Assembly (NCBI RefSeq): GCF_025056915.1
Contig: NZ_JANWVH010000003.1
Span: 1-64,000, forward strand
Direction of reading: 5' to 3'
From: Meiothermus sp.
GTDB taxonomy: Bacteria > Deinococcota > Deinococci > Deinococcales > Thermaceae
DNA: 64,000 bases
This document shows, piece by piece, positions 1 through 64,000 of the stretch (the stretch's first letter is position 1; every line of letters starts with the position of its first letter). A model generated the notes under the pieces. The model searched no databases and was not told where the DNA came from. It was given only the letters and a program-made list of their open reading frames with translations. The translations under genes were made by a program, and so were the position numbers.

Positions 1-84
1 GCCGCCTGGAAACTCGAAAACATGCGTCTCGGCCCAGACGCATTCTTGTTTTCGTGGGCGGCCACGTCTTTGAAGGGCGCGGTA
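1..84 (+). repeat. Dispersed hairpin repeat, copy 1 (cut by window edge)
   Basis: This is the right part of the repeat family that is full length at 25273-25463. It has the GCCGCCTGGAAACTCGAA segment, the TGCGTCT/AGACGCA hairpin arm, the closing GGGCGGCCAC strand and the terminus TTTGAAGGGCGCGGTA. The second internal arm (GTGCCTCAC/GTGAGGCAC) is absent, so this copy has lost one hairpin. The left end lies outside the window. Confidence 0.8.
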
Positions 85-191
85 AAAGGGCAGCTTGTGA
101 AATTTGAACTTTTGGACTCAGCGCAAGTGGTCTTTGTAATCGAAGGGGAAAAGCGCTGTTTGGGAGGCCACGTAAAGGCCAATAGTCTCTT

Positions 192-247
192 TTGAGTTTT
201 TGATTATCGTTCGGATTAATGTAACGAACCGACCCCCAACTGGGGGT
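192..247 (+). promoter_or_regulatory. Promoter and palindrome upstream of first prepilin operon
   Basis: TTGAGT (192-197) and TAATGT (217-222), 19 bp apart, form a possible promoter. At 232-247 there is a perfect palindrome, ACCCCCA-AC-TGGGGGT. The same core, CCCCCA-AA-TGGGGG, occurs at 4694-4709 upstream of the second prepilin operon. It may be an operator, or a 5'UTR hairpin. No U-run follows, so a terminator is less likely. The promoter call is weak; the palindrome itself is seen directly. Confidence 0.45.
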
Positions 248-284
248 TCTTGGCATTTGCGTGTCAATCCAGACTGAAGCAGGT

Positions 285-758
285 ATGCATAAACCATCTG
301 AGGCATCCTGTTGGCACATAAAAAACCCCAGAGGGTTCACCTTGCTGGAACTTTTGGTGGTCATGGCGATTCTGGGAGTAGCGGCTGGTCTTGGTATTGC
401 GCAGTTGCGCAACCTGGGTGAACGTCAGCAAGCAGCTGCGACGGTGGACCAGATTCGCCAGCTTTTTTGGCAGGGGGCCACTGCGGCTGCTAGCCGTGGG
501 GGCACCAACTTCCTGCTGGTGCGAAGCGGTAACACCCTGCGGGTGCAGTCCCAGACCGATGGAAGTATCTTGCGAAGCGTCACCCTACCGGCGGGCGTTA
601 CCTGTAGCCTGAGCGATGGTACGCTTGCCACTTTTACCTCGCCGGGCAAGGTCAATTATTCCAGCAGCTTTCCTGCCAATCGCCAGTTCACCGTCTCGGC
701 CAATGGGCGAACCTTTACCCTGACCGCAACCCTTATTGGGGAGGTGCGTCGGCAATGA
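285..758 (+). CDS. Type IV minor prepilin, GspH/FimT-like (PilA1 position)
   Basis: This is an exported pseudopilin processed by prepilin peptidase. From the ATG at 285 the protein is about 157 aa. A leader ending KNPRG is followed by the class III signal FTLLELLVVMAILG, with Glu at +5 of the mature protein, and a 20-residue hydrophobic helix. A soluble GspH-like beta domain follows. A GTG at 261 would lengthen the leader by 8 residues; I prefer 285 because AGCAGG lies just before it and leaders are short. The stop overlaps the next ATG (ATGA), so the operon is translationally coupled. The gene order here (three prepilins, then a large PilX/ComZ-type protein) matches the Thermus pilA1-pilA2-pilA3-comZ competence locus as I recall it. 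Likely role: minor or priming pilin for pili and DNA uptake. Confidence 0.85.
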   Translation: MHKPSEASCWHIKNPRGFTLLELLVVMAILGVAAGLGIAQLRNLGERQQAAATVDQIRQLFWQGATAAASRGGTNFLLVRSGNTLRVQSQTDGSILRSVTLPAGVTCSLSDGTLATFTSPGKVNYSSSFPANRQFTVSANGRTFTLTATLIGEVRRQ

Positions 759-1231
759 AAAACAAAGGCCTGACTTTTGTTGAAGTGATTGTAGCGGCTG
801 GGGCCCTGGCTATCGTGCTGGGTCTGTTTACTACCTTGCTGGTGGGGAACATGCGCCAGACCAGCGTGGTAGGAGGGCGTGCCCAGGCCAACCAGCTGGC
901 TATTTTTCTGGGTCGGCAAATCCTCGAGGCCGATGATAGGGCTCTACCTCCATCTAACAGCAGTCTTAGCTGGAACTATGGTCAACTGAACAACTCGAGT
1001 ACCGGCTTTGCCAGCCTTACTGCCGAACAGCAGTTCGGCAACATCGCCCTCTACCGGGCAAGCATCACCAATCAGGGGGTTCCTTCTTGGGCCGGTAGTG
1101 GTTGGCAGGTCAACCAGTACCGCATAGAGGTTTGCTGGCGAAGCCCGGAGGGTGAACAGTGTGTGCGTCAGGCCATCATCGGCCCCTCGCCTGCTCAGGC
1201 GGGCAGCGAGATCGTGACCAATATCAACTAG
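755..1231 (+). CDS. Type IV minor prepilin, GspI/PilV-like (PilA2 position)
   Basis: This 158-aa prepilin has the very short leader MKNKG followed by LTFVEVIVAAGALAIVLGLF. The Gly before the cleavage site and Glu at +5 are present. The C-terminal domain holds two cysteines (EVCW...EQCV), a possible disulfide as in other minor pilins. It overlaps the upstream prepilin by 4 nt and is followed 9 nt later by the next gene. It probably belongs to the initiating tip complex of the pilus, as GspI/PilV proteins do; that role is inferred from family and position. Confidence 0.85.
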   Translation: MKNKGLTFVEVIVAAGALAIVLGLFTTLLVGNMRQTSVVGGRAQANQLAIFLGRQILEADDRALPPSNSSLSWNYGQLNNSSTGFASLTAEQQFGNIALYRASITNQGVPSWAGSGWQVNQYRIEVCWRSPEGEQCVRQAIIGPSPAQAGSEIVTNIN

Positions 1232-1240
1232 GAGGTTATC

Positions 1241-2107
1241 TTGCGTCCCCAAGCTTTTACGGTGCTCGAGCTGTTGCTGGCTCTGCTGGTGCTGGTGATA
1301 GTAATGTCCATTGCCTTCAACACCAGCATTCAGGGCCTTCAACTCAACCAGTCGAACGAAGCCATCAGCACGGCTCAGAACAAAGCCCGGCGGGTGCTGG
1401 AAGTGCTCAGCCAGGATTTGCGTACAGCCGCCTTTGCCATCGTAACCAATGCTCCTTTCAACAGCAACACCACCAGTATCTCTTTCGCCCAGGTGGCCGG
1501 CGGCGCCGGCTATACGGTGAGCGCAGTGGCAGGTAGCACCCTTACGCTGGTCAGCAACTCCGCCACCCTGGCCAGCGAGATTCCCGTGGGGAGCCGACTG
1601 GTGGTTGTGGATGGCAATGGCAACGCCGTACTGACCCGCACCAGCAGCCTGCCCGTAGCGAGCGGTTTGAGTACGTACACCCTGACCACCACCTGCAACA
1701 ACCTCCCCGTCACCGCAACCTCGCAGACCCTGGCCTCGGTCATAAACCTGATGGGATATAGCTACGATACGGCTAACCAGAAGCTGGTTTATCAGGTTCA
1801 AGGGGATGCAGCTACAACCGATGTGGCCTTTGATGTGACCAACTTTCGCATTGACTACGTCTATCAGCGCCGCACGAGTACCGCAGTTACTGAGGAGCGC
1901 AACCCCAGTGGCTATCTGGTCAGTGGTCGCGTGCAGCCCTACTTTACCAGTGGTGGAGCGGAGTTCTTCCTGCGTCGCGTGCAATTCACCCTGGGTATCC
2001 AGATACCCCTACGGGGACGGAATGTCGAGCGTACCTACACAGGACAGGTAGATATGATCAACACCCTTTACTACCAAGCAAAGGTGGTGAATGTATGCAA
2101 CCCATGA
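1241..2107 (+). CDS. Type IV minor prepilin, GspJ/PilW-like (PilA3 position)
   Basis: The protein is 288 aa with a TTG start, chosen because a strong AGGAGG sits 7 nt upstream and the prepilin leader begins at once (LRPQA then FTVLELLLALLVLVIVMSIAF). The mature N-terminus has Phe+1 and Glu+5. It is larger than the two preceding prepilins, as PilW/GspJ proteins usually are, with a Ser/Thr-rich soluble domain. It overlaps the following ComZ-like gene by 13 nt. With the two prepilins upstream it would form the minor-pilin tip set; this is inferred from order and size. Confidence 0.82.
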   Translation: MRPQAFTVLELLLALLVLVIVMSIAFNTSIQGLQLNQSNEAISTAQNKARRVLEVLSQDLRTAAFAIVTNAPFNSNTTSISFAQVAGGAGYTVSAVAGSTLTLVSNSATLASEIPVGSRLVVVDGNGNAVLTRTSSLPVASGLSTYTLTTTCNNLPVTATSQTLASVINLMGYSYDTANQKLVYQVQGDAATTDVAFDVTNFRIDYVYQRRTSTAVTEERNPSGYLVSGRVQPYFTSGGAEFFLRRVQFTLGIQIPLRGRNVERTYTGQVDMINTLYYQAKVVNVCNP

Positions 2108-4008
2108 AGCACCCCCAGGGCATTGCCATTGTGGTGGCCCTGACCGTTATCTTGTTGCTAAGCGTAATCAGCGGCCTTATTTTCACCCGAACCATGAACG
2201 ACCTGCGCACCAGTCGGGACAACACCGCACTGGCCCAGGCCATTAACCTGGCCCGGGGGGGAGCTGTGGCCGCTTCGGCCTTGCTATCCAACGAAGTGCG
2301 GGCCAGCTTAGAGAGCATTGCCCGCTCTGCCAACCCCAGCGCGGGCGGCATCAGCACCAGCGATGTCTGGTACTACGGGGGCAATAGCACCCAGCCCATC
2401 CCGGCCACGGTTGCTACACGACTGGCCATCCTGGCCGCCAATCTACAGACCAGTGTCAACAGCACGATTTGCAGTCGAAACTTTGCCCCAGATGGCTCTG
2501 GGGCCACTGTGCAGGTGCGAATCTTCTTTACCACGGCAGCGGCCTGTGGCCAGGCTTTCCCCTCAGCCGCCCAGCTACCCTCGGGGTATGTGGTGGATAA
2601 CGACAACAACCCCAACACGCCGCTCACCCGCCAGGTGCAAGGTTATGCGCTGCCCTACGTAATGGTGGTGACTGCCTCGCCCGGCACTCCCTACCAGCGC
2701 AACGTTCTGGTACAGGGTGAGTATCGCTTTTTGCTGACCAACGGTAGCTTTGCCCGTTATGCCCTGTTTACCAACCAGCACCGAACCCGTTCCAACACAG
2801 CAGTCTGGTTTACCGGCAGTACGCTGTTTGATGGGCCGGTGCATACCAACGAACGCTTCCGGTTTTCCTTCAATCCGTGGTTTGGGGGCTATGTGACCAG
2901 TGCGGGTTGCTCCGATGCCGGGGCAAGCAGTTGTAATGGCACTATCAGTCCTGGGGCCCATTTTGGCTCGGGTAACAACACCACCTTCCTTTCACCCTCC
3001 CAGATGGCCAACCCCAATGCCCCTACCTGGACCAGCGGGGGTATCACCCATGCGCCTGTATTCGAGGGCAATCCCAAGGTCAACTGGCAGGAACCTTTTA
3101 TTCCCATGCCGGTCAACGCCCAGAATCAGCGTGACGCGGCAACCGTGGGGGGACTTCTTCTCAACTTCAATGTGGCCCGCCTAACCCTGTATGCTGGCGA
3201 TGCGACCGGAGCGCGCCCGACCTGTAATAGTTCCGGGGTGTGCAGCCCGGCTACCTCGACGCATCAGTATATTGAGGTTTGTCGTACCGCAGCCTGCACC
3301 GGTAGCGACCGTATTCTTTACCGCTATGCAGCCGACGGCATCCTCTACCGTCACAACGGGAGCTGGCCTGGCGTGGTGGAGCGGGCCAGTTTCAACGGGA
3401 TGATCTTTGCTGAAGGGAGCATCAGCAACCTTACGGGCCCGGCTCGCACCGATAGCACCGACCCGGACACGGCGCCTCCTGCCCTGGCCCATTTCGCCCA
3501 GCTGACCGTGGCCAATGCTGGCAGCGGACGCAATATTCAGATTCAGGGCGATTTGAAGTATCAGAACCCTGCTTGCAGCGGGAACCCGTCCCGGAGCGGC
3601 AACACTGTTACCCGTGCCACCTGTAATAACCTTACGGCGGACAACATCCTGGGGGTGTATAGCCAGGATGGGGATATTCTGCTGGGCGACGGCACCAACA
3701 ACTCCCTGCAAGACCTCACCGTGCACGGGGTGCTCATGACCTCCAGAGGCGAGGTTGCCGTGCAGAATTTCAGCACTATTGCGCCGCGGGGTTCCATTCG
3801 ACTGCAAGGAGGTATTATCCAGTACACCTACGGAGCCTTCGGTCAGTTCAATAGTTCTACCGGAACCATGACGCAAGGCTACGCCCGCCAGTTCACCTAC
3901 GATCCCCGGATGCAAGACCGCGCACCCCCTTTTTTTCCAACGACCGGAGTTGTGCAGGTCAGTGTGGCCACCCCCCTCAGCTTCGGCCAGCGAGAGCAGG
4001 TGTATTAG
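2095..4008 (+). CDS. comZ: Large pilus-tip/competence protein, ComZ-like with PilX-type N-terminus
   Basis: This 637-aa protein is the fourth gene of the operon. Residues about 8-35 (GIAIVVALTVILLLSVISGLIF) are a single N-terminal membrane helix of the PilX type without the classical Glu+5 prepilin signal. The remainder is a long extracellular Ser/Thr/Asn/Gly-rich domain with several cysteine pairs and periodic VHGVLMTSRGEV / SIRLQGG segments suggesting beta-helix repeats. Size and position after three prepilins match ComZ of Thermus thermophilus, reported as a pilus-tip DNA-binding competence factor. The assignment is by synteny and architecture, not alignment. An alternative ATG at 2104 exists; the ATG at 2095 has AAGGTGG at good spacing. 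Confidence 0.7.
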   Translation: MQPMKHPQGIAIVVALTVILLLSVISGLIFTRTMNDLRTSRDNTALAQAINLARGGAVAASALLSNEVRASLESIARSANPSAGGISTSDVWYYGGNSTQPIPATVATRLAILAANLQTSVNSTICSRNFAPDGSGATVQVRIFFTTAAACGQAFPSAAQLPSGYVVDNDNNPNTPLTRQVQGYALPYVMVVTASPGTPYQRNVLVQGEYRFLLTNGSFARYALFTNQHRTRSNTAVWFTGSTLFDGPVHTNERFRFSFNPWFGGYVTSAGCSDAGASSCNGTISPGAHFGSGNNTTFLSPSQMANPNAPTWTSGGITHAPVFEGNPKVNWQEPFIPMPVNAQNQRDAATVGGLLLNFNVARLTLYAGDATGARPTCNSSGVCSPATSTHQYIEVCRTAACTGSDRILYRYAADGILYRHNGSWPGVVERASFNGMIFAEGSISNLTGPARTDSTDPDTAPPALAHFAQLTVANAGSGRNIQIQGDLKYQNPACSGNPSRSGNTVTRATCNNLTADNILGVYSQDGDILLGDGTNNSLQDLTVHGVLMTSRGEVAVQNFSTIAPRGSIRLQGGIIQYTYGAFGQFNSSTGTMTQGYARQFTYDPRMQDRAPPFFPTTGVVQVSVATPLSFGQREQVY

Positions 4009-4021
4009 AGGCGAACGCAGT

Positions 4022-4027
4022 TATAGT
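4022..4027 (+). promoter_or_regulatory. -10 box TATAGT upstream of response regulator
   Basis: TATAGT lies 9 nt before the ATG at 4037, inside the 28-nt gap after the ComZ-like gene. The regulator may therefore have its own promoter with almost no 5' leader. Confidence 0.4.
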
Positions 4028-4036
4028 AAATGACGG

Positions 4037-4621
4037 ATGCGCCTGCTGATTGCCGACGACCACCCCCTGTTCCGCGTGGGCCTGCGGGCCGCCCTCGAGC
4101 GCGAGGGGTTCGAGGTGGTGGGGGAGGCCAACGATGGCCAGGAAGCCCTGAACCTGTGCTTGCAACTGCTGCCGGACGGGGTGGTCCTGGATGTGCGGAT
4201 GCCGCACATGGACGGGATTACCACCACACGTATGCTTCGTGAGCATCGCTACCTGGGCCTGATTGCCCTCCTGACCACCTTCAACGAGCCGGTCTTGGTT
4301 CAGCAGGCGGCCTATGCAGGCGCCGATGCCTACTGGTCGAAGGAGCTACCCCCCGAGGCCCTGGCCGAGCGCCTGCGCCGGCTCAGCCTGGGGCAAGAGC
4401 CCCGCCTGCGGGCGCCCGAGCTGCCCAAACTGACCGTGCGTGAGCAGGAGGTCTTGCAGTGGATGGCCCAGGGGCTTTCGACCAAAGAAATCGCCCGCCA
4501 TCTGCACATTTCGCCCGAAACCGTCAAGGATCACCTGGTGCGGCTCTACGAGAAACTCGAGGCCCGCAACCGCGTGGAGGCCCTCGAGCGCGCCCGCAGC
4601 CTGGGGCTGCTCAGCATTTGA
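4037..4621 (+). CDS. NarL/FixJ-family response regulator (orphan)
   Basis: This 194-aa two-component regulator has a receiver domain at residues 1-120, with the acidic pair D7/D8, phospho-acceptor D52 (VVLDVRMP), T80/T81 and K102. A LuxR-type helix-turn-helix lies at about 132-192 (LTVREQEVLQWMAQGLSTKEIA...). All residues needed for phosphorylation are present. No histidine kinase gene is adjacent. The gene sits exactly between two pilin operons, whose upstream regions share a palindrome, so a role in controlling pilus or competence genes is plausible but is inference only. A TATAGT box just upstream suggests it can be transcribed separately. Confidence 0.9.
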   Translation: MRLLIADDHPLFRVGLRAALEREGFEVVGEANDGQEALNLCLQLLPDGVVLDVRMPHMDGITTTRMLREHRYLGLIALLTTFNEPVLVQQAAYAGADAYWSKELPPEALAERLRRLSLGQEPRLRAPELPKLTVREQEVLQWMAQGLSTKEIARHLHISPETVKDHLVRLYEKLEARNRVEALERARSLGLLSI

Positions 4622-4651
4622 GGATTCCGGGCATGGCTCTCGCTGCGTTCG

Positions 4652-4676
4652 GCCCGATATAGGCCCCCCTTTTTTC
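4652..4676 (+). terminator. Weak terminator after response regulator
   Basis: GGCC-CGATATA-GGCC followed by CCCC and TTTTTT. The stem is only 4 bp and may extend with flanking GGGC/GCCC, so confidence is low. Confidence 0.3.
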
Positions 4677-4693
4677 GAAGCTGCCCGAGCCTC

Positions 4694-4718
4694 ACCCCCC
4701 AAATGGGGGTGTTAGAAT
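4694..4718 (+). promoter_or_regulatory. Palindrome and -10 upstream of second prepilin operon
   Basis: CCCCCCA-AA-TGGGGGT is immediately followed by TTAGAAT, a good -10 (TAGAAT, 4713-4718). The palindrome would sit between -35 and -10, where a regulator can act. The core CCCCCAAMTGGGGG is shared with 233-246 upstream of the first prepilin operon. Confidence 0.45.
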
Positions 4719-4770
4719 TCAAGGGGCTTGCACATCATTCAAGTAGGTTTGAAAGACGCGGAGGCATTCT

Positions 4771-6879
4771 ATGCCTAACACCAAGGGAATTACGCTGGTT
4801 TCGACGCTGGTGTTCATGTTTATCGTGATTATTCTGGTCAGTGTGGCCTCCCTCACCTCGCTCAACAACCGCCGCAACGCCCAGGATGCGCTGCGCACCT
4901 CGCAGGCCCAGTTTGCCGCCGAGGCGGGCCTCGAGCGGGCGGTGGCCCGGCTGTGGCACCAGGTGCTTTCGGAGGCCACCTCCTCCAGTGTGACCGGCTA
5001 CCGGCAGGCCCTGGAGCGGATGGGCCTGACCAATGGAACCACCATCAGTAGCCTGTTTGGTCAGCCCCAAAACCTTGGGGATGGAAGCCGCTTTGAGGTG
5101 CGGGTCTCCAGGCGTGACACCACCACCCCCGCCGGTGAACCCCAGATCGAGCTCACCGTCGTTTCGACCGGCACCCTCGCCGATGGAACCACCCGCCGCT
5201 TGCAGCAGGTATTCCGAGTTGCGCGGGCCCCATTTCCCTTCGATTATCCCTTTCTGACCAACAAAGCCGACTGCATTTTTTGCCACCTCGAGGTGCGCAG
5301 CATGGACGCCTTCCGGGGCGACCCCAACCCCAACGACCCCAGCACCTGGTGGCGGCGAATCAAGGTGGGGGTGCTGGAAGACCTGGTCATGCGCGATGAG
5401 CAGGAGGCGGGCATTGTGCACGGCTCGCTGGTCACCCGGGGCACCGTGCGCCAGCAGTATAGCGGTCGCCTCGAGCCCTCTACCCGCTACTTCACCACCC
5501 TCGAGCCAGGCCAGACCCGAATCCGTTCGGCCACGCCCATCCGCCCCACCCCCGCCGACTGCCGCCAGCCCAGCAACTGCGCCACCACCCAGAACCTGTA
5601 CTACAACTACCCGGACGGCAGCAACCTGGCTGCCTTCGGCAACCGCTACCCCGATGGCGAGCTACCCGACTTTTTCCCGCTGCCCATCCCCGACGATAAC
5701 AACAACCGCCTGATTGACGATGCCGAGTGGCTCGATGAGGTTCAGGCCAGCCTGGAAAACCGCAACGAAAACTATTTTGCGGGCAGCATCACCGCTCCTG
5801 CACGGGTCAACCCCAGCGACATCGCCTGGCCTGGGGGTTCCGCGCTGCAAACGCTCGACTCGGCAGCACTGGGCCTCTCCCGCAACAACGTCATCCTGGA
5901 CGGCTCGGTAACCCCCATCACCCTGAGCGGAACGGTGTTCATCAACGGCGACGTGGTCATCCGAGGCCGGGTGCGGGGCAGTGGAACCATCCTGGCTCGA
6001 GGCAATGTGTACATCCTCGGCGACCTGACCTACGACTGCGGGCAGGGCAGCACCCCGCAAGCCTGCGACTACCGGGAGCCGAGCCGCTTGCCGCAGCTCA
6101 ACCTGATTGCCGGGGGCAATACCCTGATGGGGGATTTCCTGAGTATAGATACTTTTACAGCGGAAAATCTCAACCTGCTCCAGGCCAATCGAATTCAACT
6201 GCCCATGGGGGCCTGTCGGGCCAACCCGGCGCAGCCTGGGTGTGGGAGCGGCGCATCGGTAACCTGGCAGCGTGATCCCCTCTACCGGCCCAACCTGACC
6301 CTGACCGAGGTGACCAACTTCAACCGCAGTGAGTTGCAGCGCTGGTTGCGCAACAACGCCTACCGGCCTCGCTTTTACACCTATGGCGAAAACGAGGTTT
6401 ACTTTGGCGATGGCTGTGAGCACGACCCCACGCGTTACAGCAGCTACCAGACCCTCCGGGCGGGGGCCCGGGTGCACACCTGCCAGGGGGATCGCTCGCT
6501 GGGCAGCGTAACGCTGAGCCAGGCTCAGGTGAACGCAATTCAAAGCCGCGCGGTGAGGTACGAGGTGACCTCGAGCTTCTTCGACAACACCTCCCTCAAG
6601 CAGCTCTGGAACGACTCGGCGCGCAACCGTCCGGCTGGCCCCCTTCGCACCGACGGGCTGCTCTACTCGGCCAACGCCATTTTCAGCGTGATTCAGAACG
6701 GTCGCGGCTACAACCTGGGGGGGCGCTGGGACCTGCGAGGGGCCCTGGTGGCGGCGGACACCGGCGTGCTGGCGCCGGTCAAGCTCGACATCTACCACGA
6801 TGCCCGTCTGCGGCCCCGCATTCCGGGGGGTCAGCAGGCCCAGCTCAGCCGGGGTATATGGGAAGTGGTGGGCCAGTGA
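4771..6879 (+). CDS. Large PilX-type pilus-associated protein with CxxCH motif
   Basis: This 702-aa protein has RBS GCGGAGG 6 nt before the ATG. Residues 7-30 (ITLVSTLVFMFIVIILVSVASL) form one N-terminal membrane helix followed by a PilX-like stretch (AQFAAEAGLERAVARL). The large C-terminal part is exported, Asn/Asp/Gly-rich, and contains runs typical of beta-helix proteins (GTVFINGDVVIRGRVRGSG). At residues 168-172 is CIFCH, matching the c-type heme attachment consensus CxxCH. The protein resembles the ComZ-like gene product in size and layout and heads a second prepilin operon. The function is unknown; a second pilus-tip or adhesin protein is the likeliest role. Confidence 0.7.
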   Translation: MPNTKGITLVSTLVFMFIVIILVSVASLTSLNNRRNAQDALRTSQAQFAAEAGLERAVARLWHQVLSEATSSSVTGYRQALERMGLTNGTTISSLFGQPQNLGDGSRFEVRVSRRDTTTPAGEPQIELTVVSTGTLADGTTRRLQQVFRVARAPFPFDYPFLTNKADCIFCHLEVRSMDAFRGDPNPNDPSTWWRRIKVGVLEDLVMRDEQEAGIVHGSLVTRGTVRQQYSGRLEPSTRYFTTLEPGQTRIRSATPIRPTPADCRQPSNCATTQNLYYNYPDGSNLAAFGNRYPDGELPDFFPLPIPDDNNNRLIDDAEWLDEVQASLENRNENYFAGSITAPARVNPSDIAWPGGSALQTLDSAALGLSRNNVILDGSVTPITLSGTVFINGDVVIRGRVRGSGTILARGNVYILGDLTYDCGQGSTPQACDYREPSRLPQLNLIAGGNTLMGDFLSIDTFTAENLNLLQANRIQLPMGACRANPAQPGCGSGASVTWQRDPLYRPNLTLTEVTNFNRSELQRWLRNNAYRPRFYTYGENEVYFGDGCEHDPTRYSSYQTLRAGARVHTCQGDRSLGSVTLSQAQVNAIQSRAVRYEVTSSFFDNTSLKQLWNDSARNRPAGPLRTDGLLYSANAIFSVIQNGRGYNLGGRWDLRGALVAADTGVLAPVKLDIYHDARLRPRIPGGQQAQLSRGIWEVVGQ

Positions 6880-7331
6880 AAAGACTCTGCCCAAAGGGCG
6901 TCAGCCTGGTTGAGTTCCTGATTGTGCTGGCGGTGCTCGGCATCCTGCTGGGGGTGGGCTTGGTTTCGTTGCGGGCCTACCAGCAAAGCCTGGTGATTCG
7001 TGAAGCGGCGACCTTGGTGGCGACCGAGCTGCAAAGCATCCGCCAGCAGGCCCGGCGGCAGTCGGTCAACTTTTCCTTTCAGGCCAGCCCCAGCACCAGC
7101 AGCTACCGCGTGGGTCGCACCAGCCAGCTGGCCTCCCTCCCGAGCAAATCGCTGCCCTCAGGGGTGGTGTTTCAAAGCGTACCCTCGGGCGGTACCGTCC
7201 GATTCGATGCCCCCTATGGCATTGTGACCAGCGGAGCCAACAGCAGCTTCGTCTTGCGGGGGCCGGGCAACAGGGTGCTGAACGTCCACGTGGTGGGTCG
7301 AACCGGAAAGGTGGTGGTGCGTGCGCCGTAG
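6876..7331 (+). CDS. Minor prepilin, GspH/FimT-like
   Basis: This prepilin is about 151 aa from the GTG at 6876, which overlaps the previous stop as GTGA. The track's ATG at 6858 would add six residues. The leader is VKRLCPKG, then VSLVEFLIVLAVLGILLGVGLV with Glu at +5. The soluble domain has GspH-like features (REAATLVATELQSIRQQARRQ). It overlaps the next prepilin gene by 11 nt, so the second operon is as tightly coupled as the first. Confidence 0.82.
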   Translation: MKRLCPKGVSLVEFLIVLAVLGILLGVGLVSLRAYQQSLVIREAATLVATELQSIRQQARRQSVNFSFQASPSTSSYRVGRTSQLASLPSKSLPSGVVFQSVPSGGTVRFDAPYGIVTSGANSSFVLRGPGNRVLNVHVVGRTGKVVVRAP

Positions 7332-7695
7332 CGGTTTTTCTTTTGTGGAGGTGATGGTCGCTCTGGCCATTCTCTCCCTGACCATTTTGATTTTGACCTA
7401 TTTTGGCTCGAGCTTCACCCTCACCCGCAACGCCCAGATTGACACCCAGGCCCAGGCCTTTGCCCGGAGCTACTTCGACACCGTGCGGGCCAACTGGTCG
7501 AGCAAACAGGCTTTCAATGCTGCGGTGTTGCCCACGCTCACCCCGCCCAGCGGGTTCAGCAACCCCACGGCCAGCCTGAGCGCCGTCCAGACCATCGGAA
7601 CCCAGGTGGTGCTGCGCCGGATCACCCTGCAGTTCACCGGCCCGCAGAACCGCTCTTACCGCTTCTCCACCGAGGTGGTTCTGCCTCCTTTGTAG
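7321..7695 (+). CDS. Minor prepilin, GspI/PilV-like
   Basis: This 124-aa protein starts at GTG with leader MRRSG and then FSFVEVMVALAILSLTILIL (Phe+1, Glu+5). It is short, with a small soluble domain, as expected for GspI/PilV proteins. It is followed 7 nt later by the next prepilin. It is a functional analogue of the gene at 755-1231 in the first operon. Confidence 0.82.
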   Translation: MRRSGFSFVEVMVALAILSLTILILTYFGSSFTLTRNAQIDTQAQAFARSYFDTVRANWSSKQAFNAAVLPTLTPPSGFSNPTASLSAVQTIGTQVVLRRITLQFTGPQNRSYRFSTEVVLPPL

Positions 7696-7702
7696 AGGTT
7701 GC

Positions 7703-8520
7703 ATGCGAACAACAGGCCTTACCCTCATTGAAATGCTGATTGCGGCCCTGGTGGGCGTGGCCATCCTGGGCTTGATTGCGGCCGGACTGCGCAGCAGCAG
7801 CGACAGCCTTCGGTTTGTGCAAAACTCCCAGCTCCTCACCGAAGACCTGCGCAACGCGGGCAACCTGGTGAGCGATTACATCGCCAAGGCCGCTTTTATC
7901 TATCCCCCCGGGGTGACCCTGACCATCGGCAGCACCGGGGGCTACACGGTGCGAAACCCCAACACCAACAACAATACCTGGCGCATCGGCCAAGACCCGG
8001 CCATTGCGCTGTTGTGGCCGCCCACGGTGGAGAATGGGGTGGAGGTGGTCAAGTTTGTGATGATCTACCCCCTCAACCGCGGCTGGGTGGTGAGCCAGGC
8101 CACAGGCGCCGAAAACCCCGGCCCCGACCCCGCCAACAACAACAAGTGGCTGCTGTACATCTATGAGCGCAACCTCCAGGTTGGCTCCAGCCGGCTTCCC
8201 AACGGACTGCCGCTCACCATTCCCACCGACCTGAGCGGTAGCTCGGGCAACCTGCTGGCCGACTATGTGCAGCCGGGGGGCTTTGCGGTGAGCTATAGCG
8301 ACTGCCTGGGCTTCGACGAAAATGGCCTGGCCACCGCAGCCCCCTGCCCCCCAACCCCCCCGACGCCCCTCCGTGCCGAGCACAGCGCCGCACGGGTGCG
8401 TTTTTCCCTGCAGGGTGAGATCCGCCAGGGTGGGCGGGACGCCCGCGTGCCCGCAAGCCCCCTTCGCTTTGAAGCGGCCCCCCGCAACCTGCCTCTTCGG
8501 CTGACCGAGGTTACCCTCAA

Positions 8521-8524
<4 letters not shown>
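7703..8524 (+). CDS. Minor prepilin, GspJ/PilW-like
   Basis: This 273-aa protein has leader MRTTG followed by [23 protein letters not shown] with Glu at +5. A large soluble domain carries one C-terminal cysteine pair ([14 protein letters not shown]). It closes the second pilin operon. Its stop TAG shares the tetranucleotide CTAG with the stop codon of the convergent lepA gene, a 4-bp tail-to-tail overlap. Confidence 0.82.
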
Positions 8525-10320
<1,796 letters not shown>

Positions 10321-10518
10321 AACCCACCATTGTAGCGGATGCTAGGGCAAACTCTGTAAGGAAGGCCGTGGCCGGGATCGCTCAAGGCCCGGGGCCCGAA
10401 GCGGAACGCTTCACGACCTGCAAGATGCGCCCTCAAACCCGCCAGGTGCGCCGGTGGAAATCTGCAAAAGTAAGCCCAGGCATCGGCTTCGCCGTGCGGG
10501 CGGAATCCGGCTCGAGCA

Positions 10519-10547
10519 TTGACACGCCCATCTGGGTTTTGTAATGA
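10519..10547 (+). promoter_or_regulatory. Possible promoter for amino-acid ABC operon
   Basis: TTGACA (10519-10524) lies 17 bp before TAATGA (10542-10547). The -35 is perfect and the -10 weak. It is about 50 bp upstream of the binding-protein start. The rest of the 275-bp gap after lepA shows no gene. Confidence 0.35.
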
Positions 10548-10595
10548 TGAGCACGACGTTTTGTTGGAATCCAGGCTCCAGAGGGAGGTTCGACC

Positions 10596-11435
10596 ATGAA
10601 ACGACTGTGGATGGCAGGTCTAGCAGCTCTTGCTTCGCTGGGAATGGCCCAGACCAAGATTGGCAACTGTGAGGTGACCGGCCAGAAGGGGCAGTTCCCC
10701 ATTCGTCCGGCCATCGCCGGTCAGCTCACGGTGCAGACCAACCTGCCGGGGCCGGGCTTCTGGAACGGCGACAGCCCCGCGACCATCAAGGACGGCTTCG
10801 AGTACTGCCTGGCTGCCAACATCGCCCACCGCGCCGGGCTGGACAAGGTGGTGGTGCAGAACGTGGCCTGGGATGCTTTGATTGCCGGCCAGACCCGCAA
10901 CTTCGACTTTGCCCTCTCGCAAATCACCATCACCGAGGCCCGCAAGCGGGTGGTGGACTTCTCCCGGCCCTACTTCTCCTCCGACATCGGCGTGCTGGTG
11001 CGCTCCGCCGATAAAGCCAAGTTCAACAGCCCGGCCAGCCTCAAAACGGCTCGGTTGGGTGTTCAGCAGGCCACCACGGCGGCCAAGTTCCTGAGCGAGA
11101 CCCTGAAGCACCCGCAAAACCTGACCCGGGTCTTCCCCGATGTGGCGGCAGGCTTTACCGCCCTCAGGGCCGGGCAGATTGATGCCTTCATCATTGACAC
11201 CTCGATTGTGCTGTCCGAGGCCGGCAAGTCGGGTGGGGCGCTGGCGGTGGTGGGGCAGTTCCAGACCGGCGAGAACTACGGCGCGCTGTTTGCCAAGGGC
11301 AACCCCAACCGGGCGCAGATTGACAAAATCCTGGAGGCGCTGGAAAAAGACGGCACCCTCAAAAAGCTCTCCCAGACCTACCTGGCCAAGGAATGGGGCA
11401 TTGACCCCACTTCGGTGCCGCTCTGGCGGCCCTAG
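10596..11435 (+). CDS. Polar amino-acid ABC transporter, substrate-binding protein
   Basis: This 279-aa protein has RBS GAGGGAGG before the ATG. A Sec signal peptide (MKRLWMAGLAALASLGMA) is cleaved near residue 18. The mature part is a type II periplasmic binding protein of the amino-acid family (SBP_bac_3): FDFALSQITITEARKRVVDFS followed by the second lobe with LKTARLGVQQATTAAKFL. Two cysteines (NCEV and EYCLA) could form a disulfide. It is the first gene of a binding protein-permease-ATPase set. Substrate is probably a polar or basic amino acid; specificity cannot be read from the sequence. Confidence 0.9.
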   Translation: MKRLWMAGLAALASLGMAQTKIGNCEVTGQKGQFPIRPAIAGQLTVQTNLPGPGFWNGDSPATIKDGFEYCLAANIAHRAGLDKVVVQNVAWDALIAGQTRNFDFALSQITITEARKRVVDFSRPYFSSDIGVLVRSADKAKFNSPASLKTARLGVQQATTAAKFLSETLKHPQNLTRVFPDVAAGFTALRAGQIDAFIIDTSIVLSEAGKSGGALAVVGQFQTGENYGALFAKGNPNRAQIDKILEALEKDGTLKKLSQTYLAKEWGIDPTSVPLWRP

Positions 11436-11438
11436 CCC

Positions 11439-11459
11439 TGGACCATCGTTCATGGTCCA
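11439..11459 (+). terminator. Hairpin after the binding-protein gene
   Basis: The perfect 8-bp stem TGGACCAT/ATGGTCCA with a 5-nt loop lies just after the stop. No U-run follows, so it may protect the 3' end of the abundant binding-protein mRNA rather than terminate. Confidence 0.4.
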
Positions 11460-11525
11460 TAGTTCTTGGGCTGCAACTTGAGACCCGTGGCCTTGGGGGC
11501 GTAATCAAGCGGCGATGTTCCAGCT

Positions 11526-11556
11526 CGGGGGTGCAGGGATGCGCCCCCGGCTTTTT
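11526..11556 (+). terminator. Rho-independent terminator/attenuator in ABC operon
   Basis: CGGGGGTGC...GCGCCCCCG with one G-U pair is followed by CTTTTT. It lies between the binding protein and the permease, so it could set a lower level for the downstream genes. Confidence 0.6.
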
Positions 11557-11575
11557 CCGGTAAAATCGCTTATCC

Positions 11576-12682
11576 ATGAGGGAGCCGGGTTCAAACAGCA
11601 AGGAAGTGCGGCGACGTAATCCGACCCTGCCTCGGGATGGCTCTGGATTTGCTTGGCTGGCGCTAACGCTGGCCATTTTGCTCTGGCTGGCGACGGTTTG
11701 GGTCATGTGGCAGGTCAAGCAGGTCATGACCGCCAATGGTTTTCAGGCGCTCTGGGCCGATATATTGCTGGGGCTGGTGGCGATTTTACCCCTGGGGCTT
11801 TTGTTTCCGGCCAGCCAAAGCCTACGTCAGTCGGGGGCGGCCCGGCGGGCCTTGCAGAGCGAAAACCTGATTGCCGCCCGGGTACATGGCTCAGAAGCCC
11901 ACACCTGGGCCTGGTTTACCCTGGGCTACGCCGGGGCGCTTTTGCTGTTTCTGCTGTTTGTGCTGTTTTTTATCGCCAACAACGTGGCGGTTGGGCGCAC
12001 GTTTTTCCAGCTCGAGCTGATTGCCAACTCCTTTGGCCTGATTCTGCAAGCCTTCTGGATTAATGTGGTGATTTTCCTGTTCGCCGGTTTTTTTTCCCTG
12101 GTCTGGGGCCTGGTGGTGGCCATTGCCAAGCTCCTGCCCGGCAAACCGGCCCAGCCCATTCGCTTTATTGCCACCTTTTACACCGATGCCTTCCTGAGCC
12201 TGCCCTCCATCATTGTGATTTACCTGATTGGCTTTGGCCTGCCCCTCACCGGGATTGGCTTTTTTCGCAACCTGCCTCTAGAAGCCCTGGCGGTGCTGGC
12301 CCTGACCCTGACCTACGGCGCCTACATGGCCGAGGTCTACCGGGCAGGCCTCGAGAGCATCCACCCCAGCCAGTGGGCTGCGGCCCGCAGCCTGGGCCTC
12401 TCCTACGGCCAGACCCTGCGCTTTGTGATCATCCCGCAGGCGGTGCGGCGCATCATTCCGCCCCTGCTCAACAACTTCATCGGGATGCAAAAAGATACCG
12501 CGCTGGTCAACGTGGTGGGGGTCATTGATGCCTTCAACCAGGCCCGCATCATTGCCTCCAACGACTTCAACCTCTCCGCCGTGACCACCGTGGCCATCCT
12601 GTTTATCCTGATCACCATCCCCCAGACCCGGCTGGTGGATCGGCTGGTGGAGCGCGACCGGGCCCGTTTCCGCCAGGGTTAG
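11576..12682 (+). CDS. Amino-acid ABC transporter permease (HisM/GlnP family)
   Basis: This 368-aa integral membrane protein is longer than typical HisM proteins because of an N-terminal extension with two extra helices (WLALTLAILLWLATVWVM; ILLGLVAILPLGLLFPA). The C-terminal half carries the inner-membrane component fold and the EAA loop (EVYRAGLESIHPSQWAAARS, then LGLSYGQTLRFVIIPQA) that docks the ATPase. It sits between the binding protein and the ATPase gene. A single permease gene suggests a homodimeric channel. Confidence 0.93.
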   Translation: MREPGSNSKEVRRRNPTLPRDGSGFAWLALTLAILLWLATVWVMWQVKQVMTANGFQALWADILLGLVAILPLGLLFPASQSLRQSGAARRALQSENLIAARVHGSEAHTWAWFTLGYAGALLLFLLFVLFFIANNVAVGRTFFQLELIANSFGLILQAFWINVVIFLFAGFFSLVWGLVVAIAKLLPGKPAQPIRFIATFYTDAFLSLPSIIVIYLIGFGLPLTGIGFFRNLPLEALAVLALTLTYGAYMAEVYRAGLESIHPSQWAAARSLGLSYGQTLRFVIIPQAVRRIIPPLLNNFIGMQKDTALVNVVGVIDAFNQARIIASNDFNLSAVTTVAILFILITIPQTRLVDRLVERDRARFRQG

Positions 12683-12857
12683 CGAGGATGAAGGCCATGA
12701 ACCCTCTCCTGCCGCCTACCCTGGCCCTTCGTGCGGGGAGGGCTTCTGGGCCCGGCCTGGTCAGGGGTACTGCTGAGGAGCAGCCCAGGCTTTCGGCCAG
12801 TGAAGTTTGGCCGTTCTCTGGCCGCAGGGGCCGGGCTTTTGACTGGGAGGGCGCTGC

Positions 12858-13601
12858 ATGAGCTTCCTGGAAATCAAGAACGTACGCAAGCGTTTTGGCG
12901 CCAACGAGGTGCTGCGCGGCCTCAACCTGAGCGTGGAGGAACACCAGGTGGTCTGCCTGATTGGGCCGTCGGGCTGTGGCAAATCCACCTTGCTACGTTG
13001 TGTGAATGGCCTCGAGGAGATTCAGGGCGGCGAGATTCGGTTGCATGGCGACCGCATCACCGGGCCGGGGGTGGATCTGAACGCCCTGCGGCGCGATGTG
13101 GGGATCGTGTTTCAAAGCTTCAACCTGTTCCCCCACATGACCGTGCTGCAAAACATTACCCTGGCCCCCACGCAGGTGCTCCGAATGCCGGAGGCCGAGG
13201 CCCAGGAGAAGGCCCTGGCCCTGCTGCGGCGCATTGGCCTGGAGCACAAGGCCCGGGCTTACCCCGACCAGCTCTCGGGCGGCCAGCAGCAGCGGGTGGC
13301 GATTGTGCGGGCGCTGGCCATGGAGCCTATGCTGCTCTTGCTGGACGAGATTACCTCGGCCCTCGACCCCGAGCTGGTCTCGGAGGTGCTGAACCTGCTG
13401 CGTGAGCTGGCCCAGGAGGGCATGACCATGATTCTGGCCACCCACGAGATGGGCTTTGCCAAGGAGGTGGCCAGCAAGGTCTGCTTCATGTACGAAGGGG
13501 TGGTGCACGAAGAGGGCCCCCCCGAGCAGATTTTTGCCCACCCCCGGCACGAGCGCACCCAGCAGTTCCTGTCCAGCATCATCGAGGCCGGGCGGCTATG
13601 A
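12858..13601 (+). CDS. Amino-acid ABC transporter ATP-binding protein (GlnQ family)
   Basis: This 247-aa ABC ATPase has Walker A GPSGCGKST (residues 36-44), a Q-loop in VFQSFNLFPHMTV, signature LSGGQQQR (139-146), Walker B LLLLDE (159-164), a D-loop SALD and the switch His in ATHEMGF. It is a member of the polar amino-acid subfamily (GlnQ/HisP/ArtP). The 175-bp gap upstream contains a 57-codon open frame ending in ATGA with this start, but nothing supports it as a gene. It powers uptake with the two upstream proteins. Confidence 0.95.
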   Translation: MSFLEIKNVRKRFGANEVLRGLNLSVEEHQVVCLIGPSGCGKSTLLRCVNGLEEIQGGEIRLHGDRITGPGVDLNALRRDVGIVFQSFNLFPHMTVLQNITLAPTQVLRMPEAEAQEKALALLRRIGLEHKARAYPDQLSGGQQQRVAIVRALAMEPMLLLLDEITSALDPELVSEVLNLLRELAQEGMTMILATHEMGFAKEVASKVCFMYEGVVHEEGPPEQIFAHPRHERTQQFLSSIIEAGRL

Positions 13602-13626
13602 AAAAAACCCAGGTTTCCCTGGGTTT
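13601..13626 (-). terminator. Terminator of tRNA-Asn
   Basis: On the minus strand AAACCCAGG-GAAA-CCTGGGTTT is followed by TTTT, a textbook hairpin with a GAAA tetraloop just downstream of the tRNA. It may also stop transcripts of the ABC operon arriving from the other side. Confidence 0.8.
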
Positions 13627-13628
13627 GC

Positions 13629-13704
13629 TGGCTCCGCGAGCAGGGCTCGAACCTGCGACCATTCGATTAACAGTCGAACGCTCTACCAGCTGAGCTATCG
13701 CGGA
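13629..13704 (-). tRNA. tRNA-Asn(GTT)
   Basis: The minus strand gives a 76-nt cloverleaf: acceptor TCCGCGA/TCGCGGA, D-arm AGCTCAGCTGGTAGAGC, anticodon stem-loop TTCGACTGTTAATCGAA (anticodon GTT), T-arm with GGTTCGAGCC, discriminator G and an encoded CCA. It is flanked by a strong terminator. Confidence 0.96.
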
Positions 13705-13915
13705 ACGCCTCGCCGATAGGCAGATAAAAATATAGCAGAGCCTGGTATAGTTGGCAAGCACGCCTGACCTCAGGCCCGTTTGGTGTGCGGTTCCATCCGG
13801 GTCTTGTCTGTTCAGCCGGCGATTTTCCTGATTCCAAGCGGCCTTCGGGGAACCGGCCTGGGGAGCGGGGTTAACCGCTCAGGAAGAGAGAGGGAAAATG
13901 AGCCTGGGCTGACCT

Positions 13916-13944
13916 TTGCCAAACCAGCCTGGATTGAATAGAGT
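13916..13944 (+). promoter_or_regulatory. Putative dnaB promoter
   Basis: TTGCCA (13916-13921), a 17-bp spacer and TAGAGT (13939-13944) lie about 37 bp before the start codon. An AGGAG ribosome-binding site follows 7 nt before the ATG at 13982. Confidence 0.45.
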
Positions 13945-13981
13945 AAGAGCTTGCTGATATTGGTTGAATAGGAGTATTGGC

Positions 13982-15334
13982 ATGGCAACCACCCTAGAGG
14001 GCCGCGTACCCCCCCACAACATAGATGCCGAGGCCAGCGTGCTGGGCTCGGTGCTGCTGGACAGCGAGGTGCTGGACAGGCTCGAGGGCCTGCTGGCTGC
14101 CGATGCCTTTTACAAAGAGGCCCACCGCAAAATCTGGGAGGCCATGGTGGCGCTGCGGGCCCGGCGCGACCCGGTGGACCTGGTGACGCTCTCGGAGCAG
14201 CTCAGGCAAAGTGGGGAGCTCGAGAACATCGGCGGGCTCTCGTATTTGGTGGGGCTTTCGGAACACACCCCCACGGCGGCCTACGCCGACTACTACGGGC
14301 GGATTGTGGCCGAGAAGTGGACCCTGCGCAAGCTGATTGCAGCGGCGGGCGAGGCCATGAAGATGGCCTACGACGAAGAGGGGAGCCTCGAGGACATCCT
14401 CGACACCGCCGGACGCAAGGTGCTCGAGGTCTCCACCCAGGGGGCCCGCTCGGAGTTCCAGACCATGAAGGAACTCGTCCACCAGACCTTCGAGCACATC
14501 CAGTTGCTCTACGAGAACAAGGGCCAGGTGGACGGCATCAAGAGCGGTTTCCGCGAGCTCGACGCCCTGATTGGCGGCCTCACCAGCGGCTCGCTCAACA
14601 TCATTGCGGCCCGGCCCAGCATGGGCAAGACCAGCTTTGCCCTGACCATTGCGCAAAACGTGGCGCTGCGGGGCGAGGGGGCTGGGGTGGCCATCTTCTC
14701 GCTGGAGATGCCCGCCGTGCAACTGGTCACCCGCATGCTCTGCTCCGAGGCCCGCATTGACATGAACCGGCTGCGCCAGGGCCAGCTCACCGACCGCGAC
14801 TTTTCCCGCCTGGTGGACGTGGCCGGGCGCATCTCCGAGGCGGCCATCCTGATTGACGACACCTCCGACATGACCCTGATGGAACTGCGCGCCCGCGCCC
14901 GCCGCCTGCACGCCCAGCACAAGCTGGGGCTGATTGTGATTGACTACCTGCAGCTGATGTCCGGCCCCGGCGGTGGCAAAAACGGCGGCGAGAACCGCCA
15001 GCAGGAGATTGCCCAGATTTCCAGGGGCCTTAAGGGACTGGCCCGCGAGCTGGGCGTGCCGGTGATTGCCCTCTCGCAGCTCTCCCGGGCGGTGGAGTCG
15101 CGCCCCAACAAGAGGCCCATGCTCTCCGACCTGAGGGAAAGCGGGAGCATCGAGCAGGACGCCGACCTGGTGATGTTCATCTACCGCGACGAGTACTACA
15201 ACCCCCACTCCGAAAAAGCCGGCATCGCCGAGATTATCATCGGCAAGCAGCGCAACGGCCCCACCGGCACCGTGGAGCTACAGTTCCACGCCCAGCACGT
15301 GCGCTTCAACGACCTGGCCAAGGACGAAATTTGA
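13982..15334 (+). CDS. dnaB: Replicative DNA helicase DnaB
   Basis: This 450-aa protein uses the ATG at 13982, because AGGAG lies 7 nt upstream; the track's TTG at 13964 overlaps that site. The N-terminal helical-bundle domain (residues 1-150, PHNIDAEASVLGSVLL) binds primase. The RecA-like C-terminal domain has Walker A RPSMGKTS (211-218), Walker B LIVIDYLQLM and the conserved QEIAQISRGLKGLARELGVPVIALSQLSR. It forms the hexamer that unwinds the fork 5'-3' on the lagging-strand template. No intein is present. Confidence 0.98.
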   Translation: MATTLEGRVPPHNIDAEASVLGSVLLDSEVLDRLEGLLAADAFYKEAHRKIWEAMVALRARRDPVDLVTLSEQLRQSGELENIGGLSYLVGLSEHTPTAAYADYYGRIVAEKWTLRKLIAAAGEAMKMAYDEEGSLEDILDTAGRKVLEVSTQGARSEFQTMKELVHQTFEHIQLLYENKGQVDGIKSGFRELDALIGGLTSGSLNIIAARPSMGKTSFALTIAQNVALRGEGAGVAIFSLEMPAVQLVTRMLCSEARIDMNRLRQGQLTDRDFSRLVDVAGRISEAAILIDDTSDMTLMELRARARRLHAQHKLGLIVIDYLQLMSGPGGGKNGGENRQQEIAQISRGLKGLARELGVPVIALSQLSRAVESRPNKRPMLSDLRESGSIEQDADLVMFIYRDEYYNPHSEKAGIAEIIIGKQRNGPTGTVELQFHAQHVRFNDLAKDEI

Positions 15335-15358
15335 CCCTGCCCAAAGGCCACCGGCGGC

Positions 15359-15364
15359 TACACT
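15359..15364 (+). promoter_or_regulatory. -10 box of the gene at 15371 (leaderless)
   Basis: TACACT ends 6 nt before the GTG start, placing the transcription start at the start codon. Confidence 0.4.
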
Positions 15365-15370
15365 GCAAGG

Positions 15371-15973
15371 GTGCGGCTGGTCTGGCTCCTCATCGTCCTG
15401 GCGGGCAGCACCTTCTGGTTCATCCGGGAGGTGCAGGCCCGGCCCATTGCCCGCCCGCCGGGGGTGCTGGCCCCCTATGCGCCTTTCCAGGCCCCGCTGA
15501 GGCCACAGAGCGAGGTGCGGCTGGAGAAACCCGGCTATCAGTTCAGGCCGGTGGCCCATTTCGAGCTCGAGGCCCGCGTGCTCTCCAAACGTCTCTACCG
15601 CTACGATGCCGCCGCGGCCATTGCCCCGGTGGACCTGGCCCTGGGCTGGGGCCGGATGTCCGATACCGCCGTGCTTCGCCGGCTGAGCATCCGCCAGTCG
15701 GATCGCTTCTACTTCTACGCCTGGCGCGGGGAGCCCCCCATCCCGGCAGAGGAAATAGTGGTCAGCAGCGCCAACATGCACCTGATTCCGGGCAACGACC
15801 AGATTCGGCTGCGCCTGGAGCGGGTTAAGCCCGGCCACCTGGTGCGCATCCAGGGCTTTTTGGTCAACGTGACGGGCCCCCGGGGCTTCTACTGGAACAC
15901 CTCCACCGTGCGCCACGACAGCGGCAACGGGGCCTGCGAGATTGTCTGGGTGGCCGACCTGGCGGTGCGGTAG
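15371..15973 (+). CDS. Membrane-anchored or exported hypothetical protein
   Basis: This 200-aa protein starts at GTG, with a TACACT box 6 nt upstream. An N-terminal hydrophobic segment (LVWLLIVLAGSTFWFI) is a signal anchor. The rest is soluble, and I do not recognise a named domain. Visible features are a Pro-rich stretch after the membrane segment (RPIARPPGVLAPYAPFQAP) and a conserved-looking C-terminal half (VVSSANMHLIPGNDQIR, then HLVRIQGFLVNVTGPRGFYW, with STVRHDSGNGACEIVWV at the end). A GDN-like loop and an aromatic-rich core suggest a folded enzyme or binding domain. It lies alone between dnaB and uvrA. Confidence 0.7.
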   Translation: MRLVWLLIVLAGSTFWFIREVQARPIARPPGVLAPYAPFQAPLRPQSEVRLEKPGYQFRPVAHFELEARVLSKRLYRYDAAAAIAPVDLALGWGRMSDTAVLRRLSIRQSDRFYFYAWRGEPPIPAEEIVVSSANMHLIPGNDQIRLRLERVKPGHLVRIQGFLVNVTGPRGFYWNTSTVRHDSGNGACEIVWVADLAVR

Positions 15974-16108
15974 GCGGAGGGCCAAACGAGCCGGAAATCC
16001 GGGCCAGCCAGGCTTCATCCACGGGTTGCGTTTGGGCCGCCGATGCCGCCGTTTTGGGTTGATCCAAAAGCTCCATAATACACCTTATCCGCCATGGAGC
16101 GTATGTTA

Positions 16109-16138
16109 TTTACATAACCCAGGCCTGGGTGTTATAGT
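16109..16138 (+). promoter_or_regulatory. uvrA promoter (leaderless)
   Basis: TTTACA (16109-16114), an 18-bp spacer and TATAGT (16133-16138) end 6 nt before the ATG. Transcription should begin at or next to the A of ATG, so translation would be leaderless. No ribosome-binding site is visible. The spacer contains the palindrome CCCAGGCCTGGG. Confidence 0.65.
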
Positions 16139-16144
16139 GCACGG

Positions 16145-19084
16145 ATGGACAGAATTATCGTCCGGGGAGCCAAAGAGCATAACCTGAAGAACATTACCGT
16201 TGAACTGCCTCGGGGGCAGTTCATCGTCATTACGGGGGTCTCGGGCTCGGGCAAGAGCACCCTGGCCTTCGACACCATTTACGCCGAGGGGCAGCGCCGG
16301 TATGTGGAGAGCCTTTCGTCGTATGCGAGGCAGTTTTTGGGGGTGATGGAAAAGCCCGATGTGGAGAGCATCGAGGGGCTTTCCCCGGCCATCTCCATTG
16401 ACCAGAAGACCACCTCGCACAACCCGCGCTCCACGGTGGGTACGGTCACCGAGGTACACGACTACCTGCGCCTCCTGTTTGCTCGGGTGGGCACCGCCTA
16501 CTGCCCCCACTGCGGGCGGCCCATCGAGCGGCAGTCGGCCTCGGAGATTACCGACCGGCTTTTCCAGAAGCCCGAGGGCACCAAGGCCATCCTGATGGCC
16601 CCGGTGGTGCGGGGGCGCAAGGGCGAGTACCGCAAGGAGTTCCAGCAACTGCAAAAAGAGGGCTACGCGCGGGTGCGGGTAGATGGGGTGATCTACACCC
16701 TGGAAGAAGCCCTGGGGCTCAGGCTGGAGAAATACGAGAAGCACGACATTGACCTGGTGGTGGATCGGGTGGTCTTGAAGCCGGAGGAGCGCGCGCGCAT
16801 CGCCGAGTCGGTGGAGCTGGCGCTGTTGCGCGGCGAGGGGCTGATGCGGGTTTTGTACCCCGAAACGGGCTCCGAGGAGCTTTTCTCGGAAAAGTTTGCC
16901 TGCCCGGAGCACGGGAGCGTGCTGGAGGAGTTGGAGCCCCGCATCTTCTCCTTCAACGCGCCCTACGGGGCCTGCCCGGACTGCTCGGGCCTGGGCTACA
17001 ACCAGGTCTTCGACCCCGAGCTGATTGTGAACCCCGAGCTCTCGCTGGCCGAGGGGGCCATCATCCCCTGGAGCAAGGGCCGCGACAACGGCAAGGGCTA
17101 CCTGTGGGATCGGCTGCGGGCCCTCTCCGAGCACCTGGGCTTCGACATGAAGACCCCCTTCAAGCAGCTCTCGCCGGAGGCCCAGCAGGCGGTCTTGCAC
17201 GGCCTGCCCGAGCCTTTCGAGGTGGTCTTCCGGCGCAACGGGCGTGAGACCATGCGCTTCATGGTGAGCTACGAGGGGGTGATTCCCTGGCTCGAGAACC
17301 GCTACCACGAGACCGAGTCCGAAGGGTTGCGCGAGGCCCTGGAGGCCTACATGACCCTCAAGGCCTGCCCGGCCTGCGGAGGTACGCGCTACAAGCGGGA
17401 GGTGCTCTCGGTGCGGGTGGGCCAGTTCAACATTGCCGAGGTCTCCAACCTGCCGGTGCGCGAGGCCAAGCAATTCTTCCAGGCGGTGGCCCACAACAAC
17501 CTGCTGGAGGTGGGGGAGCGGCTCAGGCCCTTTCGCATCCCCCTCGAGGGCCTGGCCGAGCCCCGGGAGCTGCGCAACCTGAACGAGTTCCAGATGCAGG
17601 TGGCGGCCCCCATCTGGCGCGAGATTTACAGCCGGTTGGGTTTTCTGGAGGATGTGGGCCTGGACTACCTGACCCTCGACCGTGCAGCCAACACCCTCTC
17701 GGGCGGCGAGGCCCAGCGCATCCGGCTGGCCACCCAGGTGGGCTCCGGCCTGACCGGGGTGCTCTACGTGCTGGACGAGCCTTCCATCGGGCTGCACCCC
17801 CGCGACAACCAGCGCCTGTTGGCCACCCTCAAAAAGCTGCGCGACCTGGGCAACACCCTCTTGGTGGTGGAGCACGACGAAGAGACCATGCGCGAGGCCG
17901 ACTGGATTGTGGACATGGGGCCGGGGGCCGGGGTGCACGGCGGCGAGGTGGTGGCCGAGGGGCGGCTGGAAGACATCCTGGCCCACCCCACAAGCCTGAC
18001 CGGGGCCTATCTGCGGGGCACCAAGCACATTCCCGTGCCCAAAACCCGGCGCAAGGGCAACGGCAAGTGGCTGGTGGTCAAGGGGGCCCGCGAGCACAAC
18101 CTCAAGGGGGTCAACCTGCGGATTCCCCTGGGCAAGTTTGTGGCCATCACCGGCCCCTCGGGGTCCGGTAAGTCTACGTTGGTTCACGACATCCTGTACG
18201 CGGCGCTGGCTCGAGACCTGATGCGGGCCAAGGCCATCCCAGGCCGCTTCGAGGGCCTCGAGGGCATGGAGCACCTCGACAAGGTCATCGAGATTGACCA
18301 GTCGCCCATTGGCCGCACCCCCCGCTCCAACCCTGCTACCTACACCGGCATTTTCGACGAAATTCGGGACCTCTTCTCCAAGACCCCCGAGGCCCGCAAG
18401 CGCGGCTACGAGGCCGGGCGCTTCAGCTTCAACGTCAAAGGCGGGCGTTGCGAGGCCTGTGGGGGCGACGGCACCAAAAAAATCGAGATGCTCTTCCTGC
18501 CCGACCTGTACGTGCAGTGCGAGGTCTGCAAGGGCAAACGCTACAACAAGGAAACCCTGGAAGTTAAGCTGCGCGGCAAGAACATCGCCGATGTGCTGGA
18601 CATGACCGTGGAGGAGGCCCTCGGCTTCTTTGAAAACATTCCCACCATCGCCCGCAAGCTGCAACTGATGGTGGACGTGGGCCTGGGCTACATGAAGCTG
18701 GGCCAGCCCTCGCCCACCCTCTCGGGCGGCGAGGCCCAGCGCATCAAGCTCTCCACCGAACTAGGCCGCCGCTCCACCGGGCGCACCCTCTACATTCTCG
18801 ACGAGCCCACCACCGGCCTGCACTTCGAGGACACCGCCAAGCTGCTCTCCGTGCTGCACCGCCTGGTGGACGGGGGCAATACGGTGGTGGTGATTGAGCA
18901 CAACATGGACGTGGTCAAGACCGCCGACTGGGTGGTGGACCTGGGGCCCGAAGGCGGCGCCCGCGGCGGCCAGATTGTGGCCGAAGGGACCCCCGAGGAG
19001 GTAGCCCAGACCCATAGCCCCACCGGAGCCTTCCTGGCCCGGATTCCCGAGATCAGGCAAAAGGTGGGGGTGGCGGCAGACTAA
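16145..19084 (+). CDS. uvrA: Excinuclease ABC subunit A (UvrA)
   Basis: This 979-aa protein has the full family length. It has two ABC modules: Walker [10 protein letters not shown] (31-39) and GPSGSGKST (about 669-677), and signatures LSGGEAQRI near residues 518 and 859. A zinc module with CPHC (120-123) lies in the UvrB-binding region, and later CxxC pairs (CPACGG; CEACGG and CEVCKG about 767-795) are in the insertion and C-terminal zinc finger. UvrA dimers locate bulky DNA lesions and load UvrB in nucleotide excision repair. It is transcribed from its own leaderless promoter and is convergent with the kinase gene downstream, their ends overlapping by 4 bp. Confidence 0.98.
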
Positions 19085-19701
19085 ACCAAAGGGGTGCTCA
19101 GGCCGTAGGCCTCCAGCATCCGAAACATCAGCTCGCGGGCTTCTTCATCGTCGGCATAGTTGACGGTGTCGCTGGAAATGACCAGCACCGGGGAGAGGTC
19201 GTAGGCCCCGACCCAGGCCTCGTAGAGCTGGTTGAGCGAGGCCAGGTACTCGGTGGGAATGCTTCGCTCATAGTCCCGCCCCCGGCGGGCGATGTGGGCT
19301 TGCAGGGTTTCGACCGAGGCCCGCACGTAAATCAGCAGGTCGGGTTTGCGCAGCGCCGGCGCAATGCCTTCGTAGAGGGCCAGGTAGGTTTGCCAGTCCC
19401 GCTCGGAGAGGTGGCCCTCGAGCCACAGGTTCTGGGCGAAGATAAAGGCGTCCTCGAACACCGTGCGGTCCTGCACCACGTGCAAGGCGGGGTTGATTTG
19501 CTTCAGGTGCTGCGCCAGCCGCTTGGCCAGGAAAAACACCTGCGACTGGAAGGCCCAGCGCCCCATGTCGGCGTAGAAGTCGGCCAGGTAGGGGTTCTCG
19601 TCTACGGCCTCGTAGACCGGCAAAAGCCCATAGCGTTCGGCCAGCAGCTGGGTCAGGGTGGACTTGCCGGAGCCGATGTTTCCTGCAATGGCGAGGTACA
19701 T
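19081..19701 (-). CDS. Deoxynucleoside kinase (dGK/dCK family), copy 1
   Basis: This 206-aa protein phosphorylates a deoxynucleoside with ATP or GTP in purine/pyrimidine deoxynucleotide salvage. It has P-loop GNIGSGKST (7-15), catalytic Glu near E31 ([10 protein letters not shown]), an Asp-Arg-Thr (78-80) in [10 protein letters not shown] matching the DRS motif, and the LID Arg pair in [10 protein letters not shown]. It lies 54 bp downstream of a paralogue on the same strand, an arrangement like the dAK/dGK pairs of lactobacilli and Deinococcus. Which base each copy prefers cannot be told from sequence. Confidence 0.88.
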
Positions 19702-19755
19702 GGTGGTTGAAGGTTCTGAGTGGGCCGGAGGCCAGGGTGGATTAAGAAGCGCTTT

Positions 19756-20412
19756 TCAAGAGGGCTCGAGGCGGGCCGGGCTCGAGGCAGGGCCAGTTCG
19801 ACCCGCCTCGCTGGCCGGGATGGCCAGCCTTTCCTGCACGCGCCGCACAATCCAGTCCCGGTCGGCTTCGCGCTCGGCAAAGTCGAACTCCTGGGTATCC
19901 AGAACCCACAAGGGATGTGGATAGGTGGCAAAGTGGCGTTCGTAGAACTCGCTCAGGCGGGCCAGGTACTCAGGTTCCATCTGCTTTTCGAAGACGCGCC
20001 CCCGGCGGCGGATGCGCTCCAGTATCACCGGCAAGGGGGCCCGCAGGTAGAGGGTCAGGTCGGGGGTGGGCAGCTTGGGCGAGAGGTGGGCGTAGAGGTC
20101 GTGGTACAGCGCCCACTCGGCCCCGCTCAGGTTCATGGCGGCGAAGATGGCGTCCTTGTCGAAAAGGTAGTCGGCCACCACCCCCCGGGCAAACAGGCTG
20201 GGCTGGGCGAGGGTTTGCAACTGCTTGTAGCGCGAGAGCAGAAAGAACACCTGCACCTTGAAGCCGTAGCGGGCCGGGTCTTGGTAGAAAAGCGGCAGGA
20301 AGGGGTTATCCTCCACCACCTCATGCAGGCTCTCGGCCCCCAGCCGCTCGGCCAGCAGCCGGGCCAGGGTGGTCTTGCCCACCCCAATCACTCCCTCAAT
20401 GGCGATATACAT
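19756..20412 (-). CDS. Deoxynucleoside kinase (dGK/dCK family), copy 2
   Basis: This 218-aa protein has P-loop GVIGVGKTT (7-15), Glu31 (HEVVEDNPF), LID RIRRRGRVFE, and the position of the DRS motif occupied by ADYLFDKDAIF, lacking the Arg of copy 1. It begins MYIAIEG, very close to MYLAIAG of copy 1, so the two are clear paralogues. A TAGCCT box lies 7 nt upstream of the ATG. The C-terminus carries an extra Ala/Pro/Ser-rich tail of about 20 residues not present in copy 1. The pair may form a heterodimer as in Lactobacillus; this is inference. Confidence 0.87.
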   Translation of the reverse strand: MYIAIEGVIGVGKTTLARLLAERLGAESLHEVVEDNPFLPLFYQDPARYGFKVQVFFLLSRYKQLQTLAQPSLFARGVVADYLFDKDAIFAAMNLSGAEWALYHDLYAHLSPKLPTPDLTLYLRAPLPVILERIRRRGRVFEKQMEPEYLARLSEFYERHFATYPHPLWVLDTQEFDFAEREADRDWIVRRVQERLAIPASEAGRTGPASSPARLEPS

Positions 20413-20464
20413 CTGCTTAAGGCTAAAAGCTAAACGACTAAAGCGGAAGACTTGACATCTTCAA

Positions 20465-20483
20465 GCCAGGCGCTAAAGGCCTG
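20465..20483. terminator. Hairpin between protease and kinase genes
   Basis: A CCAGGC/GCCTGG stem with a 7-nt loop lies in the 105-bp gap between the protease 3' end and the copy 2 kinase start. No U-run is present, so a terminator is doubtful. Confidence 0.25.
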
Positions 20484-20517
20484 GAGCAAGCGTTCAGCCC
20501 TGGGCTTGAAAGGGCCT

Positions 20518-21576
20518 CTAGCGTCTGGCAACCATGGTCAGGGTCACATCCAGCCGCCGCCCGTTGCGCCAGATGGTCAGGTTGACCCGGTCACCCGGGC
20601 GGTAGCGGGCGATGGTCTGGGTTACCTCGCCGGCGTTGCGCATGGTGCGGCCATTCACGGCCAGGATGACATCGCCCAGGCTGACCAGCTTGCCGCGCTG
20701 GTCGCGCTGGGCCGGGCGCAGGCCGGCGCGCGCGGCGGGGCTGCCGGGCTGCACCTTTTCAATCATGGCCCCACGGGTGGAGAGCAGGCCCACCCGCCCC
20801 AGCAGAATGGGGTCGAGTTCGCCCAGGTCGAGCAGGGTGGCCCCCAGGTTGCCCCGCTGGGGCACCCCGAAGCGCTCGAGGTCGCTCACACTCTGCCGCA
20901 CCAAATCGCCCGGAATGGCCACCCCCACCCCGCCCACCCCGCTCAGGTCGCCCAGGGTGGCGTTGGCCACCCCCACCACCCGGCCCTGCAAATCGAGCAC
21001 CGGGCCTCCGGAGTTGCCCTGCACAATGCGGGCATCGGTGAAGAGCAAATCGCCGATTTCCGCGCCCACCTCGGGGTCGAGGTCGTTTTTCTCGGCGGCG
21101 GTGGGGCCGGTTCCGGCCAGAATGCCATAGGAGGCCAGGTTGCGCTGGCCAAAGGGGCTGCCAATCACCACCAGCCCCATCCCCACCGGCAGGTTTTGCG
21201 AACTGCTGAAGGATAGCTGGGCCGGGGCGGTCACCCCCTGTACGGTCAGGATGGCAATATCAATGCCCTTGTCCACCGCAAACACCTGGGCCGGGAAGGA
21301 GCGCCCGTCGAACAGCTCCACGCTGATATCGCGTAAATCCTGCACCACGTGGTAGTTGGTGATGATGCGGCTGGGCGCATAAAAAAACCCCGACCCGTTG
21401 GTGGGGCCTTCGTTGCCGGTCTGGGGGTCGCGCAGGATGCCAGATATCTTGACCACAGCGGGTAAAGCCCTGCGAATGACCTCCACCCGGGCCACCTCCT
21501 CGGGGGTGGTCAGGCGGGGTGCCTGGGCAAGGGCCGGGGTCAGCGCCAACAGGGTGAGGAGGGCAATCGTGCGCAT
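20518..21576 (-). CDS. HtrA/DegP-like trypsin-type serine protease with PDZ domain
   Basis: This protein is 352 aa from the ATG at 21576; a TTG three codons earlier is less likely. Signal peptide MRTIALLTLLALTPALA. The catalytic triad is H76 (TNYHVV), D106 (GIDIAIL) and S189 (GNSGGP). A single PDZ domain occupies about residues 250-345 (GAMIEKVQPGSPAARAGL). It is an envelope quality-control or regulatory protease. The 140-bp upstream gap has no second gene. Convergent/tandem neighbours (argS upstream, kinases downstream) are unrelated. Confidence 0.93.
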   Translation of the reverse strand: MRTIALLTLLALTPALAQAPRLTTPEEVARVEVIRRALPAVVKISGILRDPQTGNEGPTNGSGFFYAPSRIITNYHVVQDLRDISVELFDGRSFPAQVFAVDKGIDIAILTVQGVTAPAQLSFSSSQNLPVGMGLVVIGSPFGQRNLASYGILAGTGPTAAEKNDLDPEVGAEIGDLLFTDARIVQGNSGGPVLDLQGRVVGVANATLGDLSGVGGVGVAIPGDLVRQSVSDLERFGVPQRGNLGATLLDLGELDPILLGRVGLLSTRGAMIEKVQPGSPAARAGLRPAQRDQRGKLVSLGDVILAVNGRTMRNAGEVTQTIARYRPGDRVNLTIWRNGRRLDVTLTMVARR

Positions 21577-21726
21577 CGTCAACAAACCGTTTTCATTCTC
21601 ATATGCGCTGGGTGAGTAATCAATAGCTGCTCAGAAACCGCCCGAAGAGGGGTTATCTCCCTGGAACGGGATTCTGCGGTCGAACAGGCGCTCTGGCGGT
21701 GTTCAAGAAACCTTAATCTGCCCAAT

Positions 21727-23568
21727 CTACATGACTTCGGGTGCTTGCAAGCCCAGCAGTTCCAGCCCTTGCCCAAGCGTCTGCCGCAGGGCCCGAACCA
21801 GTTTCAGGCGCACGCCGCGCAGCCCCTGGGGGGCGGTCAGAACCGGGGTGGCCGGCTTTCCATCCGGGGTTTTGGCGTTGTAGAAGCTGTTCCAGGCGGC
21901 GGCCAGCTCGAGCAGGTACTGGGCCAGGATGTGCGGGGCCTGGTTTCGGGCGGCATCCTGAATGGCTTGGGGGAAGCGCAGCAGATTTTTGGCCAGGGCG
22001 ATTTCATGGGCGGTGGCCTGGCTGTAATCGGCCTCCTCGTGCAAAACCCCCTGTTCCTCGGCTTTGCGCAGGATGGCACCGGCCCGCGCGTAGGCGTACT
22101 GGATGTAGGGGCCGGTGTCGCCCTCGAGGCTCAGGGCTTGCTCGTAGCGGAAATCAATCTGCTTTTTGGCCTCGGTTTTGAGCATGGCGAAGCGCACCGC
22201 GCCCACCCCAATCTGCTCGGCGGCCTCTGCCGGGCTGGGGTGGTCGGGGTTCTTCTCGGCCATCACCGCCCGCACCCGCCGGACGGCCTCGTCCATCACC
22301 TCGTCCACGCTGACCACGATGCCCTTGCGACCGGACATCTGACGGCCCTCGAGCAGCACCGTCTCGTAGGCTAGGTGGAAGCATTTTTCGGCCAGGTCGT
22401 GCCGGCCCTCGACCTCGAGCGAGGCCTGAACCACCCGCAGGGCATGGCTCTGCCGAGCGTCCACCACGTTGATGGTCTCGCGGGCTCCCCCAAAGGACAT
22501 CCGCGCCCCCTCTGGATGGGTGCTGTAGAGCCGGGCGCCGCTGGGCTGGGTGTCGTACTCCACAAACTTGAGGCCCTGTAAAAGCCCCATCTTCCAAAAC
22601 TGCAGGGCGATGTCCTTGGCGGTGTAGGTGCTGGTGCCGTTGGAGCGGATCAGCACCAGGTAGGGGTCTTCCAGGCCCGGAATGAAGGCGCTGGTGTCCA
22701 TCACCAAAGCCCCGGCGTACTTGCCCTCGGTAGGCCGCAAGACGTAAGGGGAGTCCTCCAGGGCCTGCATGGCCTGGCCCAAAAGCCCCTCCCGCACGAT
22801 GTCCGACTCCCACACCAGGGCGTCGTACTCGGCCCCCAGGCGGTACATGGTTTGCAGCTGGGCCCGCAAAATGCGCTCGACCTCGCCGCGCAGCTCGCCG
22901 GCCTCGAGGCGGTGCAGGGTCTCCTGCACGCCTTGTTCGATGGCCGCTTTCTTCTGGGGGTCTTCCATTTCCTGGTGCAGCCGCACGTAGGCCTGGCCCA
23001 CCCAGTGGTCGTACTTGGCCCCGGCGGGCGGGTTTTCCAGGCCAAAGTACTTCAGGGCAAACAGGCTCTCGGCGGCTTGCCGTCCGGTGTCGTCAATGTA
23101 GTTCATCACCTCCACGCTGCGCCCGGCAAAGCGCAGGATGCGGGCCAGCGAGTCGCCCAGGCAGATGTTGCGCAGGTGACCCACGTGCAGTTCCTTGTTG
23201 GGGTTGACCGAGGTGTGCTCCAGGAGCACCTTGCCCTCGGTTGGCGGGAAGGGGGTCAGGGGTAAGGTGGCCGTCTGCACCAAGAAAGCGGGGTCTAGCT
23301 CAAAGTTAAGGTACCCGCCGACCACAAAGGTGCGCCTGACCCAGGAGGGTTGCTGGATGTTCTGCGCTAAGTCGGCGGCAATCTGCGGGGGAGCCTTGCG
23401 CAGGGTGCGGGCCAGGCTCATGGCAATGGGCGTGCCATAGTCACCTTCCTTGCCCGCCGGGGTTTCCTGCACGATGATTTCAGGCCATTCGCTCAGCCCC
23501 AAAGCTTGCAGGGCCTGGGCGAGGGTCTCCTTGAGCAGGGCTTTGATATCGGGGCGATGGGCTAACAC
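21727..23568 (-). CDS. argS: Arginyl-tRNA synthetase
   Basis: This protein is about 613 aa. The track frame runs upstream over the divergent peptidase gene; I place the start at the GTG at 23568 (reading VLAHRPDIKALLKETL), with TATCCT ending 6 nt before it and a length close to the family norm. It has class I signatures HVGH (in ELHVGHLRN) and a KMSKS-like MSGRKG, an N-terminal ArgRS-specific domain (ETPAGKEGDYGTPIA), and a C-terminal DALR anticodon-binding domain. It charges tRNA-Arg in the cytoplasm. Confidence 0.95.
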   Translation of the reverse strand: MLAHRPDIKALLKETLAQALQALGLSEWPEIIVQETPAGKEGDYGTPIAMSLARTLRKAPPQIAADLAQNIQQPSWVRRTFVVGGYLNFELDPAFLVQTATLPLTPFPPTEGKVLLEHTSVNPNKELHVGHLRNICLGDSLARILRFAGRSVEVMNYIDDTGRQAAESLFALKYFGLENPPAGAKYDHWVGQAYVRLHQEMEDPQKKAAIEQGVQETLHRLEAGELRGEVERILRAQLQTMYRLGAEYDALVWESDIVREGLLGQAMQALEDSPYVLRPTEGKYAGALVMDTSAFIPGLEDPYLVLIRSNGTSTYTAKDIALQFWKMGLLQGLKFVEYDTQPSGARLYSTHPEGARMSFGGARETINVVDARQSHALRVVQASLEVEGRHDLAEKCFHLAYETVLLEGRQMSGRKGIVVSVDEVMDEAVRRVRAVMAEKNPDHPSPAEAAEQIGVGAVRFAMLKTEAKKQIDFRYEQALSLEGDTGPYIQYAYARAGAILRKAEEQGVLHEEADYSQATAHEIALAKNLLRFPQAIQDAARNQAPHILAQYLLELAAAWNSFYNAKTPDGKPATPVLTAPQGLRGVRLKLVRALRQTLGQGLELLGLQAPEVM

Positions 23569-23574
23569 CGCAAT

Positions 23575-23580
23575 AGGATA
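23575..23580 (-). promoter_or_regulatory. argS -10 box (leaderless)
   Basis: TATCCT on the minus strand ends 6 nt before the GTG start. It is divergent with the peptidase -10 at 23614, so both promoters fit in a 58-bp intergenic gap. Confidence 0.5.
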
Positions 23581-23613
23581 GCAGAAAGATTCACCTTGGC
23601 CCGCCAGGGGCGT

Positions 23614-23619
23614 TAGTAT
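23614..23619 (+). promoter_or_regulatory. M20 peptidase -10 box (leaderless)
   Basis: TAGTAT ends 7 nt before the GTG at 23627. The track's ATG at 23618 lies inside this box, which argues for the GTG start. Confidence 0.5.
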
Positions 23620-23626
23620 GGGCCCT

Positions 23627-24745
23627 GTGAAGCCCATCGAACACCTGCAACCCCAACTGCCGGCCATCCTGCAAGACCTGGAGGCCATTGTGACCCTCGA
23701 GGCCCCCTCCCACGACCTTCCCGGTCTGGACAGGGTAGCCCGCTGGATTGCGGCCCAGTTTGCGCCCTTTGGCAGCCTCGAGCGCCAGGAGACCCCCAAC
23801 GGCCCCATGCTCCGGGTACAGGTGCCGGGCAGCGGCAAGAAGGTCTTGGTGCTCTGCCACTTCGACACCGTGCACCCGGTGGGGGCTTTTGCGGTGCCCT
23901 GGAAGGTGGAGGGGGAACGGGCCTACGGCCCCGGCGTCTACGACATGAAGGGCAACATCGTGCAGCTTCTGTGGGCCTTGCGCACCAACGCGGCCCTGGG
24001 GCTCAGCCGGCCCAGCCTCGAGCTCCTCTTCACCCCGGACGAAGAGGTGGGTTCGCAGGCCTCGCGGGCGGCCATCGAGGCCGGGGCTCGGCGCAACGAC
24101 CTGGTGCTGGTGCTGGAGGCCCCTATGGGCAACGGCGACCTTAAGGTGGCCCGCAAAGGGGTGGGCCAGTACCGCCTCACCGCCCACGGCAAGCCCGCCC
24201 ACCAGGGGGTTGAACCGGAAAAGGGCATCAATGCGATTGTCGAGCTGGCCCATCAGATTCCCAGGATTGTGGCCCTGCAAGACTGGAACCAGGGCACCAC
24301 CCTGGGGCCCAACGTGGTCAAAGGCGGCACCACCAGCAACGTGGTGGCGGCCACGGCCTGGGTGGACATAGACCTGCGGGTCTGGACCATGGCCGAAGCC
24401 GAACGGGTGGAGCGCGAGCTTCGGGCCTTGCAGCCGGTGCTGCCTGGCGCGTCCCTGTCGCTCGAGGGCGGCCTGAACCGGCCCCCCATGGAGCCCTCGC
24501 CAGCCTCGCTCGAGCTTTTCGAGCTGGCCCGGCGCATCGGGGCCGAGGTGGGGCTGCAACTGGGCCCTGGGCGGGTGGGGGGCGGCTCCGATGGCAACTT
24601 TACGGCGGCGCTGGGCGTGCCCACCCTGGACGGGCTGGGCCTGTTCGGCGAGGCCGCCCACCAGCTCACCGAAAACGTCTATATCCCGCAAATTCCGGCC
24701 CGCATTGCGCTTTTGTGCGGCCTTCTGGACGAGCTTTCCCGATGA
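23627..24745 (+). CDS. M20-family metallopeptidase (carboxypeptidase G2-like)
   Basis: This protein is 372 aa from the GTG at 23627. Zinc ligands and catalytic residues of the M20 family are visible: H78-x-D (CHFDTVHPVG), D106 (VYDMKGN), the Glu pair E139/E140 (TPDEEVGS), the Glu in LEAPMGNGDL, and a C-terminal His (GEAAHQLTEN). A central dimerisation domain contains RLTAHGKPAHQG. It is probably a cytoplasmic glutamate carboxypeptidase or deacylase; the exact substrate is unknown. Its stop overlaps the YbaK-type gene as ATGA, so they are co-translated. Confidence 0.9.
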   Translation: MKPIEHLQPQLPAILQDLEAIVTLEAPSHDLPGLDRVARWIAAQFAPFGSLERQETPNGPMLRVQVPGSGKKVLVLCHFDTVHPVGAFAVPWKVEGERAYGPGVYDMKGNIVQLLWALRTNAALGLSRPSLELLFTPDEEVGSQASRAAIEAGARRNDLVLVLEAPMGNGDLKVARKGVGQYRLTAHGKPAHQGVEPEKGINAIVELAHQIPRIVALQDWNQGTTLGPNVVKGGTTSNVVAATAWVDIDLRVWTMAEAERVERELRALQPVLPGASLSLEGGLNRPPMEPSPASLELFELARRIGAEVGLQLGPGRVGGGSDGNFTAALGVPTLDGLGLFGEAAHQLTENVYIPQIPARIALLCGLLDELSR

Positions 24746-25218
24746 AGCTTTCCCCCAGCGCACAAAAGGTGCAGGATGCCCTGCAACAGCGGGGCTTTGG
24801 TCATCTGCAGGTGCAGGAGCTGACCGCCTCGACCCGCACCGCCCAGGAGGCCGCCCATGCAGTGGGTTGTAACGTGGGCCAGATTGTCAAATCGCTGATT
24901 TTTCGAGGGGCCACCAGCGGGCAACCCTATCTACTGCTGGTTTCAGGGGTCAACCGGGTGAACACCCACCGGATCGAAGCAGACCTGGGGGAAAAGCTGG
25001 TCAAGCCCGATGCCGATTACGTTCGCAGCGTGACCGGGTTTGCCATTGGTGGGGTGCCGCCGGTGGGTCATGCCCAACCGCTAAAGGCCCTGGTGGATTC
25101 CGACCTGTTGCAGTACGAGCGCATCTACGCTGCTGCCGGAACCCCTTTTGCGCTGTTTGGGCTTACCCCAGACGAACTGCTGGCCCTGACCGAGGGCCGC
25201 GTCACGCAACTCACCTGA
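24742..25218 (+). CDS. YbaK/EbsC-family aminoacyl-tRNA deacylase
   Basis: This protein is 158 aa from the ATG overlapping the upstream stop (ATGA). It has a YbaK-type fold: TAQEAAHAVGCNVGQIVKSL holds the conserved Lys (IVKSL) used in editing, with DYVRSVTGFAIGGVPPVGH in the core and a C-terminal GTPFALFGLTPDELLALT. Family members hydrolyse mischarged tRNA, for example Cys- or Ala-tRNA-Pro, in trans. The link to a peptidase gene may simply be amino-acid related; no specific pathway is shown. Confidence 0.9.
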   Translation: MKLSPSAQKVQDALQQRGFGHLQVQELTASTRTAQEAAHAVGCNVGQIVKSLIFRGATSGQPYLLLVSGVNRVNTHRIEADLGEKLVKPDADYVRSVTGFAIGGVPPVGHAQPLKALVDSDLLQYERIYAAAGTPFALFGLTPDELLALTEGRVTQLT

Positions 25219-25272
25219 GCCAGGCGCTCATCCACCAGGAAACCCTCTTTGCATGAACACCCTGCTGACCAG

Positions 25273-25463
25273 AGCGCTCTTCACATATTTAGAGCCATTC
25301 GACTATAAGAAAGCCTTGTCCTGGACAACAGTGGCCGCCTGGAAACTCGAACACATGCGTCTCGGCCCAGACGCAACGCAGACAAGCGTGCCTCACCGAG
25401 GTGAGGCACGTCTCTTTGTCCCTTCTCGTTTTCGTGGGCGGCCACGTCTGTGAAGGGCGCGAT
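25273..25463 (+). repeat. Dispersed hairpin repeat, copy 2 (full length)
   Basis: This is the reference copy, about 190 bp. The terminal inverted repeat is GCGCTCTTCACA at the left and TGTGAAGGGCGC at the right. Inside, GTGGCCGCC pairs with GGGCGGCCAC and encloses two hairpins: TGCGTCT-CGGCCC-AGACGCA and GTGCCTCAC-CGAG-GTGAGGCAC. A smaller hairpin TTGTCC-T-GGACAA lies to the left. It fills the gap between two convergent genes. The open frames on both strands are by-products of the repeat. Confidence 0.88.
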
Positions 25464-25576
25464 ATGCGAGCGGTGAGGCAGGGAGCGGGGTGGTAGAGGA
25501 CAGGTGCTACCCTCGCCCGACCACCTCCTCTCGCCTTGTGTATCGTTGAAAGTTGCCTGTACACCCGAAGCTGGTT

Positions 25577-26407
25577 CTAGAGGTGCCGCTCGAGCCACTC
25601 GCTGATGTCCTGCAAAACCTGGGCTTTGTCCAGGTCATTGTGGGGCTCGTGAAAACCGCCGGGGTAGATGCGCAACTCCTTGTCGGTGAAGGGAATTTCT
25701 CTGAACAGCCAGCGGGCCCCCTCGGCCTTGTTGATGCTGTCGGCTTCACCGTGCAGGATGAGCAGGGGGTCGCGGATGTCCTTAACGCCCGCTTTGACCA
25801 ACTCGATGGTTTGCAGCACCTCGGTGCCCCAGCGGGCGCTGACCCGGTTATGCACCAGTGGGTCGCTGCGGTAGGCCCGCACCACCTCGTTATCGCGGGA
25901 GAGGGCCTTTACGTCCAAATTCAACCGGAGGGGTGCGGTGGGCCAGATTTGGGAAAGCAGGCGGGCTACCCAGACCAGAAGTGGAGAAGCCGGCTGACCG
26001 GGCTCAATCAGAACCCCACTCACGATGGCCCCCCGCAAACCGGGGGGCTGCTTTTCCAGATAGTCCAGCACAATCAGGCTTCCCATGCTGTGGCCGTAAA
26101 GGAACATGGGAAGAGGGGGTTCACGGGTCTCCACAAAATTGCGAAACAGCGTGAGGTCAAGCCAGTAATCATGCCAGCTGTCAATGTGCCCGCGCTGCCC
26201 GGGGGAGCGGCCATGCCCCCGAAGGTCGGGGATGTACACGGCATAGCCTTGGGGAACCAGATGCTTGATCAGGTTGGTATAGCGTCCGCTGTGCTCGCCG
26301 AACCCATGCATGACCAGCAGCAGAGCCCGGGGCCGCTCGGGCCGCCAGGCCTGATAGAACAATCTTTCTCCACCTGAACCCGTGAAAATACCTTCCTCAC
26401 CTTGCAT
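25577..26407 (-). CDS. Monoacylglycerol-lipase-like alpha/beta hydrolase
   Basis: This protein is 276 aa from the ATG at 26407, because TATAAT lies 12 nt upstream and homologues begin near the EGIF strand; the track start is far too long. It is a serine hydrolase with nucleophile S107 in GHSMGS, acid in HGEADSINK and His in YPGGFHEPHND. HGFGEHSGRY and DLRGHGRSPGQRGH are diagnostic for the monoglyceride lipase / lysophospholipase (PldB) group. No signal peptide is visible, so cytoplasmic. It follows the cyclophilin gene closely but has its own promoter overlapping that gene's stop. Confidence 0.9.
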   Translation of the reverse strand: MQGEEGIFTGSGGERLFYQAWRPERPRALLLVMHGFGEHSGRYTNLIKHLVPQGYAVYIPDLRGHGRSPGQRGHIDSWHDYWLDLTLFRNFVETREPPLPMFLYGHSMGSLIVLDYLEKQPPGLRGAIVSGVLIEPGQPASPLLVWVARLLSQIWPTAPLRLNLDVKALSRDNEVVRAYRSDPLVHNRVSARWGTEVLQTIELVKAGVKDIRDPLLILHGEADSINKAEGARWLFREIPFTDKELRIYPGGFHEPHNDLDKAQVLQDISEWLERHL

Positions 26408-26419
26408 AGTACCGGAAGC

Positions 26420-26425
26420 ATTATA
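26420..26425 (-). promoter_or_regulatory. -10 box of the lipase-like gene
   Basis: TATAAT on the minus strand lies 12 nt before the ATG and overlaps the stop codon of the cyclophilin gene. The leader would be about 6 nt. Confidence 0.5.
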
Positions 26426-26960
26426 CGCGCCGGATTGACAAAATTTTGACCGGCTCCAGGATCCACTGACCCTGCACGGGGGGCGTATCGCCCCCTGTGG
26501 GCCGCTGTTGAATTTGCCGCACAACCTCCATACCCCGAACCACCCTTCCAAAGGCGGCAAAGCCCTGTCCATCCGGGTTGCGCTTGCCGCCGTAGTCCAG
26601 CTCAGGCTGATTCCCAATGCAGATAAAGAACTCCGAATGGGCCGAGTCCGGCTCCAGGCGGGCCATCGAAAGGGTACCGTCCAGGTGACGGAGGCCCGTC
26701 TGGGCAGTGGTTTCCAGGGGGATGGGGGGCAGCTTGGCCGGATGCTCGCCCATCCCCAGCCCGCCCTGGATCACCTCGATCTTGACCGGGCTCTGGGCCT
26801 GGTTATCGAGCCGCACGGCGCGGTAGAACGTTGCACCCTGGTAGCGGTTTTCATCCACATAGCGCAAGAAGTTGGCCACCGTAATGGGGGCCTGGCCGGG
26901 GAAGAGCTCGAGCACCATCTCGCCCAGCTCGGTTTGTATCGAAACTCTTGGGTTTTCCAT
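26421..26960 (-). CDS. Peptidyl-prolyl cis-trans isomerase (cyclophilin type)
   Basis: This 179-aa protein has GGAAAGGAAG upstream of the ATG. It is a cyclophilin-like domain with VANFLRYVDENRYQGATFYRAVR, LSMARLEPDSAHSEFFICIG (the core catalytic region) and GQGFAAFGRVVRGMEVV near the end. No signal peptide, so it is the cytoplasmic form. It catalyses cis-trans isomerisation of Xaa-Pro bonds during folding. The sequence before the core (SPVKIEVIQGGLGMGEHPA) is an insertion relative to the smallest bacterial cyclophilins. Confidence 0.93.
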   Translation of the reverse strand: MENPRVSIQTELGEMVLELFPGQAPITVANFLRYVDENRYQGATFYRAVRLDNQAQSPVKIEVIQGGLGMGEHPAKLPPIPLETTAQTGLRHLDGTLSMARLEPDSAHSEFFICIGNQPELDYGGKRNPDGQGFAAFGRVVRGMEVVRQIQQRPTGGDTPPVQGQWILEPVKILSIRRV

Positions 26961-27011
26961 GGACCGCCGACTTCCTTTCCGGCGCTTGCCAGGACTAAAG
27001 CGTTGGCAACT

Positions 27012-28145
27012 TCAGGGCAGACGGGGGCCTTGCCAATCCGCCGGACGTTCAGAAAGGCCCAGGCGCCAGGCCACTCCCTGGGCACAGCGTTCGGCGGCTC
27101 TTCCGTCGCCATAGGGATTGGGCCGATTGCGCATGGCCTCGAGGGCCGCCTCATCCGAGAGCAGGGTGTCAATGGTGGCATAGACCTGCTCAGGGTCGGT
27201 GCCGGCCAGCTTCAGGGCTCCCACCGCCAGCCCCTCGGGCCGCTCGGTCACGTTGCGCAACACCACCACCGGCACCCCCAGGGTGGCCCCGCTCTCCTGT
27301 ACGCCCCCGGAGTCGGTGACCAACAGGGTGGAGCGTTTCATCAGGCCGGCCATTGCGCCAAATTCCAGTGGTTCCAGCAACTCGAAGTTGGACAGCCCCT
27401 CCAGCTCGGGGTAGACCGCTTCGCGCACGGCGGGGTTCAGGTGCACCGGATAGACAAAGTGGCACTCGGGGTGGGCCTTAGCAACCCGTGCCAGAGCCGC
27501 TGCCAGCTCGCGCATGAAGGGGAGGTTCTCCCGCCGGTGCATGGTCACCCCCACAATGCGCTTGCCTTCGGGTAGAGGCGGGGGGGTGCCGCGTTGGCTG
27601 GCATACAGCACGGCATCCACCTCGGTCTGTCCGGTCACGATGATGTTTTGCGCGGGCTTGCCCTCGCGCAACAGGTTTTCCCTGGAAGTAGGGGTCGGGG
27701 GCAGGTCCAGGTCGGTGAGCACGTCGGTCAGGCGGCGGTTGGCCTCCTCGGGGAAAGGCTCTTGCATATTGAAGCTACGCAGGCCTGCCTCTACGTGGGC
27801 TACCGGAATTTGCTCGAAGAAAGCCGCCAGGGTCACGGCAAAGGTGGTCAGGGTGTCGCCGTGCACCATCACATAGTCGGCTTGCAGTTCCCTCAGTTTG
27901 TCGGCTGCCGCAGGCACGATGCGCCCCATCAGGGCCGGCAGGGTCTGGCGGTCGGTCATCACCTGAAGGTCTGCGTCGGGTACGAGGTCGAACACCCGCA
28001 AGGCGTCCTCGAGCTGCGTGCGGTGCTGCCCGGTTGAAAGCACGATGGTCTCGATGCCAGCCTGCTTACGCAGGGCAAAGATCACCGGGGCCATCTTGAT
28101 GGCCTCGGGGCGGGTGCCAAAGGCCAGCACTACCCGCTTGCGCAT
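27012..28145 (-). CDS. wecB: UDP-N-acetylglucosamine 2-epimerase (non-hydrolysing)
   Basis: This 377-aa protein has RBS CAGGAG before the ATG. Family motifs are [61 protein letters not shown] and [11 protein letters not shown]. It converts UDP-GlcNAc to UDP-ManNAc for envelope polysaccharide. It is divergent from the sugar-transferase cluster that follows, with a 523-bp non-coding gap between them, and likely supplies that pathway. The promoter is TTGCGG-17-TATACA on the minus strand. Confidence 0.95.
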
Positions 28146-28164
28146 GGGGTCTCCTGGTTATTGC

Positions 28165-28193
28165 TGTATAAAGAAAAAGCATTCATGCCGCAA
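28165..28193 (-). promoter_or_regulatory. wecB promoter
   Basis: On the minus strand TTGCGG (28193-28188), a 17-bp spacer and TATACA (28170-28165) lie about 20 nt before the ATG. The spacing is ideal and the -35 is partial. Confidence 0.5.
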
Positions 28194-28668
28194 CACAGTG
28201 TACACACTCCAGAGGCACGGAAGGCGGGTGGGGTTTGTGCTTCTATTTGGGTGTTGTACCCAGTCTGTGAGGTTGGTTATGGTCGAAATTCGGTGCGCCA
28301 GCAAACTTCTAAAAGCCTACATGCCAGATTGGACGAGTTGGTCATCGGACTTGACCGACCGAAGGCAGCGCGCTGGAAGATATAATCACCAGAATTTTGC
28401 GGACTATCCCTATAAGGCCAGCATCAGCCAGAAAGTCGAGTTACTTCTAGCAAACCTTGGCCGGGTGATTGTTTGTACTGCTCAGGATGCAAATTTCGGG
28501 GTTGAGCGTTTCTTGTAAGAATACAAGATGGGCGTTAACCCGTCGTTACTGCGTTAAGGATGGTGAATTTTCCATAGCATTTTGACAGGGATGCCCTAGC
28601 ATTCTCCTAAGCGCACACCGGTGTGCGTAGACTTTTACATAAAACAACCATTGAGTGGAAGGGTCATT
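28194..28668. other. 475-bp non-coding stretch before the polysaccharide cluster
   Basis: This stretch is visibly lower in GC than the surroundings and holds no convincing gene. At 28612-28627 is a perfect 16-bp palindrome, CGCACACCGGTGTGCG. TTGACA occurs at 28582-28587 without a clear -10 at standard spacing. The long leader before a polysaccharide operon is typical of regulated surface-sugar genes. Open frames crossing it (28018-28518, 28161-28385) have atypical composition and no recognisable domain. Confidence 0.5.
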
Positions 28669-30141
28669 ATGGCGCAATGGGGAATCACTTGGGCGGCCAG
28701 CCAAAGAGAGGATTTGCGCGCAAATAACGTGCGAAACAGGCGAGCCCCGGCTTGGGTGCCGATTATTCTGTGGTTGACGGATGTGCTGGCCCTCGAGCTC
28801 TCCCTCGGCCTAGCCATCCTGGTGCGTGAGACCCTTCTGACCTGGTGGCCCAACGGGCTAACTTGGAGTGATTACGCCCTTTTGGCTTTCATCATCGCAA
28901 CCTTTCCTTTGGGTTACATGTTCTGGGCGCTCTATCCTGGTTACGGGATTCATCCGGTCGAGCGAATGCGCCGAACCTTCCTTATAACGGTGCTGTTATT
29001 TCTAACCGCGCTGCTGATCTTTGCCATCCTACCGGCCACTCGCCCCTTAGGAGCAATTCTCGTTGCAACTGGCGCATTTGCCGTTTTTTTGGTGCCGATT
29101 CTAAATGCCTTGGCGCGTGAACTGCTGATCCGGGCCGGATGGTGGGGTTATCCAGTGGTGATTCTGGGAGCGGGCTTGATTGGCGCAATGGTGGTCAGGG
29201 CATTACGCCATGAACGGTACCTGGGCCTGGTGCCGGTGGCATTTCTGGACGACGACCCACAGAAACAGGGTCGGCTCGTCGAAGGGGTGCCCGTGCTGGG
29301 GCCGCTCAGTATGGCCGAGCAAGTGAGCAGACAGGGGGTGCGGGAAGCCCTGGTGGCTATTTCGAGCATTGGTCGGGCAGAACTCAAAGAACTTGTACAC
29401 AGGTTGCCTTTTTTCCACGTCACGGTCATACCCGATTTGGGCGAGCCCACCATTGACTGGTTTTCGGTGCGAAGCCTGGGGCGGATACATGGCGTGGCGG
29501 TTCGTAAAAATCTGCTGCTTCCCCGGAACCGGGTCATGAAGTGGTGGATGGATCGGTTGCTGGGCTGGCCGCTATTTGTGCTCAGCCTGCCGCTGATCTG
29601 GCTGCTGGCTTTGTGGGTGCGCCTGGTCAGCCCCGGCTCGCCTTACTTCACCCAGACCCGCGAAGGTCTTGGGGGCCGGTCCATCAACATCCTCAAGCTG
29701 CGCACCATGTACCCCGATGCCGACCAGCGCCTCGAGCGTTACCTGGCCGAGAACCCCGAGGCCAAGGCCGAGTGGGAGCGCTCCTTTAAGCTCAAGCGCG
29801 ACCCGCGCATCCTGCCTGGGGTGGGCCACTTTCTGCGCAAGACCAGCCTGGACGAGTTGCCCCAACTCTATAACGTGGTGCGGGGGGAGATGAGCCTGGT
29901 CGGGCCGCGGCCCTTTCCGGCTTACCACCTCGAGCGCTTCTCGCCAGAGTTCCGCCAGCTGCGCCATAGCGTGTTGCCGGGCATAACCGGCTTCTGGCAG
30001 GTGCTGGCCCGCTCCGACAGCGACCTCAAACTTCAGGAAGAACTGGACACCTACTACATCCGCAACTGGTCGCCCTGGCTGGACGTGTATCTGCTATTTC
30101 GCACCGTGCTGGCCGTGCTGGGTTCCAAGGGGGCGTATTGA
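28669..30141 (+). CDS. Polyprenyl-phosphate sugar-1-phosphate transferase (WbaP/WcaJ type)
   Basis: This protein is 490 aa from the ATG at 28669 (GGAAGGG upstream); the track's GTG at 28621 is in a palindrome. About four N-terminal membrane helices (residues 28-150), then a CoA-binding-like Rossmann domain (GAGLIG, 167-172), then the C-terminal bacterial sugar transferase domain from about 290 (RVMKWWMDRLLGWPLFVLSLP, KLRTMYPDAD, KTSLDELPQLYNVVRGEMSL, VGPRPF, RSDSDLKLQEELDTYYI). It starts a lipid-linked repeat unit by moving a sugar-1-phosphate onto undecaprenyl phosphate at the inner membrane. The stop is immediately followed by the next ATG. Confidence 0.93.
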   Translation: MAQWGITWAASQREDLRANNVRNRRAPAWVPIILWLTDVLALELSLGLAILVRETLLTWWPNGLTWSDYALLAFIIATFPLGYMFWALYPGYGIHPVERMRRTFLITVLLFLTALLIFAILPATRPLGAILVATGAFAVFLVPILNALARELLIRAGWWGYPVVILGAGLIGAMVVRALRHERYLGLVPVAFLDDDPQKQGRLVEGVPVLGPLSMAEQVSRQGVREALVAISSIGRAELKELVHRLPFFHVTVIPDLGEPTIDWFSVRSLGRIHGVAVRKNLLLPRNRVMKWWMDRLLGWPLFVLSLPLIWLLALWVRLVSPGSPYFTQTREGLGGRSINILKLRTMYPDADQRLERYLAENPEAKAEWERSFKLKRDPRILPGVGHFLRKTSLDELPQLYNVVRGEMSLVGPRPFPAYHLERFSPEFRQLRHSVLPGITGFWQVLARSDSDLKLQEELDTYYIRNWSPWLDVYLLFRTVLAVLGSKGAY

Positions 30142-30921
30142 ATGAAAGAGTTGGCCATTGAGCGAACCAATGTGCTGGGCGTGGGCATCAGCGCCATCAA
30201 CATCCCGATGGCGCTCGAGGCCCTCGAGGACTTTATCCAGCGAAAGCATCGCACCTACGTGTGCATTACCGGGGTGCACGGGGTGATGGAGAGCCAGGCC
30301 GACCCCGAACTGCGCAAAATCCACAACCAGGCGGGCCTGGTCACCCCCGACGGGATGCCCATGGTCTGGCTGAGTCGCCTGGCCGGGCACAAGCACGTAG
30401 ACCGGGTATACGGCCCCGACCTGATGCTGGCCGTTTGCCAGGCTTCCTTGCACAAGGGATACCGTCACTTTTTCTACGGCGGCCACGAGGGGGTTCCCGA
30501 ACTTTTGCGGGACAGGCTACAGGAGAGGTTTCCGGGCCTGCAGGTGGTCGGCACCTACTCGCCTCCCTTCCGCCCCCTTACCCCGGAGGAGGACGCCGCC
30601 ATTGTGGCCCAGATCAATGAGGCCCGGCCCGACATCGTGTGGGTGGGTCTCAGCACCCCCAAGCAGGAACGCTGGATGGCCACCCACCTGGGCAAAATTG
30701 AGGCGCCGGTGATGATCGGGGTGGGAGCCGCCTTCGACTTTCACGCGGGCCTCAAGCCCCAGGCCCCCCGCTGGATGCAACGCAGCGGTCTGGAGTGGTT
30801 GTTCCGCATGCTCTCCGAACCCCGGCGGCTGGCCCGGCGTTACCTGCAAAATAACCCCAAGTTTGTGATGGCAGTGCTGATGCAAATGCTGGGCCTGCGT
30901 CGCTACAAGTTAGATACCTGA
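30142..30921 (+). CDS. WecG/TagA/CpsF-family glycosyltransferase
   Basis: This 259-aa GT26-family protein has DGMPMVWLSRL with the catalytic Asp region (VTPDGMP), FFYGGHEGVPELL, and WVGLSTPKQERWM with the binding loop, then VGAAFDFHAGLKPQAPRWMQRSGLEWLFR, the family hallmark. It has no transmembrane segment but an amphipathic C-terminus (PRRLARRYLQNNPKFVMAVLMQML) for membrane association. Such enzymes add the second sugar, often ManNAc or its acid from UDP-ManNAc, to the lipid-linked primer made by the upstream enzyme. The divergent wecB would supply UDP-ManNAc, which fits. Confidence 0.92.
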   Translation: MKELAIERTNVLGVGISAINIPMALEALEDFIQRKHRTYVCITGVHGVMESQADPELRKIHNQAGLVTPDGMPMVWLSRLAGHKHVDRVYGPDLMLAVCQASLHKGYRHFFYGGHEGVPELLRDRLQERFPGLQVVGTYSPPFRPLTPEEDAAIVAQINEARPDIVWVGLSTPKQERWMATHLGKIEAPVMIGVGAAFDFHAGLKPQAPRWMQRSGLEWLFRMLSEPRRLARRYLQNNPKFVMAVLMQMLGLRRYKLDT

Positions 30922-30932
30922 GGAGGAAAGGC

Positions 30933-31922
30933 ATGAAAACAGCTCTCGTTTGTGGTGCAGGTGGATTCATCGGTGGGCATTTGGTCAAGAAACTCAAAGC
31001 CCAGGGCTACTGGGTACGCGGGGTGGATCTCAAACGGCATGAGTTTTCGGAAAGCCCGGCTGACGAGTTTGTGGTGGGCGACCTGCGCGACCCCCGTCTG
31101 GTGGCCGAGGTGATTGACCGGAAGTTTGACGAGGTCTATCAGCTGGCCGCCGACATGGGGGGGGCCGGTTTTGTTTTCACCGGCGAGAACGACGCCGCCA
31201 TCATGCACAACTCAGCCCTGATAAACCTGAACGTGCTGGAGGAGCTGCACCACAAGGGCGTGGGGAAGGTCTTCTACTCCTCTTCAGCCTGCATGTACCC
31301 TGAGTACAACCAGCTCGACCCCTCCAAGCCCGTAACCGCCGAGGACTCGGCCTACCCGGCCATGCCCGACAGCGAGTATGGCTGGGAGAAGCTCTTCAGC
31401 GAGCGTCTCTACTTCGCCTACCACCGCAACTACGGAATCGATGTGCGGGTGGCCCGTTTTCACAATATCTTTGGACCGGAAGGCACCTGGGAAGGAGGGC
31501 GCGAGAAGGCCCCCGCCGCCATGTGCCGCAAAGTGGCCGAGGCGCCAGAGGGGGGGGTCATTGAGGTCTGGGGCCCCGGTACCCAAACCCGCTCCTTCCT
31601 GTACGTGGACGAGTGCCTGGAAGCCATCGAACGCTTTATGAACAGCGACTATATTGGCCCTCTCAACATTGGCTCGGAGGAGATGATCAGCATCAACGAC
31701 CTGGCCCGCATGACCATCGAAATCTCCGGCAAGAACCTCACCATCCGCAACGTTCCGGGCCCCGTCGGAGTCCAGGGGCGTAACTCAGACAACACCCGTA
31801 TCCGTGAGAAGCTGGGCTGGGCCCCGCACCGCCCGCTGCGCGAGGGCATGGAGCGCACCTACGCCTGGGTGGCCGAGCAGGTGGCCAAGAAACGGAAAGC
31901 CCAAGAGGCTCTGGTGCGATAA
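30933..31922 (+). CDS. GDP-mannose 3,5-epimerase-like SDR enzyme
   Basis: This 329-aa protein has RBS GAGGAGG. The NAD-binding motif is GAGGFIGG (8-15). The active site has YxxxK (Y149, K153) and C120 in SSSACMYPEY, matching the plant GDP-mannose 3,5-epimerase motif SSACIYPEF. Further matches to that enzyme are FHNIFGPEGTWEGGREKAPA, TQTRSFLYVDE and GRNSDNTRIREKLGWAP. These resemble the plant enzyme more than ordinary UDP-Glc/GlcA epimerases. It would make GDP-L-galactose or GDP-L-gulose for the polysaccharide; the reaction is inferred by motif memory. An intrinsic terminator follows. Confidence 0.85.
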   Translation: MKTALVCGAGGFIGGHLVKKLKAQGYWVRGVDLKRHEFSESPADEFVVGDLRDPRLVAEVIDRKFDEVYQLAADMGGAGFVFTGENDAAIMHNSALINLNVLEELHHKGVGKVFYSSSACMYPEYNQLDPSKPVTAEDSAYPAMPDSEYGWEKLFSERLYFAYHRNYGIDVRVARFHNIFGPEGTWEGGREKAPAAMCRKVAEAPEGGVIEVWGPGTQTRSFLYVDECLEAIERFMNSDYIGPLNIGSEEMISINDLARMTIEISGKNLTIRNVPGPVGVQGRNSDNTRIREKLGWAPHRPLREGMERTYAWVAEQVAKKRKAQEALVR

Positions 31923-31941
31923 GGCATTTCTGGGCATGGCG

Positions 31942-31965
31942 CCCCGACTTTGGTCGGGGTTTCTT
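31942..31965 (+). terminator. Terminator of the polysaccharide operon
   Basis: CCCCGAC-TTTG-GTCGGGG is followed by TTTCTT, just after the epimerase gene. Confidence 0.8.
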
Positions 31966-32018
31966 GCGCTTCTAACCCAATTTTCAAGCCGATCCGTCAA
32001 GCTACGAGGGTGCACTGG

Positions 32019-32675
32019 ATGGGTTTTTTTGTGCTTATTCTGGTCTTATTTTCGCTGGTCATGGCGCAGCAACTGCGTTTTATCCCCACCCAGCCGTACG
32101 CAACCCAGCGGGGCGCGTGCATTCCGGCGCCGGCTCCCCGAAATCCCACCGAGCAGTCTAAGTGGGAGGAGTGGCCGGGCTACCGCGAGCGCATTGCGGC
32201 CCTGGCCCCGCATCTTTCGGGTGAACCCGACCCGGTTTTGCTGATGCCGGTGCAGGGGGTGCGGGTGCGGCAGATTTGGGACAGCTTCGGGGCTTTGCGC
32301 CCCGGAGGCCGCCGCCATGAGGGGCAGGACATCTTCGCCCGGCGGGGCACCCCGGTTTACTCGGCCACCGAAGGCTATGTGCTGCGGATGGCGTATGGCC
32401 CGGTGGGGGGGTTGCAAATTTTCGTGCTGGGGGCTGGTGAGAAGCGCTACTACTACGCGCACCTCGAGCGTTTTGCACCCGGCCTGCGGGAGGGCGACTG
32501 GGTCACGCCGCAAACCCTGTTGGGCTACGTGGGCAACACCGGCATCGCCCGGGGCACACCGCCCCACCTGCATTTTGGCCTCTACGAGGGCGGGCGCGAA
32601 ACCTGCAACTACCGGGCTCTCGACCCCCTCCCCCTGCTGCGCGACCGCGACTGGCAAACCCTTGCAAGGCGGTAA
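32019..32675 (+). CDS. M23-family (LytM) metallopeptidase, exported, copy 1
   Basis: This protein is 218 aa from the ATG at 32019 (GAGGG 9 nt upstream). The signal sequence is MGFFVLILVLFSLVMA. The C-terminal LytM domain (residues 75-215) has zinc ligands H100 and D104 (RHEGQDIF) and H183-x-H185 (PHLHFG), plus the YYYAHLERF loop. It cleaves peptidoglycan cross-bridges or stems outside the membrane, or regulates an amidase. It is a tandem paralogue of the next gene. The track start at 31950 overlaps the upstream terminator and is rejected. Confidence 0.9.
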   Translation: MGFFVLILVLFSLVMAQQLRFIPTQPYATQRGACIPAPAPRNPTEQSKWEEWPGYRERIAALAPHLSGEPDPVLLMPVQGVRVRQIWDSFGALRPGGRRHEGQDIFARRGTPVYSATEGYVLRMAYGPVGGLQIFVLGAGEKRYYYAHLERFAPGLREGDWVTPQTLLGYVGNTGIARGTPPHLHFGLYEGGRETCNYRALDPLPLLRDRDWQTLARR

Positions 32676-32690
32676 GGAGTTCAACCCTTC

Positions 32691-33305
32691 GTGAAAAACA
32701 CCCTGGCCTTCCTGTTGCTGCTGGCCTTGAGCGCCTGCGTGTGGCCGCGCTCGAGCCCGCCAAATCCTGGGAGCGAAGCCCCCGACGAAAGCCCCGGAAC
32801 TGGTTGGACCCGCCTTGACGACTATGGTCGCCTGCTGGCCCAGCCGCCCGATGGCGAACTCCTGATGCCGGTGCGGGGGGTGCAGGTGCGCCAGGTAACC
32901 GATACCTTTCTGGCGCCCCGCCCGGGTGGGCGGTTGCACGAAGGCCAGGACATCTTTGCGCCCAGGGGAACCCCCGTCTACGCGGCCACCGAAGGTGTGG
33001 TTGTCCGGATGGGTTATGGGCAGCTGGGGGGCTTGTTTGTGATGGTTCTGGGGCCAGGGGGGCGGCGTTACTACTATGCCCACCTCGACCGACATGCCGA
33101 GGGCCTGCAAGAAGGCGACTGGGTGAGCCGACAGACCCTTTTGGGCTATGTGGGCAATACCGGCAACGCCCGCGCCACGCCCCCGCACCTGCACTTTGGG
33201 GTGTACGGCAGCCGATGGCGTCTGGATGACCGGGTGATTAATCCCCTGCCCTTGTTGGCCAACCGTAACTGGCAGACCCTGGACGAGAAAGCGAACGACC
33301 CCTAG
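32691..33305 (+). CDS. M23-family (LytM) metallopeptidase, lipoprotein, copy 2
   Basis: This 204-aa protein starts at GTG with GGAG 11 nt upstream. The lipobox LSAC (C16) makes it a lipoprotein anchored by the lipidated Cys. The LytM domain has H83, D87 and H166-x-H168 and reads HEGQDIFAPRGTPVYAATEG, nearly the same as copy 1. The two genes are 15 bp apart and arose by tandem duplication, one secreted and one lipid-anchored. Both keep all zinc ligands, so both may be active. Confidence 0.92.
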   Translation: MKNTLAFLLLLALSACVWPRSSPPNPGSEAPDESPGTGWTRLDDYGRLLAQPPDGELLMPVRGVQVRQVTDTFLAPRPGGRLHEGQDIFAPRGTPVYAATEGVVVRMGYGQLGGLFVMVLGPGGRRYYYAHLDRHAEGLQEGDWVSRQTLLGYVGNTGNARATPPHLHFGVYGSRWRLDDRVINPLPLLANRNWQTLDEKANDP

Positions 33306-33497
33306 CAAAAGGCCGAAAGCCAAAAGCTTCGAGTTGAACCCTCAAAGAGGAATGCACCATGATCGCAGCCCGGCTCCCGAGGCTTCGACGCTGCAACTTT
33401 CGGCAAAATGCCACTTTCTTGAAGGCAGCGGCGGGCAACGGGGGTTTGGGATTGGGGCACAGGGTTTGATGCCAGCTTTGCTTGAACCCTTTGCATA

Positions 33498-34652
33498 CTA
33501 GCCGGCTCTGGGCCGCAGCAGGCCGGCCAGCAAGGCAATCACCACCGCCAGACCCGCCACCAGAGCAAACGACACCCGCAGCGAGGTGGAGTGGGCAACC
33601 AACCCAATGACCGGAGGCCCCGCCAGAAAGCCCAGGTAGCCAAGGGTTGCCACCGAAGCCAGGGCCACGCCGGGTTGCACCCCCGGCACACGCCCTGCCG
33701 CGCTAAAAGCCAGGGGAAACAGGGTGCAGTAGCCCAGCCCAACCATCACAAAGCCCAGCAAGGCGACCTCTGGGCGGGCTGCCAGCAGGGTCATGACGAA
33801 GCCACTTGCGGCCAGGAGACCGCCCCCTCTGGCCAGGGCAACCGGGCCGAAGCGGTCGGTGAGGGCATCGCCGGTCAGGCGCCCCACGACCATGGCCACC
33901 GAAAAGGCCGAGAAGGCCAGTGCTGCCACGGCCTCACTGCTGCCGATTTCCTGCTTCATGAACACCGCGCTCCAGTCGGCCACTGCGCCTTCGCCCAGCC
34001 CGGTGCAGAACACAATTAAGCCCAGGCCCAGGAGCACGCCCCGGGGCCACACAAAGCGAGGCCCAGTTGGGGCGGGCCGAACCTCCAGCAGTTGACGGGA
34101 GGCCCAGAGCATTGCCAGCCCTGAGGCCAGCGCCATCCATGTGAAAAAGGGGAGCGGTGCGATTGCGGCGGCAGCCGCCGCCCCCCCCAGAGCGGCCCCC
34201 ACCAGGCCCCCCAGGCTGAAGAGCGCGTGAAAACTGGACATGATGGGCCTTGCGTAGCGCTTCTCGGCCTCCACAGCCTGGGCATTCATCGAGATGTCCA
34301 TGGCGGCGTTGGTGAAGCCAAACACAAAAAGCGCCAGGGCCAGCGTCCAGCCGCTGGGAGCCAGGGCCAGGAGGGGGAGCGAAAGGCAGTTGCTCAGGGC
34401 CGCCAGCGTCACCACCGGGCGGCTGCCCCAGTGGGCAATCAGCCAGCCGGTCAGGGGCATGGCCAGCACCAGCCCTACGGGGCCACCCAGCAACACCAAC
34501 CCCAACTCGCCGGTATTGAGGCCCAGATTTTGCTTAATGGCCGGAATGCGCGAAACCCAGGCAGCCAGGATGAAGCCGCAAACAAAGAAAGTCAGGTAGA
34601 TGGCGAGTCTGGCCAGGGGCAGGTGTTCTGGTCTGCGGGGTGTTGCACTCAT
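33498..34652 (-). CDS. MFS transporter (YbjJ-like)
   Basis: This protein is 384 aa from the ATG at 34652 (AGAGGA 8 nt upstream); the track's first 30 residues are not credible. Twelve hydrophobic segments are visible. The N-terminal cytoplasmic loop is WLIAHWGSRPVV and the second-half loop is GRLTGDALTDRFGPVALARG. It may export or import a small organic compound; the substrate is unknown. It lies between the peptidases and the cupin gene on the opposite strand and is convergent with the M23 pair. The 192-bp gap after those genes holds no clear feature. Confidence 0.85.
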   Translation of the reverse strand: MSATPRRPEHLPLARLAIYLTFFVCGFILAAWVSRIPAIKQNLGLNTGELGLVLLGGPVGLVLAMPLTGWLIAHWGSRPVVTLAALSNCLSLPLLALAPSGWTLALALFVFGFTNAAMDISMNAQAVEAEKRYARPIMSSFHALFSLGGLVGAALGGAAAAAAIAPLPFFTWMALASGLAMLWASRQLLEVRPAPTGPRFVWPRGVLLGLGLIVFCTGLGEGAVADWSAVFMKQEIGSSEAVAALAFSAFSVAMVVGRLTGDALTDRFGPVALARGGGLLAASGFVMTLLAARPEVALLGFVMVGLGYCTLFPLAFSAAGRVPGVQPGVALASVATLGYLGFLAGPPVIGLVAHSTSLRVSFALVAGLAVVIALLAGLLRPRAG

Positions 34653-34747
34653 AGCATCGATCCTCTCAATGGCTAGATTCGCTGGCTGAAGGCTTCGGTC
34701 AAGGCCCTGCTTTGATAAGCAACCGACGAAGCCACTGGACATTGGGC

Positions 34748-35248
34748 TTATCGGGTCAACCTCTCGATCAGGTCTCGGTGCTGGGGGAACTGCTGGGCCA
34801 GTTGCGCCCGCTGGGCCAGCTCAAAGTCGGCGAAGTCGAAACCGGGGGCTATGGTGCAGCCGACCAGGGCGAAGGTCTGGGGTGCATCCAGGCTGGCGGC
34901 AAACCAGTAACCCGCTGGAACAACTTGCTGAAAGGACTGGCCCTGGCCGGGGTCTGGGCCCAGATGCAGACGGGAGAGTTCCCCTAAAGGCGAAATGAGC
35001 CATAAAGTCAGCGAACTGCCGGTATAGAAGTGCCAGACCTCATCGCTCGTGAGCCGATGAAAAGCCGAAAAATCGGGGTGTTCCAGCAAGAAGTAGATGG
35101 CGGTTGAAAAAGGCCGCTGGCCCTTGTAGCGGTGGGGCAGGTGGGGTTCGGCGATGGCCTCGTCGGCCTTATAGGTTTGCCGATAGAACCCACCCTCCGG
35201 GTGCGCCGCCAACCCCAGATAATCCACCCAAAATTTCGCGCTATGCAT
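34748..35248 (-). CDS. DUF985 cupin-like protein
   Basis: This protein is 166 aa from the ATG at 35248, with AAAGGAG upstream. It is a single cupin barrel of the DUF985 family: FWVDYLGLAAHPEGGFYRQTY at the N-terminus, YFLLEHPDFSAFHRLTSDEVWHFYTG and QQVVPAGYWFAASLD in the core. Family members such as yeast YML079w bind an unknown small ligand and may act on sugars. No signal peptide. The specific function is not known. Confidence 0.9.
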   Translation of the reverse strand: MHSAKFWVDYLGLAAHPEGGFYRQTYKADEAIAEPHLPHRYKGQRPFSTAIYFLLEHPDFSAFHRLTSDEVWHFYTGSSLTLWLISPLGELSRLHLGPDPGQGQSFQQVVPAGYWFAASLDAPQTFALVGCTIAPGFDFADFELAQRAQLAQQFPQHRDLIERLTR

Positions 35249-35352
35249 ACTGATTCCACTCCTTTGCGGCTTGATGGTCTGGAACGAGGGGCGAGAACAT
35301 TTGCAAGCAGCGTCTTCGATCAATGCAAGCGCATGGTCAGACGAACTGGGGC

Positions 35353-35871
35353 CTAACGACGGCGCTTCGCCGAGCGCAGCAGGCTACCTGAATCGGGCCA
35401 GATGCCATCGGCGATCAGGTGTAGCCACTGCGAGGCATAATACCCCAGTACCCATGCCCACAAAATTTCCTGGGGAGGGGCTTTGAGCCGGGCTTGAAGG
35501 TTGAAGCTGAGTCCCAGGTAGTCTGCGATAGCGGTGAGGCCCCAGTACAGCACCACCCCCATTGCCCCCAGGTACAACAGGCGCGTTAGAGGGCCCACAA
35601 TCCAGGTGTGGGAAAGCCCCCGGTGGGCAAACATCCAGCCGTAGGGAACCCAAAACCAGCCCAACCAACCCCAGCGCCCCTTGGCCCGCACCTGCTGTTC
35701 GGCCAGGTCTAGATCGGGGGTAATCAGAAATGTTCCGATCAAGAAACTGCCAACAAAGGCCACTGCGACCGGTTGGGAGATGTCAACTTCCTTTTGGTAG
35801 ACCCAGTAAGCGGCGGAGGCCAACCCCAACACACCCATATTGATGGCTTCGTGAACGCGACCCGAAGGCAT
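35353..35871 (-). CDS. DUF2227 membrane-associated putative metal-binding protein
   Basis: This 172-aa protein has TAAACT 6 nt before the ATG (leaderless). Visible motifs are VHEAINMGVLG near the start, TPDLDLAEQQVRAKG, MFAHRGLSHTWIVGP and LGYYASQWLHLIADGIWP. The conserved His/Asp residues resemble the DUF2227 (YdjM-related) integral membrane hydrolase-like group. Several hydrophobic segments follow. The function is unknown. Confidence 0.75.
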   Translation of the reverse strand: MPSGRVHEAINMGVLGLASAAYWVYQKEVDISQPVAVAFVGSFLIGTFLITPDLDLAEQQVRAKGRWGWLGWFWVPYGWMFAHRGLSHTWIVGPLTRLLYLGAMGVVLYWGLTAIADYLGLSFNLQARLKAPPQEILWAWVLGYYASQWLHLIADGIWPDSGSLLRSAKRRR

Positions 35872-35877
35872 TTGCGT

Positions 35878-35883
35878 AGTTTA
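35878..35883 (-). promoter_or_regulatory. -10 box of the DUF2227 gene (leaderless)
   Basis: TAAACT on the minus strand ends 6 nt before the ATG. Confidence 0.45.
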
Positions 35884-36485
35884 CAAGTTTGTGTCGAGGG
35901 GTATGGCGACAAGCGAACCACACCTAAGGCCTACGAACCCACAGGCTGCAAACCCAAGTCGAAGGCTTCAACAACAGGAATCTGATGCCCCACCCTTCCA
36001 TTCACCTGCCTGGCCTTGAAGAATGCCGCTGCCTGCTTGGAAGGGCAGGCGCATGGTTTAGGGCCTTGATGAACCTTGTGATGCCATCTTTGACCCAACA
36101 ATGTGCGAACTGAAGGTGCGATGTGGCAAGGGGCAATCGGTAGAGACCCCTACGTTACCTGCAACCAACCGCCCCCTTCTTGAAAGCAGCCTGAACGCAC
36201 AAAGTTGGTATAAATCGCTGCAACCGCCGGTTCCTGCGTTTTGCCGAAAGCTCGGAATCGTCTCGAGGTTGCACCCCATCCACACCCGCTGCATACTTTT
36301 GCAAACCATTTTCGATAATTTTGTCCTTGTCAGAAAATATGGCACTGTGCGGGTCTTTGAAGTAAGCCGAACCCGCTGGCGGGAGTATCGAACCAAATTC
36401 GTAAAACCCTGTCTGAGACAGCTTTGCAAGATATGACCAACTTGCTGCGGGGTCTCGGTCTCATCTACATCCCCAGGGGTTCTGC
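35884..36485. other. 600-bp non-coding gap before TetR-carD
   Basis: This divergent gap has lower GC and no coherent frame; the 191-codon minus-strand frame at 36058-36633 has no recognisable domain and overlaps TetR. A stem GCCTGC-TTGGAAGG-GCAGGC is at about 36029-36048. A-T-rich tracts near 36290-36350 could be an upstream promoter region. I see no repeat of the main family here. The length is unusual for this compact genome. Confidence 0.45.
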
Positions 36486-36491
36486 TACACT
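36486..36491 (+). promoter_or_regulatory. -10 box of tetR-carD (leaderless)
   Basis: TACACT ends 8 nt before the GTG start of the TetR gene; the transcript would have almost no leader. Confidence 0.4.
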
Positions 36492-36499
36492 CTACAGGC

Positions 36500-37063
36500 G
36501 TGACCGTGGAGGCTCGGACTGCCCCCAAACGCGAAGTGATCCTCGAGGCAACCATCCGAGTTCTAAGAGACCGGGGGTTGTCGGGCCTGAAAGTCGAGGA
36601 AGTAGCCAGGGAAGCCGAAGTCGGCAAGGGCACAGTTTACCTTTATTTCCAGGATAAACAAGACCTGCTGAAGGCGCTGGTGGAGCACCACACGTTTTCT
36701 TACTACCAGAAAGTAGAGAAAGTGGTGAACCAGAGCGCTTCTTTCCGAGACCGACTGGCCGAAGTGTTGCGGCTTCGCATCGCTTGGGTGGAGGAGTGGC
36801 GCGGTTTGTGGGCGGCGGTGGCCCGGGAGGCCCATCCCGAGGACACCACCGGCTGGCTCAAGGGCATGCACGAGCATTACCAACATTTGCTTGAAAAGCT
36901 GGTGCAGGACGGCAAGGCCAGGGGCGAGGTGCGCCCCGAGCTGGATACCAGCCTGACGGCAGCCAGCATTGCAGCCCTGGCCTGCAACCCGCAGCTCGAG
37001 TTTCCACGGGAAGCCTACCTCGAGCACCTGCTTGGGGTCTTGTTGAAAGGAGTGGCGTTGTGA
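36500..37063 (+). CDS. TetR-family transcriptional regulator
   Basis: This 187-aa protein starts at GTG. The N-terminal TetR helix-turn-helix occupies residues 11-58 (ILEATIRVLRDRGLSGLKVE, EVAREAEVGKGTVYLYFQDK) and a helical ligand or dimerisation domain follows. The ligand is unknown. Its stop overlaps the carD start as GTGA, so the two are translated together. Whether it controls its own promoter cannot be read; a TACACT box is 8 nt upstream. Confidence 0.9.
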   Translation: MTVEARTAPKREVILEATIRVLRDRGLSGLKVEEVAREAEVGKGTVYLYFQDKQDLLKALVEHHTFSYYQKVEKVVNQSASFRDRLAEVLRLRIAWVEEWRGLWAAVAREAHPEDTTGWLKGMHEHYQHLLEKLVQDGKARGEVRPELDTSLTAASIAALACNPQLEFPREAYLEHLLGVLLKGVAL

Positions 37064-37554
37064 GCGAATACCGTCCAGGAGATAAGGTTGTTTTGCCGCC
37101 GTATGGCGTAGGTGTGGTGGCGGGCATCGCCCAGCGTTCGGTTGCCGGTTCGGACAAATCGTATTATCAGGTCGACTTTCCCGGAACCCGTTCCAAGGCT
37201 TACGTGCCCGTAGAAGCCCCGCAAACGACCCGCCTGCGTCGGGCCTTGTCACCGGATCAGGTGAATGAAATTCTGGCCCTGCTGCGCGAGGGCCGCCTGC
37301 CCCTGCCCCGCCAGTGGGCCGCCCGTCACCGCAAGACCACCGAAATTCTGGCCGACGGCGACCCCTTCCGCATCGCCACCCTGGCCGGCCAGCTCCGGGC
37401 CTGGGAACTCGAAAAGGGCCTGCCCGACCTCGACCGCCAGGCCCTGCGCCGGGCGCTGCACCTGCTGGCCGAGGAGATTTCCCAGGTGATGGAAATAACC
37501 CTGGACGAAGCCCGCAAGCTATTCGAAGAGACGGTGGGCGAGAGCCTCAACTGA
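37060..37554 (+). CDS. carD: CarD, RNA-polymerase-binding transcription factor
   Basis: This 164-aa protein matches the size and motif pattern of Thermus CarD: an RNA-polymerase-interacting Tudor-like N-terminal domain (FRPGDKVVLPPYGVGVV as YRPGDKVVLPPYGVGVVAG), YYQVDFPGTRSKAYVPVE, and a helical DNA-binding C-terminus with PLPRQWAARHRKTTEILADG. CarD stabilises the open complex at many promoters and is usually essential. The start GTG overlaps the TetR stop. A strong terminator follows. Confidence 0.95.
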   Translation: MSEYRPGDKVVLPPYGVGVVAGIAQRSVAGSDKSYYQVDFPGTRSKAYVPVEAPQTTRLRRALSPDQVNEILALLREGRLPLPRQWAARHRKTTEILADGDPFRIATLAGQLRAWELEKGLPDLDRQALRRALHLLAEEISQVMEITLDEARKLFEETVGESLN

Positions 37555-37576
37555 ACCCAAGTCCGGCCCAAGGACA

Positions 37577-37602
37577 AGGCCCCCTCAAGGGGGCCTTTTT
37601 TG
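37577..37602 (+). terminator. Terminator after carD
   Basis: GGCCCCC-TCAA-GGGGGCC is followed by TTTTTT. Confidence 0.9.
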
Positions 37603-37635
37603 CTGGCCCGTGCTGGATAATTATTCGCCGAACGG

Positions 37636-37641
37636 TATAAT
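37636..37641 (+). promoter_or_regulatory. -10 box of the ATP-grasp gene (leaderless)
   Basis: A perfect TATAAT ends 6 nt before the ATG at 37648. The promoter lies just after the carD terminator. Confidence 0.6.
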
Positions 37642-37647
37642 CCCTGC

Positions 37648-39096
37648 ATGAAGCAGATGGCGGGCTGGTTCACGGGCTACCAGAGCCCGGTATTCGACGA
37701 GGTATTCGAGGCCGAAGGCAGACCGCGCCGGCACTATGTGGAGATAGTGAACCGCTTTAACGAGCTGGGGCTCGAGGATTTCCAGCGCCGCCGGGCCCTG
37801 ACCGAACTGGCCTTCCGCAACCAGGGCATTACCTTCCAGGTTTACGGCGACCCCTCGGCGGCGGAGCGGCCCTTCCCACTGGATATTTTTCCACGGGTGA
37901 TTCCCGCCGCCGAGTGGCAGGTGGTCGAACAGGGCCTGATTCAGCGGGTCAAGGCGCTCAATTTATTTCTGAACGACATATACAACGGCCAGCATATCCT
38001 CTCAGACAATGTGCTGCCGCCGGGGCTGGTGCTCAAGCACCCGCAGTACTACCGGCAGGTTCACGGGGTCAAGCTGCCGCATGCGGCCTTTACCCATGTG
38101 GCCGGGATAGACCTGGTGCGCGATGAGCAGGGGCAGTACCGGGTTCTGGAGGACAACCTGCGCACCCCCTCGGGGGTTTCGTATGTGCTTTCCAACCGCC
38201 GGGTGATGAGCCGGGCCTTTCCCCAGCTGCTTTCCAAAGCCCGGGTGCGCCTGGTGGAGGATTACCCCGATATGCTGCTGAGCACCCTCAAAAGCCTCTC
38301 GCCCCGCGATGTGGCCGAGCCCTGCGTGGTGGTGCTGACCCCAGGCCCTTTCAACAGCGCCTACTTTGAACACATGTTCCTGGCGCAGCAGATGGGGGTG
38401 GAGCTGGTAGAGGGCTCGGACTTGTTTGTGGACGAGGGGCGGGTCTGGATGCGGACCACCGCCGGGCGGCAGCAGGTGGATGTGATTTACCGGCGCATTG
38501 ACGACGACTTCTTAGACCCCACGGCCTTCCGGCCCGACTCGGTGCTGGGGGTGCCGGGCCTGGTCAGGGTTTACCGGGAGGGCCGGGTGGCCATTGCCAA
38601 TGCCATCGGCAATGGGGTGGCCGACGACAAGGCGCTGTACGCCTATGTGCCGCGCATAATCAAGTATTACCTCAACCAGGAGCCCATTCTGCCCAATGTA
38701 CAGACCTATCTGGGGGCCGAACCCGATGGAGCCGACTACATCCTCTCCCACGCGGCTGAACTGGTCATCAAGAAGGTGGATCAGTCGGGGGGGTACGGGA
38801 TGCTGATTGGGCCACAGGCCAGCAAGGCCCAGCTGGCCGAATACCTGAAGCAGGTGCGGGCCGAGCCCCATAATTTTGTGGCCCAGCCGGTGGTGGGGCT
38901 TTCGACCAGCCCCACCTATGCCGAGGACACCCAGACCTTTGAGCCGCGCCACATTGACCTTCGCCCGTTTGTGCTGGTAGGGGAGCGCATCCGGGTGCTG
39001 CCGGGTGGGCTCACTCGGGTGGCGCTGCGGCGGGGTTCGCTGGTGGTGAACTCCTCGCAGGGAGGGGGGTCGAAGGACACCTGGGTGCTGTCGTGA
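37648..39096 (+). CDS. Circularly permuted ATP-grasp protein (DUF407)
   Basis: This 482-aa COG2308 protein has RVLEDNLRTPSGVSYVLSNR, YRRIDDDFLDP and VANAIGNGVADDKALYAYVPR-like blocks that build the permuted ATP-grasp site, followed by SGGYGMLIGP and LSTSPTYAED. The family is predicted to be an amidoligase that makes peptide bonds on a small molecule or protein. It is next to an alpha-E gene and faces a transglutaminase-like gene, a set seen in many bacteria. The substrate is unknown. Confidence 0.88.
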   Translation: MKQMAGWFTGYQSPVFDEVFEAEGRPRRHYVEIVNRFNELGLEDFQRRRALTELAFRNQGITFQVYGDPSAAERPFPLDIFPRVIPAAEWQVVEQGLIQRVKALNLFLNDIYNGQHILSDNVLPPGLVLKHPQYYRQVHGVKLPHAAFTHVAGIDLVRDEQGQYRVLEDNLRTPSGVSYVLSNRRVMSRAFPQLLSKARVRLVEDYPDMLLSTLKSLSPRDVAEPCVVVLTPGPFNSAYFEHMFLAQQMGVELVEGSDLFVDEGRVWMRTTAGRQQVDVIYRRIDDDFLDPTAFRPDSVLGVPGLVRVYREGRVAIANAIGNGVADDKALYAYVPRIIKYYLNQEPILPNVQTYLGAEPDGADYILSHAAELVIKKVDQSGGYGMLIGPQASKAQLAEYLKQVRAEPHNFVAQPVVGLSTSPTYAEDTQTFEPRHIDLRPFVLVGERIRVLPGGLTRVALRRGSLVVNSSQGGGSKDTWVLS

Positions 39097-39188
39097 GCGG
39101 GGCAGGGGGGCGAGGCGAGAAGTGATGAAGCGAGCTTATTTCTGGGCTGCTGGACCATTGCTCTCCTTGAGCGTCAAACGGAGTCGCC

Positions 39189-40109
39189 ATGTTGAGCCGA
39201 ATCGCTGAAAACCTCTACTGGCTGGGGCGTTACGTTGAGCGAGCCGAGAACACGGCGCGGTGGTTGGATGTGAACTACTATGCGGTGGCCGAAGCCCCGG
39301 TGGAGGGTATTGCGCCCGGCTGGTGGGGGCGCATCTTGCGGGCTTTGGAGGTGGAGAACCTCGAGCCCAGCGAAGAAACCGTGGTGCAGTGGCTGGCCTT
39401 CGATTTGCAAAACCCCAGCAGCATCCGCAACTGCATCTGGCGGGTGCGGGAAAATGCCCGCACCACCCGCTTTCACCTGAACCTGGAGATCTGGGAGGAG
39501 GTCAACCGACTCTACAACCAGTGCTACCACAACACCGAGCAGGTGATGGCCCAGGAAAGCCTGCACGAGTATTGCGTAACGGTACGGGAGGCCAGCCATC
39601 AGATGATGGGCATTGCCGAAACGACCCTGCCGCGCGACCTCGGTTTTTACTTTATGCGCTTGGGCCGCTACCTCGAGCGGGCCGATAACATGCTGCGGGT
39701 GTTGCAGGCGTACATTGGCGGGGGCGAACTATCCAGGGAAATCGAGGTGCAGAACCACTTCAACCGCTCGCTCCTGCGCAGCGTGGGGGCGCTGGAAGCC
39801 TACCGCAAGGTTTATCACACCACCCTCGAGCTACCCCGCATCGGCGAGTTCCTGCTTTTGAACAGCGATTTTCCCCGCAGTGTGCGCTTTTGTGTGGATG
39901 GCCTCAAGCGGGCTGCCGAAGCGGTGCGCCGCCACAGCGATGGGGTGGGCGGGGAGGCCGTCCGCAAGGTGGGCAAGCTCGCGGCCACGTTGGAGTATCT
40001 GGAAAACGCCAACCAGGTCTTCAAAAAACGCGACCCCGACCTGGAGGAGTTGCTGGAAGAACTGGCCGACATTCACGCAGAGCTGAGCCGGGTGTACTTT
40101 GGCTACTGA
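39189..40109 (+). CDS. Alpha-E domain protein (DUF403)
   Basis: This 306-aa COG2307 protein begins MLSRIAENLYWLGRYVERAE, the family signature. It is nearly all helical, with conserved acidic residues in NTARWLDVNYY, FYFMRLGRYLERADNMLRVL and a C-terminal helical tail. It is the standard partner of the ATP-grasp gene 92 bp upstream and is probably a component of the same peptide-forming or peptide-processing system. No signal peptide. Repeat copy 3 follows. Confidence 0.9.
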   Translation: MLSRIAENLYWLGRYVERAENTARWLDVNYYAVAEAPVEGIAPGWWGRILRALEVENLEPSEETVVQWLAFDLQNPSSIRNCIWRVRENARTTRFHLNLEIWEEVNRLYNQCYHNTEQVMAQESLHEYCVTVREASHQMMGIAETTLPRDLGFYFMRLGRYLERADNMLRVLQAYIGGGELSREIEVQNHFNRSLLRSVGALEAYRKVYHTTLELPRIGEFLLLNSDFPRSVRFCVDGLKRAAEAVRRHSDGVGGEAVRKVGKLAATLEYLENANQVFKKRDPDLEELLEELADIHAELSRVYFGY

Positions 40110-40163
40110 CCCTCACGCATAAGAGACCCCCGACCCTCCGCTGCCCTTGCCGCCTGTAGGTGC

Positions 40164-40276
40164 CAACTTTACCGCGCTCTTCACAGATGTGGCCGTCCTC
40201 CAGGCGGTCACTGTTCGGTTCAGGGCAGGTCTTTCTCGAAGTCGAATGGCTCAAAATGGGCGAAGAGCGCTCTAGC
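40164..40276 (-). repeat. Dispersed hairpin repeat, copy 3 (both internal arms missing)
   Basis: This reduced copy is in the opposite orientation to copy 2. Termini are GCGCTCTTCACAGATG on the left and GGGCGAAGAGCGCTC on the right. GTGGCCGTCCTCCAGGCGGTCAC is a short closing stem without the two internal hairpins. The right end contains the stop codon (TAG on the minus strand, 40272-40274) of the transglutaminase gene, so the repeat end is also the gene end. Confidence 0.8.
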
Positions 40277-41108
40277 CTGTGGCCAGCGGTGTTTGCAGGG
40301 CCTCGACCCTGACCAGTACATTCAGGCTTTCCTTACCTCCCCCGCGTCGCAGCCCTTTGAGGGGTGGGCAGTCGTCGTAGTCGCGCCCGTGAGCTTTTTT
40401 GACGTACTGTTCGGTGACGATGGAGTTGTTGGTGGGGTCGTAACCATACCAGCCCGAGCCGGGCACAAAGGCTTCGACCCAGGCGTGGCTGCCCTCTGAA
40501 CCCACCCCCGTGGCCAGATACCCCGAAACATAGCGGGCCGGAATGCCCACGCTGCGCAGGACGGCCAGCATGGCCTGGGCGTAGTCCTGGCAGACTCCGG
40601 CCCGGCCCTCGACAAACTGGATGAGAGGTGTGTCAACCTGGGTGGCTTTGGTGTCGTACTTGAAAATGCGGCTCAGGTGCTCGGTGACCTCCAGCAGGTA
40701 GCCGTGCAGGTCTTCGCGGGGGTTGGGGCGGCGCAGCGCCAGAAGCTCGAGCCAGTTGTGGTGCAGCGGTACGCGGGGGGTGGGCGCGAGGAATTCAAAA
40801 AAGCGAGACTCGAGGCTGCTCAACACCTGAACCGGCACCGGGTTTGGCTTGGGAACTGCGAAGGTAACCACTTTGGCCTGCATCTCGACCCGCAGCTGCT
40901 TGTGAGGCCTGGTCACTTGAAAATCGTAGACCCGGTTGTGGAAGTAGTCCTGTCGGCTGCGGGGCAGCGAGTCGGGCGAGATGTTCAGGCGAAACTCCAG
41001 AAGCCCCTGGCGGTGGTCGTCTACCGGATAGAGCCACAGCTCGTTGAAGGAGTCCCAGGCATCGTCGGGGTAGAAATACTCGGTCAGGTGGTATACCGAT
41101 AGCAACAC
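40272..41108 (-). CDS. Transglutaminase-like cysteine protease, COG1305
   Basis: This protein is 278 aa from the GTG at 41108 (TAGGCT 7 nt upstream); the track uses a TTG two codons earlier. The catalytic triad is C173 (GVCQDYAQ), H208 (SHAWVEAF) and D224 (YDPTNN). The N-terminal beta domain begins LLSVYHLTEYFYPD as in family members. It completes the ATP-grasp/alpha-E/transglutaminase set but is convergent with it and separated by repeat copy 3. It is predicted to cleave or transfer peptides made by the ATP-grasp partner. Confidence 0.9.
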   Translation of the reverse strand: MLLSVYHLTEYFYPDDAWDSFNELWLYPVDDHRQGLLEFRLNISPDSLPRSRQDYFHNRVYDFQVTRPHKQLRVEMQAKVVTFAVPKPNPVPVQVLSSLESRFFEFLAPTPRVPLHHNWLELLALRRPNPREDLHGYLLEVTEHLSRIFKYDTKATQVDTPLIQFVEGRAGVCQDYAQAMLAVLRSVGIPARYVSGYLATGVGSEGSHAWVEAFVPGSGWYGYDPTNNSIVTEQYVKKAHGRDYDDCPPLKGLRRGGGKESLNVLVRVEALQTPLATG

Positions 41109-41115
41109 AACCAAC

Positions 41116-41121
41116 AGCCTA
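41116..41121 (-). promoter_or_regulatory. -10 box of the transglutaminase gene (leaderless)
   Basis: TAGGCT on the minus strand ends 7 nt before the GTG start, favouring that start over the TTG. Confidence 0.4.
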
Positions 41122-41246
41122 GCAAAAAATGAATCCGAGGGGGGTTTGAGGCCCTGGCTTCAGGTGTAGAGCCGCCCCTTGCCTGCGGAGAAATTGAGCG
41201 CCTGAAGCAGAAACAATGGCCCTGGCGCGTATGCCCGAAAGCCCGC

Positions 41247-42197
41247 TCACGACTCGAGCCTTGCCTCCACGTCGTCCCGCCAGGGCAGCGAGGACTGAGC
41301 CCCGACCCGGGTGGCGGCCAGGGCCCCGGCCACGCAGCCGCGCCGCACGGCCTGGGGCAGGGCCTTCCCTTCGCAGATGGCGGTGGCCAGCGCCCCGATA
41401 AAAGCATCCCCAGCGCCGGTGGTGTCTACCGCTTCAACCTTGAGAACCGGCTGATGGCCCGAACCCTCGGGCCCTACCCATACGGCCCCTTGCTCGCCAA
41501 GCGTAATCACCACGGTCGGGGTTTTCTCCGCCAGTACCCGGGCGACCTCGAGGGCCATTTCGGGTGAGTCGGGCCGAACCCCGGTCAGGCCCAGGGCTTC
41601 GCTTTCGTTGATCACCAGGATATCCACGTGCTCGAGCAGCTTTTCCGGCAATTTCTGCGCGGGCGCGGCGTTCAGGATGACCCTGGCCCCGGCCTGGCGG
41701 CCCAACTCGGCGGCGCGGCGCACGGTATCGAGGGGAATCTCGAGTTGCAGCACCACCACCCGAGCGCCTTCAAACTCCGCGGGCGAAAGGTTTTCGGGCC
41801 GGAGGCGGTGGTTGGCCCCCGGTGAGACGATGATGGTGTTTTGCCCCTCGTCATTCACGGCAATAAAAGCCACGCCGGTGGGGGCTGCGATGGGAATGGT
41901 CGCGTTTACGTTGATGCCCTCGCGCTTGAGGGCATTGCGGAGCTGGTTGCCAAACTCATCCTGTCCCACCCGGCCAATCAGCCGCACCCCACCCGGCTGG
42001 GCAACGACTGCCGAAGCCCCTTTTGCCGGGGGCTGGCTGCGTCCCAGCATGCGCGCAGCAGCCACGGCCTGGTTGGCCCCCTTGCCGCCGTGATGGGTCT
42101 CGTAGTCGGAGCCCAGCAGGGTTTCGCCCGGAACCGGGTGCCGCCTGACCCTCACGACCAGATCCATGTTGATACTTCCGACCACGACAATGCTCAT
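41247..42197 (-). CDS. rbsK: Ribokinase
   Basis: This 316-aa PfkB-family sugar kinase has N-terminal GSINMDLVVRV, GGKGANQAVAAARM (substrate loop) and C-terminal DTTGAGDAFIGAL, with the catalytic Asp in GAGD. It phosphorylates ribose to ribose-5-phosphate. The neighbouring nucleoside hydrolase on the same strand would release ribose, so together they feed the nucleoside sugar into central metabolism. TAAGCT lies 7 nt before the ATG, and the nucleoside hydrolase has the same hexamer at the same spacing. Confidence 0.93.
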   Translation of the reverse strand: MSIVVVGSINMDLVVRVRRHPVPGETLLGSDYETHHGGKGANQAVAAARMLGRSQPPAKGASAVVAQPGGVRLIGRVGQDEFGNQLRNALKREGINVNATIPIAAPTGVAFIAVNDEGQNTIIVSPGANHRLRPENLSPAEFEGARVVVLQLEIPLDTVRRAAELGRQAGARVILNAAPAQKLPEKLLEHVDILVINESEALGLTGVRPDSPEMALEVARVLAEKTPTVVITLGEQGAVWVGPEGSGHQPVLKVEAVDTTGAGDAFIGALATAICEGKALPQAVRRGCVAGALAATRVGAQSSLPWRDDVEARLES

Positions 42198-42204
42198 GGC
42201 TCAT

Positions 42205-42210
42205 AGCTTA
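42205..42210 (-). promoter_or_regulatory. rbsK -10 box (leaderless)
   Basis: TAAGCT ends 7 nt before the ATG; the same hexamer and spacing precede the nucleoside hydrolase gene. Confidence 0.45.
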
Positions 42211-42330
42211 CAAGGGCCCGAAGCCCAGGGCTAAAAGCTGAAAGCCCAGGTAAGTCGAGCAGGGCTGCATCTTGCGCGATAGGCGATTAGGGGTTGAAGG
42301 CCGGAGGGCGTTCTGGCTACAGGCCATCGG

Positions 42331-43266
42331 CTATGCATTTTGATAGCGACCGATGCGCTCCACGAGCAGGTCGTAAAAGCCCTCTGCGTCAATCTCCAGG
42401 CCCACCTCGCAGTTGGGTTGCTTGCCGGTCACGTGCCAGTAGTCGCAGACCGTGCGCCCGAAGGCCAGCCCCTCGTTGGCCTCGATTTCCACATTGAACA
42501 GGGCGGTCTTGAACAGGTCGGGCCGCAGCAGGTAGGCCACCGCACAGGCATCGTGGATGGGGGCGCCGTCCCACTTGTAGCGCTGGCGGTGGTGTTCGCG
42601 GAAAAACTCGAGCAACTCCGCCGTGAAAGCCCCAACCCGGGTGCCCAGGGCGCGGAAGCGCTCCACCCGGGCCGGGTGGGCCACGGTCTGATGGGTCAGG
42701 TTAAGGCCCATCATGACCAGCGGAACCCCGGCCTCAAAAACAATTTTGGCCGCGTGGGGGTCGCACAGAATGTTAAACTCGGCGCTCGGCGACCAGTTGC
42801 CGATGTCAATGGAGCCGCCCATCAGCACGATTTCCCTGATTTGCGGAACGATGCGGGGCTCCAAGCGCATGGCCAGGGCAATGTTGGTCAGGGCCCCCAC
42901 CGGCACCAGGGTTACCTGGCCGGGGTGCTTGAGCACCTGCCGGATGATGAAATGGACGGCGTGTTCTGGCTCGGCCTGGCCGGTGGGGGTGGGGAGGTGG
43001 GGGCCTTCCAACCCCGAGACCCCGTGGACGGCCTCGGCGCTGATGCGGTTGCGCACCAGGGGGCGGTCGGCGCCGGCGTAAATGGGCACCGTTTTGCCCA
43101 GCAGTTCCCGCACCACCAGGGCATTGCGGGTGGTGCGCTCGAGGCTCACGTTGCCGTAGACGGTGGTGATGCCCAAGACCTCGAGTTCCTCGCTGGCCAG
43201 GGCCAGCATGATGGCGATGGCGTCGTCGTGTCCGGGGTCGCAGTCGAGGATGATTTTGCGCGGCAC
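42331..43266 (-). CDS. Inosine/uridine-preferring nucleoside hydrolase
   Basis: This protein is 311 aa from the GTG at 43266 (reading VPRKIILDCDPGHDDA); the longer track start is not credible. The DxDPGxDD calcium site is D8, D10, D14, D15. Further conserved parts are VPVGALTNIALAM, VLMGGSIDIGNWSPSAEFNI, and WDGAPIHDACAVAYLL with the His-Asp of the base pocket. It hydrolyses ribonucleosides to base and ribose. Adjacent ribokinase uses the ribose. Confidence 0.93.
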   Translation of the reverse strand: MPRKIILDCDPGHDDAIAIMLALASEELEVLGITTVYGNVSLERTTRNALVVRELLGKTVPIYAGADRPLVRNRISAEAVHGVSGLEGPHLPTPTGQAEPEHAVHFIIRQVLKHPGQVTLVPVGALTNIALAMRLEPRIVPQIREIVLMGGSIDIGNWSPSAEFNILCDPHAAKIVFEAGVPLVMMGLNLTHQTVAHPARVERFRALGTRVGAFTAELLEFFREHHRQRYKWDGAPIHDACAVAYLLRPDLFKTALFNVEIEANEGLAFGRTVCDYWHVTGKQPNCEVGLEIDAEGFYDLLVERIGRYQNA

Positions 43267-43273
43267 GACCCAC

Positions 43274-43279
43274 AGCTTA
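43274..43279 (-). promoter_or_regulatory. -10 box of the nucleoside hydrolase (leaderless)
   Basis: TAAGCT ends 7 nt before the GTG start at 43266. Confidence 0.45.
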
Positions 43280-43333
43280 CCGCAAAAAACCGGTTGTGCA
43301 GCGTTGGGGGGGGGTAGCCGGTGGCCCAAAGTG

Positions 43334-43339
43334 TACAAT
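43334..43339 (+). promoter_or_regulatory. -10 box of the lipoprotein hydrolase gene (leaderless)
   Basis: TACAAT ends 6 nt before the ATG at 43346. The 16-mer GTACAATCGCTTCATG differs by one base from the start of the gene at 44404. Confidence 0.6.
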
Positions 43340-43345
43340 CGCTTC

Positions 43346-44362
43346 ATGCGCAGGTGGATTGGCCTGTGGGCGCTGGCCTGGGGCCTGGCCGGTTGCACCG
43401 AGCCTTCGCCGGTGGGCTTGGGCGGGTGGGAATCGGTGCAGACCCTTTATCGGGATGCATTTTTGCTAAGGGAGAAAGTCGCGTACCGCAGCGGGGGCCT
43501 GAAGGTTTTCGGGCAGGTGTGCCGCCCCAACCGCCAGGGACAGTTTCCCATCGTGCTCTGGAACCACGGGGGCTTTGAGGGTCTCCAGGTAGAGGATGAG
43601 AATCTTTGTCAGAACCTGGCTCTTTTGGGGTATGTGGTCTTGATGTCTTCCTATCGCGGCGAGGATGGTTCCGAGGGGGCCATTGAGGTCTGCCAGGGCG
43701 AGGTGGACGATGTATTGGAGATGCTGGCCATTGGGCGCACCATGCCCTACGCCAATCCCAGCCGGGTGGCGGTAGCAGGGGGTTCGCACGGGGGCTGCAT
43801 TGCCCTGCGGGCGGTGCAGAAGGGTGCGCCAGCCCAGGTTTTAATTGATATTTTCGGGCCTACCGACTGGGCCACGGAGTACCGCCAACTGGAGCAACTG
43901 GCCGCCTCCAGCGACCCGCTCAAGAAGCAGCTGGCCCAGCAACTCGGCGACATCATTCGCAGCCGCCTTGGCGGCACGCCGGCCCAGGTGCCCGGGCGCT
44001 ACCGGGAGCGCTCCCCCGTGGCTGATGCGGCCAGCCTGCGCAACTGGCCCGGTTCGGTTCTGGTGGTGCACGGGGCTTTGGACTGGGTGGTGCCGCCGGA
44101 ACAGTCCTGTAATCTGGCCCAAGCGGTGGGGGGGTTCACCCACTTCCGAATTACCCGCACCGGTGCCACCTCGAGCACCGCGCCTGCCGGGTGCGCGGGG
44201 GCGGGGCTGAGCTGGAGCGGGGGTGAGGTGCCCAGGGGGCAGTGGGCGGGAAGGCGCTACCTGCTGGTCTACGACGAGTTCGGCCACGGCGACGGCGAGC
44301 AGGCCGGTCTGGCTGTGCTGGATGCGCTCAACTATCTGGGTAGCAAATTCCCGGCCAACTGA
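43346..44362 (+). CDS. Lipoprotein alpha/beta hydrolase (prolyl-oligopeptidase-like)
   Basis: This protein is 338 aa from the ATG at 43346. The lipobox LAGC is at the end of a short signal (MRRWIGLWALAWGLAGC). Nucleophile elbow GGSHGG, an acid in VHGALDWVVPPEQS and His in FGHGDGEQ give the serine hydrolase triad. It resembles S9-type dipeptidyl-peptidase or xylan-esterase-like hydrolases. Location is the outer face of the membrane. The substrate is unknown. A TACAAT box ends 6 nt upstream. Confidence 0.87.
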   Translation: MRRWIGLWALAWGLAGCTEPSPVGLGGWESVQTLYRDAFLLREKVAYRSGGLKVFGQVCRPNRQGQFPIVLWNHGGFEGLQVEDENLCQNLALLGYVVLMSSYRGEDGSEGAIEVCQGEVDDVLEMLAIGRTMPYANPSRVAVAGGSHGGCIALRAVQKGAPAQVLIDIFGPTDWATEYRQLEQLAASSDPLKKQLAQQLGDIIRSRLGGTPAQVPGRYRERSPVADAASLRNWPGSVLVVHGALDWVVPPEQSCNLAQAVGGFTHFRITRTGATSSTAPAGCAGAGLSWSGGEVPRGQWAGRRYLLVYDEFGHGDGEQAGLAVLDALNYLGSKFPAN

Positions 44363-44391
44363 TGGGCAAGGGCGGGCTGAGTGCAGTACGG

Positions 44392-44397
44392 TACAAT
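44392..44397 (+). promoter_or_regulatory. -10 box of the gene at 44404 (leaderless)
   Basis: TACAAT ends 6 nt before the ATG. Confidence 0.55.
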
Positions 44398-44403
44398 TGC
44401 TTC

Positions 44404-44667
44404 ATGCTCGAGGTCAAAGAGGCGGTCAAAATCGCCACCGAATACATCCAGACCCTGTTTAGCGAAAAGCAGATTCCCGAGCTGCGGCTCGAGGAGGTCG
44501 AACTCTCGCCCGACAACCAGTTCTGGGAGGTGACCCTCTCCTTTGTGGTGCGCGAACCCACCGCCTACCTGAGCTTAGGCGATGCGGCCCGCACCCGCGA
44601 GTACAAGATTTTCCGCATCAACGCCGAGACCGGACAGGTGCAGAGCATGAAGATTCGCAAGGTTTAG
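44404..44667 (+). CDS. Small PepSY-like hypothetical protein
   Basis: This protein is 87 aa from the ATG at 44404; the track start adds residues that precede the -10 box. Features: VKEAVKIATEYIQTLF, EEVELSPDNQFWEVTLSFVV, and YKIFRINAETGQVQSMKIRKV, resembling a PepSY-like fold by motif memory only. No signal peptide. Its TAG stop is inside the terminal sequence of repeat copy 4 (TTTAGAGCGCTC). Confidence 0.75.
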   Translation: MLEVKEAVKIATEYIQTLFSEKQIPELRLEEVELSPDNQFWEVTLSFVVREPTAYLSLGDAARTREYKIFRINAETGQVQSMKIRKV

Positions 44668-44770
44668 AGCGCTCTTCGCACATTTAGAGCCTTTCGACTA
44701 TAAGAAAGCTTTGTCCTGGACAAAAGAGTGGCCGTCTGGATGGGCGGCCACGTCCGTGAAGGGCGCGATA
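44666..44770 (+). repeat. Dispersed hairpin repeat, copy 4 (both internal arms missing)
   Basis: This short copy has left terminus AGAGCGCTCTTCGCACA, hairpin TTGTCC-T-GGACAA, closing stem GTGGCCGTC/GGGCGGCCAC and right terminus CGTGAAGGGCGCGATA. The start overlaps the stop codon of the gene at 44404-44667. TA dinucleotides flank both ends (TTTA|GAGCGC... GGCGCGA|TA). Confidence 0.85.
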
Positions 44771-44827
44771 GGCCCCCGGCTTTGCGGGCGTTTTGACCCA
44801 CGGCTATCGGCTTTGGGCCATCAGCGA

Positions 44828-44833
44828 TACACT
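44828..44833 (+). promoter_or_regulatory. alr -10 box (leaderless)
   Basis: TACACT ends 7 nt before the ATG at 44841. Confidence 0.5.
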
Positions 44834-44840
44834 GGCTTGC

Positions 44841-45941
44841 ATGCGACCGGCCTGGCTGGAAGTTAATTTCGATTCCCTGGCCCACAACTTCCATCTCTTG
44901 CGCAGAAGCGCAGGAAACGTGGCATTGATTGGGGTGGTCAAGGCCAACGCCTACGGCCACGGGGCGGTTGAGGTGGGCAAGGAGCTGCTGCGCCTGGGGG
45001 CCTGGGGGCTGGCCGTGGCCACTACCGAGGAAGCCCGCGAGCTTCGGAAGGCCGGCATTGTGGCCCGCATTTTGTTGATGGGGAGCCTGCACCCCCAGCA
45101 AGCCAGGGAAGTGCTCGAGCTCGACCTGATTCCTTCGATTTCGACCCTCGAGAGCGCCCAGGCCCTCAACGCGCTGGGCAAAAACGTGGCGGTGCACCTC
45201 GAGTTCGATACCGGCATGGGCCGGGTGGGTTTCCAGCCCGAGGAAGCACCCCTGGTCAAGGAACGCTTCGCCTGCTTCGAAAACCTGCTCATTCAGGGCA
45301 TCTACTCGCACTTTGCCGATGCCGAGGAGGATGAACCCTGGACCAGGGAACAAATCGGCCAGTTTCAGCGGGTGCAGCAGGTTTTTGGGCCAGGCTACTT
45401 TTACCACCTGTGCAACACCGCCGGAACCGTCAACTATGGTGAGTATGGCCTCAGTGCGGTGCGGCCCGGGATCGGCTTGTACGGCCTGCTGCCCAACCTG
45501 GGCCTGCGCCCCATTGCCCGCCTGCTGGCCAAACCCACCCAGGTCAAGGAACTTCCGCCGGGGCGCAGAATCGGCTACAGCGGCCTGTACACCACCCAGG
45601 GCCGCGAGTGGATTGCCACCCTGCCGGTGGGGTATGCCGATGGCATGCCCCGGCTGGTATTCAACCGGGCTACGGTTCGTTTTTACCCAGAGCGCGGAGC
45701 CCCCTGCATCTGTCCGGTGGTGGGGCGGGTCTCGATGGACCAGATTACGGTGAAGATTCCCGCGCCGGTGGGGCTCGATCAGGTGTTCGAAGTGGTCACC
45801 CCCGACTTTAGCCCCACCAGCAGCCTGTGGGGCTGGGCCGAGCTGACCGGCACCGTGAGCTACGAACCGGCGGTGCGGCTTTCGCCCCGGTTGCCCAGGG
45901 TCTATGTGCGCGATGGGGTTGAGGTCACGCGGGTAGAGTAG
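44841..45941 (+). CDS. alr: Alanine racemase
   Basis: This protein is 366 aa from the ATG at 44841; the track frame is longer at the 5' end. It is fold-type III PLP enzyme with the PLP Lys at K34 (GVVKANAYGHGA), barrel strand HLEFDTGMGRVGF, the catalytic Tyr region RIGYSGLYTT and VGRVSMDQITV. It supplies D-alanine for peptidoglycan. A TACACT box precedes the ATG by 7 nt. The gene follows repeat copy 4. Confidence 0.95.
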   Translation: MRPAWLEVNFDSLAHNFHLLRRSAGNVALIGVVKANAYGHGAVEVGKELLRLGAWGLAVATTEEARELRKAGIVARILLMGSLHPQQAREVLELDLIPSISTLESAQALNALGKNVAVHLEFDTGMGRVGFQPEEAPLVKERFACFENLLIQGIYSHFADAEEDEPWTREQIGQFQRVQQVFGPGYFYHLCNTAGTVNYGEYGLSAVRPGIGLYGLLPNLGLRPIARLLAKPTQVKELPPGRRIGYSGLYTTQGREWIATLPVGYADGMPRLVFNRATVRFYPERGAPCICPVVGRVSMDQITVKIPAPVGLDQVFEVVTPDFSPTSSLWGWAELTGTVSYEPAVRLSPRLPRVYVRDGVEVTRVE

Positions 45942-46013
45942 AGGTTTTTGAAGGGTTGAGCGAAACCACTTTTGCTTTTTGATACTGTGGGGAAAATCAG
46001 ATATGTGGTTGCG

Positions 46014-46334
46014 ATGAAAGCCATCAAGCTGTTTCAGGGGTATCTATGGCACCCCAAAGACCTGGCCTTCGACCCCCGCGAGGCCCTTCCCCGCCAGCTC
46101 GGGGCGGTGCATGTGCTCATAGACAAAGTGCGGGCCCCCATGACCTTCTTTGAGGATGGCACCCCCACCGAGACCCAGCAGTTCTACCAGGTGACGCTGC
46201 TGGTGCGAACCGAGCAGGAACCGGCCTCGCTGAAACCCCTGGCCGAGTCGGTGAGCCGGGAACTCGGGCCTTACCTCGAGGCCACCCCAAAGGAGGTAGG
46301 CTGGCAACTGCTGGAAGATTTGCGGCCCATCTGA
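46014..46334 (+). CDS. Small conserved-looking hypothetical protein
   Basis: This protein is 106 aa from the ATG at 46014 (the track start at 45972 is less likely). Features: MKAIKLFQGYLWHPKDLAFDP, VHVLIDKVRAPMTFFEDGTP and ETQQFYQVTLLVRTEQEPAS. No signal, no membrane segment, no domain I recognise. The weak TATGTG box is 6 nt upstream. It is a plausible real gene by codon use and frame, nothing more. Confidence 0.6.
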   Translation: MKAIKLFQGYLWHPKDLAFDPREALPRQLGAVHVLIDKVRAPMTFFEDGTPTETQQFYQVTLLVRTEQEPASLKPLAESVSRELGPYLEATPKEVGWQLLEDLRPI

Positions 46335-46684
46335 GGTTGGGTAGTTGGTGAAGCCAGTGCTTTCGCTGTTCCGCTCATCCGTCGTGCTGCGGAAAACTGA
46401 AGTTGAAGGTCGCAAGCCCTGCCAGCCGATAGCGGACGGTTTACAGTCGGTAGCCCAACGAGCGCAAGCAAGCCTTGACGGTTAACTGTGGCTTGCCCAC
46501 TCGAAAAGCCCTTTGTGAGCTTAAGAAGCATTGCAGATTCACCCAACCCTGATTGAGGCAGTAGTTTCAAGATTTCCTGTCCCGATGAACGAAATCTGGC
46601 CAAAAAGCTCAAAGTTGGCTTAAGGTCTCCTCATGCAACAAGGGGGGGCCGCCCTCTTAGACTATCGGGGCGGGTGTTTGAGCA
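46335..46684. other. 350-bp non-coding gap
   Basis: No gene, no copy of the main repeat, no clear terminator. A TAGACT tract near 46660 is about 20 nt before the next ATG and may be its -10. Confidence 0.45.
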
Positions 46685-48100
46685 ATGAACAAAAACTTTA
46701 GCCGAGTTTTCCTGGCCCTGGGCTTTGCCGTACTCCTGACGGCTTGTAGCAGCCTCGAGGCCCCAGTCCCCACCCCGCCCACCCCAACCCCTACCCCAAC
46801 ACCCCCCCCTTCGCCCGCCCCCACCCCAACCCCGCCTGCAGGCAAGACCATTACCTATCAGTCCAGCAACGAAAACTTCCTCAATCCCGAGCGTGGCTTT
46901 TATGTCAGCATTCCCCTCACCGAGGAGACCAACCTGAGCTGGGTCAAGCCCCAACACCAGGTGACGGTGGTGCACTCGTATGTGCGGCTCGATGCCTACC
47001 GCACCTCACCGGTGCCCCAAACCTATATTGCGCAGGTGACGCGGGGTCTCGAGGCGGCCCGGCGGGCTGGGCTCAAGGTGGTGCTCCGCTTTGCCTACAA
47101 CTTCGGCTTCGAGGCCGATGCGCCCCTGGACTGGGTGCTGCGCCATATCGAGCAGTTCCAGCCCGTGTTGCGCGACTACAAGGACGTCATCCTGGTGCTT
47201 CAGGCCGGCTTTATTGGGGCCTGGGGCGAGTGGCATGCGTCCACCAACGGCCTGACCTCGCTGGCCAACAAGCGAACCATTCTCAACGCACTGCTGGCCG
47301 CGACGCCCACCGACCGCATGGTGCAGTTGCGCTACCCCGGCGATCTGCTGGCCCTTTACCCTACACCGGTGGATAGCAGTACCGCCTACAGCGGGAGCAA
47401 CCAGGCCCGCGTGGGCCACCACAACGACTGCTTTTTGTCGGGCCCCGACGACACCGGCACCTACAACCCCATCAGCCAGAAAAGCGCCATGCAAAGCTAT
47501 CTGGATCGCATGACCGAGTTTACCGCGGTGGGTGGGGAAACCTGCCAGGTCAATCCCTCGCAGCACCGCACCGACTGCTCCACGGCCCTGGCCGAGATGC
47601 GTCGCTTCCGCTGGAGCTACCTCAACCTGACCTTCTACCGCCCCGCCATAGACCGCTGGCGGGCCGAGGGCTGCTTCGACGAGATTGCCCGACGCTTGGG
47701 CTACCGCTTCCGCCTGGTGCGGGCCGTGGTTCCCGAGCAGGTGAGCCGCAGTGGGCGCTTGCAGATGAGCCTCGAGATTGCCAACGAGGGCTTCGCCACC
47801 CCCTTCAACCCCCGCCCGGTGCAGCTGGTGTTGCGGGCCCGGGGTACCCAGACCGTCTATACGGTGGCGGTGGACAGCGATCCCCGCCGCTGGACGGCTG
47901 GGCAGACCACCACCGTCACAGTGGATGCGGCCCTGCCCGCCAACCTGCCTGCCGGGGACTACGACCTGCTGCTGCACCTGCCCGATGCTGTGAGCGGACT
48001 CTCGAGCCGCCCCGAGTATGCCATCCGGCTGGCCAACCAGAACACCTGGGAAGCCAGCACCGGCTACAACAACCTGCAAACCATCCTGAGAGTTGAATAG
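46685..48100 (+). CDS. Lipoprotein with DUF4874/DUF4832 domains
   Basis: This 471-aa protein has signal MNKNFSRVFLALGFAVLLTAC with lipobox LTAC, then a Pro/Thr linker (PTPPTPTPTPTPPPSPAPTP), then a globular part: NFLNPERGFYVSIPL, VLQAGFIGAWGEWHAS and RWSYLNLTFYRPAIDRW, as in DUF4874, followed by the DUF4832 beta-domain (EIANEGFATPFNPRPVQLVL) near the end. These families occur in secreted glycan-active proteins; a catalytic role is not established. Repeat copy 5 lies downstream. Confidence 0.85.
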   Translation: MNKNFSRVFLALGFAVLLTACSSLEAPVPTPPTPTPTPTPPPSPAPTPTPPAGKTITYQSSNENFLNPERGFYVSIPLTEETNLSWVKPQHQVTVVHSYVRLDAYRTSPVPQTYIAQVTRGLEAARRAGLKVVLRFAYNFGFEADAPLDWVLRHIEQFQPVLRDYKDVILVLQAGFIGAWGEWHASTNGLTSLANKRTILNALLAATPTDRMVQLRYPGDLLALYPTPVDSSTAYSGSNQARVGHHNDCFLSGPDDTGTYNPISQKSAMQSYLDRMTEFTAVGGETCQVNPSQHRTDCSTALAEMRRFRWSYLNLTFYRPAIDRWRAEGCFDEIARRLGYRFRLVRAVVPEQVSRSGRLQMSLEIANEGFATPFNPRPVQLVLRARGTQTVYTVAVDSDPRRWTAGQTTTVTVDAALPANLPAGDYDLLLHLPDAVSGLSSRPEYAIRLANQNTWEASTGYNNLQTILRVE

Positions 48101-48367
48101 GGATATCGAGAATTCCGGAACCTTCCAGGCGCACATTGGCACGGGTGCCCTGGTCTGAAAGAAAAGCACCGTTTCCGGCTTTGCCTGTGACCCAAGCGAG
48201 CCTGCTGCCCTCAGGCAGCGCCGAGCGTGCCGTTCGGATTGCGGCAGCATGGGCTTGACCCTGGCTTTTGTGGTTGTGCATGGGGATGAGGTCTTCGGCC
48301 TTGTGGGCTGCCCGAAAGAGGTGGCCTGGCAGACCCGCCACCATCCCCGGCGGGCCGCAGCATGAGC
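48101..48367. other. Non-coding gap after the lipoprotein gene
   Basis: Between the lipoprotein stop and repeat copy 5 I see no gene. Long frames on either strand here are not supported by any motif. Confidence 0.4.
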
Positions 48368-48557
48368 TATCGCGACAGACGTGGCCGCCCACGAAAACGA
48401 GAAGGGACAAAGAGACACGCCTCACCGAGGTGAGGCACGCTTGTCTGCGTTGCGTCTGGCCCGAGACGCATGTTTTCGAGTTTCCAGGCGGCCACTGTTC
48501 GGTTCAGAACCAGGCTTTCTCGAACTCGAATGGCTCCTAATATGTGAAGAGCGCTCT
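48368..48557 (-). repeat. Dispersed hairpin repeat, copy 5 (nearly full length)
   Basis: Orientation is opposite to copy 2. The left terminus is eroded (ATCGCGACAGACGTGG) while the right one is intact (ATATGTGAAGAGCGCTCT). Both internal hairpins are kept, and the small stem reads GGTTC-A-GAACC on the plus strand. It ends 5 bp before the stop codon of the convergent PRTase gene. Confidence 0.85.
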
Positions 48558-48562
48558 AAATT

Positions 48563-49099
48563 TCAGGCTGTTTGCAGGATGGGAATCTCGGATAAAGCCG
48601 TGAGGGGGAGCTTGCTGGTGCCCTGGTGGAAGGCTGCCAGGCGGGCGACCACGTTGGCCCCCGCTTTTTTGGCCACTTTTTCCAGGGCCATCATGGTTCC
48701 CCCGGACGAGACCACATCAAAGATCAGGGCTACGTTGTGCCCCAGCAGCTTTTCAGCCATGCGGCTATCCAGCCAGAGGGTCTCGGTCACGCCCAGCGTC
48801 AGCGATTCCACCTCCTGGATGATGGGGTCTTGCATGTAGGGTCGGCGTTTGCGACGCACCACCACGTAAGGTTTGCCAGAGATGGCGCTCATGGCATGGG
48901 CCAGCACAATGGGGGAGGTCTCGAGGGTCAGCAGGGTATCGGTCTCGGGGGGCAGGTGCTTGACCAGGGCCTCCGCCGCAGCCTGCACCAGCTCCACATC
49001 GCCCATAATCTCGACCAGGGGGATATGCACGCCGGGCAGGGTCTCGACCACCGGTACGTGACGGGTTATTTTTCCAATCGTGATGGGATAGGTTTCCAT
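48563..49099 (-). CDS. Phosphoribosyltransferase paralogue with degenerate PRPP loop
   Basis: This 178-aa type I PRTase fold (adenine-PRTase-like; COG0503) has RBS AAGGAG. Its PRPP loop at residues 126-135 reads IFDVVSSGGT, where the second paralogue 160 bp upstream has [11 protein letters not shown]. The first of the two conserved Asp residues is Phe here, and the Thr-Gly of the phosphate loop is altered. It shares YPITIGKITRHVPVV and KPYVVVRRKRRPYM with the paralogue. It may be inactive, use another ligand, or act as a regulator; the function is not known. Confidence 0.8.
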   Translation of the reverse strand: METYPITIGKITRHVPVVETLPGVHIPLVEIMGDVELVQAAAEALVKHLPPETDTLLTLETSPIVLAHAMSAISGKPYVVVRRKRRPYMQDPIIQEVESLTLGVTETLWLDSRMAEKLLGHNVALIFDVVSSGGTMMALEKVAKKAGANVVARLAAFHQGTSKLPLTALSEIPILQTA

Positions 49100-49258
49100 A
49101 GGTTTGCGCTCCTTGTTACACCAAGGCCATAGCTTATTCGAACACCATGAGTATACGTGTGAATGGGCTTGTACAGGGGTTATCCGACCCTCTTGCGCTT
49201 CCGCCAGACCTCAGCTGGCCGGAAGGGAAGCCAGCCCTGGTATCTCGGTTCCAGCCAA

Positions 49259-49795
49259 TCAGTCAGGTTTGAACAGGGGCAGGTGCCCCAGTGCAATCAC
49301 ATCGTCTCGAGGGGAACCCTCGGTGAATACCGCCATCACCGCCCCCACCACCCCGCCCACGTCGGTGATGAGGTCGGACAGGCCCTTCAGGGTGCTACCC
49401 GTCGAAACCACGTCGTCTACAATGGCGACCTTCTTGCCTTTGAGCAGCGGGACGTCGGTGCCGTCCAGTACCAAAAGCTGCGGCTTCCCGGTGGTGATGG
49501 AGATGACCGTGCGGGAAACAGGGTTAATCATGTAGGGTTTCTCGGTCTTGCGGGCGACCACGTAGGGCCTGCCGGTCAAGCGTGAGAGCGCATGGGCCAG
49601 CGGCACCGCCTTGACCTCGGGCGTGACCAGGGTGTCAATATCGGCGGGCATGCGCTGGGCCAGGGCGGCTGCGGCCTCTTCGACCACCTCGGTATCGCCC
49701 AGCATATTGAAGAGGGCCACCGAGACCTCCGGGCCCACCTGAACCACCGGCAGCTCCCGATGAACGCCGGCAATCTTCACGGGATATGTTCTCAC
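49259..49795 (-). CDS. Adenine-type phosphoribosyltransferase family protein
   Basis: This 178-aa protein starts at GTG (TAAACT 7 nt upstream). PRPP motif [13 protein letters not shown] (residues about 125-137) is canonical. The N-terminal hood region ([15 protein letters not shown]) resembles the neighbour's. The base specificity is not known. It is equal in length to the downstream paralogue on the same strand, so a recent duplication is likely. It could salvage a purine base with PRPP. Confidence 0.85.
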
Positions 49796-49802
49796 GCCCC
49801 CT

Positions 49803-49808
49803 AGTTTA
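49803..49808 (-). promoter_or_regulatory. -10 box of the PRTase gene (leaderless)
   Basis: TAAACT on the minus strand ends 7 nt before the GTG start. Confidence 0.45.
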
Positions 49809-49865
49809 TCGGGTTCGGGGCCCTGCGGACAGGGGAACTTTCAGGCCGACCTCAGCCAGGCCGCG

Positions 49866-49871
49866 TATACT
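49866..49871 (+). promoter_or_regulatory. -10 box of the DUF151 gene (leaderless)
   Basis: TATACT ends 6 nt before the ATG at 49878. Confidence 0.6.
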
Positions 49872-49877
49872 CAGGGC

Positions 49878-50309
49878 ATGGTGCCTGCTCGCATCGAAGG
49901 CATGGGGGTTGACCCCGGCAACGGCAACCTGATTGTAATGCTCAGGGCCGAAAACAACCTGTTTTTACCGGTGGTCATCGGGGCCTTGGAGACGCAGAAC
50001 ATCATGATTCACCTCTCCGGTGAAAAGCCCCCCCGACCTCTGGGGCCCGACCTTTTCTACAACACCCTGGAACTGCTCGGTGTGAAGGTGCTGCGCCTGG
50101 AAATTGTCGAGCTCAAAGAGGGCACCTTCTACGGGCGGCTGGTGCTGGAACAACGCGGTCTGGAGTACGAGATTGACTGCCGCCCCTCCGACGGCATGGC
50201 CCTGGCGATCCGGGCCAATGCCCCCATTCTGATTGCCGAGGATGTGCTCAAGGTGGCCGGCGTCAGCGAGGCGCAGATCAACCGGCAGGGCGGAACTCCC
50301 AAAGCCTAG
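49878..50309 (+). CDS. Bifunctional nuclease family protein (DUF151)
   Basis: This 143-aa protein has the DUF151 core: LPVVIGALETQNIMIHL, RPLGPDLFYNTLELLGVKV and YEIDCRPSDGMALAIRANAPI. Members have been reported as nucleases or stress-linked proteins; the activity here is inferred. A TATACT box ends 6 nt before the ATG. It is followed 14 bp later by the phosphoesterase gene, so the two form an operon. Confidence 0.92.
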   Translation: MVPARIEGMGVDPGNGNLIVMLRAENNLFLPVVIGALETQNIMIHLSGEKPPRPLGPDLFYNTLELLGVKVLRLEIVELKEGTFYGRLVLEQRGLEYEIDCRPSDGMALAIRANAPILIAEDVLKVAGVSEAQINRQGGTPKA

Positions 50310-50323
50310 CGCCCGGAGGCCAG

Positions 50324-51088
50324 ATGCGCAAACTTCTTGGGTGGCTGGTTTTTGGCCTTTGCCTGAGCGCCGCTGCCCAGCGGGTAGCGGTCATTGGCGA
50401 CTGGGGTGCGGAAAGCCCGCACCGGCCCCTGGTGGCTGCGGCCCTGCGCGAACAACATCAGCAGAGCGCGCTGGACGCTTTGCTTACGGTGGGCGATAAC
50501 TTTTACCCGCGGGGGGAGCCCATCCTGAAATATCTCCAGGACTTACCCCCGGTTCGCATCTTCCCGGCTTTTGGCAACCACGACGCACCGGCCCTGCAGA
50601 AGCAGCTCGAGCTTTTCAAGGTCAAGCAACCTTACTACACCGTCCGGCTGGGGAGCGTTGAAGTGTTTGTGCTGTACTCAGAGGACTTCGGCCTGGCCCA
50701 GCGGCGCTGGCTCGAGGCTGCCCTGAAAGCCTCCGGGGCACCCTGGAAGATTGTTGCGCTGCACCGTCCCCTCTATTCCTCCGGGCCGCATGGGGGTGCC
50801 CGCAGCCTGCGACAGGCCCTCGAGCCCCTTTTCACCCGGTACCGCGTATCGCTGGTGCTATCCGGCCACGAGCATAGCTACGAGCGGCTCGAGGCCCGGG
50901 GCATCGTCCATATTGTCACGGGCGGTGGCGGTGCCTGGTTGCGCGGGTTTGTCAGCGTGCGACCAGAGAGCAAAGTACGGCTCAAAAGCCCCCACTTCCT
51001 CATCCTGGAAGCCAGCGCAGAACGGCTGAGGGTGGTGGCCTACAACGAAAAAAACACCGTGATTGACCAGGTGCAGCTCGGGCAATAG
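50324..51088 (+). CDS. Exported metallophosphoesterase (purple-acid-phosphatase-like)
   Basis: This 254-aa protein has RBS CCGGAGG. Signal MRKLLGWLVFGLCLSAAA. Metal-binding motifs are D26 (VIGDWG), D58/N59 (VGDNFYP), N85-H86-D87 (FGNHD) and SGHEHSYER. This is the calcineurin-like dinuclear fold of purple acid phosphatases. It hydrolyses phosphomonoesters outside the cytoplasm. It shares an operon with the DUF151 gene. Confidence 0.92.
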   Translation: MRKLLGWLVFGLCLSAAAQRVAVIGDWGAESPHRPLVAAALREQHQQSALDALLTVGDNFYPRGEPILKYLQDLPPVRIFPAFGNHDAPALQKQLELFKVKQPYYTVRLGSVEVFVLYSEDFGLAQRRWLEAALKASGAPWKIVALHRPLYSSGPHGGARSLRQALEPLFTRYRVSLVLSGHEHSYERLEARGIVHIVTGGGGAWLRGFVSVRPESKVRLKSPHFLILEASAERLRVVAYNEKNTVIDQVQLGQ

Positions 51089-51228
51089 AACGACCGGGCG
51101 CAGGTCTCAACCCGGCGATTGCTTTAGGGGGTGTTCGGTTTGCGCCCCTGAAGAGACCGCCGAATTCTTCAATTGCAGGCGGTCAAATGGGCTTTATCCG
51201 CACGGGTGTCGTGTTTGGCTAAACAAAC

Positions 51229-51256
51229 AGGGCGCTACTTCCACGAGTAGCGCCCT
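51229..51256 (-). terminator. Terminator of tRNA-Ile
   Basis: AGGGCGCTACT/AGTAGCGCCCT is a perfect 11-bp stem followed on the minus strand by TGTTTGTTT. It lies just past the tRNA 3' end. Confidence 0.85.
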
Positions 51257-51261
51257 GGACT

Positions 51262-51338
51262 TGGTGGGCGATCCGGGACTCGAACCCGGGACCTCACGCT
51301 TATCAGGCGTGTGCTCTAACCAGCTGAGCTAACCGCCC
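51262..51338 (-). tRNA. tRNA-Ile(GAT)
   Basis: The minus strand gives a 77-nt cloverleaf: acceptor GGGCGGT/ATCGCCC, D-arm TAGCTCAGCTGGTTAGAGC, anticodon stem-loop ACGCCTGATAAGCGT (anticodon GAT), T-arm GGGTTCGAGTCCC, discriminator A and encoded CCA. Confidence 0.97.
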
Positions 51339-51391
51339 CCGCAGCGAGTAATGAGTATAGCGGTGGCCTGGCGGGAGGTCAAGCCAACGTG

Positions 51392-51420
51392 TTGACGATT
51401 CGGCCCCGGGTCGCTAGACT
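51392..51420 (+). promoter_or_regulatory. tRNA-Pro promoter
   Basis: TTGACG, a 17-bp spacer and TAGACT are close to the sigma-70 consensus and lie about 40 bp before the tRNA. It is among the best promoters in the window. Confidence 0.65.
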
Positions 51421-51460
51421 TGACTGTGCGCCTGCGGCCCTGGCCCAGGTTCCACAGTTT

Positions 51461-51537
51461 CGAGGCGTAGCGCAGCCTGGTAGCGCACACCTTTGGGGTG
51501 GGTGTGGTCGGAGGTTCAAATCCTCTCGCCTCGACCA
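51461..51537 (+). tRNA. tRNA-Pro(GGG)
   Basis: A 77-nt cloverleaf: acceptor CGAGGCG/CGCCTCG, D-arm with GCGC/GCGC, anticodon stem CACCT/GGGTG around loop TTGGGGT (anticodon GGG), T-arm GGAGGTTCAAATCCTCT, discriminator A and encoded CCA. Confidence 0.95.
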
Positions 51538-51546
51538 GAATCAGCG

Positions 51547-51592
51547 CCGTTCGGGAAAGACTCCAAACCGAGTCCAACCCGAACGGTTTTTT
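51547..51592 (+). terminator. tRNA-Pro terminator
   Basis: CCGTTCGGG pairs with CCCGAACGG across a loop containing a secondary stem, followed by TTTTTT. Confidence 0.8.
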
Positions 51593-51747
51593 GACCAGTA
51601 GCGTAGCGCCTTCAATCCCACCTGCCCAGTACATCAAGATAGAAGGCCTGCCAGACCAGCTCCTCACGTGCCAAAGCAGTTCGGGGGAAGTTTCGCAGTA
51701 ATGCCCCGGTAACAGCCCTACCCTACCCTGATCTAAAGGAGGGCCCT

Positions 51748-52194
51748 ATGACCACGCAGCTTGGGCGTTGGGAGCACTTTGATCACCAGGCCGACGTGGG
51801 GGTGCGGGGTATCGGCCCGACGCTGGATGCTGCCTTTGAACAGGTCGCCCTGGCCCTCACTGCTGTGGTCACCGACCCCGCCCGGGTGCGGCCCATCCAG
51901 GCGGTGGAGATCGAGTGCGAGGCCAGCCGGGTCTCGCTCCTGCTGGTGAACTGGCTCAACCGGCTCGTTTACGAGATGGCCACCCGCCATATGCTTTTTG
52001 GCCGTTTTGAGGTACATGTGAGCCCACCCGACCTGGGGGGTACGCTGAGCCTGTACGCGCGGGCCTGGGGGGAGCCTGTGGACCCCGAGCGGCACCAGCC
52101 CGCGGTGGAGGTGAAGGGGGCCACCTACAGCGAACTCGAGGTCGCCAAGAACCCGGCGGGCCACTGGGTGGTGCAGTGTGTGGTGGACGTTTGA
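51748..52194 (+). CDS. Archease, activator of RtcB
   Basis: This 148-aa protein has a strong AAAGGAGG. Archease fold: DHQADVGVRGIG with the metal-binding Asp, LLVNWLNRLVYEM and VEVKGATYSELEV. Archease speeds guanylation of RtcB and widens its nucleotide use. The rtcB gene starts 9 bp downstream, so they form an operon. Confidence 0.94.
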   Translation: MTTQLGRWEHFDHQADVGVRGIGPTLDAAFEQVALALTAVVTDPARVRPIQAVEIECEASRVSLLLVNWLNRLVYEMATRHMLFGRFEVHVSPPDLGGTLSLYARAWGEPVDPERHQPAVEVKGATYSELEVAKNPAGHWVVQCVVDV

Positions 52195-52203
52195 GGAGGG
52201 GGT

Positions 52204-53631
52204 ATGGACACAACCCGTCTCATGCAAAAAAGCGAGTTTGAGTGGTGGCTCGAGGCCACCCCGCCCATGCGCGTACCGGGCATTTTATACGCCAGCGAAG
52301 CCCTGCTGCGGGAGATGGACGACAAGGTGCTGGAGCAGATGGCCAACGTGGCCAGCCTGCCGGGGATTGTGCAGGCTGTGTATGCCATGCCGGATGCCCA
52401 CTGGGGGTACGGCTTTCCCATTGGGGGCGTGGCCGCCTTCCGGGAGGACGACGGCGTGGTCTCGGCAGGGGGGGTGGGGTTCGACATCTCCTGTGGGGTG
52501 CGGACCCTGCACACTGGCCTGACCGTAGAGGACCTTGCGCCGCTCAAGGCAGACCTGGCCCAGGGCCTCTTTCGCCATGTGCCGGCAGGGGTGGGCAGCG
52601 TGGGCAAGATTCATCTGGAGCCGGATGAACTCGATGCCATGCTGCAAGGCGGGGCCGAGTGGGCGGTGAAGCGGGGCTATGGAAGGCGCGAAGACCTCGA
52701 GCGCATCGAGGAGCATGGCCGCATGGAAGGGGCCCGGCCCGAGATGGTCTCCGAGCAGGCCAAGCGGCGGCAGGCCGACGAGATGGGCACCCTGGGCTCG
52801 GGCAACCACTACCTCGAGGTGCAACAGGTCACCGAGGTGTATGACCCAAGCGTGGCCGATGCCTTTGGGGTGGCGGTGGGCGATGTGCTGGTGAGCATCC
52901 ACAGCGGTTCGAGGGGGCTGGGCCACCAGGTCGCCACCGACTACGGCAGGCGCATGATTGAGGCCGCCCACCGGTACGGCCTGGAGCTGGCCGACCTTGA
53001 GCTGGCCTGTGCCCCCATCCAGTCCGAGGAGGGCCAGGCCTACCTGGGGGCCATGCGGGCCGCCATCAACTGCGCTCTGGCCAACCGGCAGATTCTGACC
53101 CACCTGGCCCGCGAGGCCTTCGCCTACCTGCTGCCCAGGGCCGACTTGCGCCTGATTTACGATGTTTCGCACAACACCGCCAAGCTCGAGACCCACCTCG
53201 TGAACGGGCAGCCCCAGCGGCTCTACGTTCACCGCAAGGGCGCCACCCGCGCCCTGGGCCCCGGCCACCCCGACCTTCCCGATGCTTTCAGGGCGGTGGG
53301 CCAGCCGGTCTTGATTGGGGGCACCATGGGCACCGCCTCGTACATCCTGGTGGGCACCCCCGAGAGCGAGGCCCGCTCCTTCAGCTCCTCCTGCCACGGG
53401 GCCGGGCGGGCCATGAGCCGCCACCAGGCCCTCAAGCAGTGGCGGGGGCGCGAGCTGGTCAAGCAACTCGGCGAACGCGGGGTAATCGTGCGGAGCCCCT
53501 CCCCCAGGGGCGTGGCCGAGGAAGCCCCCGGCGCCTACAAGGACGTGACCGCCGTGGTGGACGCCGCTCACGCCGCCGGGCTCTCGCGCAAGGTAGCCCG
53601 GCTCGAGCCCCTCATCTGCATCAAGGGTTAA
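52204..53631 (+). CDS. rtcB: RNA ligase RtcB (3'-phosphate/5'-OH RNA ligase)
   Basis: This 475-aa protein has GGAGGGG before the ATG. Metal-site Cys in GFDISCGVRTLH, Asn/His in GSGNHYLEV, HSGSRGLGHQV and HNTAKLETH, and the guanylated His in SSCHGAGRAMSR. It joins 2',3'-cyclic-phosphate (or 3'-P) and 5'-OH RNA ends with GTP and Mn2+, in RNA repair. Archease is co-transcribed. No RtcA or RtcR is nearby. Its stop overlaps the convergent DUF305 stop by 4 bp. Confidence 0.96.
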   Translation: MDTTRLMQKSEFEWWLEATPPMRVPGILYASEALLREMDDKVLEQMANVASLPGIVQAVYAMPDAHWGYGFPIGGVAAFREDDGVVSAGGVGFDISCGVRTLHTGLTVEDLAPLKADLAQGLFRHVPAGVGSVGKIHLEPDELDAMLQGGAEWAVKRGYGRREDLERIEEHGRMEGARPEMVSEQAKRRQADEMGTLGSGNHYLEVQQVTEVYDPSVADAFGVAVGDVLVSIHSGSRGLGHQVATDYGRRMIEAAHRYGLELADLELACAPIQSEEGQAYLGAMRAAINCALANRQILTHLAREAFAYLLPRADLRLIYDVSHNTAKLETHLVNGQPQRLYVHRKGATRALGPGHPDLPDAFRAVGQPVLIGGTMGTASYILVGTPESEARSFSSSCHGAGRAMSRHQALKQWRGRELVKQLGERGVIVRSPSPRGVAEEAPGAYKDVTAVVDAAHAAGLSRKVARLEPLICIKG

Positions 53632-54218
53632 GGTTGTTCCTTCAACCACTGCCGGAACTGCTCAATTTCGCGGCTCTGTACCGATATAACGCCCTGGCAA
53701 AAGCGCTTGAGTTCGGCCCGTGCGGCTTGCTTTAAGCACGCTCTGGACATCTCCACCGCGTCTTGATGGTGGGGAATCATGCCCTCCAGAAAGGCCCGGT
53801 CTACCGGCATCTCATGGCCGGGCATGGTCTGCATGCCCATCAAGGAAGCCTCCATCATGGGCTTCATGTCGGCCCGCATCATCTGCAGGTAGCGCTGGCT
53901 GGGGGCTACGCCATACCAGGCTTTGAGCCAGCCGGTCAGTTGCGCTATTTCCCTGTTCTGCACGGCCACAATTGCCTGGGCCGCCTTGCGGATGCGGGCA
54001 TCCCTGGAAACCTTCAGTATGGCCCCCGCCATCTCCACCGCCCCCTTGTGATGCTCGATCATCATGGACATGTAGGCGATGTCGAAGTTGCGCCCGGAAA
54101 GCTTTTGGAGCTCGTTCATGGACTGCATGGCCATGCTGCCGTGGCCACTGTGGTCGGTCTGGGCCAGGCCCCACCCGAGCAGCAGGGCCGCTAGAAAGCC
54201 GAAGATTCCTCTGTGCAT
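53628..54218 (-). CDS. DUF305 exported putative copper/metal-binding protein
   Basis: This 196-aa protein has RBS GGAGGA. Signal MHRGIFGFLAALLLGWGLA. Two DUF305 repeats carry the conserved HHxxAVEMA-type motif (IEHHKGAVEMA and IPHHQDAVEMS), with Met-rich stretches (MAMQSMNEL, MMRADMKPMMEASLMGMQTMP) able to bind copper. The gene is the last of the copper operon, 27 bp after copA. A role in periplasmic copper storage or buffering is inferred. Confidence 0.9.
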   Translation of the reverse strand: MHRGIFGFLAALLLGWGLAQTDHSGHGSMAMQSMNELQKLSGRNFDIAYMSMMIEHHKGAVEMAGAILKVSRDARIRKAAQAIVAVQNREIAQLTGWLKAWYGVAPSQRYLQMMRADMKPMMEASLMGMQTMPGHEMPVDRAFLEGMIPHHQDAVEMSRACLKQAARAELKRFCQGVISVQSREIEQFRQWLKEQP

Positions 54219-54245
54219 GTTTCCTCCTCAAGCAGCGGTGAAGGC

Positions 54246-56741
<2,496 letters not shown>

Positions 56742-56785
56742 AACGCCAATAGCCGATAGTCAATAGCCAGAAAGACCTGAGGCCG

Positions 56786-57070
56786 CTACCGATACTTCAG
56801 CACTTCCATCAGTTCCTCGACCATCTGCTTGGCATCGCCCCGCAGGGCGGCGCTGGCCACGTGGTGCTCGAGGTGGCTCTTGAGCACCATATCCCCCACC
56901 TTGTCCAGTGCACCCTGCACGGCCTTGATTTGTTTGAGCACGTCCACGCAGTAAGGCTCGCCCTCGAGCATCTTGAGGATGGCCTCGAGGTGTCCCTTGG
57001 CCGAGAGCAGGCGGTTGCGGGCCTCCTGCTGCACCTTGGGGTCGAGGTGCAGGGGGTGTGGGTGCATCAT
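56786..57070 (-). CDS. csoR: Copper-sensing repressor CsoR (C-H-H type)
   Basis: This 94-aa four-helix protein has Cu(I) ligands C41 (YCVDVLKQ), H66 and H70 (SHLEHH). The second Cys of the usual C-H-C set is His here, as known for Thermus CsoR. The start overlaps the copZ stop (TGATG). Cu(I) binding releases it from the operator upstream of copZ. The 44-bp gap to copA shows nothing else. Confidence 0.95.
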   Translation of the reverse strand: MMHPHPLHLDPKVQQEARNRLLSAKGHLEAILKMLEGEPYCVDVLKQIKAVQGALDKVGDMVLKSHLEHHVASAALRGDAKQMVEELMEVLKYR

Positions 57071-57267
57071 CAGGCCACCCGGGCCGTGTAGCCCTCTTCC
57101 CGCACGGCCTCGATTAGCTTTTCTACCGGCGCCGTCCCAACTACCCTGGCCCTTCCCTCTTGCAGCGAGACCTCTACCTGCTCTACCCCTGGCACGCTCT
57201 TAAGCGCCTCGGTAACGTGACGAACACAGTTATTACAGCTCATGCCTTCGATTTTGAGTTGAACCAT
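57070..57267 (-). CDS. copZ: Copper chaperone CopZ
   Basis: This protein is 65 aa from the ATG at 57267, with GGGGAGG upstream; the track's long frame starts inside the operator. It is a ferredoxin-like HMA domain with the GMSCNNC Cu(I) motif and VPGVEQVEVSL. It carries Cu(I) to CopA. It is the first gene of the operon and shares 1 nt with csoR. Confidence 0.95.
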   Translation of the reverse strand: MVQLKIEGMSCNNCVRHVTEALKSVPGVEQVEVSLQEGRARVVGTAPVEKLIEAVREEGYTARVA

Positions 57268-57286
57268 GACAACCTCCCCAGACCCC

Positions 57287-57316
57287 AGTATACCCACCCC
57301 CCCTGGGGAGGGGTAT
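57287..57316 (-). promoter_or_regulatory. CsoR-type operator and -10 of the copper operon
   Basis: A G/C-tract palindrome with half-sites ATACCCAC... and ...GAGGGGTAT (57290-57316) overlaps a TATACT -10 (57287-57292, minus strand). The pattern, TA-flanked C-tract and G-tract with central CTGG, fits CsoR operators. The transcription start would be about 12 nt before the copZ ATG. Confidence 0.8.
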
Positions 57317-57791
57317 GGACAGAAGTCACTTTCCACGAACGTCCTTGGCCGAACCTTGGGGGGCACCTTTGGACGCTCCTCAAGGCCCACTTATACCGAC
57401 TTCAGGCGTCCAACTACAGGATGGGAGTGGGGGGTGGGTCTCCAACTCCTGCGCCCTAACCCCTGCTTCAACGCACCGCTTCATACAGTAGCAAGGTTAG
57501 TATTACCGTGTCGCATAAAAGCCCGTACAACCACACCCGCATGGTGGGGGAATCAGGTCAATCCTGGCCTGGACTCGCCTGGTTCCTCCCCCACCTCGTA
57601 GGGTTGCAGACCCGGCCCTTCATGCAACCAGCAGATGAGGGGTCTTGTCCGATACCCTCCCCAACCCTTTCTACGCGCTAGGGAGGGGCTCGAGGGCGAC
57701 CACTCTTTGGAATCTGTGGGAGGGTATGGGTAACTTTACGACTGTGTACAAAGTCGGCGTTACCCGGCAAGCCACTTTGCCAGGCCGGATC
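57317..57791. other. Non-coding stretch with G/C-tract inverted repeats
   Basis: No gene is seen in about 475 bp. A stem GTGGGGG...CCCCCAC with an inner AATCAGG/CCTGGTT pairing lies at 57544-57594. ATACCCTCCCC (57652-57662) and GGGAGGGTAT (57718-57727) are inverted and resemble half of the copper operator. The region may hold further metal-regulatory sites or an RNA structure. Confidence 0.4.
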
Positions 57792-58397
57792 TTACCGCAC
57801 GGGGTTCTCCGGCCCCCGGCCCCGGTAGGCATCCACAAAAGCTGCCGCCAGCGCGGCGTTCCAGGTGTCCAGGCGCAGGAGCTTGTTCCAGGCGGTCAGT
57901 TCGATGGTCTGGCCCAGCCCTGGCTTGGGCACCACCACCAGGCCGTCCCACTGCCCGGTAAAGCGGCGCTGCCAGCTACGAATTTGGTTCAAGGCTTCCG
58001 CCGAAGGCGTATCGTAGTAGATGACCACATTGCCATGTTCCAGGGCGTGCACCAGCTTTTCTTTGGGCTCAGGCCGTTCGTAGAAGCCAGGGTTGGTCCA
58101 GTTGGGCCAGTGCACCCCGGAGGTAGGGGGGTCGGTGGCATACTGCACCGGGGTGCCCAGGTTGATGTGGCCCCGTCCGGCGTCGGCATGGCTGATGACC
58201 TGAGCCTCCAACTCCGGCTGGCCCTGGGCAATGAGGGCATCAAACTCACCAGCCGACCGCCCCTGCCACCAGAAAAACCCGCCCAGCAACACCGCCAAAA
58301 CACCCCCTGCGCCCCAGACCCAGGGCATGGGCGAGGGCTTGGGTTGTGAGCGGTACCCGGAGGCCGATTTTTTCTTCTTTTTGGCCTGGTTCGCCAT
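57792..58397 (-). CDS. DUF3105 membrane-anchored protein
   Basis: This 201-aa protein has a Lys-rich N-terminus (ANQAKKKKKSA), a membrane anchor (VWGAGGVLAVLLGGFFWW) and the DUF3105 domain: TDPPTSGVHWPNWTNPGFYE, LVHALEHGNVVIYYD and LTAWNKLLRLD. The His residues in the H-A-L-E-H motif could bind a metal. The function is unknown. An inverted repeat with GGGGTACT/AGTACCCC arms is just upstream. Confidence 0.88.
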   Translation of the reverse strand: MANQAKKKKKSASGYRSQPKPSPMPWVWGAGGVLAVLLGGFFWWQGRSAGEFDALIAQGQPELEAQVISHADAGRGHINLGTPVQYATDPPTSGVHWPNWTNPGFYERPEPKEKLVHALEHGNVVIYYDTPSAEALNQIRSWQRRFTGQWDGLVVVPKPGLGQTIELTAWNKLLRLDTWNAALAAAFVDAYRGRGPENPVR

Positions 58398-58422
58398 CGC
58401 TTCCCCCTGAACCTCTAGCTTA

Positions 58423-58449
58423 GGGGTACTTTAGAATCTCGAGTACCCC
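58423..58449 (-). promoter_or_regulatory. Inverted repeat upstream of DUF3105
   Basis: GGGGTACT (58423-58430) and AGTACCCC (58442-58449) are perfect 8-bp arms with an 11-nt spacer. On the minus strand TAAGCT, a possible -10, follows directly. It is a candidate operator. Confidence 0.4.
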
Positions 58450-58580
58450 ATCATCCCACATTCTCAGCGCAGGCAGCTCTGCTTCAGCCTGACCCTCAAC
58501 GCTCCGGCGCTTCCTTTAGTTCTGCGCCGTACAGCTTGAAGATGGGCCTACGGGACTCACAAACGCACTCAGCAAAGCTT

Positions 58581-58772
58581 ATCGCGCCCTTCACAGACGT
58601 GGTCGCCCACGAAAACGAGAAGGGACAAAGAGACGTGCCCACCGAGGTAAGGCACGCTTGTCTGCGTTGCGTCTGGGCCGAGACGCATGTGTTCGAGTTT
58701 CCAGGCGGCCACTGTTCTCTTGAGAACCAGGCTTTCTCGAACTCGAGTGGCTCACCATATGTGAAGAGCGCT
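58581..58772 (-). repeat. Dispersed hairpin repeat, copy 6 (full length)
   Basis: Orientation is opposite to copy 2. Termini are ATCGCGCCCTTCACAGACG and CATATGTGAAGAGCGCT. Both hairpin arms are present; one arm has changes (GTGCCCACC...GGTAAGGCAC) that weaken pairing. The small stem reads GTTCTC-TT-GAGAAC, different in sequence from copies 2 and 5 but fully paired. It lies between divergent genes. Confidence 0.88.
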
Positions 58773-58877
58773 TTGGACCACCTCCGGTATGCCAGGGGTG
58801 GTTTTTTGGTCTGGTTACCGCTCAAGGGGGTCTTTTTTCTACCCCGGGAGTGCTACCTTTGAGGCAGGAGGTGCTTT

Positions 58878-59582
58878 ATGTATGCCCGAACCCATATCGA
58901 ACAACACTTCACCGGCTCTGAGACCATCCGGGATGTGGTAATTGGAATGTCCGACGGACTTACGGTGCCGTTTGCCCTGGCTGCGGGGTTATCGGGCGCA
59001 GTGGACAACAGTTTTGTGGTCTTGATTGCCGGCATCGCCGAGGTAGCTGCGGGCTCCATTGCGATGGGGCTGGGCGGTTTTCTGGCAGCCCGCAGTGAGG
59101 CTGACCACTACAAAGCCGAGCTCGAGCGTGAATGGCGCGAAGTGAGGGAGCTGCCCGAACGGGAGACCGAAGAGGTGCGGGCAGTATTCAGAAGGTATGG
59201 GCTGGATGGCGAGCCCCTGGAACAAGCCACCCGGGCCGTCACGGCCCAACCCCAGGCCTGGGTGGATTTCATGATGAAAGAGGAACTGGGCCTGGAAAAA
59301 CCCAACCCCAAACGGGCCCTGACCAGTGCCCTCACCATTGGCGGCTCGTACATCGTGGGGGGCGCCATTCCGCTGATACCGTATGCGCTTCGGCTGCCGA
59401 TGACGAGCGCGCTCTTGTGGAGCGTGGCGGTGACCCTGGTGGCGCTGGCGGTGTTTGGGGCAATCAAAGCTCGCTTTACCGGCATCAGCATGTTCAAAGG
59501 CGCCTGGCAGACGGCCCTGGTGGGGGGTCTGGCCGCAGGGGTGGCGTTTGCGATTGCGCGGCTGGTGAGCGGGTTGGAGTAG
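58878..59582 (+). CDS. VIT1/CCC1-family Fe(II)/Mn(II) transporter
   Basis: This 234-aa protein has RBS CAGGAGG. N-terminal VIT motif IRDVVIGMSDGLTVPFALAAG, then IAGIAEVAAGSIAMGLGGFLAARSEADHY, a cytoplasmic helical insert with many Glu residues (AELEREWREVRELPERETEE, metal-binding), and three C-terminal membrane helices. It moves iron or manganese. No Fur or DtxR site is recognisable upstream. Confidence 0.92.
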   Translation: MYARTHIEQHFTGSETIRDVVIGMSDGLTVPFALAAGLSGAVDNSFVVLIAGIAEVAAGSIAMGLGGFLAARSEADHYKAELEREWREVRELPERETEEVRAVFRRYGLDGEPLEQATRAVTAQPQAWVDFMMKEELGLEKPNPKRALTSALTIGGSYIVGGAIPLIPYALRLPMTSALLWSVAVTLVALAVFGAIKARFTGISMFKGAWQTALVGGLAAGVAFAIARLVSGLE

Positions 59583-59607
59583 GCGCGATGGGCGGCCTGG
59601 CTCGCTC

Positions 59608-60093
59608 CTACGGACGCCAGATGCCCATGACCCGCCGCAACCCAATCAGCTCGCCGGTATGGTAGGCGTTGTGGGCAGCCACGATGTGAATTTCACGCAG
59701 GAGGTGGTGCCGGTGCCTGCCGCTGTTGGGCAGGGGGGCCAGCAAATCCACTGCCGGATTCTGCACGAGGGCCACCAGTTCTTGCCGGTCTGCCAAAAAC
59801 TGCTTTACGCTTGCATTCCAGCCCGCAAGGTCGGTGGTGGCCCTGGCAGCGGGCCAGTAGTCCTCGGGGAAGGTGGGCCAGCGGTACTGCTCGGAAGCGA
59901 TATAGTCGAGGATGTCCTTTTGCGCCAGCCGCAGGTGCTCGACCAGATGCCAGAAGGTGTAGGGGCACCCCGGGGGCCGGGTGTTGATGTGCTCCTCTGG
60001 AAAGTCCGCCACCGCATCCTCGAAATCGGCGTGGGCTTGCCGGAGGGTGAGCAGGTTGACCAGTTGCTTTCTGAGCTCGAGGTCTGGGTTCAT
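59608..60093 (-). CDS. DinB-family protein
   Basis: This protein is 161 aa from the ATG at 60093 (GGGAG 6 nt upstream; a second ATG two codons earlier is too close to it). It is a four-helix bundle with His ligands in TFWHLVEHLRLAQ and HIVAAHNAYHTGELI. DinB superfamily members bind a metal and act as thiol transferases or hydrolases. The function is unknown. It is the last gene of the arg operon. Confidence 0.85.
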   Translation of the reverse strand: MNPDLELRKQLVNLLTLRQAHADFEDAVADFPEEHINTRPPGCPYTFWHLVEHLRLAQKDILDYIASEQYRWPTFPEDYWPAARATTDLAGWNASVKQFLADRQELVALVQNPAVDLLAPLPNSGRHRHHLLREIHIVAAHNAYHTGELIGLRRVMGIWRP

Positions 60094-60107
60094 ACGCATC
60101 TCCCGGG

Positions 60108-60722
60108 CTAAGGCCGGGGCCGCTTGATGGTCTCGACATGGGCCCCGTTGTGCAGCACGGCGGTGAAAAGCTCCCACAAAGGCACCGCCAGCTCGGGCTC
60201 GGTGGTGAGCTCGGTAAAGCGAAAATAGGCCGCGTCGCCCGAGGGCAGCACGAAGGTGGGCGTACCGAACACGGCCCGCTCCGCCGCCTCTTCCAGGTCG
60301 CGGGCCAGCTCGCTGCGGCGGGCCTCTTCGTCTTCCAGGTCGGCCAGGAAGCGCTCCAGGTCCAGACCGGCCCGACCGACGGCCTCCACCAGGGTCTGGT
60401 CGTCCCCCAGCATGCGCCGTTCCTGGTGGCGCAGGCGAAAGAGCTCGAGGGCAAAGCGCAGATGCGCGGCCTTTCCCTGCTGCCGGGCCGCGTGCGAGGC
60501 CAGAAAGGCCCGCAGCGACTTTGGCCCATCCAGGGGCTGCTCAACCAGCTTCCAGGCCGGGGCCTGGCGCGGCAGGCCCGCATTTGCTGGATGGTTGCCC
60601 TGCTCCAGGCTAAAGTGCCGCAGCTCCAAGTCGAGCCCCAGCTGGGGGGCCACCACCGCGGCCAGCTCGAGGCCCCGCCAGGCAAAGGGGCACAAGTAGT
60701 CGAGGTACACCAAGGTCTGCAT
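60108..60722 (-). CDS. DsbA-like thioredoxin-fold protein lacking CxxC
   Basis: This 204-aa protein begins [20 protein letters not shown]: the DsbA/FrnE active-site position reads CPFA, so only one Cys remains. The helical insert and C-terminal VFGTPTFVLPSGDAAYF with the cis-Pro (GTPTF) are kept. It is probably not a disulfide oxidoreductase but may act as an isomerase or a glutathione-S-transferase-kappa-like enzyme. It overlaps the argC stop by 1 nt (TGATG). Confidence 0.85.
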   Translation of the reverse strand: MQTLVYLDYLCPFAWRGLELAAVVAPQLGLDLELRHFSLEQGNHPANAGLPRQAPAWKLVEQPLDGPKSLRAFLASHAARQQGKAAHLRFALELFRLRHQERRMLGDDQTLVEAVGRAGLDLERFLADLEDEEARRSELARDLEEAAERAVFGTPTFVLPSGDAAYFRFTELTTEPELAVPLWELFTAVLHNGAHVETIKRPRP

Positions 60723-61687
60723 CAGTCCCCAAAGTACTCGTAGGTCTGGGGGCCTTCCAGGCCCAGCATCAGGTCGAGGTTTTGCACCGCGGCCCCCGAA
60801 GCGCCCTTACCCAGGTTGTCGAAGCGGGCCACCAAAAGGGCCTGTTCGCGCGCGGGGTTCTCGAAGACGAAGAGCTCCATGCGGTTGGTGCCGTTGAGGG
60901 CCTGGGGGTCGAGCACCGGGTGGTGCGCTCCGTAGGTCTCCAGGGGCATCACCTGCACAAAGCGCTGGCCCCGGTAGCGCTCTGCCAGGGCTTCGTGCAG
61001 CTCCACGGCCCTCACCTTGTGGGGCAGGGCCCAAAGGTGTACGGGGATGAAGTCCAGCATGCCCTGACGGAAGCGGGCCACCGCCGGGGTGAAGAGGGGG
61101 GGGTGCTCGAGGCCCGAGTAAAGCGTCATTTCGGGCACGTGTTTGTGGGTCAGCTCGAGGCCATAAGCCCGGTAGTCGCCGGAGAGCCGGTGTTCACCCC
61201 GCCCCTCCATGGCCTCAATAAGCTGCCGCCCGCCGCCGGAGTAGCCCGAGATGGCGTGCACCGAGGCCGCGAAGCTTCGGGGCAGCAGCCCCGCCTCCAC
61301 CAGGGGTCGCAGCAGGGCAATCACCCCCGTGGGGTAGCAACCGGGGTTGGAGACAAAGCGGGCCCGGCGAATCCGCTCCGGCTGCTCGGGGTCAAGCTCG
61401 GGGAAGCCATACACCCAGCCCTCGGCCACCCGGTGGGCCGAACTCGCATCCAGGATGCGGGTCTCGGGGTTCTCCAGCAGGCCCAGCGTGGCTTTGGCCA
61501 GCTCGTCGTGCAGGCACAGGATGGCCACGTCCACCGCGTTCAGGAGGCGCTTGCGCTCGGCCTCGTCCTTGCGCTTGGCGGGGTCAATGGAGAGGAGCTC
61601 CACATCGCTTCGGTGCTGCAAACGCGCCCGGATTTGCAGGCCGGTGGTGCCGGCCTCGCCGTCTATGAATACTTTGGGTTTATGCAT
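60722..61687 (-). CDS. argC: N-acetyl-gamma-glutamyl-phosphate reductase
   Basis: This protein is 321 aa from the ATG at 61687 (AAAAAGG 7 nt upstream). NADPH site [11 protein letters not shown], catalytic Cys in [12 protein letters not shown], His in THKHVPEM. It is the short type-2 form of the family. It reduces N-acetylglutamyl phosphate in arginine synthesis. It is the third gene of an operon with argF. Confidence 0.95.
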
Positions 61688-61699
61688 ATCCAAACCTTT

Positions 61700-62341
61700 T
61701 TAGCCCAACCGAGCCGAAACCACCATCCAGCGCAGGTTGGGCCCCTCGAAGCCGTCCAAAGTGACCCGGACAAACACGGCCAGGCTCGAGCCCAGCACGA
61801 AAACGCTGTGAATCTCGTAGTCGTAGGCGCAGGCCCTTGAAGCAGGCAGGCGGGTGTCGCGCTGCAGGGCTTTTCCGTCCAGCCTTAGCTCGAGCAGCCT
61901 CGAGGGCTGGGTAAGGCAGCTTGGCTCCCTGGGGGCCTCCGAGGTGGTCAGCTCCAGACGGCGGGGCCGGCCCAGCGCGGTGAATTCCACCCTCTGGACG
62001 GGCGCGTTCTTGCCCGCGACCGGCGCAAAACGCCCCTGGTTGCCCTGCACAATCCCGTACCGGGCCAGCGCAGCCCGGCTCTGGGCCAGAACCTTCCCGC
62101 GGGCCTCGGCGGAGGTTCCCCCGCCCTGCTCGACCACCTTGGCCGAGTGAAGGAGGGTGTTTCGCGCCACATCTACAACATATAGCTCGGCGTAGGGAAA
62201 CCCCGAGCCGTCTTGAACCCCGTACTGCTCAAAGGCCAGGTACTTCCCATCGCGCGAGAAGCCCCAGAACTCGAGGGTGGCCGCATCCCCGGCGCGGGCC
62301 AGCCCCAAAAGGAACCACAAGAGGAGTGCGAGGCCCCGCAT
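61700..62341 (-). CDS. DUF2259 predicted secreted protein
   Basis: This protein is 213 aa from the ATG at 62341, 4 bp after the argF stop. Signal MRGLALLLWFLLGLARA. The diagnostic N-terminal motif is FSRDGKYLAFEQYGVQDGSG, then FPYAELYVVDV. The remainder is a beta-rich domain with two Cys (EPSCLTQ, SRACAYDY). The function is unknown. Its place between argF and argC is odd for a secreted protein. Confidence 0.88.
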   Translation of the reverse strand: MRGLALLLWFLLGLARAGDAATLEFWGFSRDGKYLAFEQYGVQDGSGFPYAELYVVDVARNTLLHSAKVVEQGGGTSAEARGKVLAQSRAALARYGIVQGNQGRFAPVAGKNAPVQRVEFTALGRPRRLELTTSEAPREPSCLTQPSRLLELRLDGKALQRDTRLPASRACAYDYEIHSVFVLGSSLAVFVRVTLDGFEGPNLRWMVVSARLG

Positions 62342-62345
62342 CGGC

Positions 62346-63287
62346 TTACCCCAGCAGATGATACAGAAGGGCCTTCTGGGCGTGCAGGCGGTTTTCGGCC
62401 TGGTCGAAGACCCGAGACTTGGGGTGCAAAGTGGCCTCCTCGACCACCTCCTCGCCGTAGTGGGCGGGCAGGCAGTGCAGGAAAATGCCGTCGGGGTCAA
62501 TCAGCTCGAGCATGGCCGGGTTGACCTGAAAGCCGGTGAAATCCTTGATTTTGCGCTTCTGGCTGGCCTCGGCCTCCTGGCCCATGGAGACCCAAACATC
62601 GGTGTAGAGCACCTGGGCCCCTTCAGCCGCCGCGCGGGGGTCGTGGGTGAGGGTGATGTCGGCCCCCAGCTTGAGGGCTTCCATGTAGATGACCGCGTTG
62701 GGTTCGTAGCCCCGGGGGGTGGCGATGGTCAGCTTGACCCCCGAGAGCACCGCGCACTGGATGTGGGCGTTGGCCATGTTGTTGCCGTCGCCGATGTAGG
62801 CCACCTTGAGGCCCCGGGTATCGGGAAAGGTTTCCTCGATGGTCTGGTAGTCGGCCAGAAGCTGCACCGGGTGCAGCAGGTCGGAGAGGCCGTTGATGAC
62901 CGGCTTGGAGGAGTAGCGGGCCAGTTCCTCGAGGGTGGAGTGCAGGTAGACCCGGGCCATGATGCCCTCCACCCAGCGCTCCAGGTTCAGGGCGATGTCC
63001 CGCACCGGCTCGCGGGTGCCCAGGCCAATCTCGGCATTGGTCAGGTTCACCGCATGGCCCCCCAGCTGGTTCATGGCCACCTCGAAGGTGGTGCGGGTGC
63101 GCAGGGAGGGCTTCTCGAAGATCATGGCCAGGGTCTGGCCCTCGAGGGGGCGCTGGCCCTTGAAGGCCCCCCGCTTCATGGCGTGGGCGGTGTCCAGCAC
63201 GGCGCGGTACTCGGCGGGCGAAAGGTCGAGGTTGGAAAGGAAGTCGCGGCCCTTCAGACTTGCAATCGGTTTGTTCACTTCAACCAC
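62346..63287 (-). CDS. argF: Ornithine carbamoyltransferase
   Basis: This protein is 313 aa from the GTG at 63287 (GGGAGG 6 nt upstream); the track start adds a dubious leader. Carbamoyl-phosphate motif EKPSLRTRTTFEVA, HPVQLLADYQTI, ornithine-side GDGNNMANAHI, and FLHCLPAHYGEEV. It forms citrulline from ornithine. First gene of the argF-DUF2259-argC-DsbA-DinB operon. Confidence 0.96.
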   Translation of the reverse strand: MVEVNKPIASLKGRDFLSNLDLSPAEYRAVLDTAHAMKRGAFKGQRPLEGQTLAMIFEKPSLRTRTTFEVAMNQLGGHAVNLTNAEIGLGTREPVRDIALNLERWVEGIMARVYLHSTLEELARYSSKPVINGLSDLLHPVQLLADYQTIEETFPDTRGLKVAYIGDGNNMANAHIQCAVLSGVKLTIATPRGYEPNAVIYMEALKLGADITLTHDPRAAAEGAQVLYTDVWVSMGQEAEASQKRKIKDFTGFQVNPAMLELIDPDGIFLHCLPAHYGEEVVEEATLHPKSRVFDQAENRLHAQKALLYHLLG

Positions 63288-63337
63288 TGGTGGCCTCCCG
63301 CTGGTGGATGTGTATAAAAACACAACAACGGAGTTTG

Positions 63338-63343
63338 ATTATA
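63338..63343 (-). promoter_or_regulatory. argF promoter -10
   Basis: TATAAT on the minus strand lies 50 nt before the GTG start. No consensus -35 is at 17 bp. No ARG box is evident. Confidence 0.4.
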
Positions 63344-63354
63344 CGTTGACCGAT

Positions 63355-64000
63355 TCAAAGGGTCTCGAGGGCAATCTCGACCATCTGGTTAAAGGTTTCC
63401 TGCCGTTCATGGGGGGTGGTCTGCTCCCGTGTGATCAGGTGGTCGCTGATGGTCAGAACGGTCAGGGCCTGAACCCCAAACTTGGCGGCCAGGGTGTATA
63501 GCCCTGCCGCTTCCATCTCTACCGCCAGCACCCCAAACTGGGCCCAGATTCGGTAGGCATCCGGCTGGTCGTGGTAAAAGGTGTCGGTTGAGAGCACATT
63601 CCCCACCCGCACCGGCATGGCCCTGGCCTGGGCGTGCTCGTAGGCCCGGCGCATCAGCTCAAAGTCTGCGATGGGCGCAAAGTTCTGTCCCCCAAAGCGC
63701 AGGTTGTTGATGGAGGAATCGGTACAGGCGGCCTGCGCGATCACCACGTCGCGCAGCCGCAGATGCTCGGTGATGGCCCCTGCGGTGCCTACCCGAATCA
63801 GGGTTTTGCAGCCGTAAAACTGAATAAGCTCGTGGATGTAAATGCTGGCCGAGGGGATGCCCATCCCGGTGCCCTGCACACTCACCCGTTTGCCTTTGTA
63901 GGTTCCGGTGTAGCCAAACATATTGCGAACCTGGTTGTAGAGCACCGCATTTTCCAGAAAGTTCTCTGCAATGTACTTGGCCCGCAAGGGGTCTCCCGGG
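63355..64000 (-). CDS. deoD: Purine-nucleoside phosphorylase DeoD (5' end outside window)
   Basis: At least 214 codons are visible; the frame runs to the window edge as [17 protein letters not shown], so the real start lies to the right. The track's MRAKY is an internal TTG. Trimeric/hexameric PNP family motifs include [41 protein letters not shown] and [11 protein letters not shown]. It splits purine (deoxy)nucleosides by phosphate. Only the first 20 or so residues appear to be missing. Confidence 0.93.

Follow-up and report, generated by a model that had tools for sequence, protein, structure and literature searches.

A hairpin-built MITE family of Meiothermus with insertions in stop codons that its left end rebuilds

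Introduction

Correia elements insert at TA. Also termed NEMIS, these MITEs of Neisseria occur in forms of about 107 and 155 bp, which differ by an internal piece of 50 bp (PMC2229807). RUP of pneumococcus is a 107-bp MITE that is likewise found at TA and takes part in mutual insertions with other repeats (PMC2229807, PMC10969869). The ERIC or RU-1 sequences of enterobacteria are palindromic, about 127 bp long, sometimes situated at the 3' ends of genes and have effects on mRNA (PMC10969869). QMITE2 from Coxiella resides mostly in 3' untranslated regions (PMC10969869), and in one case an in-frame insertion at the 3' end of a gene lengthens the protein (PMC5896051). For Deinococcus radiodurans, about 295 small noncoding repeats (SNRs) have been described that are mosaic and fall into at least nine types (PMC1978522).

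Here, we analyze a repeat family in a stretch of 64,000 nucleotides, termed the window in the following, which is part of contig 125 of a Meiothermus draft genome of 3.02 Mb (G000). An earlier note, made from the letters of the window alone, had pointed out six dispersed, non-coding copies and had proposed a MITE or a REP-like element. Statistics are based on 390 kb fetched from G000 plus the window (454 kb in total), on 400 kb from the related genome G013 and on picked loci of other genomes.

Results

Six copies in the window and their relatives elsewhere

All six copies are indeed present in the window, three on each strand, and they align with each other (Table 1; the limits given include the edge dinucleotides). 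Their occurrence is far above chance. None of the copies examined contains a gene or aligns as part of a coding gene, in agreement with the non-coding nature proposed before. TA forms the right edge of each of the six copies and the left edge of three out of the five copies that are intact on that side. Copy 2 is located between convergent genes. Strong RNA folds are predicted for either strand (z -5.9 and -4.9). An Rfam scan of the window returned tRNAs only and no curated family matching the element.

Table 1. Copies of the element in the window, their parts and neighboring genes, and an IS5/IS427-type element located elsewhere in the same genome (last line)
Feature	Position	Strand	Remarks
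Copy 1	1..84	+	Right-hand part only, cut by the contig start; right edge TA
Copy 2	25270..25464	+	195 bp long form, core plus modules A and C; edges CA / TA
Copy 2, internal hairpin region	25331..25445	+	Stem GTGGCCGCC...GGCGGCCAC around modules A and C
Module A, within this region			CGAA..GTTTTCG, TGCGTCT..AGACGCA
Module C, within this region			GTGCCTCACC..GGTGAGGCAC
Copy 3	40170..40274	-	105 bp core form; edges TA / TA
Transglutaminase-like gene	40272..41114	-	Stop codon TAG supplied by left end of copy 3
Gene	44362..44667	+	Stop codon TAG supplied by left end of copy 4
Copy 4	44665..44770	+	106 bp core form; edges TA / TA
Copy 5	48368..48558	-	Long form, small deletion in right end; edges TA / TA
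Copy 6	58580..58775	-	196 bp long form; edges CA / TA
IS5/IS427-type element	G000:C169:42788-43519		One 273-aa open frame; ends TA followed by GAGYGTGTCTGA

With copy 2 as the query, its own genome yielded 40 scored matches of 88-100% identity from 276 first-look candidates. Neither of the two outcomes that the earlier note had named as speaking against its reading was observed, i.e. copies elsewhere are not few and do not belong to a coding gene. Complete oriented copies amount to 40 per 454 kb in G000, corresponding to 1.5% of the DNA, and scaling of this number gives a total of about 260 copies genome-wide. Left ends with at most one mismatch to a 16-mer occur 168 times in G000, where a reversed control pattern gave none, 134 times in G013, 60 times in G005 and 19 times in G002. 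Many contigs of G000 end in or near a copy, e.g. at window positions 1-84 and in contigs C20, C16, C24, C27, C105, C131 and C147. It is therefore likely that the repeat interrupts the assembly, and the number of copies may be underestimated.

Matches were present in 12 of 41 genomes, i.e. in G000, in ten further Meiothermus genomes and in a single genome from another genus. Within the genus, copies per genome range from hundreds down to none; M. ruber has few copies, and several Meiothermus species are devoid of the element. Among the named genomes searched, a 20-base internal pattern matches repeatedly in M. hypogaeus, M. granaticius and uncultured Meiothermus. The phage, plasmid and viral collections contained no match to the element, and copy 2 matches no plasmid record.

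Anatomy of the element

The inverted ends, GAGCGCTCTTCACA and TGTGAAGRGCGCGA, are imperfect at their outermost two bases, where GAGCGC is opposed to TCGCGC or CAGCGC. Including the edges, the left outer end reads TA followed by GAGCGCTCTTCRCA and the right one TGTGAAGRGCGCGA followed by TA, with GCGCTG before TA as a frequent right end in G013. The core of 105-106 bp consists of a left arm and then the stem GTGGCCGCC/GGCGGCCAC. A comparison of short forms from G000, G002 and G008 showed that stem changes are partly compensatory, with 5 pairs out of 22. Hairpin modules of about 45 bp each add to this core: Module A leads to a form of 150 bp, A and C to 197 bp, and the further addition of B and D to 254-282 bp. 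Across all forms the length varies from 37 to 740 bp without any gene inside. Miniature forms exist that are nearly just both ends joined (37 bp at G000:C105:18448-18484 and 41 bp at G013:C3:33289-33329).

In the 454 and 400 kb sampled, modules A to D were matched mostly inside recognized copies; the matches outside, part of which was inspected, may be damaged copies. E and F were matched on their own as well and thus represent separate repeats nested in the element. Composites of 600-614 bp that carry F at the same internal place recur at different sites, which means that composites have moved as units. Whole other MITEs are found nested inside copies, bringing the total length up to 740 bp. 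In G000, the central loop of module C reads CCGAGG in 13 cases and CCTCGG in another 13, and either left-arm subfamily contains both; in G013, the two orientations are present at 7 to 6. Two orientations are likewise seen for the core loop, TGGATG and CATCCA.

Both nested repeats have ends of their own. Repeat F, the second and larger one, is bounded by TGGTCTGGTAAC and GTTACCAGACCA with an apparent CTAAG duplication, and is both nested in and adjoining the element; in G013, it is present at loci L062, L065, L067 and L077, with 15 standalone full-length matches in C1:1-400000. Repeat E, the third, has the ends TACCRGATTC and GAATCYGGTA and an apparent TAA duplication, as judged from a comparison of locus L035 in G002 with L087 in G003, which lacks E. 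It was noted at L072 and L074 in G013 and at 1628-1946 of L035, where it contains three tandem 38-bp units. L035 and L087 have the same insertion site and near-identical flanks, with nested E in L035 only, and the two genomes may share this site by descent.

Target site and duplication of TA

The flanking TA had been described as inconsistent across copies. This does not hold for the larger set, as TA is found at the left edge of 47 and at the right edge of 49 of the 58 oriented copies in G000. The target context features a pyrimidine before TA, a purine after it and a weak G at +2, with little further flank preference. When the flanks of 22 G000 copies were joined with one TA and sought in 13 relatives, seven loci were aligned, and in six of these the relatives, up to four per locus, contain an empty site with a single TA. 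TA is thus a true target duplication. One of the six G000 copies concerned has TC at its right edge. At the seventh aligned locus, C136:54926, which is not a stop codon, relatives have CA or a gap and no TA.

Insertion into stop codons

All six empty-site loci lie in stop codons: At the exact point of insertion, the relatives have TAG (TAA in one row) in six of six cases. Two of the window copies, 3 and 4, are such stop-codon cases. For the gene ending at copy 4, TAG is found at the same point in G013 and G002, which are element-free there; alignment rows that end in TATAA or are unaligned at the junction (M. ruber and others) were not counted. The gene matching the transglutaminase-like gene next to copy 3 ends with TAG in G015 and with TAA in G005, again at the same point and without the element.

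On a broader scale, the left end provides the gene upstream with its stop codon in 15 of 40 G000 copies and the right end does so in none of the 40, as judged with a simple codon-usage gene finder. The expected stop-codon share is 7.8% (p=1.4e-7) under a null in which each intergenic or stop-codon TA is weighted by its neighbors. A second approach, independent of gene calls and restricted to ends beginning with TAG, yielded a high coding score upstream of the left end in the TAG-reading frame (frame 0) in 29 of 102 cases and in frames 1 and 2 together in 1 of 204. The frame-0 cases are distributed over G000 (14/39), G013 (9/39), G005 (4/17) and G002/G003 (2/7). Stop codons are thus entered at their TA and regenerated by the element. 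As the first base of the left end is G, TA and G again form a stop, and insertion into the TAG or TAA stop of a gene is tolerated. With the right end facing the gene, the frame would continue through TAT CGC GCC, and this accounts for the absence of right-end cases. Outside of elements, the sampled G000 contigs use 157 TAG, 70 TAA and 174 TGA stops, and such common use of TAG suits an element in need of TA plus G. Regarding gene-pair context, we counted 12 convergent to 3 divergent pairs versus 46 to 56 (p 0.013), i.e. an excess of convergent and a deficit of divergent pairs.

Search for the transposase

A full-length IS630/Tc1-type element with shared termini, as envisaged in the earlier note, was sought and not found. 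More generally, neither searches for IS630, IS5/IS427 and DDE_Tnp_1 domains nor end searches revealed a full-length partner sharing the ends. G000 has no IS630-type (DDE_3) gene at the threshold used. MITE ends were seen neither in an end search near the IS630-type elements of relatives nor in a comparison of three near-identical copies, and pairs of exact ends 0.9-4 kb apart do not exist in the three contigs of G013 analyzed. G013 harbors an IS630-type element of about 1.1 kb in three nearly identical copies (L044, L047 and L050) with the ends TACCAA... and ...TTGGTA and a reading frame that looks split. IS5/IS427-type (PF13340) elements from Meiothermus have GAG or GAA as their first bases, and some of these elements (several) lie next to TA. 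Local similarity between the ends of the MITE and those of IS5/IS427-type or IS630 elements did not exceed that of shuffles, and only GAG/GAGCG is common with IS5/IS427. The IS5/IS427-type element of G000 listed in Table 1 is thus a mere candidate for the mover. The ends of the MITE together with TA suggest a DDE transposase. The autonomous partner of a MITE family is often not known, and we do not take the outcome of these searches as excluding a MITE.

Discussion

The family is short and lacks a transposase gene, has terminal inverted repeats and a target duplication, and is dispersed in high copy number and in both orientations, as is characteristic of MITEs. Of the two readings originally offered, the MITE one is borne out by the many copies in both orientations, the inverted ends, the duplicated TA at empty sites and the composites moving as units. 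The explanation that best covers all observations, and that we consider very probable, is a Meiothermus MITE family that is moved in trans, inserts at TA, restores stop codons and has a modular hairpin body. Points against it are the imperfect match of the two ends, the one aligned locus with CA or a gap in relatives and the negative outcome of the searches for an autonomous element with these ends. A transposase, most likely of the DDE type and possibly from a TA-targeting family that is IS5/IS427-like or IS630-like, would act in trans and recognize the inverted ends. Insertion takes place at TA, preferably at YTA^R, with the duplication of TA that is evident from the empty sites. Coding interiors do not tolerate the element, while a stop codon, which is demonstrably rebuilt, does so if the left end faces the gene. 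The excess of stop codons and convergent pairs would then reflect the survivorship of harmless insertions, perhaps combined with a true target preference. The body consists of nested hairpins that may have grown by modules and inserted MITEs before the composites spread, and the flips in loop orientation would most simply arise via hairpin or cruciform intermediates during replication.

The excess over the context-weighted null is three- to fivefold and persists when the analysis is restricted to YTAR sites, which would also fit a transposase with an active preference for stop codons or 3' ends, be it via a longer motif or via some coupling to termination or to hairpins in the DNA. However, purging from promoters and 5' regions would raise the fraction as well and there is little flank preference beyond YTAR and the weak G at +2, so that active targeting appears possible, if rather doubtful.

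It is also conceivable that the hairpin works at the 3' ends of genes as a terminator, as a stabilizer of mRNA ends or as an RNase site, and that its position in stop codons is due to selection and not to tolerance alone. The start of 15 of 40 copies in a stop codon, the over-use of convergent pairs, the strong folding with some compensatory stem changes and one terminator-like site in copy 2 are in line with such a function, and ERIC at gene 3' ends alters mRNA decay in Yersinia (PMC10969869). However, the core form is without a terminator-like site, compensatory change is limited to the 5 of 22 pairs, and a copy number ranging from hundreds to none within one genus fits a parasite better. 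We regard this function as unlikely. Promoter-like sites were absent from the two copies scanned. A system that truly chooses stop codons, with an end adapted to rebuild them and a hairpin acting on host mRNA 3' ends, is an equally improbable proposition.

A family of riboswitches or of genes for a structured non-coding RNA, rejected here as the main identity, would account for the strong fold on both strands, but is very improbable given the lack of an Rfam match, the mobility in both orientations with target duplication, the length varying from 37 to 740 bp and the loops occurring both ways. The REP-like alternative, i.e. a REP/REPIN-type element mobilized by a RAYT, shares the palindromic nature, intergenic location and high copy number, but can be dismissed with near certainty because the Y1_Tnp domain of RAYT has no match in G000 and G013, and TA duplication and a core of 106 bp take the place of a short palindrome.

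The MITE family described here exemplifies a simple strategy by which a mobile element can exist in compact bacterial genomes, namely use of the TA in stop codons combined with supply of the missing base. Its stacked hairpin modules and two-way loops appear to record growth and flipping of palindromic DNA in a thermophile. Annotation of gene ends in Meiothermus should take the element into account. With thin coverage of subscription journals, our searches brought up neither a paper on this family nor a description of a MITE that systematically regenerates stop codons, the latter lending weak support to novelty.

In form, the Correia elements and RUP come closest to the Meiothermus element. Correia elements resemble it in having two size forms (here 106 and 150 bp), an intergenic location and a hairpin; judged by description only, they differ from it, as several hairpin modules of about 45 bp are stacked and stop codons are regenerated in Meiothermus, a member of another phylum. 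Unlike the Meiothermus element, RUP has a proposed partner, IS630-Spn1. The SNRs of D. radiodurans, here judged by their description, are closest by phylum. For ERIC, likewise compared by description only, no systematic insertion into stop codons has been reported as far as we found. Finally, QMITE2 lengthens a protein, whereas the end of the Meiothermus element restores the stop.
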